Of a stretch of DNA of 64,000 bases, positions 1 to 64,000 are shown piece by piece. Both the position numbers and the translations under genes were made by a program. The stretch is from Thiobacillus sp. SCUT-2 (GTDB lineage Bacteria > Pseudomonadota > Gammaproteobacteria > Burkholderiales > Thiobacillaceae), in the NCBI RefSeq assembly GCF_035621355.1, contig NZ_CP141769.1, positions 2,480,001-2,544,000 on the forward strand. The letters are read 5' to 3'. A model generated the notes under the pieces. The model searched no databases, was not told the DNA's origin, and was given only the letters and a program-made list of their open reading frames with translations. The number at the start of each line of letters is the position of its first letter. The first letter of the stretch is position 1.

Positions 1-1983
1 CGGCATGGCGCCGCCGGTCGGCTCGCCGGGCCGGAACCCGGCGCGCGGCCGATCGTCCCAGACCTGTTCCGGGATCAGGCCGCGCCGCGCCATCGCGGCC
101 ATGGCCCGCAGATAAGGCAGCGGGTCGCGCCCGGCCGCGAGTTCGTAATGGCCGCGTTCGCCGGTCAGCAGCGGCCAGCCCCGCCCGCGGCCGGCCCCGT
201 CGAACGGGCGCCCGTCCTGATGTTCGCCATAGCCGTCGCCGTTGTAGCGGTGCCAGACCGGGCCGTAGGGCGTATCGGTCTTGAGCAGCGCGTCGACCAG
301 CTTCAGCGAATCGCACACCAGGCGATCGTCGGCGCGCCGCAGCCCCAGCCGCACCAGCTGCAGGAAGTCGGTGGCGACCTGCTCGCTCGCCGGAAGCGCG
401 AGGTCGTAGCTGTGGTTGTTGATCGGCAGGGCGCGCTGCATGGCGCGGTCGTCGCAGAGGATGGCGGTCGGCGCCTCGCGTATGTAGTAGGCGGGCGCGC
501 CGTGCCGCGCCCCGAGTTCGGTGTCGCGCACGACGCACCAGTCCTCCAGGCGCGCATTCCAGAAATCGGCGACCGCGAGCGGCAGCGCACGCTCCGGCTC
601 GGGCAGCAGGGCCGCGCCGGCGACCAGCGCGGCGATGCAGACCGCCATCGTGAACGGATTGACGCCCGCGTCCTCCTCCCAGCGGTCCTGCGGGCTCGCG
701 GGGCCGTTGAGGATCAGGAAGGCGAGCGCGCGGCGGACGCTGTCGGCGACCCGCATGCCGCCCAGCGCGTCGCGTGCGGCCAGGCTGGACGCGAGCAGCA
801 CCGGAAACGCCGTCTCGTCGAGCTGGATTCCGGCCCAGTAAGGCTTGCCGCCGAGCCACTGGTTCTGGTTCCAGTGGCCGTCGGCGTGCTGCGTCGCCAT
901 CAGGTAGCCCGACACCGCCCGCGCTTCGCCGGCGCACCCCAGCACCAGCAGGGCCTGCGCCGATTCGACCAGATCGCGCGGCCAGACCAGATGGTAGCCG
1001 CCGCGCTCCTCGCCCTGGTCGCCCCAGGGCACCGACAGGCTCGCCACCATCGCGCCGAGAAAGGTCTTGTCGCTGTGCGTCTTGAGCACCTGCGCCGAAT
1101 GCGCGTACTGGGGACCGAGTTCCTCCGGCAAGCCGAGATCGCGGGCCGGGCGGCAGGCCTGCAGCCAGCCCGCCCAGGCCGCCCGTTGCTGGCTGAAGGT
1201 CTGCTCGAAGGGTTGCAGCAGCGCCGATCCGGCCAGCGTCGCGGCCGCGTGCTTCGACGTCGCGAGGCCCAGCGCCAGCGTCGCCCGCCGGGCCACCTCG
1301 GCCATCAGCGCCACGTTGCCGGGACCCGCTTCGGCATACTGCCAGGTCATGCGACCGTTGGCCGCGAAGTCCTGCCAGCCGTCGGAAACGCCGACATAAC
1401 CGGCCGAGGCCGCGCCCAGGGCATCGCCGCCCTCCGGCGTCGCGCCGGCCAGCGCCAGACCGAACGGGCCCTGGCGCGCCCACAGGACGCCGCGGCCCTG
1501 ATGCGTCGCCGCCGCCGCCTGGTTGCGCCAGCCGGTGCCACCGATGTGCGGCGCAAGCAGGACGTAGACGCGCAGGTCTGGAGAGGCCTCGAGTTCAAGG
1601 TCGATCAGCAGCGCATCCCGCGCGGGGTCGGGGCACAGGCGCAGGGTGAGCGTGAAGCGCGGGTGACGGTGGACGACGGTCGGCAGCGGGACGCCCGGCG
1701 CGGGAAGGCTCAGTTCATAGTCGCCGTGGCGCTTGACCTCGACCCAGAAGCCCTCATCGTCGGCGACGATGAAGCCGAGGTCGCGCACCTGCGGGATATC
1801 GATGCGCGGGTGGTAGACCTCGTTGACGATCCCGTGGCCGAGGGTGAACCACAGCCGCGACGATCCCAGCGCCGTGCCGACCAGATCCTTGTCGGACGCG
1901 GTCCAGCTCGGCGCAATGCCGGGTGCGCCGGGCGCGTGGCCGGCAGCCGACAAGGGGCGAAGGGGGCTGGGGAGTGATGGCAT
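1..1983 (-). CDS. GH15 glucoamylase-type glycoside hydrolase (3' end beyond the window)
   Basis: The frame is open for 661 codons and leaves the window at position 1. It starts at an ATG (1981-1983) preceded by AGGAGG. The first ~250 residues resemble the beta-sandwich N domain of bacterial glucoamylases. The rest has GH15 hallmarks: WPRDL, then RWEEDAG with the likely catalytic acid Glu436, GYGEHQDG, GERGHYEL, and EQVWD with the likely catalytic base Glu639. These positions fit bacterial glucoamylases of about 650-800 residues. The expected reaction is release of glucose from the non-reducing ends of alpha-glucans. No signal peptide is obvious, so it may act on intracellular glycogen-like glucan. 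A dextran- or trehalose-acting GH15 relative cannot be excluded. Confidence 0.88.
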   Translation of the reverse strand, partial: MPSLPSPLRPLSAAGHAPGAPGIAPSWTASDKDLVGTALGSSRLWFTLGHGIVNEVYHPRIDIPQVRDLGFIVADDEGFWVEVKRHGDYELSLPAPGVPLPTVVHRHPRFTLTLRLCPDPARDALLIDLELEASPDLRVYVLLAPHIGGTGWRNQAAAATHQGRGVLWARQGPFGLALAGATPEGGDALGAASAGYVGVSDGWQDFAANGRMTWQYAEAGPGNVALMAEVARRATLALGLATSKHAAATLAGSALLQPFEQTFSQQRAAWAGWLQACRPARDLGLPEELGPQYAHSAQVLKTHSDKTFLGAMVASLSVPWGDQGEERGGYHLVWPRDLVESAQALLVLGCAGEARAVSGYLMATQHADGHWNQNQWLGGKPYWAGIQLDETAFPVLLASSLAARDALGGMRVADSVRRALAFLILNGPASPQDRWEEDAGVNPFTMAVCIAALVAGAALLPEPERALPLAVADFWNARLEDWCVVRDTELGARHGAPAYYIREAPTAILCDDRAMQRALPINNHSYDLALPASEQVATDFLQLVRLGLRRADDRLVCDSLKLVDALLKTDTPYGPVWHRYNGDGYGEHQDGRPFDGAGRGRGWPLLTGERGHYELAAGRDPLPYLRAMAAMARRGLIPEQVWDDRPRAGFRPGEPTGGAMP

Positions 1984-2066
1984 CGCGCGGCCGCCCTCCT
2001 GCGCGGCTGCCTCGCTGGCAACACCTTCACTTTAGCCAACTCGGGCAGGCCCGCGAGGGCCTTGCT

Positions 2067-2795
2067 TCAGGCCGTCTCGCTGGCCGGGGTGGCGGTCTGC
2101 AGTGCCGCCTCGTCGGCAGAGACGTGGTGCCCGAGCGCCAGCGCGTAGATGCGCTGGAGGTCTTCCTCGCTGACGTCGATGAAGGTATCGAGCTGGCTCA
2201 GCGCATACACGAGATCGCTGTGCGGAATCATGGCCTTCTCCTCCACCTCGGGATGGGCGGGATCAGGCGCGGCCCCCGCGGTCTTGCGGTGCCATATTTG
2301 CGGGTAGCGGCGCCAGGCGAAAGGGTAGTTGTACGCGATCGCCACCGCGAGCAGCACCGCCACGTTCAGCAACACGGGGTTGAACACGTAGCCGTAGCCC
2401 AGCGCATGAATCGCGTCCCCGCCCATCACCGCATACAGCGCCGTGGCCCCGCCGGGGGGATGCAGGCAGCGCAGCGCATACATGGCGAAGATCGCCATGC
2501 CCACCCCCATCGCCGCGGCCAGCAGCGGATCGCTGTCCGCCAGCCAGCGCGCCGCGGTCACGCCGGCAATGGCCGAGACGAGGTGCCCACCGAACACGGC
2601 CCAGGGCTGCGACATCGCACCGTGCGGCGCCGCGAAGAGGAGGACGGCCGAGGCGCCCATCGACGCGACGACGAGGCCGCCGGCATAGGCACCGAGGTAG
2701 ATGTGGCACACCCACACCACCGCCAGCAGGCCCAGCAGCCCACCGACGGCCGATACCCAGTGCTCGCGCTCCGAGACGACGTAGGCAATCTTCAT
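2067..2795 (-). CDS. HPP family integral membrane protein
   Basis: A 242-residue membrane protein with several hydrophobic segments. It carries the family signatures GASAVLLFAAP, SQPW and HPPGGATAL; the last contains the His-Pro-Pro that names the family. The C-terminal ~60 residues are hydrophilic and probably cytoplasmic. HPP proteins are poorly characterised; some plant and cyanobacterial members have been linked to nitrite transport, but the substrate here is unknown. It lies 19 bases downstream of the DsrC-like gene on the same strand, so the two are probably co-transcribed. Confidence 0.8.
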   Translation of the reverse strand: MKIAYVVSEREHWVSAVGGLLGLLAVVWVCHIYLGAYAGGLVVASMGASAVLLFAAPHGAMSQPWAVFGGHLVSAIAGVTAARWLADSDPLLAAAMGVGMAIFAMYALRCLHPPGGATALYAVMGGDAIHALGYGYVFNPVLLNVAVLLAVAIAYNYPFAWRRYPQIWHRKTAGAAPDPAHPEVEEKAMIPHSDLVYALSQLDTFIDVSEEDLQRIYALALGHHVSADEAALQTATPASETA

Positions 2796-2814
2796 ATCGC
2801 TGCGTCCCTTTCCG

Positions 2815-3162
2815 TCACACGTCGAGCATCAGCTTGAGCGGCTTGCGCATGCCGGCAAGGCGGCAGGCCTGCTGGCCGTAGCCGCGCGGAAACAGCTGGT
2901 ACAAGGCCTGCTTGGCCGCGCGCTTGTCGCCGCCGCTGCGCGCGAGGTGCTGGATCACCTGCCGGGCTTCGGGCACGCTTTCCGTCTTGGCGTAACTGGC
3001 CCGGATGAAATCGATCACCTGCCAGTGGGCGGGCGTGAGGGACAGCCCGTCTTCGGCCGCAAGCAGGGACGCGAGCGCGGGATTCCAGTCTCCCGGCTCG
3101 AGCAAAAAGCCTTCGTTGTCGCAAGGGGGCATCAGGCTGTCCAGTTCGGCTCGGCGATTCAT
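2815..3162 (-). CDS. DsrC/TusE family sulfur-relay-like protein lacking the C-terminal cysteine
   Basis: A 115-residue protein of the DsrC/TusE/DsvC family: DxEGFL-like N-terminus, the WQVIDFIR helix, and a C-terminal arm QACRLAGMRKP. In DsrC two arm cysteines carry sulfur or form a trisulfide. Cys100 here matches the upstream one (CysB), but the position of the penultimate one (CysA, residue 111) is Leu, and the arm ends in LMLDV. It is therefore neither a standard DsrC (both cysteines) nor a standard TusE (CysA only). A further Cys is at residue 14. It is divergent from the LysR gene and upstream of the HPP gene. Its role is uncertain: a regulatory or partner-binding paralogue is as likely as a sulfur carrier. 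Confidence 0.82.
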   Translation of the reverse strand: MNRRAELDSLMPPCDNEGFLLEPGDWNPALASLLAAEDGLSLTPAHWQVIDFIRASYAKTESVPEARQVIQHLARSGGDKRAAKQALYQLFPRGYGQQACRLAGMRKPLKLMLDV

Positions 3163-3239
3163 GGCAGGCTCCGGTTGGATGACGAGGCCTAGTTTAGGGA
3201 TCTCTTATATATCCATCCAACGATAAATTTTGGTGTCTA

Positions 3240-3258
3240 ATATCGGTCATACCGATAT
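3240..3258. promoter_or_regulatory. LysR-type operator palindrome
   Basis: A perfect inverted repeat, ATATCGGT-N3-ACCGATAT, lies in the 102-base gap between the divergent dsrC-like and lysR-type genes and ends six bases before the regulator's ATG. Inside it is a T-N11-A motif (TCGGT...ACCGA), the classic LysR-family core. Its position over the ribosome-binding region of the regulator suggests autorepression, with divergent control of the dsrC-like/HPP pair. The binding protein is inferred, not shown. Confidence 0.6.
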
Positions 3259-3264
3259 GAGCCC

Positions 3265-4125
3265 ATGGACACCGAACTCGCCCGCACCTTCCTCGCCGTA
3301 GCCGCCACCGGCAACTTCGTCGCCGCGGCAAACCGCCTCCACGTGACCCAGTCGACCGTCAGCGCCCGCATCCATTCGCTGGAGACGACGCTCGGCGCGC
3401 GCCTCTTCCACCGGGGCCGCAACGGCGCCGAACTGACGCCGTCCGGCAAGCGCTTCCTGCGCCACGCCAAGCATCTGGTGCGTACGCTGGAACAGGCGCT
3501 GCACGACGTCGGCCTGCCGCAGGGCTTTCGCGACGTGTTGACGCTGTCGGGGCGCATCGCGCTGTGGGAGGGCTTCCTGCCCCACTGGGTCGACTGGATG
3601 CGGAAGGCCGCGCCGGACATCTCGCTGCGCCTGGAGATCGGCTTCGAGGAGGACATCATGCAGAGCCTGATCGAAGGCACCGTCGACATCGGCGTGCTGT
3701 ATACGCCGACGTCGCGCCCCGGGCTGGTGGTCGAGCCGCTGTTCGACGAGACGCTGGTGCTGGTGACGAACGACCCCGCCCGCGGCTGGCCCGATGACGG
3801 CTACATCCACATCGACTGGGGCCCCGAGTTCCACGCGCAGTTCAGCGACCATCATCCGGACGCGCCGCCCCCCACGCTGGTCGCCAACATCGGCTGGCTC
3901 GGCGTACAGCAGCTGTTGACCTATGGCGGCAGTGGCTACTTCCCCGAACGGCTGGTGCGCCACTACATCGAGGCCGGCCAGCTGTGGGAGGTCCCCGACA
4001 ATCCGCAGTTCAAGCTGCCGGCCTACATGGTGTTCCCGCGCGACGGCGAGGGCGACACCCCGACGCTCTCCATCGGCCTCGAAGGCCTGCGTACGCTGGC
4101 GCAGGAAGAGCAGCTGCGCAAGTAG
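3265..4125 (+). CDS. LysR-family transcriptional regulator
   Basis: A 286-residue regulator with an N-terminal winged helix-turn-helix (residues ~1-60; TFLAVAATGNFVAAA and QSTVSARIHSLE) followed by a LysR substrate-binding domain. The inducer cannot be read from sequence. It is divergent from the dsrC-like/HPP pair, with the operator-like palindrome just before its start, an arrangement typical of LysR regulators that control the neighbouring operon and themselves. Confidence 0.9.
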   Translation: MDTELARTFLAVAATGNFVAAANRLHVTQSTVSARIHSLETTLGARLFHRGRNGAELTPSGKRFLRHAKHLVRTLEQALHDVGLPQGFRDVLTLSGRIALWEGFLPHWVDWMRKAAPDISLRLEIGFEEDIMQSLIEGTVDIGVLYTPTSRPGLVVEPLFDETLVLVTNDPARGWPDDGYIHIDWGPEFHAQFSDHHPDAPPPTLVANIGWLGVQQLLTYGGSGYFPERLVRHYIEAGQLWEVPDNPQFKLPAYMVFPRDGEGDTPTLSIGLEGLRTLAQEEQLRK

Positions 4126-4140
4126 CGCGCCCCCTCGTCG

Positions 4141-4746
4141 TCAGCGCTTCCTGGCCACCAGGTCGATCAGCGCCGACATGCCGTGATGATGGCTGCCTTC
4201 GCTGATGAAGGACTCGTGCTCGCGCAGGTGCAGGATGTCCCAGTCGGCGAACCACTGGCGCAGCAGTTCGGCGGTGTACATGTTGGCCGCGCTCGGCGGG
4301 CCGCCGGTACCGAACTCCACCTGCTTCGGTGTGTAGCCCTGCAGGACGAGCACGCCGCCGGGCTTGAGGCAGCGCCGGATGCCCGCGATGATGCGGTCGC
4401 GCTCGGGGGGCGGCGCGAACTGGATGAAGATCGCCGCCACGAGGTCGTAGGCAGCCTCGGGCCAGTCCCAGGAAAGAATGTCGGCCTGTTCGAATTCGAG
4501 CGCCACGCCCCGTTCGGCCGCGAGCTTGCGCGCCTTGTCCAGCGCGGCCGGCGAGAAGTCGACCGCATGCACCCGCGCCCCCTGCTGCGCGAGCCAAACG
4601 CCGTTGCGGCCCTCGCCGTCGGCGATCGCCAGGGCGCGCATGCCGGGACGCACGTACGCTGCCTGGCTCGCGAGAAACACGTTCGGCGCCGTGCCGAAGA
4701 TGTAGTCCTCGGTCGCGTAGCGCGCCTCCCAGAAGTCGGCGCTCAT
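4141..4746 (-). CDS. class I SAM-dependent methyltransferase
   Basis: A 201-residue protein with the Rossmann methyltransferase signature around ALAIADGEGRNG (motif I), followed by VDFSPAALDKA and the motif LKPGGVLVLQGYTP. It resembles the small TehB/thiopurine-like methyltransferases often annotated only generically; the substrate is unknown. The chosen start (MSADFWEARY) overlaps the dsbC stop as ATGA, so the two are translationally coupled. It is the last gene of the minus-strand run that begins at amgK. Confidence 0.82.
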   Translation of the reverse strand: MSADFWEARYATEDYIFGTAPNVFLASQAAYVRPGMRALAIADGEGRNGVWLAQQGARVHAVDFSPAALDKARKLAAERGVALEFEQADILSWDWPEAAYDLVAAIFIQFAPPPERDRIIAGIRRCLKPGGVLVLQGYTPKQVEFGTGGPPSAANMYTAELLRQWFADWDILHLREHESFISEGSHHHGMSALIDLVARKR

Positions 4747-5453
4747 TTCGCGTTGGCGGCGAGCAGGCGCTCGAGCTGTGCGGCCGGCACCATGCCGGGA
4801 ACCCGCACGCCGTTGGCAAAGATCAGGGTGGGCGTGCCCTGGACCCTCAGCTTGCTGCCGAGCGCGATCGTGGCATCGACCGGATTGGCGCACTTGCCGT
4901 CGTTGCTCGGCACGGTGCCGCGCGTGATGTAGTCGTTCCACGCCTTGTTGCGGTCGGGCGCGCACCAGATCTGCTTCGACGCCTGCACCGCCTTGGGATG
5001 AAGGCCCTCAACCGGATAGAGGAAGGTGTAGACGGTGATGTTGTCGACCTTGGCGAGCTCGGCCTCGAACTTGCGGCAGAACGGGCAGTCGACGTCGGAG
5101 AACACCACCAGCTTGCGCGCACCGGTGCCCTTGACGGTCTTCAGCGCATTGTTGAGGGGAAGCGTATCCCACTTCACCGCCTGCAGCTCGTTCAGGCGCG
5201 CCTGCGTCAGGTTCGTCCGGCCTTTGAAATCGATGACGTCGCCGGCGAACACGTATTGCGCCTTGTCGTCCATGTAGATCAGTTGTCCGTCGAGATACAC
5301 CTCGAACAGCCCGCTGTACGGCGTCTTCTTGACGGAGGCGATGGTGGCCCCGGGAAACTGCTGCGCGAGCGCCTTGCGGATGGCGGCTTCGTCGGCCTGC
5401 GCGGATGCGGCGAAGAGCAGGCTCGCGGCCAATGCCAGGGAAGTGAATTTCAT
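4743..5453 (-). CDS. dsbC: periplasmic thiol:disulfide isomerase DsbC
   Basis: A 236-residue protein with a cleavable signal peptide (residues 1-20, ending AQA), an N-terminal dimerisation domain and a thioredoxin-fold catalytic domain. The active site is Cys123-Pro-Phe-Cys126 and the cis-proline loop is GTPT. Length and order match DsbC, which shuffles wrong disulfides in periplasmic proteins and is kept reduced by DsbD. Cys188 and Cys203 (approximately) match the second, structural cysteine pair. It follows the second ubiquinone hydroxylase gene by 30 bases. Confidence 0.92.
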   Translation of the reverse strand: MKFTSLALAASLLFAASAQADEAAIRKALAQQFPGATIASVKKTPYSGLFEVYLDGQLIYMDDKAQYVFAGDVIDFKGRTNLTQARLNELQAVKWDTLPLNNALKTVKGTGARKLVVFSDVDCPFCRKFEAELAKVDNITVYTFLYPVEGLHPKAVQASKQIWCAPDRNKAWNDYITRGTVPSNDGKCANPVDATIALGSKLRVQGTPTLIFANGVRVPGMVPAAQLERLLAANAK

Positions 5454-5483
5454 TCGAGACTCCAGTAGGAAAAACAGAAAAGC

Positions 5484-6641
5484 TCAGGCCATGGCCTCGC
5501 GCACCAGCGCGGCCTTGAGCGGCGGCAGACGGTCGACGATGCGCATCCCGGCGTTGCGCAGCCAGCCCGCATGATCGTCGGCGAACAGATGGTGCAGCCC
5601 GTGCGTGACGGCCTGCATGCGCTGCACCGGCTCGGCGCGCTCGCGCGCGTAGGCCTGCAGCACGCGCATGTCGCCGCAGTGCGCGCGCCGATGCCGCGCC
5701 AGCACCGCGACGAGCGCCTCGGCGTCGCCGAAGCCGAGGTTCACGCCCTGCCCCGCCAGCGGATGCACGCCGTGCGCCGCATCGCCGATCAGCGCGACGC
5801 CGGGGGCGACCGGACTCGCCACCCGGATGAGGCGCAACGGGAACGCCGCCGCCGGCGTCAGCGGGCGCAGGCTGCCCAGCCGGTCGTGGCCGGCGGCGCG
5901 GACCTTTTCCGCCAGCGCCGCGGCCCCCAGGCGCACCAGTTCGTCCGCATGTTCAGTCCCGGTAGACCAGACCATCGACATGCGGTTCCCGTGCAGGGGC
6001 AGCCAGGCCAGGATGTCGCCGCCGAGGAACCACTGATACGCCGTGCCACGGTGCGGACGCTCGCACTCGAAGTTCGCCACGACGCCGCTCTGGCCGTAGG
6101 GAACCAGCGTCGACGCGAGCCCGGCCCAGTCGCGAATGCGCGATGCCGCGCCGTCGGCGCCGACGACCAGTTCGGCACGCAACACCGTGCCGTCCGCCAG
6201 GGTGATCCGGGTGTCGTCCCCGTCGCGCGTGAGCGATTCGATCGCGGCCGGGCAGAAGCGGTCGACGCTGCCGTCGGCCTCGATCGCCTGCCACAAGGCG
6301 TGCTGCAGACGCCCGCTTTCGAGGATCGTCGCCAGATGCGGGACGCCGGCTTGATAGGCGTCGAGCCGCACCGCGCCCGTCGTGTCGCCGGCGACGTCCA
6401 TCCGGTACACCGGCTGAATGCGCGCGGCGTCGAGGCGCTGCCAGGCTCCGGTATGCTCGAGGAAGCGCTGCGGCGCGGGGCTGATCGCATAGATGCGCGT
6501 GTCCCAGGTCGCGTCGGGCAGCGCCGGTACCTGGCGTTCGATCAGCGCGACGCGGAAGCCCTGCCTGCCGAGCGCCAGCGCCGCGGCCGCGCCGACGAGC
6601 CCGGCGCCGACGATGACGGCCTGATAGCGTTCGTTATTCAT
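5484..6641 (-). CDS. UbiH/UbiF/Coq6-family FAD-dependent hydroxylase
   Basis: A 385-residue flavin monooxygenase. It has the N-terminal dinucleotide-binding motif GAGLVGAAAALAL, the second FAD motif GADGAASRIR, and the family signature GDAAHGVHPLAGQGVNLG. Such enzymes hydroxylate the aromatic ring during ubiquinone synthesis. In the pepP-ubiH-ubiI order of enterobacteria this gene occupies the ubiI (visC) slot, but sequence reading does not separate UbiI, UbiF and UbiM, so no symbol is given. The start is set at MNNERYQ rather than at an upstream start that would enter the adjacent palindrome. Confidence 0.85.
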   Translation of the reverse strand: MNNERYQAVIVGAGLVGAAAALALGRQGFRVALIERQVPALPDATWDTRIYAISPAPQRFLEHTGAWQRLDAARIQPVYRMDVAGDTTGAVRLDAYQAGVPHLATILESGRLQHALWQAIEADGSVDRFCPAAIESLTRDGDDTRITLADGTVLRAELVVGADGAASRIRDWAGLASTLVPYGQSGVVANFECERPHRGTAYQWFLGGDILAWLPLHGNRMSMVWSTGTEHADELVRLGAAALAEKVRAAGHDRLGSLRPLTPAAAFPLRLIRVASPVAPGVALIGDAAHGVHPLAGQGVNLGFGDAEALVAVLARHRRAHCGDMRVLQAYARERAEPVQRMQAVTHGLHHLFADDHAGWLRNAGMRIVDRLPPLKAALVREAMA

Positions 6642-6654
6642 ATACAGGCGCGAC

Positions 6655-6702
6655 CTTTGCCCCCTCGCCCGCAAGCGGGAGAGGGTTGGGGAAAGGGACG
6701 AA
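6655..6702. repeat. CCCTCNCCC-type extragenic palindrome
   Basis: In the 67-base gap between two ubiquinone hydroxylase genes lies a hairpin with arms CCCTCgCCCGC and GCGGGaGAGGG around AA (6662-6685), followed by GTTGGGGAAAGGG. The same design recurs at 15840, 28571 and, in variant form, 53428. It may act as an mRNA hairpin between the two cistrons. Confidence 0.65.
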
Positions 6703-6708
6703 GCCAGC

Positions 6709-7859
6709 TCATCCGCGCGCCCCGAACATCATGCGCCGCGCAACGAAGGCCTTCAGCGGCGGCACCGCTTCGAGCGCGAGCAGCCCGAGGCCCCGCGCAT
6801 GGCGCAGCGGCGCGAAATCGTTGGAGAAGGTCCGCACCAGGAAATCGGTGAAGCCGAGGCCGCCGAGCACGTCGGTGCGCCGGCCGCGCGCATAGGCGGC
6901 GAGCATCGCCGCGCTGCCGAGCGCCTCGCGCGGCGTGTCGCCGACGAGGCTCGCGAGCTCCCAGGCATCGCGCAGGCCGATGTTGAAGCCCTGGCCCGCG
7001 ACCGGGTGCAGCGTCTGTGCCGCGTTGCCGATGCGCACCACGCGGTCCGCGGCCTCGCTGCCGGTCCAGGCGAGCCGCAAGGGAAAGGTCTTGCGCGGAC
7101 TGGCGCCGAGGAACAGCCCCATGCGCCCGCCGAAATGCCGGTAGAGTGCCGCGAGGAATTCGCCCTCCGGCAGCGCGGCAATGCGCTGGGCGTCGGCATG
7201 GCTTGCGGTCCAGACCAGCGCGTAGCGGTCGCCCTTGGGCAGCAGCGCCGCGGGGCCCTCGGGCGTGAAGCGCTCGAAGGCGCGGTTGGCGTGCGGCAAT
7301 TCGGTCTGCACGTCGCACACCACGGCCGTCTGATCGTAGTTGCGTTCGAACTTCGGCTGGGGCGCCTCGTCGCCGCGACCGCCGTCGGCGACCGCCGCCA
7401 GCGGCGCGACGAGCGTGCGGCCGTCGGCGGTGTGCAGCCGCGCGGCATCGGCGGACGACTCGACGCGATCGACCGCGACGCCGTATTCGACGGCGATGCC
7501 GGCATCGCCCAGCGCGTGCTTCAGCGCGGCGGTGAGTTCGGCATAGGGCAGTACGTAGCCCAGGGCCGGCACGCCGAGTTCGTCGGCCGCGAGCCGCGTC
7601 ACGCCGAGCGCGCCGCGCTGCGAGATGTGGATGCGGGTGATCGGCGTGACGTCGGCCAGGCGCGTCCACACGCCGAGGCGTTCGAGAATGAGACGCGAGC
7701 CGTGTGCCAGCGCCAGGGTACGGGTGTCGCCGCGTGCGTCCGCGGACTGCGCCTCGAGGACGCGCGCCGCCACGCCCTGCTGCGCGAGCGCCAGCGCCAG
7801 CACCGCCCCGACCGGGCCGGCGCCGACGACGAGGAGGTCGCCCGTGTCTTGCGCAGCCG

Positions 7860-7863
<4 letters not shown>
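6709..7863 (-). CDS. ubiH: ubiquinone biosynthesis FAD-dependent hydroxylase, UbiH type
   Basis: A 384-residue flavoprotein with GAGPVGAVLALALAQQG near the N-terminus, a DG motif (VADGGRGD) and IGNAAQTLHPVAGQGFNIGLRD near residue 290. The last motif is the family signature with Asn for the first Asp of GDAAH, a substitution typical of UbiH. It should hydroxylate an octaprenylphenol intermediate of ubiquinone synthesis. It overlaps pepP by four bases (ATGA) and is followed by a second hydroxylase, the same order as enterobacterial pepP-ubiH-ubiI. Confidence 0.84.
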
Positions 7864-9150
<1,287 letters not shown>

Positions 9151-9161
<11 letters not shown>

Positions 9162-9864
9162 GCTCGTGTCTCAGTTCGTCATCCAGGGCATCCAGGCGCG
9201 CCGGCGTGCCGACGTCGACCCAGCGCCCGCCGAAATGCTCGCCGGACACGCGCCCGGCGTCGATCGCGAGCCGCAGCAGCGGTGCCAGCGGCGCCTTCTC
9301 GCCGGCCGGCGTATGGGCGAACAGCGCGCGGTGGTAGGCGCCGATGCCGGCAAAGGTCAGCCGCGCGGGGTGCGGCGTGAGCGGCGCGTCGGCGTCCTTC
9401 AGGCGGCCGCGGTCCAGCACGAAGTCGCCCTGCGGATGGTGCGCCGGATTGTCGACCAGCACCAGGTGCGCCGCGTCGCGCCCCGCCGCCAGCAGCGCCA
9501 GCGGCTCGGCAAGCCGCGAAAAATCGTATTCGCAGTAGATGTCGCCGTTCACCACGGCGAACGCGTCCGCGCCGATGAGCGGCAGCGCCGTGGCGATGCC
9601 GCCGGCGGTCTCCAGCGCGCTCGCCTCGCGCGAATACTCGATCGACACCCCGAACGCCGCGCCGTTCCCCAGCGCGGCCTCGATCTGCTCGCCGAGGTGG
9701 GCATGGTTGATGACGATGTGGGTGAAGCCTGCCGCACGCAGGCGCTCGATGTGCCAGACAATCAGCGGCTTGCCGCCGACCACCAGGAGCGGCTTGGGCG
9801 TGCGGTCGGTGAGCGGGCGCATGCGCTCGCCGCGGCCCGCTGCCAGGATCATTGCCGTTTTCAT
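9151..9864 (-). CDS. murU: N-acetylmuramate alpha-1-phosphate uridylyltransferase MurU
   Basis: A 237-residue sugar nucleotidyltransferase with the signature AAGRGERMRPLTDRTPKPLL and the metal Asp in VVNGDIY. Next to an AmgK-type kinase it is best read as MurU, which makes UDP-MurNAc from MurNAc-1-phosphate in cell-wall recycling. The start is the ATG at 9862-9864; an upstream frame extension runs only through the heptamer array. It lies 227 bases downstream of amgK, and that gap is almost entirely the array. Confidence 0.83.
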
Positions 9865-9884
9865 GTTCCCCTCTCGCCCTCTCG

Positions 9885-10091
9885 CCCGCCCACCCCTCAC
9901 CGCCCACCCCTCACCCCTCACCGCCCACCACTCACCCCTCACCACTCACCACTCACCACTCACCACTCACCACTCACCACTCACCACTCACCACTCACCA
10001 CTCACCACTCACCACTCACCCCTCACCGCTCACCGCTCACCGCTCACCACTCACCACTCACCACTCACCCCTCACCGCTCACCGCTCACCG
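9885..10091. repeat. heptamer tandem array (ACTCACC type) between amgK and murU
   Basis: About 29 tandem copies of a 7-base unit, mostly ACTCACC, with GCTCACC, CCTCACC and CGCCCACC-like variants towards both ends. On the coding strand of amgK the unit reads GGTGAGT/GGTGAGC and begins directly after the amgK stop codon. The array fills the amgK-murU gap. Because the unit is seven bases, frames through it stay open as Thr/His/Ser/Pro-rich nonsense. Copy number may vary by slippage. Confidence 0.95.
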
Positions 10092-11099
10092 CTAGAACGT
10101 ATACCCCACCTTCACATCCCGATTCTCCAATCCATCCAGCAGGAACAGCATCGGCTTCAGCTCGTCGTAGCGCTCGCACACCTTGCGCAGGTAATGCATG
10201 ACCAGCGGCATGTCCTTGAGGTAGCCGTCCTTGCCGTCGCGGTGATACAGGCGCGCGAAGATGCCAAGCACCTTGATGTGACGCTGCGCGCCCATCCATT
10301 CGAAGTCGCGCCAGAAGTCGCCGAAGTCCTGCCGCACCGGCAGGCGGGCCGCACGCGCCTTCTCCCAGTAACGGATCACCCAGTCGAGCTGCTGTTCCTC
10401 GTCCCACTGGATGTAGGCGTCGCGGTAGATCGACGCAAGATCATAGGTGATCGGGCCGTAGACGGCATCCTGGAAGTCGAGAATGCCCGGATTGGGGTCC
10501 GACACCATCAGGTTGCGCGAATGCCAGTCGCGGTGGACAAAGACCTGCGGCTGAGCCAGGTTGTTGGCGAGGAGGCGCTCGAACACGGTCTCGAGGACGG
10601 CCTTCTGCTGCTCCGTCATCGCGACGCCGAGGTGTTTCGCGACGTACCACTCGGGGAACAGCATCAGCTCGCGGGTCAGGAGCGCACGGTCGTATTCCGC
10701 CAGCACGCCCGGGCGGCTCGCCTGCTGGATGCGGATCAGCGCGTCGTTCGACGCCAGATAGAGCTCGCGCGCGACGCCCCGATCGGCGGCGGCTTCGTCG
10801 AGCGCCGACAGATAGGTTGTGCTGCCGAGATCGGTCAGCAGCAGGAAGCCCTGCTCCAGATCCTGCGCCAGCACCTGCGGCACGTGCACGCCCGCGTCGC
10901 CGAACAGCCGGGCGACCGCGATGAAGGGCCGGCAATCCTCGTGCGCCGGCGGCGCGTCCATCACGATATAATCGCGGCCTTTGGCAGAGACGCGAAAATA
11001 ACGGCGAAAGCTGGCGTCGGCCGACGCGGGGGCGATATCCAGGGAATCCCCCCCCAACTGTCGGGCGGCCCAGTCCTGTAATGCCTGCAAACGTTCCAC
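10092..11099 (-). CDS. amgK: N-acetylmuramate/N-acetylglucosamine kinase AmgK
   Basis: A 335-residue aminoglycoside-phosphotransferase-fold kinase with the Brenner motif VFVHRDWHSRNLM and the metal motif GILDFQDAVYGP. In this position, divergent from lptD and upstream of murU, it is best called AmgK, which phosphorylates the anomeric position of MurNAc/GlcNAc recovered from peptidoglycan. The GTG at 11097-11099 is chosen because homology begins there (VERLQALQDW). A longer frame upstream would run into the lptD gene. Confidence 0.84.
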   Translation of the reverse strand: MERLQALQDWAARQLGGDSLDIAPASADASFRRYFRVSAKGRDYIVMDAPPAHEDCRPFIAVARLFGDAGVHVPQVLAQDLEQGFLLLTDLGSTTYLSALDEAAADRGVARELYLASNDALIRIQQASRPGVLAEYDRALLTRELMLFPEWYVAKHLGVAMTEQQKAVLETVFERLLANNLAQPQVFVHRDWHSRNLMVSDPNPGILDFQDAVYGPITYDLASIYRDAYIQWDEEQQLDWVIRYWEKARAARLPVRQDFGDFWRDFEWMGAQRHIKVLGIFARLYHRDGKDGYLKDMPLVMHYLRKVCERYDELKPMLFLLDGLENRDVKVGYTF

Positions 11100-11142
11100 T
11101 GCGAACCTGCTCCGAATAACGAACCTGCGGATTTTACAACGC

Positions 11143-13413
11143 TTGTCCACCCTGCCCGGCTTTACGCTCGTCGCGCTGCTGCTGACCGCCGGTTCCGCGG
11201 CCGCGGACGGGCTCGTCCTCAAGAAGGACGTCGAGCTGAAGGGATCGACCGCCGCCGGCAAGGAAGGACCGCTTTTCCTGACGGCCGACCGCATCGAGAC
11301 GACCGCCCCCAACGTCGTCGAGGCGACCGGTGACGTCGAGGCCCGGCAGGCGGGACAGAATTTCTACGCCGACTGGCTGCTCTACGACCTCACGCAGGAC
11401 CAGGTCCGGGCGCGCGGCCATGTCCGCCTGGAACAGCCGGCCCTGGTCGTGACGGGGGATTCGCTGAAGTTCAACCTCGGCGACTACAGCGGCGAGCTCG
11501 TTCAGCCGGTCTACCGGTTCACGGCGCAGCCCGGACGCACGCGGGCCGGCCGTGCCGACGAGACCGTCACAGGCGCCGCACCGGTGGCGCCCCCTCAGCC
11601 CGGGCGCGGCCATGCGGATCGCATCGACTTCCTCAACGAGCAGCAGTGCACGCTGAAGCATGCGATCTATACGACGTGTCCGATCGGCAACGACGACTGG
11701 TTCCTCAAGGTGGGGGACCTCGACATCGACCGCAACCGCAACGTGGGAACGGCGCGCAACGCCTCGCTGCATTTTCTCGGCGTGCCGATCCTGTACACGC
11801 CCTGGGTCGATTTCCCGCTCGACAATGCGCGCAAGACCGGCGTGCTGACGCCGACCATCGGCACCACGCAACGAAGCGGCCTCGACATCCTGCTGCCGTA
11901 CTACCTCAACCTGGCGCCGAACTACGACGCCACGCTCTATCCGCGGCTGATGTCGAAGCGCGGGATGCAGCTCGGTACCGAATTCCGCTATCTGCTGAGC
12001 GATTTCCATGGCGTGAACCGCTTCGAGTACCTGCCCAACGACAGCGTGGCCAACCGCTCCCGCTGGAGCGTCGCGCTCAACAACATCTACCGCATCAGCC
12101 CTGCGACCGAGGCCGGCATGCTGTTCAATCGCGTGTCCGACGACGACTATTTCCGCGACCTTTCCAACCTGCTCGCCGCGACGTCGACCACCCACCTCGA
12201 CCACGAGGCCTGGCTGACCACCCGCCATCCCAACTGGACCGCGGAACTGCGCGCGCAGAGCTTCCAGACGCTGCAGGATTCGACCTCGTCCACCCCGATC
12301 CTGGAGCCTTACGCGCGCCTGCCGCAGGCGCTGCTCGGCGTCAACAAGGTCTTCGGCAACGGACTGGAATTCCACCTCGCCAGCGAGGCGACGCGCTTCG
12401 CCCACCCGACGCTGGTGGAGGGCACGCGGGTGCTGGCCTATCCCACGCTGCGCATGCCGCTCACCAATTCCTTCGGCTACCTCACGCCGCAGATCGGCTG
12501 GCACAGCACCTACTACGCACTCGACAACTCCGCGCCGTCCCAGCCGCAGCACGTCACCCGCAACCTGCCGATCCTCAGCCTCGACAGCGGCGTCACCTTC
12601 GAGCGCCCGTTCCGCTTCGCCGACCAGGATTACCAGCAGACGCTGGAGCCCCGCGCCTACTACGTCTACGCGCCCTACCGCGACCAGTCCAACATCCCGG
12701 TGTTCGACACCGCGCTGCTCGACTTCAGCTACGCGCAGATGTTCACCGAGAACCAGTTCATCGGCGGCGACCGCGTCAACGACGCCAACCAGCTGACGCT
12801 CGCCGTCACCAGCCGCTTCACCGAAGCCGCCAGCGGCCTCGAGCGGCTGCAGGTCACGCTCGGCCAGCGCTACTACTTCAGCACCCAGCAGGTGACCCTC
12901 AATCCCGGCGACCCGGTGCGCACCAGCAACGCCACCGACCTGCTTGCAGCCGTCAGCGGCCAGATCACGCGCGCCTGGCGCATCGACACCGCCTGGCAGT
13001 TCGACACCCAGACCGGCGCCACGATCCGCCAGAACCTCGCCGCCTCCTATCGCCCCGGCCCCGGACGCGTGCTGAACCTCGGTTACCGCTTCATCGACCA
13101 GACCACGGAGCAGGTCGACATCTCCGCGCAATGGCCGCTCGGCCACCGCTGGTACGGCATGTTCCGCTACAACTACTCGTTCAAGGACGCCAAGCTGGTC
13201 GAAGGCCTGGCCGGGTTTGAATACAATGCGGGGTGCTGGTCGCTGCGCGGCGTGCTGCAACGCCTTGCCACCAAGGCCGACCAGTCCACCGAGGCGTTCT
13301 TCATCCAGCTCGAATTGAACGGAATGGGCCGCATCGGCTCCAACCCGCTCGACGTTCTGAAACACTCTGTTCCCGGATACAGGCCTAGCAATGAACTTGT
13401 TCAAACGCCCTGA
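11143..13413 (+). CDS. lptD: LPS-assembly outer membrane protein LptD
   Basis: A 756-residue precursor with a signal peptide ending near AAADG, a periplasmic OstA-like N-domain (residues ~25-170), and a long beta-barrel with repeated aromatic strands. Conserved cysteines are in QQCTLKHAIYTTCPIGNDDW, the region that forms disulfides needed for activity. It inserts lipopolysaccharide into the outer leaflet with LptE. The start is a TTG just beyond the divergent amgK start. Its end overlaps surA by 23 bases. Confidence 0.93.
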   Translation: MSTLPGFTLVALLLTAGSAAADGLVLKKDVELKGSTAAGKEGPLFLTADRIETTAPNVVEATGDVEARQAGQNFYADWLLYDLTQDQVRARGHVRLEQPALVVTGDSLKFNLGDYSGELVQPVYRFTAQPGRTRAGRADETVTGAAPVAPPQPGRGHADRIDFLNEQQCTLKHAIYTTCPIGNDDWFLKVGDLDIDRNRNVGTARNASLHFLGVPILYTPWVDFPLDNARKTGVLTPTIGTTQRSGLDILLPYYLNLAPNYDATLYPRLMSKRGMQLGTEFRYLLSDFHGVNRFEYLPNDSVANRSRWSVALNNIYRISPATEAGMLFNRVSDDDYFRDLSNLLAATSTTHLDHEAWLTTRHPNWTAELRAQSFQTLQDSTSSTPILEPYARLPQALLGVNKVFGNGLEFHLASEATRFAHPTLVEGTRVLAYPTLRMPLTNSFGYLTPQIGWHSTYYALDNSAPSQPQHVTRNLPILSLDSGVTFERPFRFADQDYQQTLEPRAYYVYAPYRDQSNIPVFDTALLDFSYAQMFTENQFIGGDRVNDANQLTLAVTSRFTEAASGLERLQVTLGQRYYFSTQQVTLNPGDPVRTSNATDLLAAVSGQITRAWRIDTAWQFDTQTGATIRQNLAASYRPGPGRVLNLGYRFIDQTTEQVDISAQWPLGHRWYGMFRYNYSFKDAKLVEGLAGFEYNAGCWSLRGVLQRLATKADQSTEAFFIQLELNGMGRIGSNPLDVLKHSVPGYRPSNELVQTP

Positions 13414-14701
13414 ATGGCGCTGCCCGCAGTGGGCCCTGGCGCTGCTGCTCGCCGTGTCGACCCTGGTGCCGGCCCATGCCGCCGTCCAGGACCTCGACCG
13501 CATCGTCGCCGTCGTCAACGACGAGGTCATCACCCGCCAGGAACTCGCGACGCGCTACGACGAGGTGGTGCGCAACCTCGAGCGCCAGAATACGCCGCTG
13601 CCGCCGCGCGACGTGCTCGAAAAGCAGTTGCTCGAGCGCATGGTCACCGAGCTTGCGCTGCGCCAGCACGCCAAGGCCACCGGCATCCGCATCGACCCGA
13701 CGCAGGTCGAGCGTGCCCTGCAGCGCATCGCGGCGCAGAACCACCTCGACATGGCGGGCCTGGCCGCGGCGCTGGCCAAGGAAGGACAGAGCCTCGACGG
13801 CATGCGCGCCACCATCCGCAATGAGCTGCTCATCGCCCGCGCGCGCGAGCGCGACGTCGACAACCGCATCACCGTGAGCGACGCGGAAATCGACGGCTAC
13901 CTGCAGACGCAGGCCCGGCAGGGCGTGGAGACCGAATACAACTTCGCGCACATCCTCGTGGCCGTTCCCGAGAATGCCACGCCCGAACAGATCCAGGCGC
14001 GCCGGAGCCGCGCCGAGAACATCCTCGCGCAGCTCGCCAAGGGCGCCGATTTCGGCCAGCTCTCCGCGAGCTATTCCGACGCGCCCAACGCCTTGCAGGG
14101 CGGCGTGTTCGGCTGGCGGGCCAGCGGCAAGATCCCGACGCTGTTCGCCGACGCGCTCAAGCAGCTGCAACCGGGGCAGGTCAGCCCCATCCTGACGAGC
14201 GGCAACGGCTTCCATATCCTCAAGCTGATCGACAAGCGCGGGCTCGACGCCACCCTCCAGGTCACGCAGACGCACGTCCGCCACATCCTGATCAAGACCA
14301 ACGAGCTCACCTCGGAGGCCGACGCCCGCAACCGCCTGCTGCAGCTCAAGGAGCGCATCGAGAACGGCGCGAAGTTCGACGAACTGGCGCGCCTGCAGTC
14401 CGAGGACGGCAGCGCATCCAAGGGCGGCGATCTCGGCTGGGTGAACCCGGGCGACACGGTGCCGGAATTCGAGAAGGCCATGAACGCCCTGAAGCCGGGC
14501 GAGATCAGCGATCCGGTGCACACGCCGTTCGGCTGGCACCTGATCCAGGTACTCGACCGGCGGACCCAGGACGTCACGCAGGAGCGCCAACGGCTGCTCG
14601 CGCGCCAGGCGATCCGCGAGCGCAAGGCGGACGAAGCCTTCCAGGACTGGGTGCGGCAGATCCGCGATGCGGCCTATGTGGAAATCCGCCCCATCGACTG
14701 A
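13391..14701 (+). CDS. surA: periplasmic chaperone/peptidyl-prolyl isomerase SurA
   Basis: A 436-residue protein with a signal peptide (to about AHA-AVQ), a SurA N-terminal domain beginning LDRIVAVVNDEVITRQEL, and two parvulin domains around residues 175-275 and 290-385, each with a GGxxGW core (GGVFGW, GGDLGW). It escorts outer-membrane proteins, including LptD, across the periplasm. The overlap with lptD fits co-translation of a client and its chaperone. Confidence 0.94.
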   Translation: MNLFKRPEWRCPQWALALLLAVSTLVPAHAAVQDLDRIVAVVNDEVITRQELATRYDEVVRNLERQNTPLPPRDVLEKQLLERMVTELALRQHAKATGIRIDPTQVERALQRIAAQNHLDMAGLAAALAKEGQSLDGMRATIRNELLIARARERDVDNRITVSDAEIDGYLQTQARQGVETEYNFAHILVAVPENATPEQIQARRSRAENILAQLAKGADFGQLSASYSDAPNALQGGVFGWRASGKIPTLFADALKQLQPGQVSPILTSGNGFHILKLIDKRGLDATLQVTQTHVRHILIKTNELTSEADARNRLLQLKERIENGAKFDELARLQSEDGSASKGGDLGWVNPGDTVPEFEKAMNALKPGEISDPVHTPFGWHLIQVLDRRTQDVTQERQRLLARQAIRERKADEAFQDWVRQIRDAAYVEIRPID

Positions 14702-14723
14702 ACCTTCGAGCCCGCGCGAGACC

Positions 14724-15701
14724 GTGCCCCTGCCGCTGATCGCGGTCACCGCGGGCGAGCCTGCCGGCGTCGGCCCGGACCTCTGCGTCGCCCTGTCACA
14801 GCAGGCGCTGCCCTGCCGGCTCTCGGTTCTCGGCGATCTCGAGGTGCTGCGCAGCCGGGCCGCCCGGCTCGGCATCGCGGTCGAATTCGAGGCCGGCGAC
14901 GCGGTCCCGGCGCATCGTCCCGGCGCCCTGCACGTCCGCCATATCCCGGCCGCCTCGCGCGTGACGCCGGGTACGCTGGACAGTGACAACAGCGCACACG
15001 TGCTGGCGCTCCTCGACGCCGCGCTCGCAGGCTGCATGAACGGCTCGTACGACGCGATGGTCACGGCCCCCGTGCACAAGGGCGTCATCAACGACGCCGG
15101 CTTCGCCTTCACCGGCCACACCGAATATCTGGCCGACCACAGCGGCACCGGGCGGGTCGTGATGATGCTCGTGGGCGGCGGGCTGCGCGTCGCACTCGCC
15201 ACCACCCACCTGCCCTTGCGCGATGTGGCGGATGCGATCACCGCGCCGCTGCTGGCGGAAGTCATCCGCATCCTGCACGCCGACCTGCAGCGCAAGTTCG
15301 GCATCGCGGCGCCACGCATCGCCGTCGCGGGGCTCAACCCGCACGCCGGCGAAGCCGGCCACCTGGGGCGCGAGGAAATCGACATCATCGCGCCCGTGCT
15401 CGAACGATTGCGCCACGAGGGCATGGATCTCGTCGGCCCGCAACCCGCGGACACGCTCTTTTCGCGCATCCGCCACGAACCCTGCGACGCCGTGCTGGCG
15501 ATGTATCACGACCAGGGCCTGCCGGTGCTCAAGTACGCCAGCTTCGGCGCCGGCGTGAACGTCACGCTGGGCCTGCCCTTCATCCGCACCTCGGTCGACC
15601 ACGGCACCGCGCTCGATCTCGCAGGCAGCGGGCGGGCCGAGGTCGGCAGCCTTTTGGCCGCGATCGAGATGGCGCTGGAGATGGCGAGCAGTGAGCGGTA
15701 A
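14724..15701 (+). CDS. pdxA: 4-hydroxythreonine-4-phosphate dehydrogenase PdxA
   Basis: A 325-residue protein with the PdxA start motif TAGEPAGVGPD, FTGHTEYLA and the metal/substrate region MYHDQGLPVLKY, acting in the DXP-dependent pyridoxal-5'-phosphate pathway. The GTG at 14724 gives a normal length; earlier ATGs would extend into surA by 35 bases. The last residues (ASSER) and stop are encoded by AGCAGTG/AGCGGTA units of the heptamer family, so the coding end merges into the repeat. Confidence 0.92.
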   Translation: MPLPLIAVTAGEPAGVGPDLCVALSQQALPCRLSVLGDLEVLRSRAARLGIAVEFEAGDAVPAHRPGALHVRHIPAASRVTPGTLDSDNSAHVLALLDAALAGCMNGSYDAMVTAPVHKGVINDAGFAFTGHTEYLADHSGTGRVVMMLVGGGLRVALATTHLPLRDVADAITAPLLAEVIRILHADLQRKFGIAAPRIAVAGLNPHAGEAGHLGREEIDIIAPVLERLRHEGMDLVGPQPADTLFSRIRHEPCDAVLAMYHDQGLPVLKYASFGAGVNVTLGLPFIRTSVDHGTALDLAGSGRAEVGSLLAAIEMALEMASSER

Positions 15702-15826
15702 GCAGTGAGCCGATAAAAGCGCCATCCCACTCACCACTCACCACTCACCACTCACCACTCACCACTCACCACTCACCACTCACGACTCACCACTCACCAC
15801 TCACCGCTTACCGCTTACCACTCACC
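15687..15826. repeat. heptamer repeats in opposed orientation after pdxA
   Basis: Three AGCRGTR units (15687-15707) contain the pdxA stop. After a 21-base spacer follow about 14 units in the opposite sense (15729-15826): ACTCACC, with two GCTTACC and one ACTCACG. The two halves can pair, so this could be a large imperfect hairpin at the end of the pdxA transcript. It belongs to the same family as the arrays at 9885 and 20431. Confidence 0.92.
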
Positions 15827-15839
15827 GAGAACCCTATGC

Positions 15840-15957
15840 CCCCCTCTCCCCGACCCTCTCCCCCAAGGGGGCGAGGGGGCAAACGTGATGCCCAGACCGA
15901 GCGCTGCGCTTGCCCTCTCCCCAACCCTCCCCCCAAATGGGGGAGGGAGCGAAAGTG
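15840..15957. repeat. two copies of the CCCTCTCCC palindrome leading into rsmA
   Basis: Two related copies lie in tandem. Each has a CCCTCTCCCC lead, a CTCCCCC...GGGGG hairpin, and an exit sequence ending GTGATGCCCA. In the first copy the exit ATG opens no gene. In the second the exit supplies GGGAGGGAG as ribosome-binding site and the ATGCCCA that starts rsmA. Confidence 0.8.
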
Positions 15958-16752
15958 ATGCCCAAAACGGTTAACCACATTCCCCGCAAGCGCTTCGGCC
16001 AGAACTTCCTCGTCGACCAAGGGATCATCCATGCGATCGTCGAGGCCGTCCGCCCGCAGCCCGGCGAGACCGTCGTCGAAATCGGCCCCGGCCTCGGCGC
16101 CCTGACCCGCCCCCTGCTGGAGCGCCTGCCGCACCTGCACGCGGTCGAGCTCGACCGCGACATCATCGCGCGCCTGCAGAAGGCGTGGCCGGCCGAGCGC
16201 CTCACGATCCACGCCGGCGACGCGCTGAAATTCGACTTCGGCAGCCTCGGCAACGACGTCCGCGTGGTCGGCAACCTGCCGTACAACATCTCCAGCCCGC
16301 TGCTGTTCCACCTGATGGCCTTCGCGCCACACATCCGCGACATGCACTTCATGCTGCAGAAGGAAGTCGTCGCGCGCATGGTCGCCGCACCGGGCGGCGC
16401 CGACTATGGCCGGCTGTCGGTCATGCTGCAGCGGCGCTTCCACATGGCGTGGCTGCTCGACGTGCCGCCCGGCGCGTTCGAGCCGCCGCCCAAGGTCGAC
16501 TCCGCCGTGGTGCGTCTGATCCCGAAATCCGCATCTGAAATCGTTCCGCTCGACGAGGCGCTGTTCGCCAGGGTGGTCGCGACGGCGTTCTCGCAGCGGC
16601 GCAAGACGCTCCGGAACACCCTCGGCGCCCTGATGCGGGCGGAGGATCTTGCCGCGCTGGGGATCGATCCGGGCCTGCGCGCCGAGGCACTGCCGCTGGC
16701 CGACTACGAAGCCATCGCCCGCCATCTCGCGGCCCGGGCGCCCGCCGCCTGA
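15958..16752 (+). CDS. rsmA: 16S rRNA (adenine1518/1519-N6)-dimethyltransferase
   Basis: A 264-residue KsgA/RsmA protein: [11 protein letters not shown], the SAM site [10 protein letters not shown], the catalytic NLPYNIS motif and a small C-terminal helical domain. It dimethylates two adenines near the 3' end of 16S rRNA late in small-subunit assembly. The ATG is preceded by GGGAGGGAG eight to ten bases upstream, both lying in the palindromic repeat. The order lptD-surA-pdxA-rsmA is conserved. Confidence 0.94.
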
Positions 16753-16831
16753 CGCCTGCGCGGACGCCGCCGACCTGCCTCAAGATTCGGACACCGCTAT
16801 CCGTTATGGGGTGGGTCCTTCAATCATCGCT

Positions 16832-18577
16832 ATGAACATCACGCCTGCGGGTGCGCCGACGCCAAAAATGCCATTCCTCGAGCCCGACATCGAGCGTGCG
16901 CTGCTCCGCGCCTACATCGACAGCGCGAACGACGGCATTTTCGTGCTGTGCGACGAGATGAAGTTCCACGTCGCGAACCCGGTCCTGGCGCAGTGGCTGG
17001 GAATGAGCGAGGCCGAGCTGACCGCCCATGGCCAGCGCATCCCGATCACCGACCTGTTCGGATCCGCCGCGACCGCATCGCAATTCCGTCATCAGTTTGC
17101 CGCTGCGGCCCAGGGACAGGCAGTGCGCTTCGAAGTGGAAATCCGGCCGCCACGCGGCGACACCCGCTGGGTGGAGATCGGCATGAACCGCGTCCACCTG
17201 GAAGACGGCGAGTTGGTGATCGGCATCGTGCGCGACACCACCGAACAGAAAATGCTGCAAACGGCACTGCAGCACCTTGCCAGCCACGACGACCTGACGG
17301 GACTCTTCAACCGCCGCGCGTTCCGGCAACGGCTGCGCACGCTGGTCAACGCGCAGCACGCCGGCGCCGTGCCGCATGCGCTTCTCTACGTGGATCTCGA
17401 CCAGTTCAAGGTCGTGAACGACACCTGCGGCCACGCGGCCGGCGACGAATTGCTGCACCAGATCGGCATGCGCCTGAAGAAGCTGGCCGGCTCCGCCGAT
17501 CTCGTCGCCCGCCTGGGGGGCGACGAATTCGGCCTGCTGCTGCACGACCGCCCGATCGAGGAGGCGATGAAGGTGGCGCGATCGCTGTGCGAGGACGTCG
17601 CCGCCCATCGCTTCACCTGGGATGGCCGGCCCTTCGAAATCACCGCCAGCGTCGGCGTCTGCGCGATCAATCGCGACATCCCCTCGGCCGAAGAGGCCTT
17701 GAGCGCGGCCGATGCCGCCTGCCACGTCGCCAAGGATCAAGGACGCAACCGTGCCCAGCTGTATTCCGAGGGCGCCGCCAGCAAGGACAAGCGCCAGGAA
17801 ATGGCCTGGGTCGCCCGCTTGCAGAAGGCGCTGGAGGAGAACCGCTTCCAGATCTGGCACCAGCGCATCCTCGGTCTCCGCGACACGGACGACGCCGACG
17901 GCGTGCATGTCGAGATGCTGCTGCGCCTGGTCGACGAGAACGGCGAAATCGTCGCACCGGCTCGCTTCTTTCCCGCCGCCGAGCGCTATGGCCTGATGCC
18001 CGCCATCGACCGCTGGGTGATCCAGCATCTGTTGCTCGGCGGGGAATGCGGCCGTCCGCATCAAGGCATGCCGGCGCATTGCGCGATCAATCTGTCGGGG
18101 GCCAGTCTCAACGACGACCGCTTCCTCGTCTTTCTTGAAGACGCCCTGAGGCGCACCGCGATTCCCACCACCGCACTCTGTTTCGAGATCACCGAGACGG
18201 TCGCGGTGGCCAATTTCGCCCGCGTGCGCGAGGTGATGCAGCGTCTCCAGAATTTCGGCTGCCGGTTCGCGCTGGACGATTTCGGCAGCGGCATGTCCTC
18301 GTTCAGCTACCTGAAGAACCTGCCGGTCGATTCGCTCAAGATCGACGGCGCCCTGGTCCGCAACATCGTCGAGGATGCGGCGGACCTCACGATGGTCGAG
18401 GCGATCGCGCGGATCGGCCGCGCCCTCGGCCTGCGAACGGTCGCCGAATTCGTCGAGAGCGACGCAATCCTCGAGAAGCTGCGCGCCGTCGGCGTGGACT
18501 ATGCCCAGGGGTATGCGATCCACCGGCCGGCGCCCCTGGCCGCGGATCCCGCTCCTCAGCCAGGCAGGAAGGGATAG
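16832..18577 (+). CDS. PAS-GGDEF-EAL cyclic-di-GMP turnover protein
   Basis: A 581-residue soluble protein. A PAS domain covers residues ~20-137, a diguanylate cyclase domain ~145-315 with an intact GGDEF (229-233) but no clear RxxD inhibitory site before it, and a phosphodiesterase domain ~325-575. In the latter the EAL motif is EML (Glu361 kept), and the catalytic NLSG, EITE, LDDFGSG, LKIDG and QGY elements are present. Both c-di-GMP synthesis and breakdown are therefore possible. No membrane segment is seen; the PAS domain is the likely input. Its end overlaps the convergent gene by 22 bases. Confidence 0.9.
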   Translation: MNITPAGAPTPKMPFLEPDIERALLRAYIDSANDGIFVLCDEMKFHVANPVLAQWLGMSEAELTAHGQRIPITDLFGSAATASQFRHQFAAAAQGQAVRFEVEIRPPRGDTRWVEIGMNRVHLEDGELVIGIVRDTTEQKMLQTALQHLASHDDLTGLFNRRAFRQRLRTLVNAQHAGAVPHALLYVDLDQFKVVNDTCGHAAGDELLHQIGMRLKKLAGSADLVARLGGDEFGLLLHDRPIEEAMKVARSLCEDVAAHRFTWDGRPFEITASVGVCAINRDIPSAEEALSAADAACHVAKDQGRNRAQLYSEGAASKDKRQEMAWVARLQKALEENRFQIWHQRILGLRDTDDADGVHVEMLLRLVDENGEIVAPARFFPAAERYGLMPAIDRWVIQHLLLGGECGRPHQGMPAHCAINLSGASLNDDRFLVFLEDALRRTAIPTTALCFEITETVAVANFARVREVMQRLQNFGCRFALDDFGSGMSSFSYLKNLPVDSLKIDGALVRNIVEDAADLTMVEAIARIGRALGLRTVAEFVESDAILEKLRAVGVDYAQGYAIHRPAPLAADPAPQPGRKG

Positions 18578-19635
18578 TCCGTATACCCTCTTTCTTCGCC
18601 GCTGTAGAACGTCTGCCCATCCGGGGCATTGAGCGGCGCACCGCGGCGAAAGCGCTCGACGAGGTCGGGATTGGCAAGCAACAGGCGGCCGAAGGCGATG
18701 GCGTCGGCGGCACCCGCGCGGATTTCCACCTGCGCGGTCGCGAAATCGTAGCCGTTGTTGAGAACCAGGTTGCCGACGTAGAGCGCACGCAACCGCGCGT
18801 AGTCGAAGGGCACCCACTGCTCGCGCGGCGCGCCGCCCGTCCCCTGCAGGATGTCCAGGAACGCCAGCTTCAGGGGGTTGAGCTGCGTCACCACATACTC
18901 GAAAGTGGCCTGCGGATCGTCGTCGGCGATGTCGTTGAACGTCGTCACCGGGGACAAGCGCACACCGACGCGGTCATGGCCGACCGTCCGGCAAACCCCC
19001 TCCATCACCTCCAGTAGCAGGCGCGCCCGGTTTTCCTTGCCGCCACCGTAAGCGTCGCTGCGCCGGTTGGTCGACGAACGCAGGAACTGGTCGAGCAGAT
19101 AGCCATTGCCGGCATGCACCTCGACGCCGTCGAAACCCGCCTCCATGGCGTTGCGCGCGGCGCGGGCGTAGGCTTCGACGACGCCGGGCAGTTCCGCGGT
19201 TTCCAGCGCGCGTGGCGTGACGAAGTCCTTCATTGCCGTGCCGGTATAGACCTGCCCCGCCGGCCGGATCGCCGACGGCGCCACCGGCCGCCCGCCGCCC
19301 GGCTGCAGGTCGGGATGCGAGATCCGCCCCACGTGCCACAGCTGCAGTGCGATGCGGCCGCCTGCGCCGTGGACCGCCGCGGTCACCGCCTTCCAGCCGG
19401 CGATCTGTTCGGGCGTGTGAATTCCCGGCGTGCGCGGATAGCCGTGGCCTTCGGCGCAGATCGGCGAGGCCTCGGTGAGGATCAGCCCGGCCGATGCGCG
19501 TTGACGGTAGTATTCCGCGACGAGCGGCGTCGGTACGTTGCCGGCACCGGCCCGGTTGCGGGTCAGCGAGGACATGACGATGCGGTTGGGAAGCTCGATG
19601 GCGCCGAAGCGCGCAGGCGAGAAGAGATCGCTCAT
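18556..19635 (-). CDS. old yellow enzyme family alkene reductase
   Basis: A 359-residue FMN-dependent TIM barrel of the OYE/NemA family. It shows LPNRIVMSSLTRNRA near the start, the substrate-binding pair in HAGN (HxxN) followed by GYLLDQFLRSSTN, and AFGRLLLANPDLV at the phosphate-binding end. It should reduce activated alkenes, nitro compounds or nitrate esters with NAD(P)H; the natural substrate is unknown. A good AAGGAT ribosome-binding site precedes the ATG. It is divergent from the DUF4202 gene. Confidence 0.9.
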   Translation of the reverse strand: MSDLFSPARFGAIELPNRIVMSSLTRNRAGAGNVPTPLVAEYYRQRASAGLILTEASPICAEGHGYPRTPGIHTPEQIAGWKAVTAAVHGAGGRIALQLWHVGRISHPDLQPGGGRPVAPSAIRPAGQVYTGTAMKDFVTPRALETAELPGVVEAYARAARNAMEAGFDGVEVHAGNGYLLDQFLRSSTNRRSDAYGGGKENRARLLLEVMEGVCRTVGHDRVGVRLSPVTTFNDIADDDPQATFEYVVTQLNPLKLAFLDILQGTGGAPREQWVPFDYARLRALYVGNLVLNNGYDFATAQVEIRAGAADAIAFGRLLLANPDLVERFRRGAPLNAPDGQTFYSGEERGYTDYPFLPG

Positions 19636-19842
19636 AGACGGTATCCTTGTGAGGGCGCCGTGGGGGCGCGCGAGGGGTCAACGTGTGCCCGATGCGACCC
19701 TCCGCGATTCCGCGAGTTCCCGCCGGATCCCGACGGCGCGCTGCGCCTTGCCCGCAATCGCGCGCACGCGCCCCAGGCTCCGCCGAGTGCACCAGACAAG
19801 GCCGCATCGCCGGGACAACTGAATCCACCTTCAAGGACACGC

Positions 19843-20430
19843 ATGATCGAGAACCGCGAACGCTTCGAACGCACCCTGGCCCTGTTCGATGCCGCCAATG
19901 CCGAGGATCCCAACCTGGACGAAGGCCAGCCGAAGGAGCTCCTGTACGGCCGGCGCATGTCGGAGATGCTCGCCCGCTTCGCGCCGGACGCCTCAGAAGC
20001 AGCGCAGCTGGCCGTGCGCGCCCAGCACATCCGGCGCTGGACGGTGCCGCGCAGCAGCTATCCGATGAACAAGGAGGGCTATCACGCGTGGCGCACCGGC
20101 CTCTATACCTTCCACGCCGACACCGCCGGCGAACTGATGCGCCAGGCCGGCTACGACGAAGCCATGATCGAACGCGTGAAGAAGGCGGTCGGCAAGCGCG
20201 GCATCAAGGTCAATCCCGATTCGCAGATGCTGGAGGACACGGCCAACCTCGTCTTCATCGAGCACTACATGCTGGCCTTCGCGCAGAGCAAGCCCGAGTA
20301 CGACGAGGAGAAATGGCTGCAGATCATTCGCCGCACCTGGGGCAAGATGTCGAAGTCCGCGCAGGATTTCGCGCTGGCCGGCAGGATCCGGCTGCCCGAG
20401 CCGCTGGTGCCGCTGATTACGAAGGCGGTG

Positions 20431-20445
<15 letters not shown>
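19843..20445 (+). CDS. DUF4202 family protein
   Basis: A 200-residue soluble, helical protein matching DUF4202 by the motifs QHIRRWTVPRSSYP, GYHAWR and EDTANLVFIEHY. The His/Asp/Glu spacing resembles a helical metal-dependent hydrolase fold, but no activity can be claimed. The start has AAGGAC upstream. The last residues (AVSGER) and stop are encoded by the first AGCGGTG units of the adjoining repeat array. Confidence 0.8.
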
Positions 20446-20588
<143 letters not shown>

Positions 20589-20593
<5 letters not shown>

Positions 20594-20993
20594 CCCCACT
20601 CCACCCCGCCGTGCCCTTCTGGATGAACTCGATCGGGTAGCCGTCGGGATCCTCGATGAAGGCGATCACGGTGGTGCCGTGCGACATCGGCCCGGCCGGG
20701 CGCAGCACCTTGCCGCCTTTGGCCGCGGCTGCGTCGCACGCGGCGTAGGCGTCGTCGACCTCGATCGCGATGTGGCCGTAGCCGCTGCCGACCTCGTACT
20801 TGTCGACGCCCCAGTTGTAGGTCAGCTCGAGCACCGCCGTCTTGTCCTCGGTATCGTAGCCGACGAAGGCCAGCGTGAACTTGCCGCCGGGATAGTCCTT
20901 GCGGCGCAGGAGCTTCATGCCGAGGACGTGGGTGTAGAACTCGATCGAGCGGTCGAGGTCGCCGACGCGCAACATCGTGTGCAGGATACGCAT
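20589..20993 (-). CDS. gloA: lactoylglutathione lyase (glyoxalase I)
   Basis: A 134-residue glyoxalase I. The expected metal ligands appear in order: His5 (MRILHTML), Glu in VLELTYNWG, His in GYGHIAIEV, and Glu in YPIEFIQK. It converts the methylglyoxal-glutathione hemithioacetal to S-lactoylglutathione. The start MRILHTM is conserved; upstream frame extensions have no homology. The stop codon (20589-20591) falls inside an ACTCACC repeat unit. Confidence 0.93.
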
Positions 20994-20998
20994 GTTGA

Positions 20999-21739
20999 TC
21001 AAACCTGAAACAGGGAGTGCCCCATTTTGCGCAACTCGGCACGCCTTGCCAATGCATCGGGGCACAGTTGGGCGACCTGCGCCCAGAAGCGCGGCGAATG
21101 GTCGAGATGGACGAGGTGCGCCAGTTCGTGTGCGGCGACGTAGTCGATCAGCGCCAGCGGCGCCTGCACCAGCCGCCAGTTCAGGCGGATGTGGCCGCGC
21201 CGCGTGCAGCTGCCCCACTGCGTCTGCGCGTCGGACAGGGCGAAGCGGCTGGGCGCGCGCCCCAGCCGGCGTGCGATGCGCGCAAGCCGCCAGGCCAGCA
21301 GACGTTCGGCGCGGGCAAGCAACCAGTCGCGCACCAGTTCCCCGGCATCCGCATCCAGCGGCGCGTACACACGCAGCGTGTCACCGTCCCGCCGCACCTC
21401 GTGGAAGAGCGAGTGCCGGACATCGAGCCTGAGCCGGCGCCCCAGATAGCGCAGTTCGTTCGCGGCCCCCGATTCCGCCCGCTGCATGCCCGCGTGCATG
21501 CGTGACCAGGCGCGCTGCAGCCAGTCGCGCTGCTGCCGCACGTAGGATTCGATCTCGGCACGGGGGGTCCAGCTCGGCGCATGGATGCGCACTTCCTGCG
21601 CGGTGACGGTCAGCCCGAGCGTGCGGCGACGCCGCGAACGGCGCAGCTGATACGGAACGGCAGCGTCGCCGATCTGCAGGACGCCGCTATTGGTGTGCGG
21701 CAGCAGGGGGGAGCCTCGCCATCTCGGTTTCGATCCACT
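20999..21739 (-). CDS. YgjP-like M48-type metalloprotease domain protein
   Basis: A YgjP/WLM-type protein with the zinc site [16 protein letters not shown] (HExxH plus a downstream His) and the WGSC motif seen in this family. The N-terminal family region ([18 protein letters not shown]) lies upstream of the GTG at 21590, so the true start must be further up. The only in-frame standard start is the GTG at 21737-21739, giving 246 residues and overlapping plsC by 53 bases. The exact start is uncertain. Substrate unknown. Confidence 0.78.
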
Positions 21740-22409
21740 GCTCGACGGCGCGCGTCAGCTCGGCCGCCGTCTTGCCTTCGGTCGGGATCGCCGGCCCGAT
21801 GCGCACGGTCACCGTGCCTGGCCGCTTGACGAAGGCATTCCGCGGCCACACCTCGCCTGCATTGTGCGCGACCGGCACGATGGGCGCTCCGGTTTCCGCC
21901 GCCAGCCAGCTGCCGCCGATACCGTAACGCCCCTTCTCGCCCGGCGCGACCCGCGTGCCTTCCGGGAACACCAGCACCCAGAAGCCCTGCGCGAGCTTGT
22001 CCTTGCCCTGCCTGACGATCTGCTTCAGCGCCTCGCGCCCGGCGCTGCGGTCGATCGCGATCGGATTGAGCAGCCGGAAGCCCCAGCCGAAGAACGGCAC
22101 TTTCAGCAGCTCCTGCTTGATGACGGGGGACACCGGCGGAAACAGACAGAGGAACGCGACCGTTTCCCAGGCCGACTGGTGCTTGGCGAGGATGATGGCG
22201 GGCTCCTTTGGCAGGTGCTCCAGCCCTTCGACGACGTAACGGATGCCGAGCAGCTGCTGCGCGAGCCAGATCACGATGTGGTTGTAGCCGGTGATGAGCC
22301 GGTAGCGCGCATGGGCGGAGAACGGAAAGCTGAACAGCGCCACCATGCTGAAGAAGATCGTCAAGGCGGTCTGCAGGACCGCGAAGATCGCCGAGCGGAC
22401 CCAATTCAT
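21687..22409 (-). CDS. plsC: 1-acyl-sn-glycerol-3-phosphate acyltransferase PlsC
   Basis: A 240-residue membrane-bound acyltransferase with an N-terminal hydrophobic segment, the catalytic box AKHQSAWE (Hx4-type, His-Gln-Ser-Ala-Trp-Glu), and the substrate box VFPEGTR. It makes phosphatidic acid from lysophosphatidic acid. It overlaps gmhB by four bases (ATGA), a common betaproteobacterial arrangement downstream of glyQS. Confidence 0.92.
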   Translation of the reverse strand: MNWVRSAIFAVLQTALTIFFSMVALFSFPFSAHARYRLITGYNHIVIWLAQQLLGIRYVVEGLEHLPKEPAIILAKHQSAWETVAFLCLFPPVSPVIKQELLKVPFFGWGFRLLNPIAIDRSAGREALKQIVRQGKDKLAQGFWVLVFPEGTRVAPGEKGRYGIGGSWLAAETGAPIVPVAHNAGEVWPRNAFVKRPGTVTVRIGPAIPTEGKTAAELTRAVEQWIETEMARLPPAAAHQ

Positions 22410-22948
22410 GCGGCGGCCTTGAGCAGGTGGTCGACGGCCTCGCTGAGGTCGGCGAACACGGGCGTGCCCTCCGGAAAACCGCCTGCCGCCAGCGTCTTCT
22501 CGCCCTTGCCGGTGCGCACCAGCATCGGCCGCGCGCCGACGCTGGCCGCGGCCAGCAGGTCGCGCAGCGAGTCGCCGACCGCCGGCACGCCGTGCAGGTC
22601 GCGCCCGTAGCGCGCAGCGATCTCCTCGAACAGGCCCGATTTCGGCTTGCGGCAGCCGCAGTTCATGTCGGCCGCATGCGGGCAGTAGAAGACGGCGTCG
22701 ATGCGCCCGCCCGCCTGCGCCACCGCCTTGTGCATCTTGGCGTGGATCGCATTGAGCGTCGCCATCTCGAACAGCCCGCGCGCCAGTCCCGACTGGTTGG
22801 TCGCCACCACCACGCGCCACCCCTCGCGCGTCAGCCGCGCGATCGCCTCGAGGCTGCCCGGGATGGGCCGCCATTCGTCGGGCGACTTGATGAACTGGTC
22901 GGAGTCGAAATTGATGACGCCGTCGCGGTCGAGAATGATGAGCTTCAT
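22406..22948 (-). CDS. gmhB: D-glycero-beta-D-manno-heptose-1,7-bisphosphate 7-phosphatase GmhB
   Basis: A 180-residue HAD phosphatase: nucleophile motif LDRDGVIN, ATNQSG, a zinc loop with CPHAADMNCGC, RKPKSGL, and VGDSLRD. It acts in ADP-heptose synthesis for the LPS inner core. It sits 10 bases after glyS and overlaps plsC, forming a glyQ-glyS-gmhB-plsC run. Confidence 0.93.
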   Translation of the reverse strand: MKLIILDRDGVINFDSDQFIKSPDEWRPIPGSLEAIARLTREGWRVVVATNQSGLARGLFEMATLNAIHAKMHKAVAQAGGRIDAVFYCPHAADMNCGCRKPKSGLFEEIAARYGRDLHGVPAVGDSLRDLLAAASVGARPMLVRTGKGEKTLAAGGFPEGTPVFADLSEAVDHLLKAAA

Positions 22949-22958
22949 GCGCGAAAGT

Positions 22959-25058
22959 TTACGCTGCCAGACGCGACAAGTCCGCCACCCGGTTCATGGT
23001 CCGGTGCAGCTGGTTCAGGAGCGCAAGCCGGTTCGCCTTGAGCGCGGGATCGTCGGCGTTGACCATGACGTGGTCGAAGAAGGCGTCGACCGGCGTCTTG
23101 AGGGCGGCGAGCTTCTGCAGCGAAGCCGTGTAGTCCCCCGCTTCGAAGGCCGCGTCGGCCTGCGGGGCGATCTCGCCGAGCGCGGCGAACAGCGCCTTTT
23201 CCGCATCCTCGACGAAGCGCGCCGGGTCGGCTTTGTCGCCCACTTCGCCTTCGGCCTTTTTCAGGATGTTGCCGACGCGCTTGTTGGCGGCGGCGAGGCT
23301 CTCGGATTCGGGCAGTGCCGCAAACGCACGCACAGCAGTGAGCCGTTTCGGAATGTCGCCCAGGCGTTGCGGACGCAGACTGACGACCGCATCGACCTCC
23401 TGTGCCGAATAGCCCTGCTCGCGCAGCATCCCGGAAAGACGCTCAAACATGAATACGGCAACCTGATTCGCATCGTCTTCGGAGAAACCGCGAATGCCCG
23501 CCGCCACGAAGAGAAGTGCATCAAGATTCAGCGGCAGGTCGCGTTCGATCAGCATGCGGATGACACCCAGCGCATGGCGCCGCAGCGCGAACGGATCCTT
23601 GTCGCCGGTGGGTTTCTCTCCGATCCCGAACATCCCCACCAGCGTTTCAAGTTTGTCGGCCAGCGCCACGCACACGCCGACGTCACTGCGCGGCAGTTCG
23701 TCGCCAGCGAAGCGTGGTTTGTAGTGGTCCTCGATTGCAAAGGCGACGTCGTCGGACAGACCATCGTGCTGCGCGTAATAACGCCCCATGATGCCCTGTA
23801 GCTCGGGAAACTCACCGACCATATCGGTAAGCAGGTCTGCCTTGGCCAGTTTCGCGGCCATGCTGACCGCCGATTCGAGCCGCTCGTCTCCGAGCATCGC
23901 CGCAATCCCGACGGCAATCAGCTCAACCTTCTGGCTGCGCTCACCCTGGGTACCGAGCTTGTTGTGATACACAACTTTCGCCAGCCCCGGCACCCGATCC
24001 GCCAGCGTCTTCCTGCGGTCCTGGTCGAAGAAAAACTTGGCGTCGGCCAGGCGCGGACGCACCACGCGCTCGTTGCCGCCGATGACCGCGGATGCATCGT
24101 CGGGCGAGATGTTGGAAACGATCAGGAAACGGTTGGTCAGCCTGCCCGCCGCGTCGAGCAGCGGGAAATACTTCTGGTTCGCCTTCATCGTGAGGATCAG
24201 GCATTCCTGCGGCACCTCCAGGAAAGCCTCCTCGAACTGGCCGACGAGCACGTTGGGGCGCTCGACCAGCGCCGAGACTTCGTCCAGCAGCGCGTCGTCC
24301 TCCACCGGCGTGAGGCCGAGCGGCGCAGCGGCGGCCTCGAGCTGACGCACGATCTCGGCACGACGCTCGGAGAAACTGGCAATCACGGCGCCCTCGGTCG
24401 CCATCTGCAGCGCGTAGCAATCGGCGTTGGTCAGCGCGACGGGATTCGCGCGCGCCTCGAAGCGGTGTCCCTGCGTCATGCGACCGGCCTCGAGACCCAG
24501 CACCGACACCGGCACGACGTCGGCGCCGTGCAGCGCGACGAGACCATGCACCGGGCGCACGAAGTTGACCGTGCTCCAGCCGTCGGCCAGCTGATAGGTC
24601 ATCACCTTGGGAATCGGCAGCTTCGCCATCGCGGCCTCGATGGCTTTTTGCAGGCCTTCGGCCAGCGCGACGCCCGGCGCGACGCTGTCGTGGAACAGCG
24701 CCTCGTTCTTGCCTTCGCCTTCGCGACGCAGCGACGCGACCGCGGATGCGTCAGCGCCCAGCGCAGCGAGGCGCTTCAGCAGCGCCGGCGTCGCCTGGCC
24801 GTTGGCATCGAGGCCGACCGACGCCGGCATCAGCTTGGTCGACACCGGCTTGTCGGCGGCGCGCGCCAGCACCCCGTGGACGTGGGCGCCGAGCCGGCGC
24901 GGCGAAGCGAAATTCACAACGGCCGCGCCCGCTTCGGCGAGGCCCTGCGCGACCAGGCTTTCCGCAAGCGCGGAGGCGAAGGCCTCGCCCAGCCTCTTCA
25001 GCGCCTTGGGCGGCAGTTCTTCGGTGAACAGTTCGACGAGGAGGTTTTGCGCGCTCAT
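22959..25058 (-). CDS. glyS: glycyl-tRNA synthetase beta subunit
   Basis: A 699-residue protein with the conserved N-terminal start LLVELFTEELPPKAL, GTQGERSQKVEL, and a C-terminal anticodon-binding region rich in Arg/Leu (LLNQLHRTMNRVADLSRLA). With GlyQ it forms the alpha2beta2 synthetase that charges tRNA-Gly. Its ATG overlaps the glyQ stop by one base (TAATG). Confidence 0.95.
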   Translation of the reverse strand: MSAQNLLVELFTEELPPKALKRLGEAFASALAESLVAQGLAEAGAAVVNFASPRRLGAHVHGVLARAADKPVSTKLMPASVGLDANGQATPALLKRLAALGADASAVASLRREGEGKNEALFHDSVAPGVALAEGLQKAIEAAMAKLPIPKVMTYQLADGWSTVNFVRPVHGLVALHGADVVPVSVLGLEAGRMTQGHRFEARANPVALTNADCYALQMATEGAVIASFSERRAEIVRQLEAAAAPLGLTPVEDDALLDEVSALVERPNVLVGQFEEAFLEVPQECLILTMKANQKYFPLLDAAGRLTNRFLIVSNISPDDASAVIGGNERVVRPRLADAKFFFDQDRRKTLADRVPGLAKVVYHNKLGTQGERSQKVELIAVGIAAMLGDERLESAVSMAAKLAKADLLTDMVGEFPELQGIMGRYYAQHDGLSDDVAFAIEDHYKPRFAGDELPRSDVGVCVALADKLETLVGMFGIGEKPTGDKDPFALRRHALGVIRMLIERDLPLNLDALLFVAAGIRGFSEDDANQVAVFMFERLSGMLREQGYSAQEVDAVVSLRPQRLGDIPKRLTAVRAFAALPESESLAAANKRVGNILKKAEGEVGDKADPARFVEDAEKALFAALGEIAPQADAAFEAGDYTASLQKLAALKTPVDAFFDHVMVNADDPALKANRLALLNQLHRTMNRVADLSRLAA

Positions 25059-25981
25059 TACGCGGCCTCCTTCTTGGCCAGCATGGCCTGCACGTCCTCG
25101 GCCCAGTCGCGCGGCGCCATCGGGAAGCCGAGCCGTGCGCGGCTGTCGAGGTAGCTCTTCGCCACGCTGCGCGCGAGGTTGCGGATGCGCCCGATGTAGG
25201 CGGCGCGCTCGGTGACCGAGATCGCGCCGCGCGCGTCGAGCAGGTTGAAGGTATGTGCCGCCTTCAGCACCTGTTCATACGCCGGCAGGGCCAGCTGCGC
25301 GGCCATGAGTTCCTGCGCCTTCTTCTCGTGCGCGCCGAACGCCGTCAACAGGAAGTCGACGTCGCTATGCTCGAAGTTGTAGGCGCTCTGCTCGACTTCG
25401 TTCTGGTGATAAACGTCGCGGTAGGTCAGTCCCTCGGTCCAGGTGAGGTCGTAGACGCTCTCGACGCCCTGCAGGTACATCGCCAGCCGCTCGAGGCCGT
25501 AAGTGATCTCTCCGGTAATCGGCTTGCAGTCGATGCCGCCGACCTGCTGGAAGTAGGTGAACTGGGTGACTTCCATGCCGTTCAGCCACACCTCCCAGCC
25601 CAGCCCCCAGGCGCCGAGCGTGGGGTTCTCCCAGTCGTCCTCGACGAAGCGGACGTCGTTTTGCTTGAGATCGAAACCGAGTGCCTCGAGCGAGCCGAGG
25701 TAGAGCTCGAGGATGTCGGCCGGTGCCGGTTTCAGCACCACCTGGAACTGGTAGTAATGCTGCAGGCGGTTGGGGTTGTCGCCGTAGCGGCCGTCCTTGG
25801 GACGGCGGCTGGGCTGCACGTAGGCGGCCTTCCACGGCTCGGGCCCGAGCGCGCGCAGGAAGGTCGCGGTGTGCGAGGTGCCGGCGCCGACTTCCATGTC
25901 GTAGGGCTGCAGCAGCGCACAGCCGCGCTCGCCCCAGTAGCGTTGCAGGGTGAGGATGATGTCCTGGAAGGTGGGTTTCAC
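25058..25981 (-). CDS. glyQ: glycyl-tRNA synthetase alpha subunit
   Basis: A 307-residue catalytic subunit beginning [15 protein letters not shown], with [33 protein letters not shown], and [10 protein letters not shown]. The start is the GTG at 25979-25981; an open extension of about 80 codons upstream has no homology. It is the first gene of the glyQ-glyS-gmhB-plsC run. Confidence 0.95.
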
Positions 25982-26036
25982 GTCGTCTGAACGGCTTGTC
26001 GGGAAAACCGCGATTTTAGCGTGGTTGGCGGGATTT

Positions 26037-27956
<1,920 letters not shown>

Positions 27957-28064
27957 GCGGAGGAAACCTGCGACATACGCCCGCGCGGGCCAAAGCGGGA
28001 TTCTACCCGAGCACGTCAGCCGTCCCGCGTCGCGCCGCCGGGTGTCCGGCGCTTCGACGCGGGG

Positions 28065-28080
28065 TGACGGTTTTCCGTCA
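28065..28080. promoter_or_regulatory. 16-base palindrome upstream of the sigma-54 promoter
   Basis: TGACGG-TTTT-CCGTCA is an exact palindrome about 96 bases upstream of the -24 element at 28177. That is the usual distance for an enhancer-binding protein site at a sigma-54 promoter. It could equally be a small hairpin. The activator is unknown. Confidence 0.35.
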
Positions 28081-28175
28081 ACCGCCCGCGTCGACGCCGA
28101 CCGCCAGCCTCACGAGGAAATTTCAAGCAATTGTTTCATATGGAATTTTTCTCGCATCCGGGCGCGCATGACGGG

Positions 28176-28191
28176 TGGCACAGGCATTGCA
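28176..28191 (+). promoter_or_regulatory. sigma-54 (RpoN) type promoter
   Basis: TGGCACAGGCATTGCA has GG (28177-28178) and GC (28189-28190) separated by exactly ten bases, with the flanking TGGCAC and TTGCA of the -24/-12 consensus. Transcription would start near 28202, leaving a leader of about 27 bases before the first micro-protein ATG. An AT-rich stretch (28120-28152, including CAAGCAATTGTTTC) lies just upstream, where IHF-assisted looping could occur. Confidence 0.72.
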
Positions 28192-28228
28192 CGTAGTGAG
28201 GCAAGCAACCCGCGACAAGGAGTCCATC

Positions 28229-28381
28229 ATGAAACTGCAATTCGGCCAAAACCAACTGGTTCTCGAACTCAGCTCCTCGCCCTTCGCCTGGTTCCACGGC
28301 CAGACCGAACGCATGAGCCTCACCAGCCTGTCGCTGCTGTTCGTGCAGTTCTCGCTGTTCGCACGCCAGCCCGCCGCCTGA
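28229..28381 (+). CDS. tandem micro-protein 1 (50 residues), unknown function
   Basis: A 50-residue open frame with an AAGGAG ribosome-binding site, about 27 bases after the predicted sigma-54 start. Codon third positions are mostly G/C, like the chromosome. The N-terminal half is polar (MKLQFGQNQLVLEL) and the C-terminal half hydrophobic and Phe/Leu-rich (SLTSLSLLFVQFSLF). It shares the pattern L-S-x-S-P-x3-F-x-G-x-T-x-R-M-S-x2-S-L-x-L-L-F-x2-F with the next open frame, which argues for both being real. No known family was recognised. Confidence 0.72.
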   Translation: MKLQFGQNQLVLELSSSPFAWFHGQTERMSLTSLSLLFVQFSLFARQPAA

Positions 28382-28404
28382 TGCAAGTCGGAAGGACCAC
28401 CAGC

Positions 28405-28536
28405 GTGAGCATCAACCTGTCCCGTTCGCCGCTGGGCTTCTTCAGCGGCAGCACCTGCCGCATGTCGATGTTCAGTCTCACGCTGCTGTTCATCGAGTTC
28501 AGGGTGCTGCGGCGCACGTCGGTGCACTGCACCTGA
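28405..28536 (+). CDS. tandem micro-protein 2 (43 residues), paralogue of the preceding one
   Basis: A 43-residue open frame starting at a GTG with a strong GGAAGGA site eight bases upstream. A longer version from the ATG at 28381 would overlap the previous stop (TGATG). It aligns over its whole hydrophobic part with micro-protein 1: LSRSPLGFFSGSTCRMS against LSSSPFAWFHGQTERMS, then SLTLLFIEF against SLSLLFVQF. It contains two Cys and a basic patch (RVLRR). Function unknown; a small membrane-associated peptide is possible. Confidence 0.68.
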   Translation: MSINLSRSPLGFFSGSTCRMSMFSLTLLFIEFRVLRRTSVHCT

Positions 28537-28570
28537 GGCCCCGGCCAACCCGGCGTCTCCCTCTCCCCAC

Positions 28571-28594
28571 CCCTCTCCCGCCAGCGGGCGAGGG
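28571..28594. terminator. palindromic hairpin between convergent genes
   Basis: Arms CCCTCtCCCGC and GCGGGcGAGGG around CA form a stable hairpin in the 88-base gap between micro-protein 2 and the convergent sensor kinase. It is a member of the CCCTCNCCC palindrome family seen at 6655 and 15840. No T-run follows on either strand, so intrinsic termination is only a possibility. Confidence 0.5.
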
Positions 28595-28624
28595 CGCGAA
28601 CCAAAGCTGCGCCGCCCGGAATCA

Positions 28625-29908
28625 TCAACGGCGAATTTCCAGCACCGCCTCCAGCCCGCCGTGCGGGCGGTTGTGCAGCAGCACCTTCAAGCCATTCGTC
28701 TCCGCCAGCTGGCGCACGATCGCCAGCCCCAGCCCGGTCCCGCCGGTTGCCTGCGAGCGTGACGTCTCCAGCCGGTAGAAGGGCCGGAACACCTTTTCCA
28801 GTTCGTCGTTCGGGATCCCCGCACCGGAATCGCGGACGATGACCCGCACCACGTCGTCGGCGCATGCCAGAACGAGCTCGACGGGCGTGCCGCCGCCATA
28901 GCGCTGCGCATTCTGCACAAGGTTCGACACGATCTGCCGCACCGCCAGGCGCCCCGCCACGACCATGCAGGGTGCGGCGCCGCTCCAGGCGATTCCGGCA
29001 TCGCTCGCCGTTTCCTCCAGCAGGCCCGCGAGATCGAAGCGCGCCTTCGGCTCCGCCTGGGTCGTGCGCGCCAGTTCGAGGTAGCCGGTAATCAGCTTGT
29101 TCATTTCGGCGAGATCGCCGACTGCACGATTGATCCGCGCCGGGCTCGGGTCGTCTCGCAGCATTTCCAGGTTGAGCTGCAGGCGCGTCATCGGCGTGCG
29201 CAGATCGTGTGAAATCCCCGCCAGCAGCGTCGTCCGGTTGTCCAGCAGCGCCCGCACCTCGGCCGCCATCGTATTGAAGCGACGGGCCAGCTCGGCCAGT
29301 TCGGCCGGGCCGGTTTCCGGCAGGGGCTCCGGCAGCTCGCCGGCGCCGACCTGCCGCGCCGCGGCAGCGGCGCGCCCCAGCGGAACGGTGAGGCGGCGCA
29401 CCAGAAACACCGCGGTCAGCAGGCTCAGCAATGCGCCCAGGCTGATGACGGCGATGGCGGCGAGCGGCGGCTTGACCGCGTAGCGATCGGGAAAGAAGCC
29501 GACATGCAGGTCGTGCCCGCCCAGCGGGATGTCGAGCCAGACCGCCCGCGTCCCCGGCACGCCGTGCAGCACCACGTCGTCATTGATGCGGCGGCCCAGC
29601 GCTGCCTCGATCTGCGCGCGGAAGGCGAAATGCGGCGCGTCCGCGGTCGCTGCGACGCCCTGCGCCGTCAGGCGCAGGCCATGGCGGCGCGCCAGTTCGC
29701 GCTCGAACGCCGCGCGCGTCGGCGGCGGCAGCTCGACCCAGGTCTGCGCCGAAAGGACGATCAGTCCGGCGAGATCGTCGGCCGAACGCTCGGCGACCGG
29801 GACGATGAGCGTGCGGTAAACGACCCAGAACGCCGCGGCCTGGAACACGACGAAGGCGAGCGCCAGCGTCAGCGCGGTGCGCGCGAACAGCGAACGGGGC
29901 AGCTTCAC
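28625..29908 (-). CDS. envZ: EnvZ-like sensor histidine kinase
   Basis: A 427-residue inner-membrane kinase. TM1 is near residues 8-30, a short periplasmic sensor follows, TM2 is near 155-180, then a HAMP domain. The phosphoacceptor helix is GISHDLRTPMTRL, close to EnvZ. The ATPase domain has N-box NLVQNAQRYGGG, DSGAGIP, and GTGLGLAIVRQL. The GTG start overlaps the regulator stop (GTGA), so the pair is co-translated. It should phosphorylate the adjacent OmpR-like regulator. The signal is unknown. Confidence 0.87.
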   Translation of the reverse strand: MKLPRSLFARTALTLALAFVVFQAAAFWVVYRTLIVPVAERSADDLAGLIVLSAQTWVELPPPTRAAFERELARRHGLRLTAQGVAATADAPHFAFRAQIEAALGRRINDDVVLHGVPGTRAVWLDIPLGGHDLHVGFFPDRYAVKPPLAAIAVISLGALLSLLTAVFLVRRLTVPLGRAAAAARQVGAGELPEPLPETGPAELAELARRFNTMAAEVRALLDNRTTLLAGISHDLRTPMTRLQLNLEMLRDDPSPARINRAVGDLAEMNKLITGYLELARTTQAEPKARFDLAGLLEETASDAGIAWSGAAPCMVVAGRLAVRQIVSNLVQNAQRYGGGTPVELVLACADDVVRVIVRDSGAGIPNDELEKVFRPFYRLETSRSQATGGTGLGLAIVRQLAETNGLKVLLHNRPHGGLEAVLEIRR

Positions 29909-30621
29909 CCTTTGCCCTGCGGCACGAACAGATAGCCCTGCCCGCGCTGCGTGCGGATGTAGGCCGGATTCGCCGGGTCGTCCTCGATCTTCTTGCGCAG
30001 CCGGTTGACCCGCACGTCGATGCTGCGGTCGAACGGGTCGCGCTCGAATCCCCGCAGCTGGTCCATCAGCCAATCGCGCGAGAGCGCACGGTTGGCGTGG
30101 GTGACGAAGATCTCCAGCAGCTCGTATTCGCCCCCGGTGAGCGGAATTTCGGCATCACCACGGGTCAGGGTGCGCGCATCGAGATTGACGCTGAACGGGC
30201 CGAAGCGGACGAGCCGCGGGTTTTCCCCTCCAGCCGAGCCAGGCGTGCCGCGATCCTGGCGCCGCAGCACCGCCCGGATGCGCGCCAGCAGTTCGCGCGG
30301 ATTGAAGGGCTTGGGCAGGTAGTCGTCCGCGCCGACCTCGAGGCCGATGATGCGGTCGATGTCCTCGCCCTTGGCCGACAGCATGAGGATGGGCGGGAAA
30401 CCGGGCTGGGCGCGCAGCCGCCGTGCGACCGAAAGGCCATCCTCGCCGGGCATCATCCAATCGAGCACCAGGAGGTCGGGCAAGCGCGCGGCCAGCAGGC
30501 GTTCCAGCCCTGCCGCGTCGGCCGCGGTCTCGACTGCGTAGCCCTGGCTCGTGAGGTATTCGGCCACCAGCTCGCGGATGCCCGGATCGTCGTCGGTCAC
30601 GTAGATGGTGTGCGTTTCCAT
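29905..30621 (-). CDS. ompR: OmpR-family response regulator
   Basis: A 238-residue regulator: receiver domain with acidic DDD near the start, phosphoacceptor Asp in LVLDWMMPGEDGLS, and Lys in YLPKPFNPREL; winged-helix DNA-binding domain from ~residue 135 (SRDWLMDQLRG, DRSIDVRVNRLRKKI, GYLFVPQG). The receiver and linker are very close to OmpR. The ATG at 30619 is preferred over a TTG two codons upstream. It is divergent from three small secreted-protein genes, with a GTTAC direct repeat between. Confidence 0.87.
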   Translation of the reverse strand: METHTIYVTDDDPGIRELVAEYLTSQGYAVETAADAAGLERLLAARLPDLLVLDWMMPGEDGLSVARRLRAQPGFPPILMLSAKGEDIDRIIGLEVGADDYLPKPFNPRELLARIRAVLRRQDRGTPGSAGGENPRLVRFGPFSVNLDARTLTRGDAEIPLTGGEYELLEIFVTHANRALSRDWLMDQLRGFERDPFDRSIDVRVNRLRKKIEDDPANPAYIRTQRGQGYLFVPQGKG

Positions 30622-30663
30622 GCGCAAACTATAGCAGCGCCATTGCGCGCCCCTTACCCATCC

Positions 30664-30683
30664 CGTTACACACTGTTACAAAA
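30664..30683. promoter_or_regulatory. OmpR-type direct-repeat box
   Basis: GTTACACACTGTTACA carries two GTTACA half-sites with a 10-base period (30665 and 30675), the geometry bound by tandem OmpR-family dimers; E. coli OmpR sites have a similar TTAC-N6-TTACA layout. It lies 43 bases upstream of the regulator gene and 95-110 bases upstream of the divergent secreted-protein genes, so it could serve both. Confidence 0.5.
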
Positions 30684-30774
30684 TCACGCCTGCGCGAAAC
30701 AGTGCGCTTACTTTCCTCAACCACACTGCGAAGCGTGGCCGGCCGACCCGCCGCCCACGGAAATGGAGACCACG

Positions 30775-31056
30775 ATGGACACACGATGCACGCGGATTGT
30801 CGGGCTGGCCGCACTGGGACTGGTGATCGCCGCCCCGGTTCAGGCAGCGCCGCATTTCACCGACCCGATGTTCCTCGTGGCTGCGCGTGACCGCGGCGAA
30901 GAGATTCGCCAGGACCGACGCGACGAGCGGCGCGATGAACGCCGCGGCCTGCGCCGCGACGTCGAACGCGAAGGACCGCAAGGCTACGGCTACGGCTACG
31001 AGCGGCGCCAGCAGCAGCGCTTCGAGGACGACCGCCGCCAGCGTGACCGTCGCTGA
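30775..31056 (+). CDS. small secreted Arg/Asp-rich protein, unknown function
   Basis: A 93-residue precursor with a signal peptide (cleavage after VQA, residue ~28). The mature part is highly charged (RRDERRDERRGLRRD) with a Gly/Tyr patch (GYGYGY) and ends RQRDRR. The ATG at 30775 is chosen because GGAGA lies at the right distance; the ATG at 30763 lacks this. It is the first of three adjacent small envelope-protein genes, probably one operon, divergent from the OmpR-like gene. No family recognised. Confidence 0.75.
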   Translation: MDTRCTRIVGLAALGLVIAAPVQAAPHFTDPMFLVAARDRGEEIRQDRRDERRDERRGLRRDVEREGPQGYGYGYERRQQQRFEDDRRQRDRR

Positions 31057-31089
31057 CCGCCCCCTATTCGAGGCAACCAGGAGAGAAGC

Positions 31090-31671
31090 ATGAAAGTCCG
31101 CACTGTCAAACACGCCGCCCTGCTCGCCGCCTTGCTCGCAGCGAGCGGCACGGCCCTCGCCAGCCCGGGCTGGGGCGACGGGTTCACCGCACGCGCCCGG
31201 GTGATTTCGAGCACGCCGATCTACGACACGATCAACGAGCCACACCGCGAATGCTGGACCGAAACGGTCGGCTACGAGACCCGCAGCTATCGCGACGGCA
31301 GCGGTGGCGGCGCGATTCTCGGCGCCATTGCCGGCGGGCTCCTCGGCTCGACCGTCGGCAAGGGCGACGGCAGGGTCGCCGCCGCCGCGGTGGGCGCCGC
31401 CACGGGCGCCGTGGTCGGCGACCGCTGGAACGGCGGCGGCACGCGCTACGAAGAAACGCGCCCGCGCCAGGTCGAGCGCTGCCGCGTCCGCGACGACTAC
31501 CGCCAGGTGATCAGCGGCTACGACGTGCGCTATCGCTTCCAGGGCCGCGTCTACGCCACCCAGCTGCCGTACGATCCGGGAAGGTGGCTGACGCTCAACG
31601 GGAATTTCGATGTGATCGACGACCCGCGTGACGGGCGCCGGGACGACCGTTACAACCGGTGGGACAACTGA
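31090..31671 (+). CDS. glycine-zipper 2TM domain envelope protein
   Basis: A 193-residue precursor with a signal peptide (to about ALA-SPG). A glycine-zipper region (residues ~73-115; GGAILGAIAGGLLGSTVG and AAVGAATGAVVG) resembles the Rickettsia 17-kDa antigen/SlyB-type 2TM domain. The C-terminal half has a Tyr/Arg-rich beta-like stretch (SGYDVRYRFQGRVYATQLP) common in such proteins. It lacks a lipobox Cys at the cleavage site. A strong AGGAGAG site precedes the start. Envelope-stress linkage is inferred from the context. Confidence 0.83.
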   Translation: MKVRTVKHAALLAALLAASGTALASPGWGDGFTARARVISSTPIYDTINEPHRECWTETVGYETRSYRDGSGGGAILGAIAGGLLGSTVGKGDGRVAAAAVGAATGAVVGDRWNGGGTRYEETRPRQVERCRVRDDYRQVISGYDVRYRFQGRVYATQLPYDPGRWLTLNGNFDVIDDPRDGRRDDRYNRWDN

Positions 31672-31704
31672 CGTCCTCGTCGCGAACCTGAAAGGAGACG
31701 AATC

Positions 31705-32064
31705 ATGTTGCGCAAACTGCTGACCGCTGCCGCCCTGCTCGTTGCGTCAGGCGCGAGCTTCGCCCATGGCGGCGACTATGGCTACGGCCGCGTCATCTCG
31801 GTCGAACCGAGTTTCACGATCTCGTTCGGCACGCGCGCGCCGGACGGCTTCCGGGTGCTCTACGAATCCGGCGGCTACCGCTACTGGACGCATACGCCCT
31901 ACTATCCCGGGCGCACCATCGTGGTTCCTGCGCCCTACCCTGTGGAGCGGGTCTATTACGGCGGCTACCGGCGCGATTGGGATGACCGCCGCTGGGACGA
32001 CCGGGGCTGGCGACGCGAGCGCTGGGAGCATCGCCACCGCCATCATGACGACGACGATGACTGA
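31705..32064 (+). CDS. small secreted Tyr/Arg-rich protein with His/Asp tail
   Basis: A 119-residue precursor with a signal peptide (to about FA-HGG). The middle is rich in Tyr and Gly and beta-like (FRVLYESGGYRYWTHTPYYPG). The end is Arg/Trp/Asp-rich and finishes HRHRHHDDDDD, a possible divalent-metal-binding tail. GAAAGGAG precedes the ATG. It follows the glycine-zipper gene by 33 bases, probably in the same transcript. No characterised family was recognised. Confidence 0.75.
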   Translation: MLRKLLTAAALLVASGASFAHGGDYGYGRVISVEPSFTISFGTRAPDGFRVLYESGGYRYWTHTPYYPGRTIVVPAPYPVERVYYGGYRRDWDDRRWDDRGWRRERWEHRHRHHDDDDD

Positions 32065-32106
32065 ACCCGCGATGCCCGCCGGCCATAGCGGCGCCTCGCG
32101 CCCGAA

Positions 32107-32853
32107 TCACTCGTGGTGAACGACGAAGGCGAGTTCGGTGGTGAAATTGCCGATGCCGCGGTGGTTGGTCAGGGTCCAGCCGGCGTCCTTCAGGTGATGC
32201 GTCAACTGACGCGTCATCTCCGGATTGCCGCAGATCATGACGCGGTCGTGCGCGGGGTCGGGGGCAGGCAGGCCCAGGCGCCGCGACAACTCGCCGGAGC
32301 GAAACAGATCGCCGCCGCGTTCCGGCGTCGGGAAAGCTTCGCGCGTGACCGTCGGGACGTAGCGCAGCTGCGGGTTGGCGAGCGCCTCGATCTCCGATCG
32401 ATACGCCAGCTCGGCGACCGTACGGACCGAATGCACGAGCACCACGCTCTCATAGTGCGCATAAAGTCGCGGGTCGCGGATCAGGCTCATGAACGGGGCA
32501 AGCCCGGTGCCGGTCGCGAGCATGTAGAGGGTGCGTCCGGGCAGTACGTGATTGCGCGTCAGCGAGCCGGTCGCCTTGCTGTTGACCCACACGCTGTCGC
32601 CGGGGCGGATGTTCACGAGATGGCTGGTCAGGGGCCCGTCCGGCACGTGGATGCTGAGAAATTCCAGATGGTCATGGGCCGCCGTCGACACGATCGAATA
32701 CGCGCGCGCCACCAGCTTCCCTTCACGCTTCAGGCCAATGGTGACGAATTCGCCGTTCTCGAACACGAAATCCTGCGGCCGGCTGAGGGTGAAGCTGAAG
32801 GTCCGCTCCGACCACGGCCGGACCGATTGCACGGTTTGTTCGCTATAAGGCAT
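32107..32853 (-). CDS. fpr: ferredoxin--NADP+ reductase
   Basis: A 248-residue FNR-family enzyme: FAD motif RAYSIVST, NADP motif ATGTGLAPFMSLIRD, CGNPEM, and a C-terminal FVVHHE resembling the ending of bacterial Fpr. It moves electrons between NADPH and ferredoxin or flavodoxin. It lies 146 bases downstream of rtcB on the same strand; that gap shows no gene. Confidence 0.9.
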   Translation of the reverse strand: MPYSEQTVQSVRPWSERTFSFTLSRPQDFVFENGEFVTIGLKREGKLVARAYSIVSTAAHDHLEFLSIHVPDGPLTSHLVNIRPGDSVWVNSKATGSLTRNHVLPGRTLYMLATGTGLAPFMSLIRDPRLYAHYESVVLVHSVRTVAELAYRSEIEALANPQLRYVPTVTREAFPTPERGGDLFRSGELSRRLGLPAPDPAHDRVMICGNPEMTRQLTHHLKDAGWTLTNHRGIGNFTTELAFVVHHE

Positions 32854-32999
32854 GGGATGTCCTGACGTCTGAAGGGCGATCCCGGCAACGCGGGACGCGG
32901 TTGCGCACCTGCCGGACTTGAGCGGTTCGACGCCGCGCCACGGCGACAGTTCCACCCCGCCGCACGATTCCCCTTCTCGGGTTGGGGCGACCGTCCTGC

Positions 33000-34430
33000 T
33001 CACCCCTTGATGCAGACCAGCGGCTTCAGCTTCGCGACCTTGCGCGCCAGACCTGCGCGATCGGCTGCGTCGACGACCGCGCTGACGTCCTTGTAGGCGC
33101 CCGGCGCCTCCTCGGCCACGCCGCGCAGCGAGGGGCTGCGGATCAGCACCCCCTGGCTCGCCAGTTCGTCGACCAGCGCACGGCCGCGCCACTGGCGCGT
33201 TGCCTGATGGCGGCTCATCGCGCGCCCGGCACCATGACAGGCCGAGCTGAAGGCGCGCGTCCTGCCCGCCTCGGTGCCGACCAGGATGTAGGACGCCGTT
33301 CCCATGCTGCCGCCGATCAGCACGGGCTGGCCGACATCGCGAAGGTCGGCAGGCAGCGTCGGATGCCGGGGGCCGAAGGCGCGCGTCGCCCCCTTGCGGT
33401 GGACGTAGAGCTGGCGCGTGCGGCCGTCGACCGTATGCGGTTCGAGCTTGCAGGTATTGTGCGAGACGTCGTAGATCAGGCCCAGGTGCGTGCCGGGAAA
33501 GACATCGGCAAAGACCTCGCGTGCAAGATGGGTGATGACCTGCCGGTTGGCGAGCGCGCAGTTGATGGCCGCGCGCATGGCACCCAGATAGGCCTGCCCG
33601 AGCGGTGACTTGATGGGCGCGCAGGCGAGTTCGCGGTCGGGGAGCTCGATGCCGAAGCCCGGCGCGGCGACCACCATCTGCCGCAGGAACTCGGTGCCGA
33701 TCTGATGCCCAAGCCCGCGCGAACCGCAGTGGATGCTCACCACCACCTCGCCGACGCGCAGCCGCAAGCGGTCGGCCGCCTGGCTGTCGTAGATTTCGGC
33801 GATTTCCTGCAGTTCGAGGTAGTGATTGCCGGATCCGAGCGTGCCGATCTCGTCGCGCTGGCGGCGCTTGGCATGCTCGGAAACCTCGCCCGGCTCGGCG
33901 CCCGACATGCAGCCGTGCTCCTCGATGCGCTCGAGGTCGGCCGCGCTGCCATAGCCACGCTCGACCGCCCAGCGCGCGCCGCCGCGCAGCATCGCATCCA
34001 TCTCGTTGGCGTTCAGGCGCAGCTGGCCGGTGCTGCCGACACCGGCCGGAACATGCGCGAACAGATGGTCGGCGAGACGCTGCTTGCGCGGTTCCACCTC
34101 GGCGGCCGTGAGTCCCGTATGCAGGGTGCGCACGCCGCAGGAGATATCGAAGCCCACGCCGCCGGCCGACACGACGCCGCCCTCGTCGGCATCGAACGCC
34201 GCCACGCCGCCGATCGGGAAGCCGTAGCCCCAGTGCGCGTCGGGCATGGCGTAGGCCGCCTCGACGATGCCCGGCAGCGTCGCGACGTTGGTGAGCTGTT
34301 CCAACACCTTGTCGTCCATCTCGCGGATCAGGCCCGCATCCGCGAAGATCACCGCCGGCACGCGCATCCCGCCGACGGGCTCCACGCGCCATTCGACTTC
34401 CGACACCTGGCTGAACCGGGCAAGGTCCAT
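33000..34430 (-). CDS. rtcB: RtcB RNA-splicing ligase
   Basis: A 476-residue RtcB ligase. Signature segments are DAHWGYGFPIGGVAAFD, GGVGFDISCGVRT (metal Cys), GSGNHYLE, HCGSRGLGHQ, and SSACHGAGR with the His expected to carry GMP. It joins 2',3'-cyclic-phosphate or 3'-phosphate RNA ends to 5'-OH ends with GTP and Mn2+. The ATG is 17 bases after the cca-archease stop, so the ligase and its activating domain are in one operon. Confidence 0.93.
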   Translation of the reverse strand: MDLARFSQVSEVEWRVEPVGGMRVPAVIFADAGLIREMDDKVLEQLTNVATLPGIVEAAYAMPDAHWGYGFPIGGVAAFDADEGGVVSAGGVGFDISCGVRTLHTGLTAAEVEPRKQRLADHLFAHVPAGVGSTGQLRLNANEMDAMLRGGARWAVERGYGSAADLERIEEHGCMSGAEPGEVSEHAKRRQRDEIGTLGSGNHYLELQEIAEIYDSQAADRLRLRVGEVVVSIHCGSRGLGHQIGTEFLRQMVVAAPGFGIELPDRELACAPIKSPLGQAYLGAMRAAINCALANRQVITHLAREVFADVFPGTHLGLIYDVSHNTCKLEPHTVDGRTRQLYVHRKGATRAFGPRHPTLPADLRDVGQPVLIGGSMGTASYILVGTEAGRTRAFSSACHGAGRAMSRHQATRQWRGRALVDELASQGVLIRSPSLRGVAEEAPGAYKDVSAVVDAADRAGLARKVAKLKPLVCIKG

Positions 34431-34447
34431 CTCGGCCCCCGTATCTT

Positions 34448-36064
34448 CTAGACGTCCACCACGCACTGGGCGAGCCAGCGATCCGACTCGTCCTCTCTGA
34501 CTCTCAGCTCAGTATAGGTGGCGCCCTTGATCTCGACGGCCGGCTGGTGCCGTGCCGGATCGACCGTCTCGCCCCACGCGGTGCCGTGCAGGCGATGGCC
34601 TTCGAGGTTCACCTCGAAGCGGGCGAACAGCATATGGCGCGCCGCCATTTCGAGGACCAGCGCATTCAGCCAGTCGACCAGCAGCATTTCATTGTCCGGG
34701 GCTTCACACTGGACATCAACCGCCTCCCTCGGCACCACGCCGGCCGGGTCGGTCACCACCGCGGTCATCGCCAGCGCGGCCTGTTCGAACGCCGCGGCGA
34801 GCGTCGGCCCGATGCCGCGCACCCCGATGTCGGCCCCGTGCGGGAAATGTTGCCAGTGCGGCCGCAGTGCGCCAACCGCCTCGGCCCGCGCCTGGAACAC
34901 GGCCTCCCGGATGTGCGCAGGTGCGACGCGCTTCGCCACGGCACCCGCATCGACTGCCTGCGCCGCACGCAACGCCTGCCGCAGATGATCCAACGCCGGG
35001 AAAGGCCTTTCCTCGTAGCCCGGCCGCCCGCGAAAATCGCACTCGCACGCCTGCAGGAATTCCTCGAAGCGCGCTGGCCGGCGAAACGCATCGACACGCT
35101 CAAGCAGTTCGACGAGCGTGCCGGGGCGCAGCTCCAGCGCACGGTGCACCATGCCATGCTCGCGCGCGACCGCGACGGCGAGCTCGCGGCATTCGGCCGG
35201 CACGCGAATGCGATCGCAGAGCGCGCGCACCAGGTCGACGGCCCGGGCTTCGTGGCCGACATGACGGGGCCAAAGCTCCGGTGGCGTCGCCCCCTTGCCG
35301 AGATCGTGCGTCAGCGCCGCGAAGCGGACCGGGAGGCTCAATCCCTGCTGCGCGGCCCAGTCGACGACACGCATCACGTGCACGCCGGTATCGATCTCGG
35401 GATGGTGCTGCGCGGGCTGCGGCACTCCGAACAGGCGATCGATCTCGGGAAACAGCCGGGCCAGCGCGCCGCACGCGCGCAGCGTCTCGAACATGCGCGA
35501 GGGTCGCGCCTCCATGAGCCCGCGCGCGATCTCCTGCCAGACGCGCTCCGGCACCAGCGCGTCGACTTCGCCGTTGTCGACCATCTGGCGCATCAGGGCA
35601 TGCGTTTCGGGCGCGACCGAAAAATCGGTGAAGCGCGCGGCAAAGCGAGCCACCCGCAGGATGCGCACGGGATCTTCGGCGAAGGCTTCACTGACGTGAC
35701 GGAACACCTTGTCGGCCAAATCCTGCCGGCCACCGTAGGGATCGACGAGCGTGCCGTTCTCGTCCTCCGCGATCGCGTTGATGGTGAGATCGCGCCGGCG
35801 CAGGTCCTCCTCGAGCGTGACGTCCGGCGCGGCATACACGGTGAATCCCTTGTAGCCGCGTCCCGATTTGCGCTCGGTACGCGCAAGCGCGTACTCCTCG
35901 CGCGTCCGCGGATGCAGGAAGACAGGGAAGTCCTTGCCGACCGGGAGAAACCCTTGCGCAACCATGTCGTCCGGGGTCGCGCCGACCACGACGTGATCGC
36001 GATCGGCCACTGGCAGTCCCAGCAACCGGTCCCGCACGGCGCCGCCGACGACATAGCTCTTCAT
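34448..36064 (-). CDS. cca: CCA-adding tRNA nucleotidyltransferase fused to an archease domain
   Basis: A single 538-residue open frame. Residues 1 to about 398 are a bacterial multifunctional CCA enzyme: [10 protein letters not shown], the Asp21/Asp23 metal pair, [12 protein letters not shown], and an HD domain with His253-Asp254 (LTHDLGKG). In E. coli Cca that HD domain has phosphohydrolase and 2',3'-cyclic phosphodiesterase activity. Residues ~402-538 are a complete archease: [12 protein letters not shown] with metal Asp412, [25 protein letters not shown], and a terminal WLAQCVVDV with Asp537. Archease activates RtcB, encoded 17 bases downstream. The join has no frameshift or low-complexity linker. 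Confidence 0.93.
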
Positions 36065-36079
36065 GGCGGCGCGATGGAA

Positions 36080-37117
36080 TTACCGGTGTGCGCTCTCGCG
36101 ATAGTCCTCGTACCGGGCGCGCGGCGTGTCGGCACGCAGGTACTCGGGGGCGATCGCCTCGAGCGAGGCCGGCTGGAAGGCAAACACCGCGGGCCAGCCG
36201 CCGCTGCACACGTTGTCGGTGGTCATGGCGTAGTAGTTGTCGCGCGTCATCAGCTTCCTGCCAGGCTTGAACTCGAGCGCCCATGCCTGGAAGTACGACA
36301 TCCAGGGGCCGAGCGCGACGATGCTGCGCTTCTTGCCGATGACGTTGCCGACGTAGGCCACGAGTTCGCCCAGCGTGTAGGTCTTAGGGCCGCAAAGCGG
36401 GTACGTCTGGCCGAAGGTGGCGGGGTTGTCGAGGCTGTCGGCGAAGGCGTGCGCGACGTCTTCCACGTAGACGGGGGCGAAGCGGCTCCCGGCTGCCGCG
36501 AGGGGCACGACCGGAAAGGTCTTGAGCAGGCGCGCGAACATCGACAGGAAGGAATCGCCCCGGCCGAATATCACGGACGGGCGGAAGATCGTGACGTCGA
36601 GGCCGTAGCCATGGATGAACTTGGGGCCGTTGAGGTACCAGTTCTCGTGCTCGCTGTGGCGCATGCCCGCCTCGCGCACCAGCGCTTCGCCGATGCCCTT
36701 GGAACGCTGGTAGGCGGAGCGTGAATTCGGATCGGCTCCCAGCGCGCTCATGTGCAGCAGGCGGTGCACGCCCGCCTCGCCCATGGCGTGGATGAGCTTG
36801 CGCACCAGCTCGACATGGACCTTCTGGAAATCGCCCCGCCGCGCGCTCGGCAGGTCGATGCGGCCGACCTTGTCCTCGTGGAGGATGCCGACCAGGTTGA
36901 TGACCGCGTCCATGCCGCGGAAATTCTGGATCAGGGCCTGCTGGTCGTGGACGTCGGCCTCGACCACCTCCACCGTCGGCAGCAGGATCAGTTCCTTGGC
37001 CATCTCGCGGCGGTGGGAGAGCACGCGAACGTGGAGCCCGCGCGCGGCGAGCTGGCTGACCAGCTGGGTGCCGACGAAGCCGGACCCGCCGAGGATGCAG
37101 ATGCGTTGAATCTTCAT
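36080..37117 (-). CDS. NDUFA9-like NAD-binding epimerase/dehydratase family protein
   Basis: A 345-residue extended SDR protein with the Rossmann motif ILGGSGFVGTQL, INLVGIL and SALGADPNSRSAYQRSKG, a pattern of the complex I NDUFA9-like subgroup. Catalytic Tyr/Lys (YQRSK) are present. Betaproteobacterial members often sit beside cca and slt, as here; their role is unclear. It lies 15 bases upstream of the cca-archease gene. Confidence 0.83.
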   Translation of the reverse strand: MKIQRICILGGSGFVGTQLVSQLAARGLHVRVLSHRREMAKELILLPTVEVVEADVHDQQALIQNFRGMDAVINLVGILHEDKVGRIDLPSARRGDFQKVHVELVRKLIHAMGEAGVHRLLHMSALGADPNSRSAYQRSKGIGEALVREAGMRHSEHENWYLNGPKFIHGYGLDVTIFRPSVIFGRGDSFLSMFARLLKTFPVVPLAAAGSRFAPVYVEDVAHAFADSLDNPATFGQTYPLCGPKTYTLGELVAYVGNVIGKKRSIVALGPWMSYFQAWALEFKPGRKLMTRDNYYAMTTDNVCSGGWPAVFAFQPASLEAIAPEYLRADTPRARYEDYRESAHR

Positions 37118-37154
37118 GTCAGGACTGGAAACGGAGTGGGAAGCAAGGCGGATT

Positions 37155-39113
37155 CTAATCGTCCGGCTGTTCGACTTCCAGCGAGGTATCCGGCTCCGTC
37201 GCCGGTACGGCGATCTTGCGCGCCGGAATCATGCCCAGCCGGTCGGTCAGCAGCGAGGACGGCTGGCCGAAGCGGGCAGCATAGTACATGGCGTTGCTCA
37301 TCACCTTCTTCACGTAGTCGCGCGTCTCGGCGAACGGGATGGCCTCGATGTAGACGGCGGCCTCCATGGGCTGCGTGCCGCGCCAGCGCTGGGCTCGCGC
37401 GGGGCCGGCATTGTAGGCTGCGGTCGCCAGCACGGGCGAGCCGTCGAGCGAGGACTGCACGTGCTTGAGATAGTAGGCGCCGAACTGGATATTTGTGGCC
37501 GGGTCCCGCATCTCGTCGACATGGAAGCGCCGGATGCCGAGCCGCTGGGCGATCCAGCGTGCGGTGGCCGGCATGATCTGCATCAAGCCCGAGGCGCCGA
37601 CGCTTGAGCGTGCCACGTTCACGAAGCGGCTCTCCTGCCGCATCAGGCCGAAGACCCAGGCCTCGTCGATGCCGTTTTCGCGCGCGGCCTTCTGCGCCTC
37701 GGCGCGATACGGCGCCAGGAAGCGCAACTCGAAGTCGTGCAGTTCGCGCGTCCGCTCCGCCGTCTTGATCGCGCAGTCGTACCACCCTGCCCGCCGGGCG
37801 AGTTCGGCAGCCGCCAGCAGCTGGATATCCGAGAATTCGCGCGTCGCCCAGTCCCACTCGAGGGTGGCGTCGTAGCGCAATCCCAGTTCATGCAGCGCCA
37901 TCGCACGCACGATGCCCGCCTGCCGGGCGACGGCGGCGATATCGTCGCCCCCCGCCTTGATGTTGATGGCCGGCGCCTGCATCACCGGCCCCAGCTCTTC
38001 CTGCGCGAGCTGCCCGTAGTAATGATGCTCGCGCGAGAGCGGCAGCAGCAGCGCATTCGCCGCCGCACGCCGGCCGTTTTCCAGCAGGGCGCGTGCCAGC
38101 CAGTAGCGCCAGGCCGGCTGCTGGCGGGTGGCGTCGCCCATGCTCTCGATGGCGCGCTGCACCGTTTTCCAGTCCCCCGCCAGCAGGGCGGCGCGCACCC
38201 ACCATTCACGCTGGAAGTCGCTCACCGCGACGTCCCCTGCCTGCCGGAACCAGGTCAGCGCGCCGGCCTCGTGGCGGCGCGCGGCCCAGGTCGCAAGCCG
38301 CGCCCAGGCGGTGCGCAAATCGTCCGCATTGAGCTGGGAGGCGAACTTGCGCAGGGCGCGCTCGGCCGCCGCGGAGTCGCGACGCGCCAACTGGTCGAGC
38401 GCGTAGAGCGCGATCTCGCGATCGCCCCGCTGCCCGAGGTCGAGGCTTGCGCCGTTCAGCAGGCGCGCGGGGTCGCGGGTGGCCTGATCCAGCCGCACAG
38501 GGGATAGCCGCTGCGCCTCCGGCAGTGCGCTCGCAACGGACTTGGCCACGCCCGGGTTGCCGGCTTCCAGGGCCAGCCGGATGCGTCGCCAGATGTCGGC
38601 CTCACCGAGGAGGCCGGCCTCCATCAGCTGCTGAAACAGCGGGCTGCAGGCGGATGGCATGTCGCGTCCCGTGTACCACAACGCGATTGCCTCCTTCTCG
38701 TGGCTGCGATTCCCCAGCGCCCATTCCGCCCGATAGGCATAGCAGCGCAGCATGGTGTCCGGCTTGACGAGGCGCACGTACTCGCCGAGGTACGCCGGCC
38801 ACGCCTGGCGCGCGCCGAGCGACTTCAGCCAGTCGGCGCGCACGGCCTCGGCCAGGCGGCTGCCCGGGTAGCGCGCCAGGAAGTCGGCGATGCGCGCATC
38901 GTCGGTGCGGCCCGACAGCATCAGCTGCCAGTATTCGACATAGGGCGCCAGGACATGGTCGGGGGGAACGTCGCGTGCCGCCCGTGACAGTTCGGTGGGC
39001 TTGCGGGCGGCATAGGCCTCCTGCGCGCGCTGCACGGCGTCATCGCCCGGCGCCGCCCACACGGCCGTCACACTCATCACGGCCAGCAGGAAAAGAAGAA
39101 CGGATCGAAGCAT
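37155..39113 (-). CDS. slt: soluble lytic murein transglycosylase
   Basis: A 652-residue precursor with a signal peptide (to about VWA-APG), a long helical-repeat ring domain, and a C-terminal SLT domain. The catalytic Glu is in GLMRQESRF, followed by SSVGASGLMQIMPATARW and AYNAGPARAQRW. It cleaves the MurNAc-GlcNAc bond of peptidoglycan with anhydro-ring formation, feeding muropeptide recycling. The start MLRSVLLF is chosen since it begins the signal peptide. Confidence 0.92.
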   Translation of the reverse strand: MLRSVLLFLLAVMSVTAVWAAPGDDAVQRAQEAYAARKPTELSRAARDVPPDHVLAPYVEYWQLMLSGRTDDARIADFLARYPGSRLAEAVRADWLKSLGARQAWPAYLGEYVRLVKPDTMLRCYAYRAEWALGNRSHEKEAIALWYTGRDMPSACSPLFQQLMEAGLLGEADIWRRIRLALEAGNPGVAKSVASALPEAQRLSPVRLDQATRDPARLLNGASLDLGQRGDREIALYALDQLARRDSAAAERALRKFASQLNADDLRTAWARLATWAARRHEAGALTWFRQAGDVAVSDFQREWWVRAALLAGDWKTVQRAIESMGDATRQQPAWRYWLARALLENGRRAAANALLLPLSREHHYYGQLAQEELGPVMQAPAINIKAGGDDIAAVARQAGIVRAMALHELGLRYDATLEWDWATREFSDIQLLAAAELARRAGWYDCAIKTAERTRELHDFELRFLAPYRAEAQKAARENGIDEAWVFGLMRQESRFVNVARSSVGASGLMQIMPATARWIAQRLGIRRFHVDEMRDPATNIQFGAYYLKHVQSSLDGSPVLATAAYNAGPARAQRWRGTQPMEAAVYIEAIPFAETRDYVKKVMSNAMYYAARFGQPSSLLTDRLGMIPARKIAVPATEPDTSLEVEQPDD

Positions 39114-39191
39114 GGTGCGAGGGTAACATGCGCCCGCCATGCCGCCCGGGACAGGCAGCGGCGGCGGGGCCTTGCGGCGCGGGTGCCGGCT

Positions 39192-40709
39192 TCAGTGCAG
39201 GAACAGCCGGTACGCCGGATTGCGGGACTCGTCCCAGTAGCGGTAACCGAGTTCGTCGAGGAAGGTCCTGAACGCCGGCTTTTCCTTGTCCGGCACCTGG
39301 ATGCCGACCAGCACCCGGCCATAGTCGGCGCCATGGTTGCGATAGTGGAACAGGCTGATGTTCCAGCCGCGGCTCATGCTTTGCAGGAACTGCATCAGGG
39401 CGCCCGGCCGTTCAGGGAATTCGAAGCGGTAGAGGGCTTCGTTGACGACTTCCGGCGCGCGGCCGCCGACGAGGTGGCGCACATGCAGCTTCGCCATTTC
39501 GTTGTCGGTGAGGTCGATCGCCTCGAGACCGTGGCGCTGCAGCAGCTCGACTACGCGCGCACTTTCGCCTGCACCGGGAACCGACAGCCCGACGAACACG
39601 CGCGCCACCTTGGGGTCGGAATAGCGGTAGTTGAACTCGGTGATGTTGCGCGCCCCGAGCAGGGCGCAAAACGCCTTGAAGCTGCCGGGGGTTTCCGGAA
39701 TGGTGACAGCCAGCACGGCCTCGCGCTTCTCGCCCAGTTCGGCGCGCTCGGCGATATGGCGCAGGCGGTCGAAATTCATGTTGGCGCCCGACGCGATCGC
39801 AACGAGCGTCTTGCCCCTGAGCCTGTCGCCGGCGATTGCGGCCTTCATGCCCGCAATCGACAAGGCGCCGGCCGGCTCGAGGATGGAACGCGTGTCCTCG
39901 AAGACGTCCTTGATCGCCGCACAGATCGCATCGTTGTTGACGCGGATGATTTCGTCGACGTAGCGCTGCGACAGGCGGAAGGTTTCCTTGCCAACCTTCT
40001 TCACCGCGACCCCATCGGCGAAGATGCCGACGCGCGGCAAGGTGACGCGTGTGCCCTTGCAGAGCGAGCGCGCCATCGCGTCGGCGTCGTCGGGCTCGAC
40101 GCCGACGATCTTGATTTCGGGCCGCAGCCGCTTGATATAGGCGGCGATGCCGGCGATCAGGCCGCCGCCGCCGACCGGCACGTAGACCGAGTGGATCGGC
40201 CCCGGGTGCTGGCGCAGCAGTTCCATCGCCACGGTACCCTGGCCTGCGATCACGTCGGGATCGTCGTAGGGATGGACGAAGGTCGCCTTGGCTTCCTTGG
40301 CGATCTGGTTGGCGTGGGCCCAGGCATCGTCGTAGCTGTCTCCATGCAGGATGACCTGCGCGCCGCGCGCGGCCACGGCGTCGATCTTGATTTTCGGCGT
40401 GGTCACCGGCATGACGATGATGGCGGTCGCGCCGAGTTTTTGCGCCGCCAGCGCCACGCCTTGCGCGTGGTTGCCGGCCGACGCCGCCACGACCCCGCGC
40501 GCAAGCTGTGCCGTCGTCAATTTCGCCATCTTGTTGTAGGCACCGCGACACTTGAACGAAAACACCGGTTGCAGGTCTTCGCGCTTCAGCAGGATGCGGT
40601 TGTTGAGGCGGGACGACAGATTGTGCGCCTCGTCGAGCGGCGACTCGATCGCCACGTCGTAGACGCGCGAGGTCAGAATGCGTTCGAGGTAATCGTCAGG
40701 TTGACTCAT
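39192..40709 (-). CDS. ilvA: biosynthetic threonine deaminase IlvA
   Basis: A 505-residue PLP enzyme: the PLP lysine in SFKCRGAYNK, the phosphate-binding SAGNHAQG, and GGGGLIAGIA. Two C-terminal ACT-like regulatory domains occupy residues ~330-505, which marks the biosynthetic, isoleucine-feedback type rather than the short catabolic one. It makes 2-oxobutanoate for isoleucine synthesis. It is divergent from rpiA across 74 bases. Confidence 0.94.
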   Translation of the reverse strand: MSQPDDYLERILTSRVYDVAIESPLDEAHNLSSRLNNRILLKREDLQPVFSFKCRGAYNKMAKLTTAQLARGVVAASAGNHAQGVALAAQKLGATAIIVMPVTTPKIKIDAVAARGAQVILHGDSYDDAWAHANQIAKEAKATFVHPYDDPDVIAGQGTVAMELLRQHPGPIHSVYVPVGGGGLIAGIAAYIKRLRPEIKIVGVEPDDADAMARSLCKGTRVTLPRVGIFADGVAVKKVGKETFRLSQRYVDEIIRVNNDAICAAIKDVFEDTRSILEPAGALSIAGMKAAIAGDRLRGKTLVAIASGANMNFDRLRHIAERAELGEKREAVLAVTIPETPGSFKAFCALLGARNITEFNYRYSDPKVARVFVGLSVPGAGESARVVELLQRHGLEAIDLTDNEMAKLHVRHLVGGRAPEVVNEALYRFEFPERPGALMQFLQSMSRGWNISLFHYRNHGADYGRVLVGIQVPDKEKPAFRTFLDELGYRYWDESRNPAYRLFLH

Positions 40710-40783
40710 GGCGGCGGGGGCGTTTGTAAAAAAGGGGCGATGCCGCTATCTTAGCGGGCTGCATCCAAATCGACGAAACGATC

Positions 40784-41440
40784 ATGACTCAGGACGAAAT
40801 GAAGCAAGCCGTGGCGCGTGCTGCGGTGGATTATGCCAAGGGCGGCATCATCGGGGTAGGCACCGGCTCGACCGCCAACCATTTCATCGACGCGCTGGCC
40901 GAGGTGAAGGGCCGCATCGACGGCGCCGTCGCCAGCTCGGAAGCGACCGCCACGCGCCTGAAGGGCCACGGCATCCCGGTGCTGGACCTGAACAGCGTCG
41001 GCGAACTCGAGATCTACGTCGACGGCGCCGACGAGATCACCGAACACTTCGCCATGGTCAAGGGCGGCGGCGGCGCGCTGACCCGCGAGAAGATCGTGGC
41101 CGCGTGCAGCAAGCAGTTCATCTGCATCGCCGACGAAAGCAAGCTGGTCGGGGTGCTCGGCACGTTCCCGCTGCCGGTCGAGGTAATCCCGATGGCGCGC
41201 TCCTACGTCGCGCGGGAACTGGTGAAGCTGGGCGGCCAGCCGCGTCTGCGCGAGGGCTTCACGACCGACAACGGCAACCTCATCCTCGACGTGCACGGCA
41301 TGTCCATCGTCGACCCGGTATCGCTGGAAACGGCAATCAACCAGATCGTCGGCGTGGTAACCAACGGCCTGTTCGCGCGCCGTGGCGCCGACGTGCTGCT
41401 GCTCGGCACGCCCTCCGGCGTCAAGACCTACAAGAAATAA
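40784..41440 (+). CDS. rpiA: ribose-5-phosphate isomerase A
   Basis: A 218-residue enzyme with [31 protein letters not shown] and ADESKLVG, the RpiA signatures including the catalytic Asp/Glu/Lys. It interconverts ribose-5-phosphate and ribulose-5-phosphate in the pentose phosphate pathway (and Calvin cycle, if present). It is convergent with yacG, only three bases apart. Confidence 0.95.
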
Positions 41441-41443
41441 TCC

Positions 41444-41638
41444 TCACTGCGACTGCGGGGGCCCGTCTTCGGGCTCCTGCTCCTCCGCCGGCACCCGGTA
41501 TTTCTCGGTTGCCCACTGCCCCAGATCGATGAGCTTGCAGCGCTCGCTGCAGAACGGCTTCCATTTGCTTTCCGCCGTCCACGGAACCGCCGCACCGCAC
41601 GTCGGGCAGGTCACGACGGGCGGCTTGGCCGGCTTCAC
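41444..41638 (-). CDS. yacG: zinc-binding DNA gyrase inhibitor YacG
   Basis: A 64-residue zinc protein with the paired motif CPTCGAAV and [14 protein letters not shown] (four Cys). The GTG start overlaps the zapD stop (GTGA), the arrangement typical of coaE-zapD-yacG operons. The family inhibits DNA gyrase in E. coli. The acidic C-terminal tail (EEQEPEDGP) is normal. Confidence 0.92.
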
Positions 41639-42390
41639 AGGGTGCAGAAGGTCAGGTCGAAATCGACCGACACATCGGCGCAGGTCCGCATCGCCCCCGG
41701 TCCCGCATGCACGAACCGGATGTTGAGCATGTACTTGTTCGCGGACATCTCGGGCACGCAGGGCAACTCGTCGACGAGCGTCACGCGGATGAGCTGCGGG
41801 TTGCGCGATTCGAGCATGCGCTGGTAGGTGCCGTTCTTCGCATGCTGGAGTTCCGGCTGGCCGCTGTCGCGCAACAGGCCCAGCACGATGCCGACCGCGG
41901 AACGGATCGAGGAAAACGGTGCCAGCCACTGCTGCAGCTGCCTGACGCGCACGTCCGCAGCCTGGTGCAGCCAGTAATGGTAGGAGGGCAGGTCGAACTC
42001 GCACATACCGCCCGGGATGGCGGCGCGCTGCTTGATCGCCATCAGCCAGTCGTCTTCACGCAGATGCTGTCCGACCTTCCCTGGAAGCTGGTACATGCCC
42101 TGGTGGGCCGCTTCGATCGCGGCGAGAACCTGCTCGAGCGTCGCGCCCTGCACGTGCGGGTTGCCGCGCAATGCCGCGAGCACCGCCTTCTGCCGGTCGA
42201 GTTCCTGCAGCAGGTCCGACTTGAGGTCGGCACGCGCCGCCACCTCGGCCATCTCGAACAAGGTCAGCAGGGCGGCATGATGCGCGTGGGGATCGGGCGA
42301 CGCGGCGTAGGCGTCGAAGCGATCGAACAGATCTTCGAGCCGCAGCAGCGTACGGATGCGTTCGCTGAGGGGATATTCGTAGTGGATCAC
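41635..42390 (-). CDS. zapD: cell division protein ZapD
   Basis: A 251-residue protein of the ZapD (DUF1342) family: [16 protein letters not shown] at the start, [19 protein letters not shown], and NIRFVHAG. ZapD cross-links FtsZ filaments at the division ring. It lies between coaE and yacG; the 52-base gap after coaE shows no other feature. Confidence 0.93.
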
Positions 42391-42442
42391 ACCGCGACGC
42401 GTGGGTTGGGTTCAGGCGATTGTCGCCGATCCATGCGGAAAA

Positions 42443-43051
42443 TCAAGACGAGCATGCCGCTGCCAGCGCGAGATAGCGCAGATGAAGGGCGGCGATCGCC
42501 GCGTTCAGCTCGGAGGGTGTCGCCGTGTTGACGATCACGTCGTCCGCGGCGGCGAGTCGAGCCGCCCGACCGGCCTGGGCAGCCAGAATCGCCTTCACCT
42601 CGTCCGCAGCGAGGCCGCTGCGGGTCATCACGCGTGCGATCTGCAGCTCTTCCGGGCAATCGATCACCAGCACGCGATCCAGCGCATCCCGGTAGGCGCC
42701 CGTTTCCACGAGCAAGGGGATGACGACCAGCGCATAGGCGGCGTTCAGGGTTGCGAGCGTCTGCTCGACGATCTTCCGGATGCGCGGATGCAGGATGGCT
42801 TCCAGTTGGCGACGGGCGGCGGGGTCGGCGAACACGCGCCGGCGCAGCACCGCACGATCGAGCGTATCGCCCGCCTGCATCACCGACTCGCCGAATGCGG
42901 CACGGATCGCCCCGAGCGCCTCGCCGCCCGGGGACGTGAGCTGCCGCGCGATCACGTCGGTATCGACGACCGGCACGCCGAGTTCGGCAAAGAGGTCGGC
43001 GACCGTGGACTTGCCCGAACCGATGCCGCCGGTCAGGCCAACGGTGAACAT
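42443..43051 (-). CDS. coaE: dephospho-CoA kinase
   Basis: A 202-residue P-loop kinase with GLTGGIGSGKSTVADLF, DTDVIARQL and VIPLLVETG. It performs the last step of coenzyme A synthesis. The ATG overlaps the pilD stop by one base (TGATG), continuing the pilBCD-coaE run. Confidence 0.95.
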   Translation of the reverse strand: MFTVGLTGGIGSGKSTVADLFAELGVPVVDTDVIARQLTSPGGEALGAIRAAFGESVMQAGDTLDRAVLRRRVFADPAARRQLEAILHPRIRKIVEQTLATLNAAYALVVIPLLVETGAYRDALDRVLVIDCPEELQIARVMTRSGLAADEVKAILAAQAGRAARLAAADDVIVNTATPSELNAAIAALHLRYLALAAACSS

Positions 43052-43902
43052 CAGAATTGTGCGAGGTAGGCCCGCGTCAGGTCGGCGCCGAAGAACAGCG
43101 CGACCAGCCCGCCACCCGCCAGATAGGGGCCGAACGGAATCGGCACGCGCCGATCATGCTTGACCAGCACCACCATCCCGATGCCGATCACTGCGCCGAC
43201 AACAGAGGACAGCAGCAGGGTAACGGGCAGCATCTGCCAGCCCAGCCAGGCGCCGATGGCCGCCAACAGCTTGAAGTCACCGAAGCCCATGCCGTCCTTG
43301 CCGGTCGCCAGTTTGAACAGCCAGTACACGGACCACAGCAGCAGATAGCCGGCGACGGCCCCGACGACGGCATCGGGCAGGCTGGTGAACCGGGCATCCA
43401 GATTGAACAATAGGCCTGCCCACAGCAGCGGAAGCGTGAGGCTGTCGGGCAGCAGCGTGGTATCCAGGTCGATGAACGCCAGCGCAACCAGCGCCCAGAC
43501 CAGCAGCAGCGCCCCGGCGGCCTGCACGCTCCAGCCCCATTTCCAGGCGACGGCGGCCGAAAGCAGTGCCGTCAGGAGTTCCACCAACGGGTAGCGGGCA
43601 CTGATCGGCGTGCCGCAGCCCGAGCAGCGCCCTCGCAGCCACAGCCAGGACAGCAGCGGGATATTTTCCAGCGCCGTGATCTGGTGGCCGCATTGGGGGC
43701 AGGCCGAACGCGGCACCCAGAGGTTGTAGCGGTGCGCCTCCGGCGCGGCTTCTCCGCGCAGTTCGGCGCATTGCGCCTTCCACTCGGCCTCCATCATTCT
43801 GGGCAGGCGATGGATGACGACATTCAGGAAGCTGCCGACCAGCAGGCCGAACAGGAAAACCAGCCCCGTGAAAAGGGCTGGCGCCGCCAGCAGCAAATCC
43901 AT
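43051..43902 (-). CDS. pilD: prepilin peptidase/N-methyltransferase PilD
   Basis: A 283-residue polytopic membrane protease. It has an N-terminal cytoplasmic zinc domain with two CxxC pairs (CPQCG and CSGCG), the catalytic Asp in FIDLDTTLLPD, and the second Asp in GMGFGDFKLL (GxGD-type motif). It cleaves and methylates type IV prepilins and type II secretion pseudopilins. It is coupled to pilC by a TGATG overlap. Confidence 0.95.
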   Translation of the reverse strand: MDLLLAAPALFTGLVFLFGLLVGSFLNVVIHRLPRMMEAEWKAQCAELRGEAAPEAHRYNLWVPRSACPQCGHQITALENIPLLSWLWLRGRCSGCGTPISARYPLVELLTALLSAAVAWKWGWSVQAAGALLLVWALVALAFIDLDTTLLPDSLTLPLLWAGLLFNLDARFTSLPDAVVGAVAGYLLLWSVYWLFKLATGKDGMGFGDFKLLAAIGAWLGWQMLPVTLLLSSVVGAVIGIGMVVLVKHDRRVPIPFGPYLAGGGLVALFFGADLTRAYLAQF

Positions 43903-45125
43903 CAGCCGACCACCGAACCCATCTTGAAGATCGGCAGATACATGGCGATCACCATGCCGCCGATCAGGGTGCCGAGCACCACCATGATCATCGGCTCCAT
44001 CAGGCTCGACAGCGCCTCGACGGCGTCGTCGACCTCCGCCTCGTAGAAGTCGGCGACCTTGCCCAGCATCGAATCGAGCGAACCCGACTCCTCACCGATG
44101 GCCGCCATCTGCAGCACCATGTTGGGGAAGCGCCCGGTATTCTGCATCGCGACCGTCAGGGCCGTGCCGGTCGCCACCTCGCCGCGGATCTTGTTGGTCG
44201 CCTCGACGAAGACCTGGTTGCCCGACGCCCCACCGACCGATTCCAGCGCTTCGACCAGCGGCACGCCCGCCGCAAACATCGTCGCCAGGGTGCGGGTCCA
44301 GCGGGCGATCGTCGCCTTCTCAATGACCGGGCCGAAGATTGGCAACTTGAGGATCAGCTTATCCATCGTCATCTGCATCTTGCGCGAACGCTTCCAGGCC
44401 TGGAAGAAGGCATACAGACCGCCGCCGATCACGCCGAAAATGACCCACCAGTACTTCACGAAATAATCCGAAATCGCCATCACCACCAGGGTCGGCGCCG
44501 GCAGGTCGGCACCGAAGCTGCTGAAGAGATCCTTGAACGCCGGAATCACGAAAATCATGATGATCGCGGTGATGACGAACGCGACCACGATAATGGAAAC
44601 CGGATAGAACAGCGCCGACTTGATCTTGCTCTTGATGGCGAGGATCTTTTCCTTGTAGACCGCGAGACGGTCGAGCACGCCCTCGAGAATACCGGCGGCT
44701 TCGCCAGCGCCCACGAGGTTGCAGAACAAGGCGTCGAAATACCGAGGATGGCGGCTGAAGGCTTGTGTGAGGCTGCTACCCTTCTCGATATCGGCCTTGA
44801 TCTCGAGCAGCAGGCGCTGCATCGAGGGATTGGAATGGCCGCGCGCGACGATCTCGAACGCCTGCAGCAGCGGCACCCCGGCCTTCATCATGGTGGCCAG
44901 TTGACGCGTGAACAGCGTGACGTCCTTGTCAGTAATCTTCTTCGCACTGCTGAACAGAGCACTCTGCTTCCGGACCTTGGTGACGGTGATGCCCTGCTTG
45001 CGCAGTGTCGAATTCACCATGGCTTCGCCGCCGGCCTGTAGCTGCCCCTTGACCTTCTTGCCGCGCTTGTCCATGCCCTCCCACAGGAAGGTTGCATTCT
45101 TGACTGCCTTTGCCGCTGTAGCCAT
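43902..45125 (-). CDS. pilC: type IV pilus inner-membrane platform protein PilC
   Basis: A 407-residue member of the GspF/PilC family with two tandem GspF domains (residues ~70-195 and ~275-395), three membrane segments, and the motifs FTRQLATMMKAGVPL and WTRTLATMFAAGVPL marking the internal repeat. It links the pilus motor to the growing fibre. It lies nine bases after pilB. Confidence 0.95.
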   Translation of the reverse strand: MATAAKAVKNATFLWEGMDKRGKKVKGQLQAGGEAMVNSTLRKQGITVTKVRKQSALFSSAKKITDKDVTLFTRQLATMMKAGVPLLQAFEIVARGHSNPSMQRLLLEIKADIEKGSSLTQAFSRHPRYFDALFCNLVGAGEAAGILEGVLDRLAVYKEKILAIKSKIKSALFYPVSIIVVAFVITAIIMIFVIPAFKDLFSSFGADLPAPTLVVMAISDYFVKYWWVIFGVIGGGLYAFFQAWKRSRKMQMTMDKLILKLPIFGPVIEKATIARWTRTLATMFAAGVPLVEALESVGGASGNQVFVEATNKIRGEVATGTALTVAMQNTGRFPNMVLQMAAIGEESGSLDSMLGKVADFYEAEVDDAVEALSSLMEPMIMVVLGTLIGGMVIAMYLPIFKMGSVVG

Positions 45126-45134
45126 AAAAATCCC

Positions 45135-46847
45135 TTAGATATTGGTGACCGCCTCGACCTCTTCCAGCGAGGTGAGGCCGGCTTTCACTTTCAACAGTCC
45201 CGCCTGCCGCAGGTCGAGCACCCCTTCGCGGCGCGCCTGGTCGGCGATGTCGGCCTCATTGCCGCCCTTGAGGATGATGCGCGTCATGTCGTCGGTGATC
45301 GGCATCACCTGGTAGATGCCGACCCGCCCCTTGTAGCCAGTACCGCCGCAGATGTCGCATCCTACGGCCTTGTAGGGCCGCCAGGTGTCGTCGAGCTGCT
45401 CATCGGTGAACCCCGCCGCCAGCAGCGTTTCCCGGGGAATGTCGGCAGGCTGCTTGCACGAGCAGAGACGCCGCCCGAGGCGCTGCGCCGTGATCAGGAT
45501 CACGGAGGAAGCGACGTTGAACGGCGCCACGCCCATGTTGAGGAGGCGCGTGAGCGTGCCGGGGGCATCGTTGGTGTGCAGGGTCGACATCACCATGTGG
45601 CCGGTCTGTGCCGCCTTGATGGCGATATCGGCGGTTTCCAGGTCGCGGATTTCGCCGACCATGATCACGTCGGGGTCCTGGCGCAGGAAGGACTTCAGTG
45701 CCGCCGAAAAGGTCAGGCCCGCCTTGTCGTTGACGTTGACCTGGTTGATGCCGGGCAACTGGATTTCCGCCGGATCCTCGGCAGTCGAGATGTTGACGTC
45801 GGGCTTGTTCAGGAGGTTGAGGCAGGTATAGAGCGACACGGTTTTGCCCGAACCGGTCGGACCGGTTACCAGCACCATCCCGTAAGGACGCTGGATGGCG
45901 CTCATCAGCGCCTCCTTCTGCCACGGCTCGTACCCCAGCGCCTCGATCCCGAGTTGGGCACTGGACGGATCGAGAATCCGCATGACGATCTTTTCACCAT
46001 ACAGCGTCGGCAGCGTGCTGACCCGGAAGTCGATCGCCCGGTTCTTCGACAGCACCATCTTCATGCGCCCGTCCTGCGGCACCCGCTTTTCCGAGATGTC
46101 CAGCCTCGACAGCACCTTGATGCGCGATGCGATCTTGTCCTTGATCGCCATCGGCGGCTGCGCGACCTCGGAGAGAATGCCGTCGCGGCGGTAGCGAATC
46201 CGGTAGAACTTCTCGTAGGGCTCGAAGTGGATGTCGGAGGCGCCGATGTTGATCGCGTCCAGCATGATCTTCTGCAGATAGCGCACCACCGGTGCATCGT
46301 CGATCTCGATGCCCGGCGCATCCTGCTGGGCCGCGCTTTCCTCGTCGGCAAAATCGAGTTCAAGGTCTTCCGCGTTCAGCACGGCGAGGGTATTGTCGTT
46401 CGCCTCGCCAACCTTCTCGATGAACTTGCCGAGCTTGTCGTCCTCCACGACCACAGGCTCCACCGTCTGGCCGGTCTGGAACTTCACCTCGTCCAGCGCC
46501 TGCAGGTGAGTCGGGTCGGAGGTCGCGACGTACAGCTTGTTGCCGCGCTGATACAAGGCCAGCACGCGCCGCTTCTGGACAAGCTTCGGGTCGAGCAGCC
46601 CCTGCGGCAGGCTGTCATGATCCATGGCGTTCAGATCGAGATACGGAAAGCCGAACGAGGCCGCCGCGAACTCGGCCACCTGGTCAGCCTTGAAGCGGTG
46701 CCCCTTGATCAGTTCGGTCACAAAGGACTCGCCGGACTGGCTCGCCCGTTTCCAGACCCCCTCGGCGTCGTCCTCGGAGAGCCAGCCATGGTTGACCATG
46801 GCACGCGCCAGTCCGGTAAGGTTGGTGGTGTTTGTCACAGCTGCCAT
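45135..46847 (-). CDS. pilB: type IV pilus extension ATPase PilB
   Basis: A 570-residue GspE/PilB ATPase: N-terminal MshEN-type domain (a possible c-di-GMP-binding region in the family), Walker A GPTGSGKT, the Asp box and VGEIRDLETAD Walker B, the His box MVMSTLHTN, and a tetracysteine zinc element (CSCKQ ... CDICGG). It drives pilus extension. The PAS-GGDEF-EAL protein in this window makes a c-di-GMP link conceivable, but that is inference. Confidence 0.95.
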   Translation of the reverse strand: MAAVTNTTNLTGLARAMVNHGWLSEDDAEGVWKRASQSGESFVTELIKGHRFKADQVAEFAAASFGFPYLDLNAMDHDSLPQGLLDPKLVQKRRVLALYQRGNKLYVATSDPTHLQALDEVKFQTGQTVEPVVVEDDKLGKFIEKVGEANDNTLAVLNAEDLELDFADEESAAQQDAPGIEIDDAPVVRYLQKIMLDAINIGASDIHFEPYEKFYRIRYRRDGILSEVAQPPMAIKDKIASRIKVLSRLDISEKRVPQDGRMKMVLSKNRAIDFRVSTLPTLYGEKIVMRILDPSSAQLGIEALGYEPWQKEALMSAIQRPYGMVLVTGPTGSGKTVSLYTCLNLLNKPDVNISTAEDPAEIQLPGINQVNVNDKAGLTFSAALKSFLRQDPDVIMVGEIRDLETADIAIKAAQTGHMVMSTLHTNDAPGTLTRLLNMGVAPFNVASSVILITAQRLGRRLCSCKQPADIPRETLLAAGFTDEQLDDTWRPYKAVGCDICGGTGYKGRVGIYQVMPITDDMTRIILKGGNEADIADQARREGVLDLRQAGLLKVKAGLTSLEEVEAVTNI

Positions 46848-46945
46848 CGCTTGGTTCCTGACAAGTCCCGCGTCAAATTATCGTTCACGCCGCGCCCGCC
46901 GGCAGCGGGTATGGCGAATCACAGGCCTTAACGGCGATTTCTCGC

Positions 46946-48244
46946 CTAAGTTGAGGGCCCCTCGGAAGCATGCCCCTCCGCGGCCGGCACATAGATCCGC
47001 GCCACCTTGACGGCGCGATCCTGGGTTTGCACGATCTCCACCGGCACCTCACCCAGCTTGAGGCTCACCCCGGCCTCCGGAATGTCCTCGAATTGCTCCA
47101 GCAGCAGGCCGTTCAGCGTCTTCGGCCCGTCGAGCGGGAGTGCCAGGCCGAGCTTGCGGTTCAGGTGGCGCAACAGGACGCTCCCCTCGACAAGCCAGCT
47201 GCCGCCCTCCTCGCGCCGCAGATAGCCGGTATCGGAGGGGGCCTGCGTGGTGAATTCACCCACCATCTCCTCGAGCAGGTCCTCCAGCGTCACCAGCCCC
47301 TGCAACTCGCCGTACTCGTCGACCACCAGCGCCAGCCGTCGCCGGCTCGACTGGAAATTGCGCAGCTGGGTGAACAGCGGCGTGCCCGCGGGGACGAAGT
47401 AGGGAGCCTCGAGGTTGGCCCTCAGGATGTCGGGGTCAAGCTCCTCTCCGGTCAGGGCATGCAGCACCCGGCGCACATGCAGGACGCCGAGCAGGTTGTC
47501 GAAGGACCCCGCCTGCACCACGAGCCGCGTATGGTGGCTGGTGGCGATCTGTTGGCGGACACGCTCGGGCTCGTCCTCGAGATCGATCACCTCGATCTGG
47601 TTTCGCGGCGTCATCACGTCATCGACGGTGATGTCCTCGAGCTCCAGCAGGTTCATCAGGATCCGGTGGTGCTCGTGCGGCAGCCGGCCGGACGACTCCA
47701 GCACGATGGTGCGCAACTCCTCCAGCCCCAGGCTGTTGCCCTGCCCCGGCTCCGGTTTGCGGATCCGCAGCAGCTTCAGGAGGGCCTGGACGAAGAGATT
47801 GACGAACCAGACCACCGGGTATGCCAGCTTCAGCAGTGGCGCGAGCACGAGCGTCGCGGGATAGGCGACACGCTCGGGAAAGGACGCGCCCACCACCTTG
47901 GGCGTGACTTCGCTGAACACCAGAATCAGGAAGGTCAGCAACAGCGTCGCCACGAACAGGACGATCTCGCCGTTGCCGAACAGGCGGATCGCCAGCACCG
48001 CCGAAAGCGTGGCCGACGCCGAATTGACCAGATTGTTGCCGAGCAGGATGACGCCCAGCAGCTTGTCGGTCTGGGCCAGCAGTGCCTGCGCCCGCATCGC
48101 GCCCCGCACCCCGGATTCCGCCGCGTGGCGCAAGCGATAGCGGTTGATCGCCATCATCGCCGTCTCCGCCGCGGAAAAGAAGGCCGAGGTCAGCAACAGA
48201 ACGGCCAGTGCCGCAAACAGCGTGCCGGTGGAAAAGCTGTCCAA
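46946..48244 (-). CDS. HlyC/CorC family CNNM-type transporter-like protein
   Basis: A 432-residue membrane protein with an N-terminal DUF21/CNNM transmembrane domain (residues ~1-185), a pair of CBS domains (~205-335; VMTPRNQIEVIDL) and a C-terminal CorC_HlyC domain. The family includes Mg2+/Co2+ transport-related proteins; the substrate here is not certain. It lies 11 bases downstream of the ypjD-like gene, as in many proteobacteria. Confidence 0.88.
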   Translation of the reverse strand: MDSFSTGTLFAALAVLLLTSAFFSAAETAMMAINRYRLRHAAESGVRGAMRAQALLAQTDKLLGVILLGNNLVNSASATLSAVLAIRLFGNGEIVLFVATLLLTFLILVFSEVTPKVVGASFPERVAYPATLVLAPLLKLAYPVVWFVNLFVQALLKLLRIRKPEPGQGNSLGLEELRTIVLESSGRLPHEHHRILMNLLELEDITVDDVMTPRNQIEVIDLEDEPERVRQQIATSHHTRLVVQAGSFDNLLGVLHVRRVLHALTGEELDPDILRANLEAPYFVPAGTPLFTQLRNFQSSRRRLALVVDEYGELQGLVTLEDLLEEMVGEFTTQAPSDTGYLRREEGGSWLVEGSVLLRHLNRKLGLALPLDGPKTLNGLLLEQFEDIPEAGVSLKLGEVPVEIVQTQDRAVKVARIYVPAAEGHASEGPST

Positions 48245-48255
48245 TCAGCCCTGCC

Positions 48256-49041
48256 TCAGCGCCGGAGGATGATTTCGAGCACGAACTGCGTGCCCAGATA
48301 CGCCAGCAGCAGCAGGGTGAAGCCGGTGATTGTCCAGTAAAGCGCCGTGCGGCCACGCCAGCCGCGGAAATGCCGCCCCAGGAGCAAGCCGCCGAACACC
48401 AGCCAGGAGAGCACGCCGAACACGATCTTGTGGGAAAACTGCAGCGGCGTCCCGAACAGTTCCTCGGAAAAGAAGACACCGCTGAACACCGCCAGCGTCA
48501 GCAGCGCGAACCCGACACCGATGGTCCGGAACAGCATCGCCTCGAGCGTCAGCAGGGGCGGCGTCCCGCTTTGCAGGAAGGCGCCGCGATGCAACTGCTT
48601 CTCGAGCATCGTCATCATCACCGCGTGCAGGGCCGCCACGGCCAGCAGGCCGTATGCGAGGAAGGACACGACCAGATGCGCGCGCAGGACCAGCGCCTGC
48701 GAATCGGGAATGGGATGGGTTTCGGTTAGAAAAGCCATTCCGAGCACCGACACGCCCGCCAACCCGCTTACCCATGATTGCAGACGCGCCAGCGGCGCGC
48801 CCTGGCTGGCCAGCCAGTACGTGACCGCGGTCAGCCACAGGATCGTCGACAGGGAATTGCCGAAGCCGAGCCGGATATCGCCCTGCCCCAGCACCGAATT
48901 GAAGATCAGCGCGCCGTGCGCCAGCAGCGCCAGCGGCGTCAGCAGGCGCACCGAGGCGGACGAGGGTGCGCGCTGCAGCCGCCAGGCGATCCAGCCATAA
49001 AGCGCGCTCACACACAAAGTAGCCAGCAATAGCGGGGACAT
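48256..49041 (-). CDS. YpjD/CcsA-type cytochrome c assembly family membrane protein
   Basis: A 261-residue polytopic protein with about eight hydrophobic segments and the conserved HLVVSFLAYGLLAVAALHA helix plus WLVFGGLLLGRHFRGWRGR, matching the YpjD branch of the CcsA/ResC family. Whether it handles heme is unproven for this branch. It is divergent from ffh with 70 bases between, the usual arrangement around ffh. Confidence 0.87.
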   Translation of the reverse strand: MSPLLLATLCVSALYGWIAWRLQRAPSSASVRLLTPLALLAHGALIFNSVLGQGDIRLGFGNSLSTILWLTAVTYWLASQGAPLARLQSWVSGLAGVSVLGMAFLTETHPIPDSQALVLRAHLVVSFLAYGLLAVAALHAVMMTMLEKQLHRGAFLQSGTPPLLTLEAMLFRTIGVGFALLTLAVFSGVFFSEELFGTPLQFSHKIVFGVLSWLVFGGLLLGRHFRGWRGRTALYWTITGFTLLLLAYLGTQFVLEIILRR

Positions 49042-49111
49042 TCGTTAAAATGGAGATTCGGATTCAGCCAGCCTCATTATCCATGCCGCTCCTGACGGCA
49101 ACAAGGAAGCC

Positions 49112-50455
49112 ATGTTAGAAAATCTGAGCGGACGCCTCGCCGGCGTCGTCAAGACCCTGCGCGGGCAGGCCCGCATCACGGAAGCGAATGTCCAGGACAC
49201 CTTGCGGCAGGTGCGCCTCGCGCTGCTCGAGGCCGACGTCGCCCTGCCGGTGGTGAAGGACTTCATCGAGGCCGTCAAGACGCGCGCGCTGGGCCAGGAG
49301 GTGCTGGCCAGCCTGTCGCCGGGCCAGGCGCTGATCGGCATCGTCCACGAGGAGCTGACGCGCCTGATGGGCGGGACCAACGCGGAACTCGATCTCGCGG
49401 CCATCCCGCCCGCCATCATCCTCATGGCCGGCCTGCAGGGCTCCGGCAAGACGACGACCAGCGGCAAGCTCGCGCTGCTGCTGAAGAACCGCAAGAAGAA
49501 GGTCCTGCTCTGTTCGGCCGACGTCTACCGTCCCGCGGCGATCGACCAGCTGCGCCAGCTGGGCAAGCAGCTCGACGTCGCCTTCTTCGAGGCCGGCGAC
49601 GAGCGCGACCCGCTGAAGATCGCCCTGGCCGCGCAGGATCACGCGCGCCGCCAGTTCTACGACGTGCTCGTCGTCGACACGGCCGGCCGGCTGGCCATCG
49701 ACGAGGTCATGATGAATGAGATCAAGGCCCTGCATGCCGCGATGAAGCCGGTCGAGACCCTGTTCGTGGTCGACGCCATGCAGGGCCAGGACGCCGTCAA
49801 CGTCGCCCGCGCGTTCAACGAGGCCTTGCCGCTCACCGGCGTGGTGCTCACCAAGCTCGACGGCGACGCCCGCGGCGGCGCGGCGCTGTCGGTGCGCCAC
49901 GTCACCGGCAAGCCGCTCAAGTTCATCGGCGTCAGCGAGAAGCCGACCGGGCTCGAGCCCTTCCACCCCGAGCGCATGGCGCAGCGCATTCTCGGCATGG
50001 GCGACGTGCTGTCGCTGATCGAGCAGGCCCAGGCCTCGGTCGACCTGGCCCAGGCGAAGAAACTCGCGGAGAAGGTCAAGAAGGGCAAGGACTTCGACCT
50101 CGAAGACTTCAAGCTGCAGATTCAGCAGATGCGCAAGATGGGCGGACTGTCTGCATTGATGGACAAGCTGCCGGGTGCCGGCCAGATGCCGGTCCCGGCC
50201 GGCGCCGACGAGAAGGCGATCAACCGCGTCGAGGGCATCATCAACAGCATGACCCCGCTCGAGCGCCGCAAGCCCGAGATCATCAAGGCAAGCCGCAAGC
50301 GTCGCATCGCGGCCGGTGCCGGGGTTCAGGTGCAGGAAGTCAACAAGCTGCTGAACCAGTTCGAGCAGGCGCAGAAGATGATGAAGATGATGGGCAAGGG
50401 CGGGCTCGGCAAGATGATGCGCGGCATGAAGGGCATGCTGCCCGGCATGCGCTGA
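49112..50455 (+). CDS. ffh: signal recognition particle protein Ffh
   Basis: A 447-residue SRP GTPase: N domain (~1-90), G domain with GLQGSGKTTTSGKLA, DTAGRL and TKLDGDARGG, and a methionine-rich M domain (~295-447; Met-rich end MMKMMGKGGLGKMMRGMKG) that binds 4.5S RNA and signal sequences. It targets membrane proteins to FtsY and the translocon. Confidence 0.96.
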   Translation: MLENLSGRLAGVVKTLRGQARITEANVQDTLRQVRLALLEADVALPVVKDFIEAVKTRALGQEVLASLSPGQALIGIVHEELTRLMGGTNAELDLAAIPPAIILMAGLQGSGKTTTSGKLALLLKNRKKKVLLCSADVYRPAAIDQLRQLGKQLDVAFFEAGDERDPLKIALAAQDHARRQFYDVLVVDTAGRLAIDEVMMNEIKALHAAMKPVETLFVVDAMQGQDAVNVARAFNEALPLTGVVLTKLDGDARGGAALSVRHVTGKPLKFIGVSEKPTGLEPFHPERMAQRILGMGDVLSLIEQAQASVDLAQAKKLAEKVKKGKDFDLEDFKLQIQQMRKMGGLSALMDKLPGAGQMPVPAGADEKAINRVEGIINSMTPLERRKPEIIKASRKRRIAAGAGVQVQEVNKLLNQFEQAQKMMKMMGKGGLGKMMRGMKGMLPGMR

Positions 50456-50488
50456 GCCTGCACCGCAGCACGGCGTCGCGTTTGCCCT

Positions 50489-50502
50489 CCCCGCGCGCGG
50501 GG
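50489..50502. terminator. GC-rich palindrome after ffh
   Basis: CCCCGCGCGCGGGG is an exact 14-base palindrome 34 bases after the ffh stop, within a CCCTCCCC...GGGAGGGG context resembling the palindromic repeat family of this window. It could end ffh transcription, although no T-run follows. Confidence 0.4.
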
Positions 50503-50557
50503 AAACGGTTCGGCGGGAGGGGCTGCCCAACCCACTGGCGGACTTGGGTTTTTCGAG

Positions 50558-50563
50558 TATAAT
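50558..50563 (+). promoter_or_regulatory. putative -10 element of the rpsP operon
   Basis: A perfect TATAAT followed by TCGCGG lies 35 bases before the rpsP ATG. The matching -35 is weak (CTGGCG at about 17 bases). It is the best promoter candidate in the ffh-rpsP gap. Confidence 0.5.
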
Positions 50564-50597
50564 TCGCGGTTTTCTCCGTTTACCGGTAGGTTGAACC

Positions 50598-50852
50598 ATG
50601 GTCGTTATTCGTCTTTCGCGCGGCGGCGCCAAAAACCGTCCTTTCTACAACGTGGTCGTGGCCGATTCGCGCTGCCGTCGTGACGGTCGCTTCATCGAGC
50701 GCGTCGGCTTCTACAATCCGGTCGCTCCCGAAGGCGCCGAGGCCGTGCGCCTGGACCAGGAACGCATCGGCTACTGGGTGCAGAACGGCGCGCAACTGTC
50801 CGACACCGTCGCGCGCCTGGTCAAGCAGAACAAGCCCGCTGCCGCTGCCTGA
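50598..50852 (+). CDS. rpsP: 30S ribosomal protein bS16
   Basis: An 84-residue ribosomal protein with the conserved start [17 protein letters not shown] and [10 protein letters not shown]. It is the first gene of the rpsP-rimM-trmD-rplS operon. Confidence 0.97.
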
Positions 50853-50888
50853 TTTGGCTGAAGCCGAAGACTGGGTCGGCCACTTGAA

Positions 50889-51389
50889 TTGAATAACGAC
50901 TGGGTCGTTATGGGGCGCATCGCCGCCCCGTTCGGTGTCAAGGGCTGGGTCAAGGTCCAGCCCTTCAGCGAGGACCCGGGCGCGCTGATGGATTTCGAAT
51001 CCTGGCGCGTCGGCCGCGGCGAGCAGCAGGCGCACTACACAGTCGACGCCATCCAGGACCACGGCAAGGCCCTGGTCGCCAAACTGGCCGGCATCGACGG
51101 CCGCGACGCGGCGTATGCCCTGCGCGGACAGGAAATCTCGGTGGCGAAGAGCGATCTGCCGCCGCCGGAAGAAAACGAGTATTACTGGTCGGACCTGATC
51201 GGCCTGAAGGTGGTCAACCGCGAAGGCATCGAACTGGGTACCGTCGACAGCCTGATGGAAAGCGGCGCGAACGACTTGCTGGTGGTCAAAGGCTCGCGCG
51301 AGCACCTGATTCCGTTCGTCGCGGCCTTTGTCGGCAAGGTGGACCTGCCAGGCGGAACGATCGAGGTCGACTGGGGCGAAGACTACTGA
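50889..51389 (+). CDS. rimM: ribosome maturation factor RimM
   Basis: A 166-residue protein with the RimM N-domain ([16 protein letters not shown]) and PRC-barrel C-domain ([14 protein letters not shown]). It assists maturation of the 30S head, binding uS19. The start is taken as the TTG at 50889, giving a normal N-terminus; the Met at residue 8 would be too late. The stop overlaps trmD (TGATG). Confidence 0.93.
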
Positions 51390-52093
51390 TGCGCTTCGAC
51401 GCCATCACGCTCTTCCCCGAGATGTTCGATGCCGTACTGGATTACGGCATCACGCGGCGGGCGCTGGATCGCGGGCTGTACCGATTCAGGGCCTGGAATC
51501 CGCGCGATTTCACCGACGATCCGCACCGCACGGTGGACGACCGGCCCTACGGCGGCGGCCCCGGGATGCTGATGCTGGCCGAGCCGCTGGACCGCGCGCT
51601 GAACGCGGTGCAGCAGGACTTGGCGAGCGAGAATTTGACGCCGTGGGTGGTGCACTTTTCGCCGCGCGGCCGCCCGCTGAAGCAGCGGCGGGTGATGGAG
51701 TTGAAGGAAAGGCCTGCGCTGGTGCTGCTGTGCGGGCGCTACGAAGGCATCGACGAGCGCCTGTTGCAGCGCCGGGTCGACGAGGAAATCTCGCTCGGAG
51801 ACTTCGTATTGTCGGGTGGCGAGCTACCGGCGCTGGCGCTGATGGACGCGATCATCCGGCAGCTGCCGGGCGCGCTGAACGACGCGGAATCGGCAGCGCA
51901 GGACTCGTTCAGCCAGGGGCTGCTCGACTGCCCGCACTACACCCGGCCCGAGGTGTGGCAGGGTATGGCGGTGCCGGAAGTGCTGAAAGGCGGCAACCAT
52001 GCCGCGATCGCCAAGTGGCGACAGGAAGAAAGCCTGCGGCTCACCGCGGCACTGCGACCCGACCTGCTGGAACAGGCGCAGAAGAAGGATTGA
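51389..52093 (+). CDS. trmD: tRNA (guanine37-N1)-methyltransferase TrmD
   Basis: A 234-residue SPOUT methyltransferase: [36 protein letters not shown] and [15 protein letters not shown], the knotted SAM site. It makes m1G37 and prevents frameshifting. It is coupled to rimM by a one-base overlap. Confidence 0.96.
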
Positions 52094-52146
52094 CCGGCTG
52101 GCTTCGGCAAGCCGGAAATGAGCGGCGCAGGGGTTGAATCCCCCTG
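52094..52146 (+). promoter_or_regulatory. hairpins in the rplS leader
   Basis: The 127-base trmD-rplS gap has two stem-loops: CCGGCTGGC-TTCG-GCAAGCCGG (52094-52115, a UUCG loop and one mismatch) and CAGGGG-TTGAATC-CCCCTG (52128-52146). They may modulate read-through into rplS or protect the processed mRNA. Evidence is structural only. Confidence 0.4.
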
Positions 52147-52220
52147 GGCCAATGTGAAACGGCGTGACGTCCGTCCTGAACGGGGCGCACCTCTCCCGCC
52201 AGATGTAAGGAAACATCGTC

Positions 52221-52604
52221 ATGAACATCATCGAGCAACTCGAACAGGAAGAAATCGCCCGTCTGGGCAAGACCGTCCCCGACTTCGCCCCGGGCGACAC
52301 CGTCATCGTCCAGGTGAAGGTGAAGGAAGGCAACCGCGAGCGTCTGCAGGCCTACGAAGGCGTCGTCATCGCCAAGCGCAATCGCGGCCTCAACTCCGGC
52401 TTCACCGTGCGCAAGATCTCCGCCGGCGAAGGCGTCGAGCGCACCTTCCAGACCTACTCGCCGCTGGTCGCCAGCATCGAAGTCAAGCGTCGCGGTGACG
52501 TCCGCCGCGCCAAGCTGTACTACCTGCGCGAGCGCTCCGGCAAGTCCGCGCGCATCAAGGAAAAGCTGCCCGCCCGCAAGGGCGCAGCCGCGGCCGCCGA
52601 GTAA
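52221..52604 (+). CDS. rplS: 50S ribosomal protein bL19
   Basis: A 127-residue ribosomal protein: [40 protein letters not shown] and [10 protein letters not shown]. It lies at the subunit interface. AAGGAAAC precedes the ATG. It ends the rpsP operon with a strong terminator downstream. Confidence 0.97.
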
Positions 52605-52627
52605 TCGGATTTCCGCGCCAAAACAGA

Positions 52628-52657
52628 ACGCCCGCTGCACGCGGGCGTTTTGTTTTG
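52628..52657. terminator. rho-independent terminator after rplS
   Basis: Stem AACGCCCGC / GCGGGCGTT with loop TGCAC, followed by TTGTTTT. An A-rich tract precedes the stem, so it can also work on the opposite strand. Confidence 0.85.
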
Positions 52658-52706
52658 GCGCATGCGGATTTACACTGCTCCGACACACCGCAGTGAAAAG
52701 GCCATC

Positions 52707-52940
52707 ATGTCCGATGCTCTCGACTCGAACGCCGCCGAGTACTGCTTCGGCTGCGTCTACTACCCGCCGAACCTGCCGCGGCATGCCTATGCGGAAGACG
52801 ACTGGGCCATGCTGCAGGCGCGCAGCTGCTCGTTCGAGTACGCGCCCGGGACCCCGGAGTGCCTCGCCAGCCGCAAGACCAGCTGCAGCCTGGTCGACCT
52901 CGAGGCCATGCAAAAGTCGCGCGGCGCAGCACACGACTGA
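52707..52940 (+). CDS. small Cys-rich hypothetical protein
   Basis: A 77-residue acidic protein with five cysteines, arranged CFGC (residues ~12-15), then single Cys in SCSFEY, PECLAS and TSCSL. The CxxC plus later Cys suggest a small metal- or disulfide-stabilised fold. The start MSDALDSN is preferred over an in-frame upstream start that would lie in the rplS terminator zone. It lies 10 bases upstream of ogt and may be co-transcribed. Not recognised. Confidence 0.65.
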
Positions 52941-52950
52941 GTCCCTCCCG

Positions 52951-53463
52951 ATGATTACCTACGACGCCGTCCTCGCCGCCCCGCCCTGCCGCCTCGGTGC
53001 CGTGTTCACCGGCGACGTGCTGACGCGGCTCGACTTCCTAGCCGTCGACACACTGGCCGCGACGTGCCTCGACAGCCGTGCCCGGCATCTGGCGCGCGAA
53101 CTCGACGCCTATTGGGAAAACCCCGCCCACACCTTCGACCTGCCGTTCGCCCCGCACGGCACGCCGTTCCAGCTGCGCGTCTGGCACGCGCTGATGCGGA
53201 TCCCGCCCGGCCGGCCAATGACCTACGGCGCCCTGGCAAAGCAGCTCGGCACCGCAGCGCGTGCGGTCGGCCAAGCCTGCGGTTCGAACCCGCTGCCCAT
53301 TCTTATCCCCTGCCACCGCGTCCTTGCGGCGAACGGTCTCGGCGGTTTCATGCATGCGGCGTCCGGCGTCCCGCTCGACGTCAAGGCCTGGCTGCTGGCA
53401 CACGAAGCGCCTCCCGCCGCCAATCCCGCTCCCGCGGGCGGGAGCACGCCCCGAAGGAAATGA
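52951..53463 (+). CDS. ogt: methylated-DNA--protein-cysteine methyltransferase
   Basis: A 170-residue O6-alkylguanine repair protein. The active site is [10 protein letters not shown] with the acceptor Cys, preceded by the helix-turn-helix region ([28 protein letters not shown]). It transfers alkyl groups from O6-alkylguanine to itself. The C-terminal ~15 residues ([13 protein letters not shown]) are encoded by a palindromic repeat that also leads into xerD. Confidence 0.9.
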
Positions 53464-53479
53464 CGGGGCGAGCGTGATG
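53428..53479. repeat. palindromic element spanning the ogt end and xerD start
   Basis: A perfect hairpin GCTCCCGC-GG-GCGGGAGC (53428-53445) is followed by a GGGGCGAGCGTGATGCCCA exit. The exit closely matches those of the copies before rsmA (GGGAGCGAAAGTGATGCCCA). It lies inside the ogt reading frame and provides the ribosome-binding site and ATG of xerD. Confidence 0.7.
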
Positions 53480-54376
53480 CCCAAGACGATTGACGCGCTG
53501 ATCGACCGCTTCTGCGACCACCTGTGGCTCGAAGACGGATTGGCGGAGCTGACGCTCGCCGCCTATCGCCGCGATCTCAAGGCGTTTGCCGCCTGGCTGG
53601 AGCGGGAACGCGGCAGCGAGTTGGATGCGGCCGCGCCGGGTGACATCACGGCCTATCTGGCCTGGCGCTTTGCGCAGCGCGCCCAGCCGCGCAGTGCGGC
53701 GCGCTACACGTCGACCCTGAAGCGCTTCTTCCGCTACCTGCTGCGCGAGAGGCTGATCACCGCCGACCCGACCGTGAATCTCGACAGCCCCAAGCTGCCG
53801 CGCGCATTGCCCAAGTCCCTCACCGAGGGCGACGTCGAGCGCCTGCTCGCCAGCGCCGACGCCGCCACGCCGCTCGGCCTGCGCGACCGTGCGATGCTCG
53901 AGACGCTTTACGCCACCGGCTTGCGCGTCTCGGAACTCGTCGGCCTGAAGCTCACCGCGCTGAACCTCAACGACGGCGTGCTGCGCGTGACCGGAAAGGG
54001 CAACAAGGACCGCCTGGTGCCGCTGGGCGAGGAGGCGGTGCGCTGGCTGCGGCGCTACCTGACGGACGCCCGGCCGCAACTCCTCGGCCAGCGCCTATCC
54101 GAGGTCGCGTTCGTGACGCCGCGCGGAAGCGGCATGACGCGCCAGGCGTTCTGGTATCTCATCAAACGCCGGGCGCTCGCCGCCGGGATCACGCGCACGC
54201 TGTCGCCGCATACGCTGCGCCACGCCTTCGCGACCCACCTGCTGAACCACGGCGCGGACCTGCGGGTCGTGCAGATGCTGCTCGGCCACAGCGACATTTC
54301 CACCACGCAGATCTATACGCACGTCGCGCGCGAGCGGCTGAAGCAGCTGCACGCGCAGCATCATCCGCGCGGATAG
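53477..54376 (+). CDS. xerD: tyrosine recombinase XerD
   Basis: A 299-residue recombinase, normal for XerD. The SAM-like core-binding domain (residues ~5-90) is followed by the catalytic domain with Arg (TGLRVSEL), Lys (GKGNKDR), HxxR (LSPHTLRHAFATHLL), His/Trp position (LLGHSDISTTQIYTH) and the nucleophile Tyr in QIYTHV. With XerC it resolves chromosome dimers at dif. The start MPKTI lies in the repeat exit; a longer frame into ogt is unlikely. Confidence 0.94.
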   Translation: MPKTIDALIDRFCDHLWLEDGLAELTLAAYRRDLKAFAAWLERERGSELDAAAPGDITAYLAWRFAQRAQPRSAARYTSTLKRFFRYLLRERLITADPTVNLDSPKLPRALPKSLTEGDVERLLASADAATPLGLRDRAMLETLYATGLRVSELVGLKLTALNLNDGVLRVTGKGNKDRLVPLGEEAVRWLRRYLTDARPQLLGQRLSEVAFVTPRGSGMTRQAFWYLIKRRALAAGITRTLSPHTLRHAFATHLLNHGADLRVVQMLLGHSDISTTQIYTHVARERLKQLHAQHHPRG

Positions 54377-54379
54377 ACG

Positions 54380-55336
54380 TCACACCCGCGTGCTCGGCCT
54401 CGCGAGATAAAACCATTCCTGCCCCGCCAGCGCGGCCGGGTTGGGGAAGACGATGTAGCCGTCGCGATCCGCCACGACCGGCGTGCCGTCGTGGCGCGTG
54501 CCGATGCACTCGCCGGCCGTCACCCGGTCGAAGCTGGCCCACTCGCGCGCGAAGCGGTCGCCCGGATCCGCACGATCGATCACCTGATACAGGCGCAGCG
54601 CCTCGGTACGGCCGACCGGGGCGGGCGCGGGTGCGCCGCTCAGGCCGAGATGCGCCAGTGCGTTGTGGATCGCGCGGTAGGCCACGTCGGGTGCCGCGGG
54701 ATCGTCGTGCTGACCGCATTCGAGGGTCAATGCGATGCCGCCCTGTGCCCGCATGTATTCGGTCGTGCCGACACCGTAATGCACGTCGGCCTCGCGCGCG
54801 GAGGCTCCGCCGGCCAGACGGCGGGCCACGCCGGCGGCGTAGGTGTCGAGCCACCCGTCGACGAATCGGCGCACGCCGAGGCTGAGCGCGAGCGCCGTCT
54901 CCTCCGCTGCGCGCGCGAACGGCTCCAGTTGGCCGCTGTTGTCCTCCGGCCCCAGCATCACGAAGGGCTCGCCCGCCGTATGGAACGAGTGCAGGTCGAG
55001 CAGCGCATCGTGCCGGGCCAGCAGCGGGCACAGCCAGTTCGCCACATGATCCTCGAACTCGGCCGGCGCGTCGCTCGGCGCGAGGTTGCGGTTCAGGTTG
55101 CGGTCGCCCATGCGCTGGTGGCGCGCGTAGGCCAGCGGATTGGCCACCGGGACGAAGGTAACCTCCCCTGCCGCAACGCCGAGCGTCCCCGCTTCGACTT
55201 CGGCGATCACGCGGCGGATCGCCTGCGTTCCGCAGGTCTCGTTGCCATGGACCGCCCCCAGCACGATCAGCCGCGCACCGGGCGCTAGGCCCGCGAACGA
55301 CACGCTCTGGAAATGCAGGGGTCGGTGCTGGCTCAT
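54380..55336 (-). CDS. succinylglutamate desuccinylase/aspartoacylase family protein
   Basis: A 318-residue zinc carboxypeptidase-fold protein with the HxxE motif in GAVHGNETCG, RNLNRN, and DLHSFH, the metal His/Glu/His set of the AstE/AspA family. Members deacylate N-acyl amino acids or act as amidohydrolases; the substrate is not readable. The start overlaps the upstream exporter stop by four bases (ATGA). It is convergent with xerD. Confidence 0.85.
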   Translation of the reverse strand: MSQHRPLHFQSVSFAGLAPGARLIVLGAVHGNETCGTQAIRRVIAEVEAGTLGVAAGEVTFVPVANPLAYARHQRMGDRNLNRNLAPSDAPAEFEDHVANWLCPLLARHDALLDLHSFHTAGEPFVMLGPEDNSGQLEPFARAAEETALALSLGVRRFVDGWLDTYAAGVARRLAGGASAREADVHYGVGTTEYMRAQGGIALTLECGQHDDPAAPDVAYRAIHNALAHLGLSGAPAPAPVGRTEALRLYQVIDRADPGDRFAREWASFDRVTAGECIGTRHDGTPVVADRDGYIVFPNPAALAGQEWFYLARPSTRV

Positions 55337-56085
55337 GTATGCAGCGCCTTGACGAGCAGCGACCCGCTGGAGCCGAGCAGCAGCACGCCGACCAGACGCG
55401 TCATCTGCGCGTGGGACAGCCCGACGTGCACGCGCCCGCCGAGATAGAGCGCCCCCAGCATGAGCGGAAGCGCGACCAGGTAGGCGACCCACACCTTGGC
55501 ACTCATCAGCAGCCCCGCCACCAGAAAACTGACGATGCGCGCCAGCCCGTCGCTGAAGAACAGCGCGGAGAACGTCGCGCGCAACGCGCCCTTGTCGTGG
55601 ATCCGGTGGGTGAGATAGATCACGTACGGCGGCCCGCCGGTCCCGAACAGGGCCCCCACCGTGCCTCCAGTAAGCGCCGCGGGCACCGCCCAGCCGCGCG
55701 AGATCGGCTTGTCGCCGCGAATGTTGAAGAGACTGCGCACGGCAAAAATGAGCACGAACACCGCCAGTGCCGCCAGCATGGGCGCGGCGGGCAACCTGAC
55801 CAAGAGGCTGGTGCCGATCACGACGCCGGCAATGCCGAGCGGAATCAGCACGCCGATCTCGCCCCACTGCACGCGCTTCAGATTGAAGCCCCCCATCACC
55901 ATCGACGCGGTGAAGTCGAGCAAGAGGATGACCGGCACGACGAACTTGAGCGGCAGCAAGAGCGCCAGCAAGGGGACGGCGATCAGCCCGGAGCCGAAGC
56001 CGGTGATGCCGCGGATGAAATACGCGGTCAGCAGAATGGCCGCCGCGCTTGCGACAGGGACGGCGGCGATCTGGTCGACGCTCAC
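55333..56085 (-). CDS. TauE/SafE (sulfite exporter) family membrane protein
   Basis: A 250-residue polytopic protein with about eight hydrophobic segments, the TauE/SafE signatures GITGFGSGLIAVPLLALLLPLK near the start (half-repeat 1), and GGTVGALFGTGGPPYVIYLTH (half-repeat 2). Members export sulfite, sulfoacetate or related anions. The GTG start overlaps the folB stop. No specific substrate can be assigned. Confidence 0.86.
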   Translation of the reverse strand: MSVDQIAAVPVASAAAILLTAYFIRGITGFGSGLIAVPLLALLLPLKFVVPVILLLDFTASMVMGGFNLKRVQWGEIGVLIPLGIAGVVIGTSLLVRLPAAPMLAALAVFVLIFAVRSLFNIRGDKPISRGWAVPAALTGGTVGALFGTGGPPYVIYLTHRIHDKGALRATFSALFFSDGLARIVSFLVAGLLMSAKVWVAYLVALPLMLGALYLGGRVHVGLSHAQMTRLVGVLLLGSSGSLLVKALHT

Positions 56086-56444
56086 GCGCGCGCGCCCCGC
56101 TCGATCGTGATCCCCAGTTCCTTGATCCCGGGCACGATGGCGAATTTGGTGACCGACACCTTCACCCAGGGCGCGCCGAACTCGTCGCGCACGATCGCCG
56201 CGACGTGCTCGGCGACCGACTCGACCAGCGTGATCGGCTGCGGGGCATTGTGCAGGAAATCCTTCACGCGCTTGGCCACGGCGCCATAGTCGATGGTGTC
56301 CGCCACGTCGTCCGTGGCCCCTGCCTTGGAGTCAGGCAGGCCGATCTCGAGGTCGAGCCGCACCGGCTGCGGCACTTTGCGTTCCCACTCGTATATGCCG
56401 ATAATCAGCTCGAGCCGGAAGTCCCGCAAAAATAGAATATCCAT
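56082..56444 (-). CDS. folB: dihydroneopterin aldolase FolB
   Basis: A 120-residue FolB: MDILFLRDFRLELIIGIYEWER at the start with the catalytic Glu, and DYGAVAKRVKDFL. It makes 6-hydroxymethyl-dihydropterin for folate. The ATG at 56442 is chosen over an upstream start 54 bases away because homology begins there. It is divergent from plsY, the conserved folB-plsY arrangement. Confidence 0.93.
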   Translation of the reverse strand: MDILFLRDFRLELIIGIYEWERKVPQPVRLDLEIGLPDSKAGATDDVADTIDYGAVAKRVKDFLHNAPQPITLVESVAEHVAAIVRDEFGAPWVKVSVTKFAIVPGIKELGITIERGARA

Positions 56445-56509
56445 TGCATCCTTGCCCTTGGCGCAAGCCGCCAGCGGGGTCCGCCCAAAACCCGCCATTT
56501 TACTGACTT

Positions 56510-57112
56510 ATGACCACCCTGTTGCTGATTGCCGCCGCCTACCTGCTCGGCTCCCTCTCGTTCGCCGTGATCGTCAGCCGTGCCATGGGGTTGCCCGACC
56601 CGCGCAGCTTCGGCTCGGGCAACCCCGGCGCGACCAATGTCCTGCGCACGGGGCGCAAGGCGGCGGCCGCGCTGACGCTGCTGGGAGACGCCCTGAAGGG
56701 CTGGGTCGCGGTCGTGCTGGCACGCGCGCTGGCCCCCCAGCTTGGCCTGGCCGAAGAGGTCGTGCTCTTGTGCGCGCTGGCGGTCTTCATCGGCCATCTG
56801 TTTCCCGTATTCTTCCGCTTCCAGGGAGGCAAGGGCGTCGCCACGGCACTCGGCGTGCTGGTCGGCCTCGATCCCTGGCTCGGCCTGGCCTGTCTCGCCA
56901 CCTGGCTCGCGATGGCGGGGGTGTTCCGCATCTCCTCGCTCGCCGCGCTCACCGCCGCCGTCCTCGCGCCGCTCTACTCGGGCCTCCTGACCGGCTGGGG
57001 CAACCCGACCGTCGCCGTGCTGGTGATCGCGCTGCTGCTGGTCTATCGTCACAAGAGCAATCTCGTCAAGCTGGCGACCGGCCAGGAAGCGCGCATCGGC
57101 AAACGGACCTGA
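56510..57112 (+). CDS. plsY: acyl-phosphate glycerol-3-phosphate acyltransferase PlsY
   Basis: A 200-residue membrane acyltransferase with the three cytoplasmic motifs [29 protein letters not shown] and LVYRHKSNL. It starts phospholipid synthesis by acylating glycerol-3-phosphate from acyl phosphate. Confidence 0.95.
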
Positions 57113-57120
57113 TCTCCTCT

Positions 57121-57921
57121 ATGGCCCTGTTCGACAAGACCATCGACCACGCGAAGGAAAGCCTTGCCGAGGTATCGCGCGAGGCGATCGACCACGCCGG
57201 CGTGCGCCTGGCCGAAGTGGTGAAGACCGGCGTTTCGCAGGCCGGCACCGAACTGAAGGACGTGATCTGGCAGGCAAGCCAGGAAATCGACGCCAAGCTG
57301 GACAAGATTTCCGAGGAACTGCACGAACAGCGGCAGTTCACCAAGGACGACGTGCGTGAGCTGGTCGACTATGCGGCGGCGCGACTGGGCACGTTGCTCG
57401 ACGAGCGGATCGTCCACGCCAAGGCGGAATTTTCGTCGCTGGTGCAGGACAAGGTCGAATATTTCAAGCGCGAGGTCGACGGCTTCTTCATCGAACGGCA
57501 GCGCGACCTCGCGCGCGAGCGGCGGCGCCTCTTCATCAACGTCGCCATTGCCGTGCTGGCGTCACTGTCGCTCGGCTTCGTGTCCTGGCTCTACCACCAG
57601 TACCTCGGCGGCGGGCTCGACATGTTCGCCGTCTTCCGCATCGTGTTTGCCTCGCTGGCAGGCGGCTACGGCGCCTACCTTGCCGTCAAGCTGCTGCGTC
57701 GCTGGCTGTCGATGTCGGAGCACAAGAAGGACACGCTTTTCCTCGTCAGCCGCTACTGGGGCGTGCTGCGCCCGGAAAGCATCTTCGGCACGTTGATCCT
57801 GGTGTGCCTGATCGCGGTGCTGGTGGGTTTCCTGCTGTTTCCCGAGCAGATTGCGCAGCTGACCGGCAGCGAAAAATGGCTCGACGCCTTGCGCAAGGCC
57901 TACCCGATGTTCGGGCGATAA
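57121..57921 (+). CDS. coiled-coil, three-TM membrane protein of unknown function
   Basis: A 266-residue protein eight bases after plsY. Residues ~1-135 are charged and helical with a partial internal repeat (IDHAKESLAEV and IDHAGVRLAEV), probably a coiled coil. Hydrophobic segments follow at about 139-159, 168-190 and 220-241. The C-terminus is short and cytoplasmic-like. The tight spacing suggests co-transcription with plsY. No family was recognised. Confidence 0.8.
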   Translation: MALFDKTIDHAKESLAEVSREAIDHAGVRLAEVVKTGVSQAGTELKDVIWQASQEIDAKLDKISEELHEQRQFTKDDVRELVDYAAARLGTLLDERIVHAKAEFSSLVQDKVEYFKREVDGFFIERQRDLARERRRLFINVAIAVLASLSLGFVSWLYHQYLGGGLDMFAVFRIVFASLAGGYGAYLAVKLLRRWLSMSEHKKDTLFLVSRYWGVLRPESIFGTLILVCLIAVLVGFLLFPEQIAQLTGSEKWLDALRKAYPMFGR

Positions 57922-57930
57922 GCGGGCCGC

Positions 57931-58935
57931 CTACACCGCCTCGAGCGCGGCAAGATCCCAGCGCGGCCGCACCGCGAAGGTCAGATCCGTCTGCGCATGC
58001 AGCATACGCTGCGCGCCCGCATAAGCGATCATCGCGCCGTTGTCGGTGCAGAATTCGAGCCGTGGATAGAAAACCGCCACGCCGGCAGCCCCCGCCTGGC
58101 GGGTGAGGCGCTCGCGCAAATGCGCATTGGCCCCCACGCCGCCGGCGACGACCAGCCGCGTTGCACCGCTGTGCGCGCAGGCCGCGAGCGCCTTGGTGAC
58201 CAGCACCTCCACCGCCGCCGCCTGGAAGGCCGCCGCGATGTCCGCCGCCGCGCCGGGTCCGGCTTTTCGCACGAGCGTCAGCACCGCGGTCTTGAGGCCG
58301 GAAAAACTGAAATCGAAATCACCCGAGTTGAGCATCGGCCGCGGCAGGGTAAGGCGCACCGGATCCCCCGTCGCGGCAAGCTTCGACAGCGCGGGCCCGC
58401 CCGGGTAGCCCAGTCCCAGGAGCTGGGCCGTCTTGTCGAAGGCCTCGCCCGCGGCGTCGTCGAGCGTTTCGCCCAGCAGGGTGTAGCGCCCGACGCCGGA
58501 AACGAGCATCAGCTGGGTATGCCCGCCGGAAACCAGGAGGGCAACGAAAGGGAACGCCGGCGGCACGTCGGAAATCAGCGGCGACAGCAGGTGGCCTTCG
58601 AGGTGGTGCACCCCCACCGCCGGGACGTCGAGCGCGTAAGCCAGCGCCCGCGCCATGCCGGCGCCGACCAGCAGGGCGCCGGCCAGGCCGGGCCCCTGCG
58701 TATAGGCGATGCCGTCGATGGCCGAGAGGTCACGCCTGCTGGCGGCCAGGACCTGGCGCGTCAGCGGCAGCACCCGCCGGATGTGGTCGCGCGATGCCAG
58801 CTCGGGCACCACCCCCCCGTACGCATCGTGCATCGCGATCTGGGAATGCAGGGCATGCCCCAGCAAGCCGTGGTCGGTGTCGTACAAGGCCACACCGGTT
58901 TCATCGCAGGAGGATTCGACGCCAAGGACCAGCAT
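57931..58935 (-). CDS. tsaD: tRNA N6-adenosine threonylcarbamoyltransferase TsaD
   Basis: A 334-residue ASKHA-fold protein: [15 protein letters not shown], the metal site [19 protein letters not shown], and [10 protein letters not shown]. It completes t6A37 of ANN-decoding tRNAs with TsaB/TsaE. It is divergent from rpsU, as in most proteobacteria. Confidence 0.95.
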
Positions 58936-58953
58936 AATAGGGGGAAATCAGGC

Positions 58954-59005
58954 AGGACTGGAAAATTGCGCGGGGGCTTGTTATTATTCTCGTTTTTCCA
59001 GTCCT
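58954..59005. promoter_or_regulatory. rpsU promoter framed by a 12-base inverted repeat
   Basis: A putative promoter TGGAAA-N17-TATTAT (58959-58987) precedes rpsU. AGGACTGGAAAA (58954-58965) and its exact reverse complement TTTTCCAGTCCT (58994-59005) flank the -10 element, the left arm overlapping the -35. This could be an operator, or a hairpin in the transcript of the divergent tsaD. The repeat is certain; the function is not. Confidence 0.6.
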
Positions 59006-59022
59006 CAGGAAGCCATCTTCAA

Positions 59023-59235
59023 ATGCCCCACGTCAAAGTCAAAGAAAACGAGCCGTTTGATGTCGCCCTCCGCCGTTTCAAGCGCTCCATCGAAAAAGTC
59101 GGCCTCTTGACCGAACTGCGCGCCCGCGAGTTCTACGAGAAGCCCACCGCCGAGCGCAAGCGCAAGCTCGCCGCCGCGATCAAGCGCCAGAGCAAGCGCC
59201 TGCGCAGCCAGCAACTCCCCCCCAAGCTGTACTGA
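59023..59235 (+). CDS. rpsU: 30S ribosomal protein bS21
   Basis: A 70-residue basic ribosomal protein with [20 protein letters not shown] and [14 protein letters not shown]. It starts the rpsU-yqeY-dnaG-rpoD macromolecular synthesis block. Confidence 0.96.
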
Positions 59236-59268
59236 TCCTGCCGCCCGTCACGATCCCGTCCGTCTCTC

Positions 59269-59715
59269 ATGTCGCTCAAGGCCCGCATTAGCGAGGACAT
59301 GAAGAGCGCCATGCGCGCCAGGGACACGGCGCGCCTCGGCACGATCCGCCTGCTGCTTGCCGCGATCAAGCAGAAGGAAGTCGACGAGCGTGCCGAGCTG
59401 GACGATGCCGCGGTCAGCGGCATCGTCGAAAAACTCATCAAGCAGCGCAAGGATTCGATCAGCCAGTTCCAGGCTGCCGGCCGCGACGACCTCGTTGCCG
59501 CGGAGCAGGCCGAACTCGCCGTGCTGCAAGCCTACCTGCCCGAGCAGTTCTCCGCCGCCGAAGTCGAGGCGGCCGTTGCCGCGGCGATCGCCGAATCCGG
59601 CGCCGCGTCGGCCCGCGACATGGGCAAGGTCATGGGCCTGCTGAAGCCCCGCCTGGCCGGCCGCGCCGACATGGCGCAGGTTTCCGCGCTGATCAAGGCC
59701 CGCCTCGCCGGCTGA
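59269..59715 (+). CDS. GatB/YqeY domain protein
   Basis: A 148-residue helical protein with the YqeY pattern (DMKSAMRARDTARLGTIRLL, EYLPEQ-like AYLPEQFS, DMGKVMGLLKPRLAGRADM). It resembles the C-terminal tRNA-binding tail of GatB, but a free-standing function is not known. The position between rpsU and dnaG is conserved in betaproteobacteria. Confidence 0.92.
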   Translation: MSLKARISEDMKSAMRARDTARLGTIRLLLAAIKQKEVDERAELDDAAVSGIVEKLIKQRKDSISQFQAAGRDDLVAAEQAELAVLQAYLPEQFSAAEVEAAVAAAIAESGAASARDMGKVMGLLKPRLAGRADMAQVSALIKARLAG

Positions 59716-59761
59716 TCCGCCCCTGCCCGGCCGGCCGGCCCGGGTCTATGATGCAGTCATC

Positions 59762-61459
59762 ATGATTCCGCGCGATTTCATCGACACCCTGCTCGTCCGC
59801 GTCGACATCGTCGACGTCATCGACCGCCGCGTACCGCTGAAGAAGGCCGGCCAGAACTACCAGGCCTGCTGCCCCTTCCACAGCGAGAAGACCCCCTCCT
59901 TCACCGTCAGTCCGACCAAGCAGTTCTATCACTGCTTCGGCTGCGGCGCCCATGGCACCGCGCTCGGCTTTCTGATGGAATACGAGCACATGAGCTTCCC
60001 CGACGCGGTGGCGGCACTGGCGCAGGACGTCGGGCTGGCGGTGCCGGAATCCGCGCAGGAGCCCGGGCGCCCCAAGCCGCCGCCGGCGCTGTGGGATGCG
60101 CTGGAACAGGCCGCGCAGTTCTACAAGAAGCAGCTCAAGGCGTCGCCGCGCGCGATCGACTATCTCAAGCGGCGCGGGCTGACCGGCGCCATCGCCGCGC
60201 GCTACGGCATCGGCTACGCGCCGGACGGCTCCCCGCTCAAGCAGGTGTTCAAGGACTATCAGGGCGACGCCCTGGTCGCGTGCGGCCTGGTCGTCGAGAA
60301 CGAAGGCCGCCGCTACGACCGTTTCCGCGACCGCATCATGTTCCCGATCCGCAACGTCAAGGGACAGATCATCGGCTTCGGGGGCCGCGTGCTCGACAAG
60401 GGCGAGCCGAAGTACCTGAATTCGCCCGAAACGCCGCTGTTCCACAAGGGATCGGAAATCTACGGCCTGTTCGAGGCGCGTGCCGCGATCAAGGATGCCG
60501 GCCGCGCCATCGTCGTCGAAGGCTACATGGACGTGGTGGCGCTCGCCCAGCATGGCGTGGAATTCGCCGTGGCCACGCTCGGCACCGCAACGACGCCGAT
60601 CCATGCACGCACCCTGTTGCGCCACACCGACCGTCTCGTCTACGCGTTCGACGGCGACAACGCCGGCCGCAAGGCGGCCTGGCGCGCACTGGAAAACTCG
60701 CTGGAAGCGCTGCAGGACGGCAAGGAGGTGAGCTTCCTGTTTCTGCCGGAAGGCGAAGACCCCGACAGCTACATCCGCACCCACGGGCGGGACGCCTTCC
60801 TGCGCCTGCTCGACGCCGAGGCCCTGCCGCTCTCGGCGTTCCTGGTACGGGAGCTCGCACGCGATCGCAAGCTCGACACCCAGGAGGGGCAGGCGGGCCT
60901 GATCAAGGAGGCGAAGCCGCTGCTCGACAGGATCGCGGCCCCGTTGCTGGCCCGCCTGATCCAGCGCCAGATCGCGGAGCTTGCCCATCTGCAGCCGGAC
61001 GAGCTGGGGCGCATGGGCGTTCGTCCGGCGCCGGCAAGGCCCGTGGCGGCTCGACCGCAGCGCAGGCCGGCACCCTCGCGCCTGCGTGGTCTGGCACGTA
61101 CGCTGCTGATGAACCCCGAGCGCGTTTCGGAGATCGATGCGTGCTGGATCGACGCGCGTGATCCGCTGGGCGGACGCCTGGGGGAGCTGATGTCCTGGCT
61201 TGCGAATCTCGGTCCGCGCACGCTGCCCGCACTGGCGGAAGCGGCCCGCGGCAGCTCGCTGGAGGCGCTGGTCGATGAACTGATGACTGATTTGCTCGAC
61301 AAAGACGAAAGCTGGGACTGGAACGCCGAGTTCGACGGTGCGGTCAGACAGTTGCGCGACGACTGGAGGCGACGACGGCAGCAGGAGCTGGCGGCACGCC
61401 CGCTCGGCAGCCTGAGCCCAGGCGAGCGGCAGGAATTGACCGAACTGGCACGGTCCTAG
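59762..61459 (+). CDS. dnaG: DNA primase DnaG
   Basis: A 565-residue primase: N-terminal zinc domain (CCPFHSEKTPSF ... HCFGCGAHG), TOPRIM domain around residues 255-340 (VVEGYMDVVAL and AFDGDNAGRKA), and a C-terminal DnaB-interaction region. It is slightly short for the family (~580-600). It makes RNA primers at the replication fork. Confidence 0.95.
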   Translation: MIPRDFIDTLLVRVDIVDVIDRRVPLKKAGQNYQACCPFHSEKTPSFTVSPTKQFYHCFGCGAHGTALGFLMEYEHMSFPDAVAALAQDVGLAVPESAQEPGRPKPPPALWDALEQAAQFYKKQLKASPRAIDYLKRRGLTGAIAARYGIGYAPDGSPLKQVFKDYQGDALVACGLVVENEGRRYDRFRDRIMFPIRNVKGQIIGFGGRVLDKGEPKYLNSPETPLFHKGSEIYGLFEARAAIKDAGRAIVVEGYMDVVALAQHGVEFAVATLGTATTPIHARTLLRHTDRLVYAFDGDNAGRKAAWRALENSLEALQDGKEVSFLFLPEGEDPDSYIRTHGRDAFLRLLDAEALPLSAFLVRELARDRKLDTQEGQAGLIKEAKPLLDRIAAPLLARLIQRQIAELAHLQPDELGRMGVRPAPARPVAARPQRRPAPSRLRGLARTLLMNPERVSEIDACWIDARDPLGGRLGELMSWLANLGPRTLPALAEAARGSSLEALVDELMTDLLDKDESWDWNAEFDGAVRQLRDDWRRRRQQELAARPLGSLSPGERQELTELARS

Positions 61460-61474
61460 CTTGCCAGATGCGAC

Positions 61475-61502
61475 AAGACAACGCCCCTGTTTGGGGTATA
61501 AT
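61475..61502 (+). promoter_or_regulatory. putative rpoD promoter
   Basis: AAGACA (61475-61480) and TATAAT (61497-61502), 16 bases apart, lie 63 bases before the rpoD GTG, after the dnaG stop. This would be an internal promoter of the rpsU-dnaG-rpoD block. Confidence 0.5.
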
Positions 61503-61565
61503 TGCCGGTTTTTGAACGATTTTTTCCTCCGCCCAAGCGGGGGAAGCCTGAGCGGAGAATAGCCT

Positions 61566-63479
<1,914 letters not shown>

Positions 63480-63489
63480 CGCACCCCCC

Positions 63490-63516
63490 GCCCCGCCTCG
63501 CGCGGGGCATTTCGCT
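63490..63516 (+). terminator. rpoD terminator
   Basis: Stem GCCCCGC / GCGGGGC (63490-63496 and 63502-63508) with loop CTCGC, followed by ATTTCGCTTT. It separates rpoD from the tRNA gene. Confidence 0.7.
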
Positions 63517-63519
63517 TTC

Positions 63520-63596
<77 letters not shown>

Positions 63597-63648
63597 GTCC
63601 CCCCCGACATCAGCGATAATCCCGCCAACAAGACAGGGGGGGAGATCC

Positions 63649-64000
63649 ATGGAAGGGGAAGCCAGGAAACCCGGCGAGCGCCGGCTGCAGATTCTGCAGA
63701 CGCTCGCCGCGATGCTGCAGGAGCCGCAACCGGAAAAGATCACGACCGCCGCCCTGGCGGCCCGCATCGGCGTCTCGGAGGCGGCGCTCTACCGCCATTT
63801 TTCGAGCAAGGCGCAGATGTACGAAGGGCTGATCGAGTTCATCGAACAGACCCTGTTCGGGCTGATCGCGCGCATCATGGCCGACACCCCTTCGCCCACC
63901 GCGCAGGTGGAGGCCATCGTCGTCATGCTGCTGAACTTTGCTGCGAAGAATCCCGGCATGACCCGCGTGCTCATCGGCGACGCCCTGGTCCACGAGAACG
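63649..64000 (+). CDS. slmA: nucleoid occlusion factor SlmA (3' end beyond the window)
   Basis: The first 117 residues of a TetR-fold protein with the SlmA DNA-binding region (KITTAALAARIGVSEAALYRHFSSKAQMYEGLIEFIE), nearly the E. coli SlmA helix-turn-helix. It blocks FtsZ ring assembly over the nucleoid. It is truncated by the window edge. GGGGGGAG precedes the ATG. Confidence 0.88.
   Translation, partial: MEGEARKPGERRLQILQTLAAMLQEPQPEKITTAALAARIGVSEAALYRHFSSKAQMYEGLIEFIEQTLFGLIARIMADTPSPTAQVEAIVVMLLNFAAKNPGMTRVLIGDALVHEN

Follow-up and report, generated by a model that had tools for sequence, protein, structure and literature searches.

Does a gene of Thiobacillus sp. SCUT-2 join a tRNA CCA-adding enzyme (Cca) to archease, the partner of the RNA ligase RtcB, in a single polypeptide, and if so, what might such a join do? 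Here we report on the 64,000-nucleotide stretch of its genome that holds this gene (the window), and on the same genes in a sample of 56 Thiobacillus genomes, many of them incomplete. One uninterrupted frame of 538 codons lies on the minus strand at 34448..36064, with an ATG start at 36064 and a TAG stop at 34450-34448; the start region is common to the 13 complete fused copies. The initial annotation had described this frame, giving no strand, as a full Cca with its HD site joined near position 34861 to a complete archease, and our searches bear out both the composition and the place of the join. The window's genome is a single contig of 3.01 Mb with one archease.

Residues 1-400 (34865..36064, minus strand) form the Cca part, which matches NF008137 with 650.7 bits (cut-off 451; model positions 1-403 of 409), as well as PF01743, PF12627 and PF01966. 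Its head carries D21, D23 and R90 R91 D92, which we take to be the catalytic residues as in the rest of the family; a PolyA_pol_RNAbd domain spans 147-210, and the HD domain holds H229, H253, D254 and D325, the last of which is presumably the final HD ligand. The archease part follows as residues 403-538 (34451..34858, minus strand; H409, D412, K513, D537, V538). Residues 404-538 cover PF01951 from end to end (profile positions 1-136 of 136; 136.7 bits, cut-off 25), and phmmer matches this part to the solved archease 4n2p_A with an E-value of 8.6e-23. The junction, residues 401-402 (34859..34864, minus strand), sits between the archease Trp and the last Cca helix, predicted by an AlphaFold model at residues 382-398, and the join as a whole falls at about residues 400-403, or about 34856-34866 of the window. 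Fused relatives have 0-5 extra residues between this helix and the Trp, with the frame kept open. Most of Cca is modelled with confidence by AlphaFold, while pLDDT block means over archease residues 401-538 are about 27-66 from a shallow alignment; the identity of the C-terminal part as archease rests on sequence. Opposite the fusion gene, a 725-aa open frame on the plus strand (34547-36724) is most likely a high-G+C shadow frame.

The alignment with the multifunctional Cca of E. coli (L175) has 228 identical positions and the head and HD residues are kept, His253-Asp254 of the fusion corresponding to His255-Asp256; the Asp of the E. coli FHDLIH motif is Gly in the fusion protein. E. coli Cca, annotated as a nucleotidyltransferase, 2',3'-cyclic phosphodiesterase, 2' nucleotidase and phosphatase, ends after 412 residues without an archease, whereas the protein described here continues into one. 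For the archease part, an alignment with 4n2p, with a one-residue numbering offset that we inferred, places counterparts of P. horikoshii archease H9, D12, K117, D141 and the final residue in the fusion. In the available text of PMC3973293, archease activates P. horikoshii RtcB, and this activation is drastically reduced by D12A, by D141A and by loss of I142. Archease of P. horikoshii and of human is a separate 16-kDa protein, in contrast to the window's, whose N-terminus is joined to Cca.

Purifying selection acts on the Cca and archease halves alike. Across the 78 pairs formed by the 13 complete fused genes, the median dN/dS (Nei-Gojobori) is 0.147 (0.098-0.201) for the Cca part and 0.191 (0.117-0.332) for the archease part. 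The linker, about a dozen codons, is variable and weakly constrained (0.418 over 73 pairs, those whose ratio was finite). The residues highlighted by the initial annotation (His253-Asp254, Asp412 and Asp537-Val538) are present and invariant in 14/14 fused copies, as are H229, D325, H409 and K513; H406 differs in one copy. In the 13 complete copies, aligned with E. coli Cca, the head residues (DxD, RRD, GG) are likewise invariant.

RtcB, which the initial annotation had named as the partner of archease, turns out to be encoded by the next gene downstream (476 aa; 33000..34430, minus strand), beginning 17 bases past the fusion stop codon. A slightly longer reading of this frame matches PF01139 at 1e-170, and the best solved relative of the protein is RtcB of P. 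horikoshii (517 bits over residues 7-476). Downstream of rtcB lies a gene for a ferredoxin-NADP reductase-like protein of 248 aa (32107..32853, minus strand; PF00175, PF00970), and upstream of the fusion, with 15 bases between them, one for an NAD-dependent epimerase-like protein of 345 aa (36080..37117, minus strand; PF01370, 5.5e-20). A promoter and terminator scan of 32800-37400 found neither. The arrangement resembles the rtcB-archease operons of Desai et al. (2014), where archease stands directly before rtcB and an occasional third member, in the text available to us, is a tRNA m5C methyltransferase gene; here the additional member is cca, and it is fused (PMC3973293).

Archease was found in 27 of the 56 Thiobacillus genomes, fused to cca in 14 and separate in 13, and was not seen in the other 29; when the count is restricted to genomes with a completeness of 90% or more and a contamination of 5% or less, 14/27 have it. 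The fused set comprises G000 (the window's genome), G020, G025, G004, G029, G031, G015, G011, G066, G079, G061, G073, G075 and G074, of which G000 and G011 are single-contig assemblies. The fused frame is full length in all but G074, where it is cut by the start of the contig, and archease in the 13 other fused genomes is 66-79% identical to the window's. Twelve of the 13 separate archeases follow a common order: cca, a gene for a lipoprotein-like protein of 137-138 aa, archease, rtcB (in one of these, G008, cca is broken by a frame change). The remaining genome, G067, has archease and rtcB on a different contig from cca (L144, 4179-6039), and the two are more divergent, sharing 64% and 73% identity with those of the window. 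The alternative raised by the initial annotation, that close relatives might have two separate proteins, holds for these 13 of 56 genomes, 12 with archease beside cca and one with it elsewhere, and does not hold for the 14 that keep the in-frame join. No cca orthologue was found in three of the 29 archease-less genomes (G001, G003, G072), so the cca locus is probably missing from those assemblies.

RtcB lies directly downstream of archease in 27/27 archease-bearing Thiobacillus genomes, fused and unfused alike. It is present in 30/56 genomes overall, three of them (G072, G014, G010) without archease; in G010 (L157) and G014 (L158) RtcB is of a divergent type, about 370 aa long, and is encoded elsewhere in the genome. 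The small lipoprotein-like gene between cca and archease (L034:6359-6772, L051:6394-6810, and in 10 other unfused genomes) has no Pfam match in the two copies scanned, and a relative with 46% identity to its product is encoded elsewhere in the window's genome (G000:C1:2328424-2328822).

Searching for the two-domain architecture across genomes gave a divided answer, with the join in 14/56 Thiobacillus genomes and none seen in samples of the order, family and phylum outside the genus or among plasmids, phages and viral contigs. In the order sample of 399 genomes, full-length matches among those listed came only from three of the four sampled Thiobacillus. In the family sample, 52/117 genomes have archease, 25 of them outside Thiobacillus, and going by the length of their open frames (139-212 aa in 24), 0/25 of these archeases are fused. 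A 487-aa open frame in G849 was considered as a fusion and rejected on reading as a shadow frame. In the phylum sample, 9/398 genomes have archease, including the window's own, and the other eight archeases have no cca within about 1.5 kb on each side. At 15 unfused archease loci from 14 genomes (G055 twice), cca occurs in none within the flanking stretch examined, and rtcB is present there in 14. Records covering 80% of the fusion protein numbered zero among plasmids (106 with a partial match) and zero among phages (442 with a partial match), and viral contigs queried with archease gave none. The initial annotation knew of no described CCA-archease fusion; we likewise found no account of one in the open-access literature searched, and an earlier mention in subscription papers is possible.

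We consider it probable that the fusion is a single bifunctional tRNA-repair protein, which would both mend 3' ends and activate RtcB. CCA is already encoded by 44/44 tRNA genes found in the window's genome by an Rfam search, which genes with large introns could escape, so Cca probably repairs ends and is not needed for their first synthesis. As we picture it, the Cca half would bind tRNA with damaged 3' ends, the HD domain could strip 2',3'-cyclic or 3' phosphates, as the annotation of E. coli Cca has it, and Cca would rebuild the CCA, while the archease half would act on the RtcB encoded in the same operon. The HD domain may compete with RtcB for 2',3'-cyclic phosphate ends, as the initial annotation proposed, or may instead prepare CCA-clipped ends. 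Cca is attached at the archease N-terminus, which lies within a few residues of the metal Asp, and would therefore be placed close to the active site of RtcB. A single chain would fix the ratio of Cca to archease and place an RtcB activator on a tRNA-binding protein, and the fusion could serve both kinds of damage, CCA-end clipping and anticodon-loop cleavage. The sequences show the single frame with its two complete domains, their conserved catalytic residues, the purifying selection, the missing start signals for free archease, the adjacent rtcB and the CCA-encoding tRNA genes; both activities in the fusion, a physical link with RtcB and a benefit of the join are what we infer.

To our knowledge, the roles of archease and RtcB in bacteria are poorly known. 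A natural join of an RtcB activator to a tRNA 3'-end repair enzyme hints independently at damaged tRNA as the substrate, and the coexistence of fused, split and archease-less genomes in Thiobacillus makes the idea directly testable. Both kinds of damage have been reported elsewhere. In Salmonella, according to the accessible part of PMC7790460, anticodon-loop cleavage of tRNA leaves cyclic phosphates and RtcB possibly mends the break. In human cells, CCA-end cleavage leaves a cyclic phosphate that would have to be removed before the CCA-adding enzyme could act, an activity that the available text does not attribute to that enzyme (PMC8920990); in E. coli-type Cca, removal of a cyclic phosphate is an annotated function of the HD domain. 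RtcB and a CCA-adding enzyme are also both listed as tRNA-repair functions of jumbo phages, and an archease fusion is not among the features mentioned in the excerpt of that source (PMC7824862).

Counting against the bifunctional reading, 13/56 genomes manage with separate genes and 29/56 show no archease; since such split and archease-less relatives exist, the join is not essential. The variable linker also counts against it, as does the Gly in place of the FHDLIH Asp, which may affect the HD activity, and the chain may be cut by proteolysis after translation. A more far-reaching version, in which the Cca half would capture damaged tRNA and restore its 3' end through its HD and nucleotidyltransferase sites and the tethered archease would charge RtcB on that same tRNA, seems to us unlikely. 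Were such coupling to exist, one complex would mend the clipped CCA ends and nicked anticodon loops left by a ribonuclease attack, and the Cca half would steer which broken RNAs RtcB joins.

Whether the join brings any benefit is a separate matter from bifunctionality. A serious rival, which we regard as nearly an even call, is that the fusion is neutral: a deletion within an operon would have removed a stop, a small gene and a start, leaving two halves that keep their old jobs and gain nothing from being joined. This account is compatible with a bifunctional protein. It fits the order of cca, small gene, archease and rtcB in 12/12 unfused neighbours and the lack of the small gene in the fused form, a junction close to the native termini of the two proteins with a freely varying linker, and a cca tree on which archease and rtcB are lost repeatedly. 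The retention of the join in 14 genomes, across archeases as divergent as those given above, argues for more than neutrality, although inertia could also explain it. Moreover, the trees leave the polarity undecided, so the deletion itself stays an assumption.

A second account reverses the direction: of the two forms at this locus the fused one would be older, with the split one arising once the small gene came in between. We find this plausible, at somewhat under even chances. In trees rooted outside the locus, a fused genome (G011 or G015, depending on the tree) branches first with weak support, and the root is affected by long branches. On archease plus rtcB trees, built once without G035 (whose rtcB was only partly covered) and once with it, neither the fused genomes as a single clade (AU p 0.361 and 0.173) nor the split genomes as a single clade (0.341 and 0.342) are rejected, so that fusion by deletion and fission by insertion both stand. 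The cca tree does reject a single fused clade (AU p 1.5e-6), as expected from the losses and split rows nested among the fused ones. On this tree, the fused, split and absent states need 10 changes, and fused and split alone need four.

Only 8-10 bases separate the cca stop from the start of the reductase gene in seven archease-less genomes (G007, G012, G019, G021, G026, G028, G032), and 17 bases in archease-less G018; given this tight spacing in eight genomes, archease and rtcB were probably inserted elsewhere in the genus or cleanly lost. Where archease-less genomes fall among fused and split ones, the gap is 110-169 bases (G005, G013, G014, G016, G033, G060, G077); in G009 and G010 the flanking stretch examined showed no reductase gene.

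The initial annotation had named a stop at the junction in a close relative as evidence against the join. Such a stop was found in G014, where the cca frame ends at a TGA aligned with the junction Trp codon (L010), but it comes with a decayed archease: this TGA opens a 51-base match to the archease start of G020, alike at 43/51 positions, with a score of 62 against a shuffled maximum of 30. As archease is reduced there to a 51-base relic, the stop points to loss and not to a false join. With the relic lying behind the junction stop, the fused form most likely preceded archease loss in the G014 lineage, which is consistent with the greater age of the fused form. The same test was applied to 26 archease-less genomes (25 Thiobacillus and one outgroup; G070, whose contig ends inside cca, was left out), and the other 25 showed no relic like that of G014. 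A candidate in G033 was rejected, with a score of 34 against 33 at an unrelated place.

It is also conceivable that free archease is made as well, by internal initiation or cleavage, and that the fusion mainly serves to co-express archease; we hold this to be quite improbable. An in-frame GTG or TTG occurs within 90 bases before the archease domain in 12/14 fused genes, and in G025 an ATG also stands two codons ahead of the archease Trp. These codons are rarely accompanied by the signals of a start, however. We scanned the 90 bases ahead of the archease domain, and on as far as D412, for a start codon with a ribosome-binding-like motif 4-11 bases away, and 12/14 fused genes had no such pair; in the other two a bare AGG stands 11 bases from a TTG, a weak signal even there. 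In unfused archease genes, 10/12 have a start with such a motif, and an ATG precedes D412 in this stretch in 9/12, compared with 1/14 of the fused genes. In G079 the stretch reaching from 90 bases ahead of the domain to 32 after it holds no in-frame start, and the recurrent ATG at +27 lies past the metal Asp, so that its product would lack that residue. A start signal for free archease is thus mostly absent from the fused genes, in keeping with the bifunctional reading.

That the join is an assembly or sequencing artefact is extremely improbable: we found no support for it, the same join occurs in 14/56 genomes, two of them single-contig, and purifying selection acts on each half. The same in-frame join in those 14 genomes, where variable linkers keep the frame open, also led us to reject chance or a single read error.

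Apart from the fused and split genes, 6/56 Thiobacillus genomes contain a shortened Cca paralogue of about 290-310 aa without the nucleotidyltransferase head. One copy, at L159:2540-3406 (minus strand), has a degenerate HD motif and no Pfam match; the others lie on G067:C21, G063:C12, G024:C99, G032:C52 and G022:C347.
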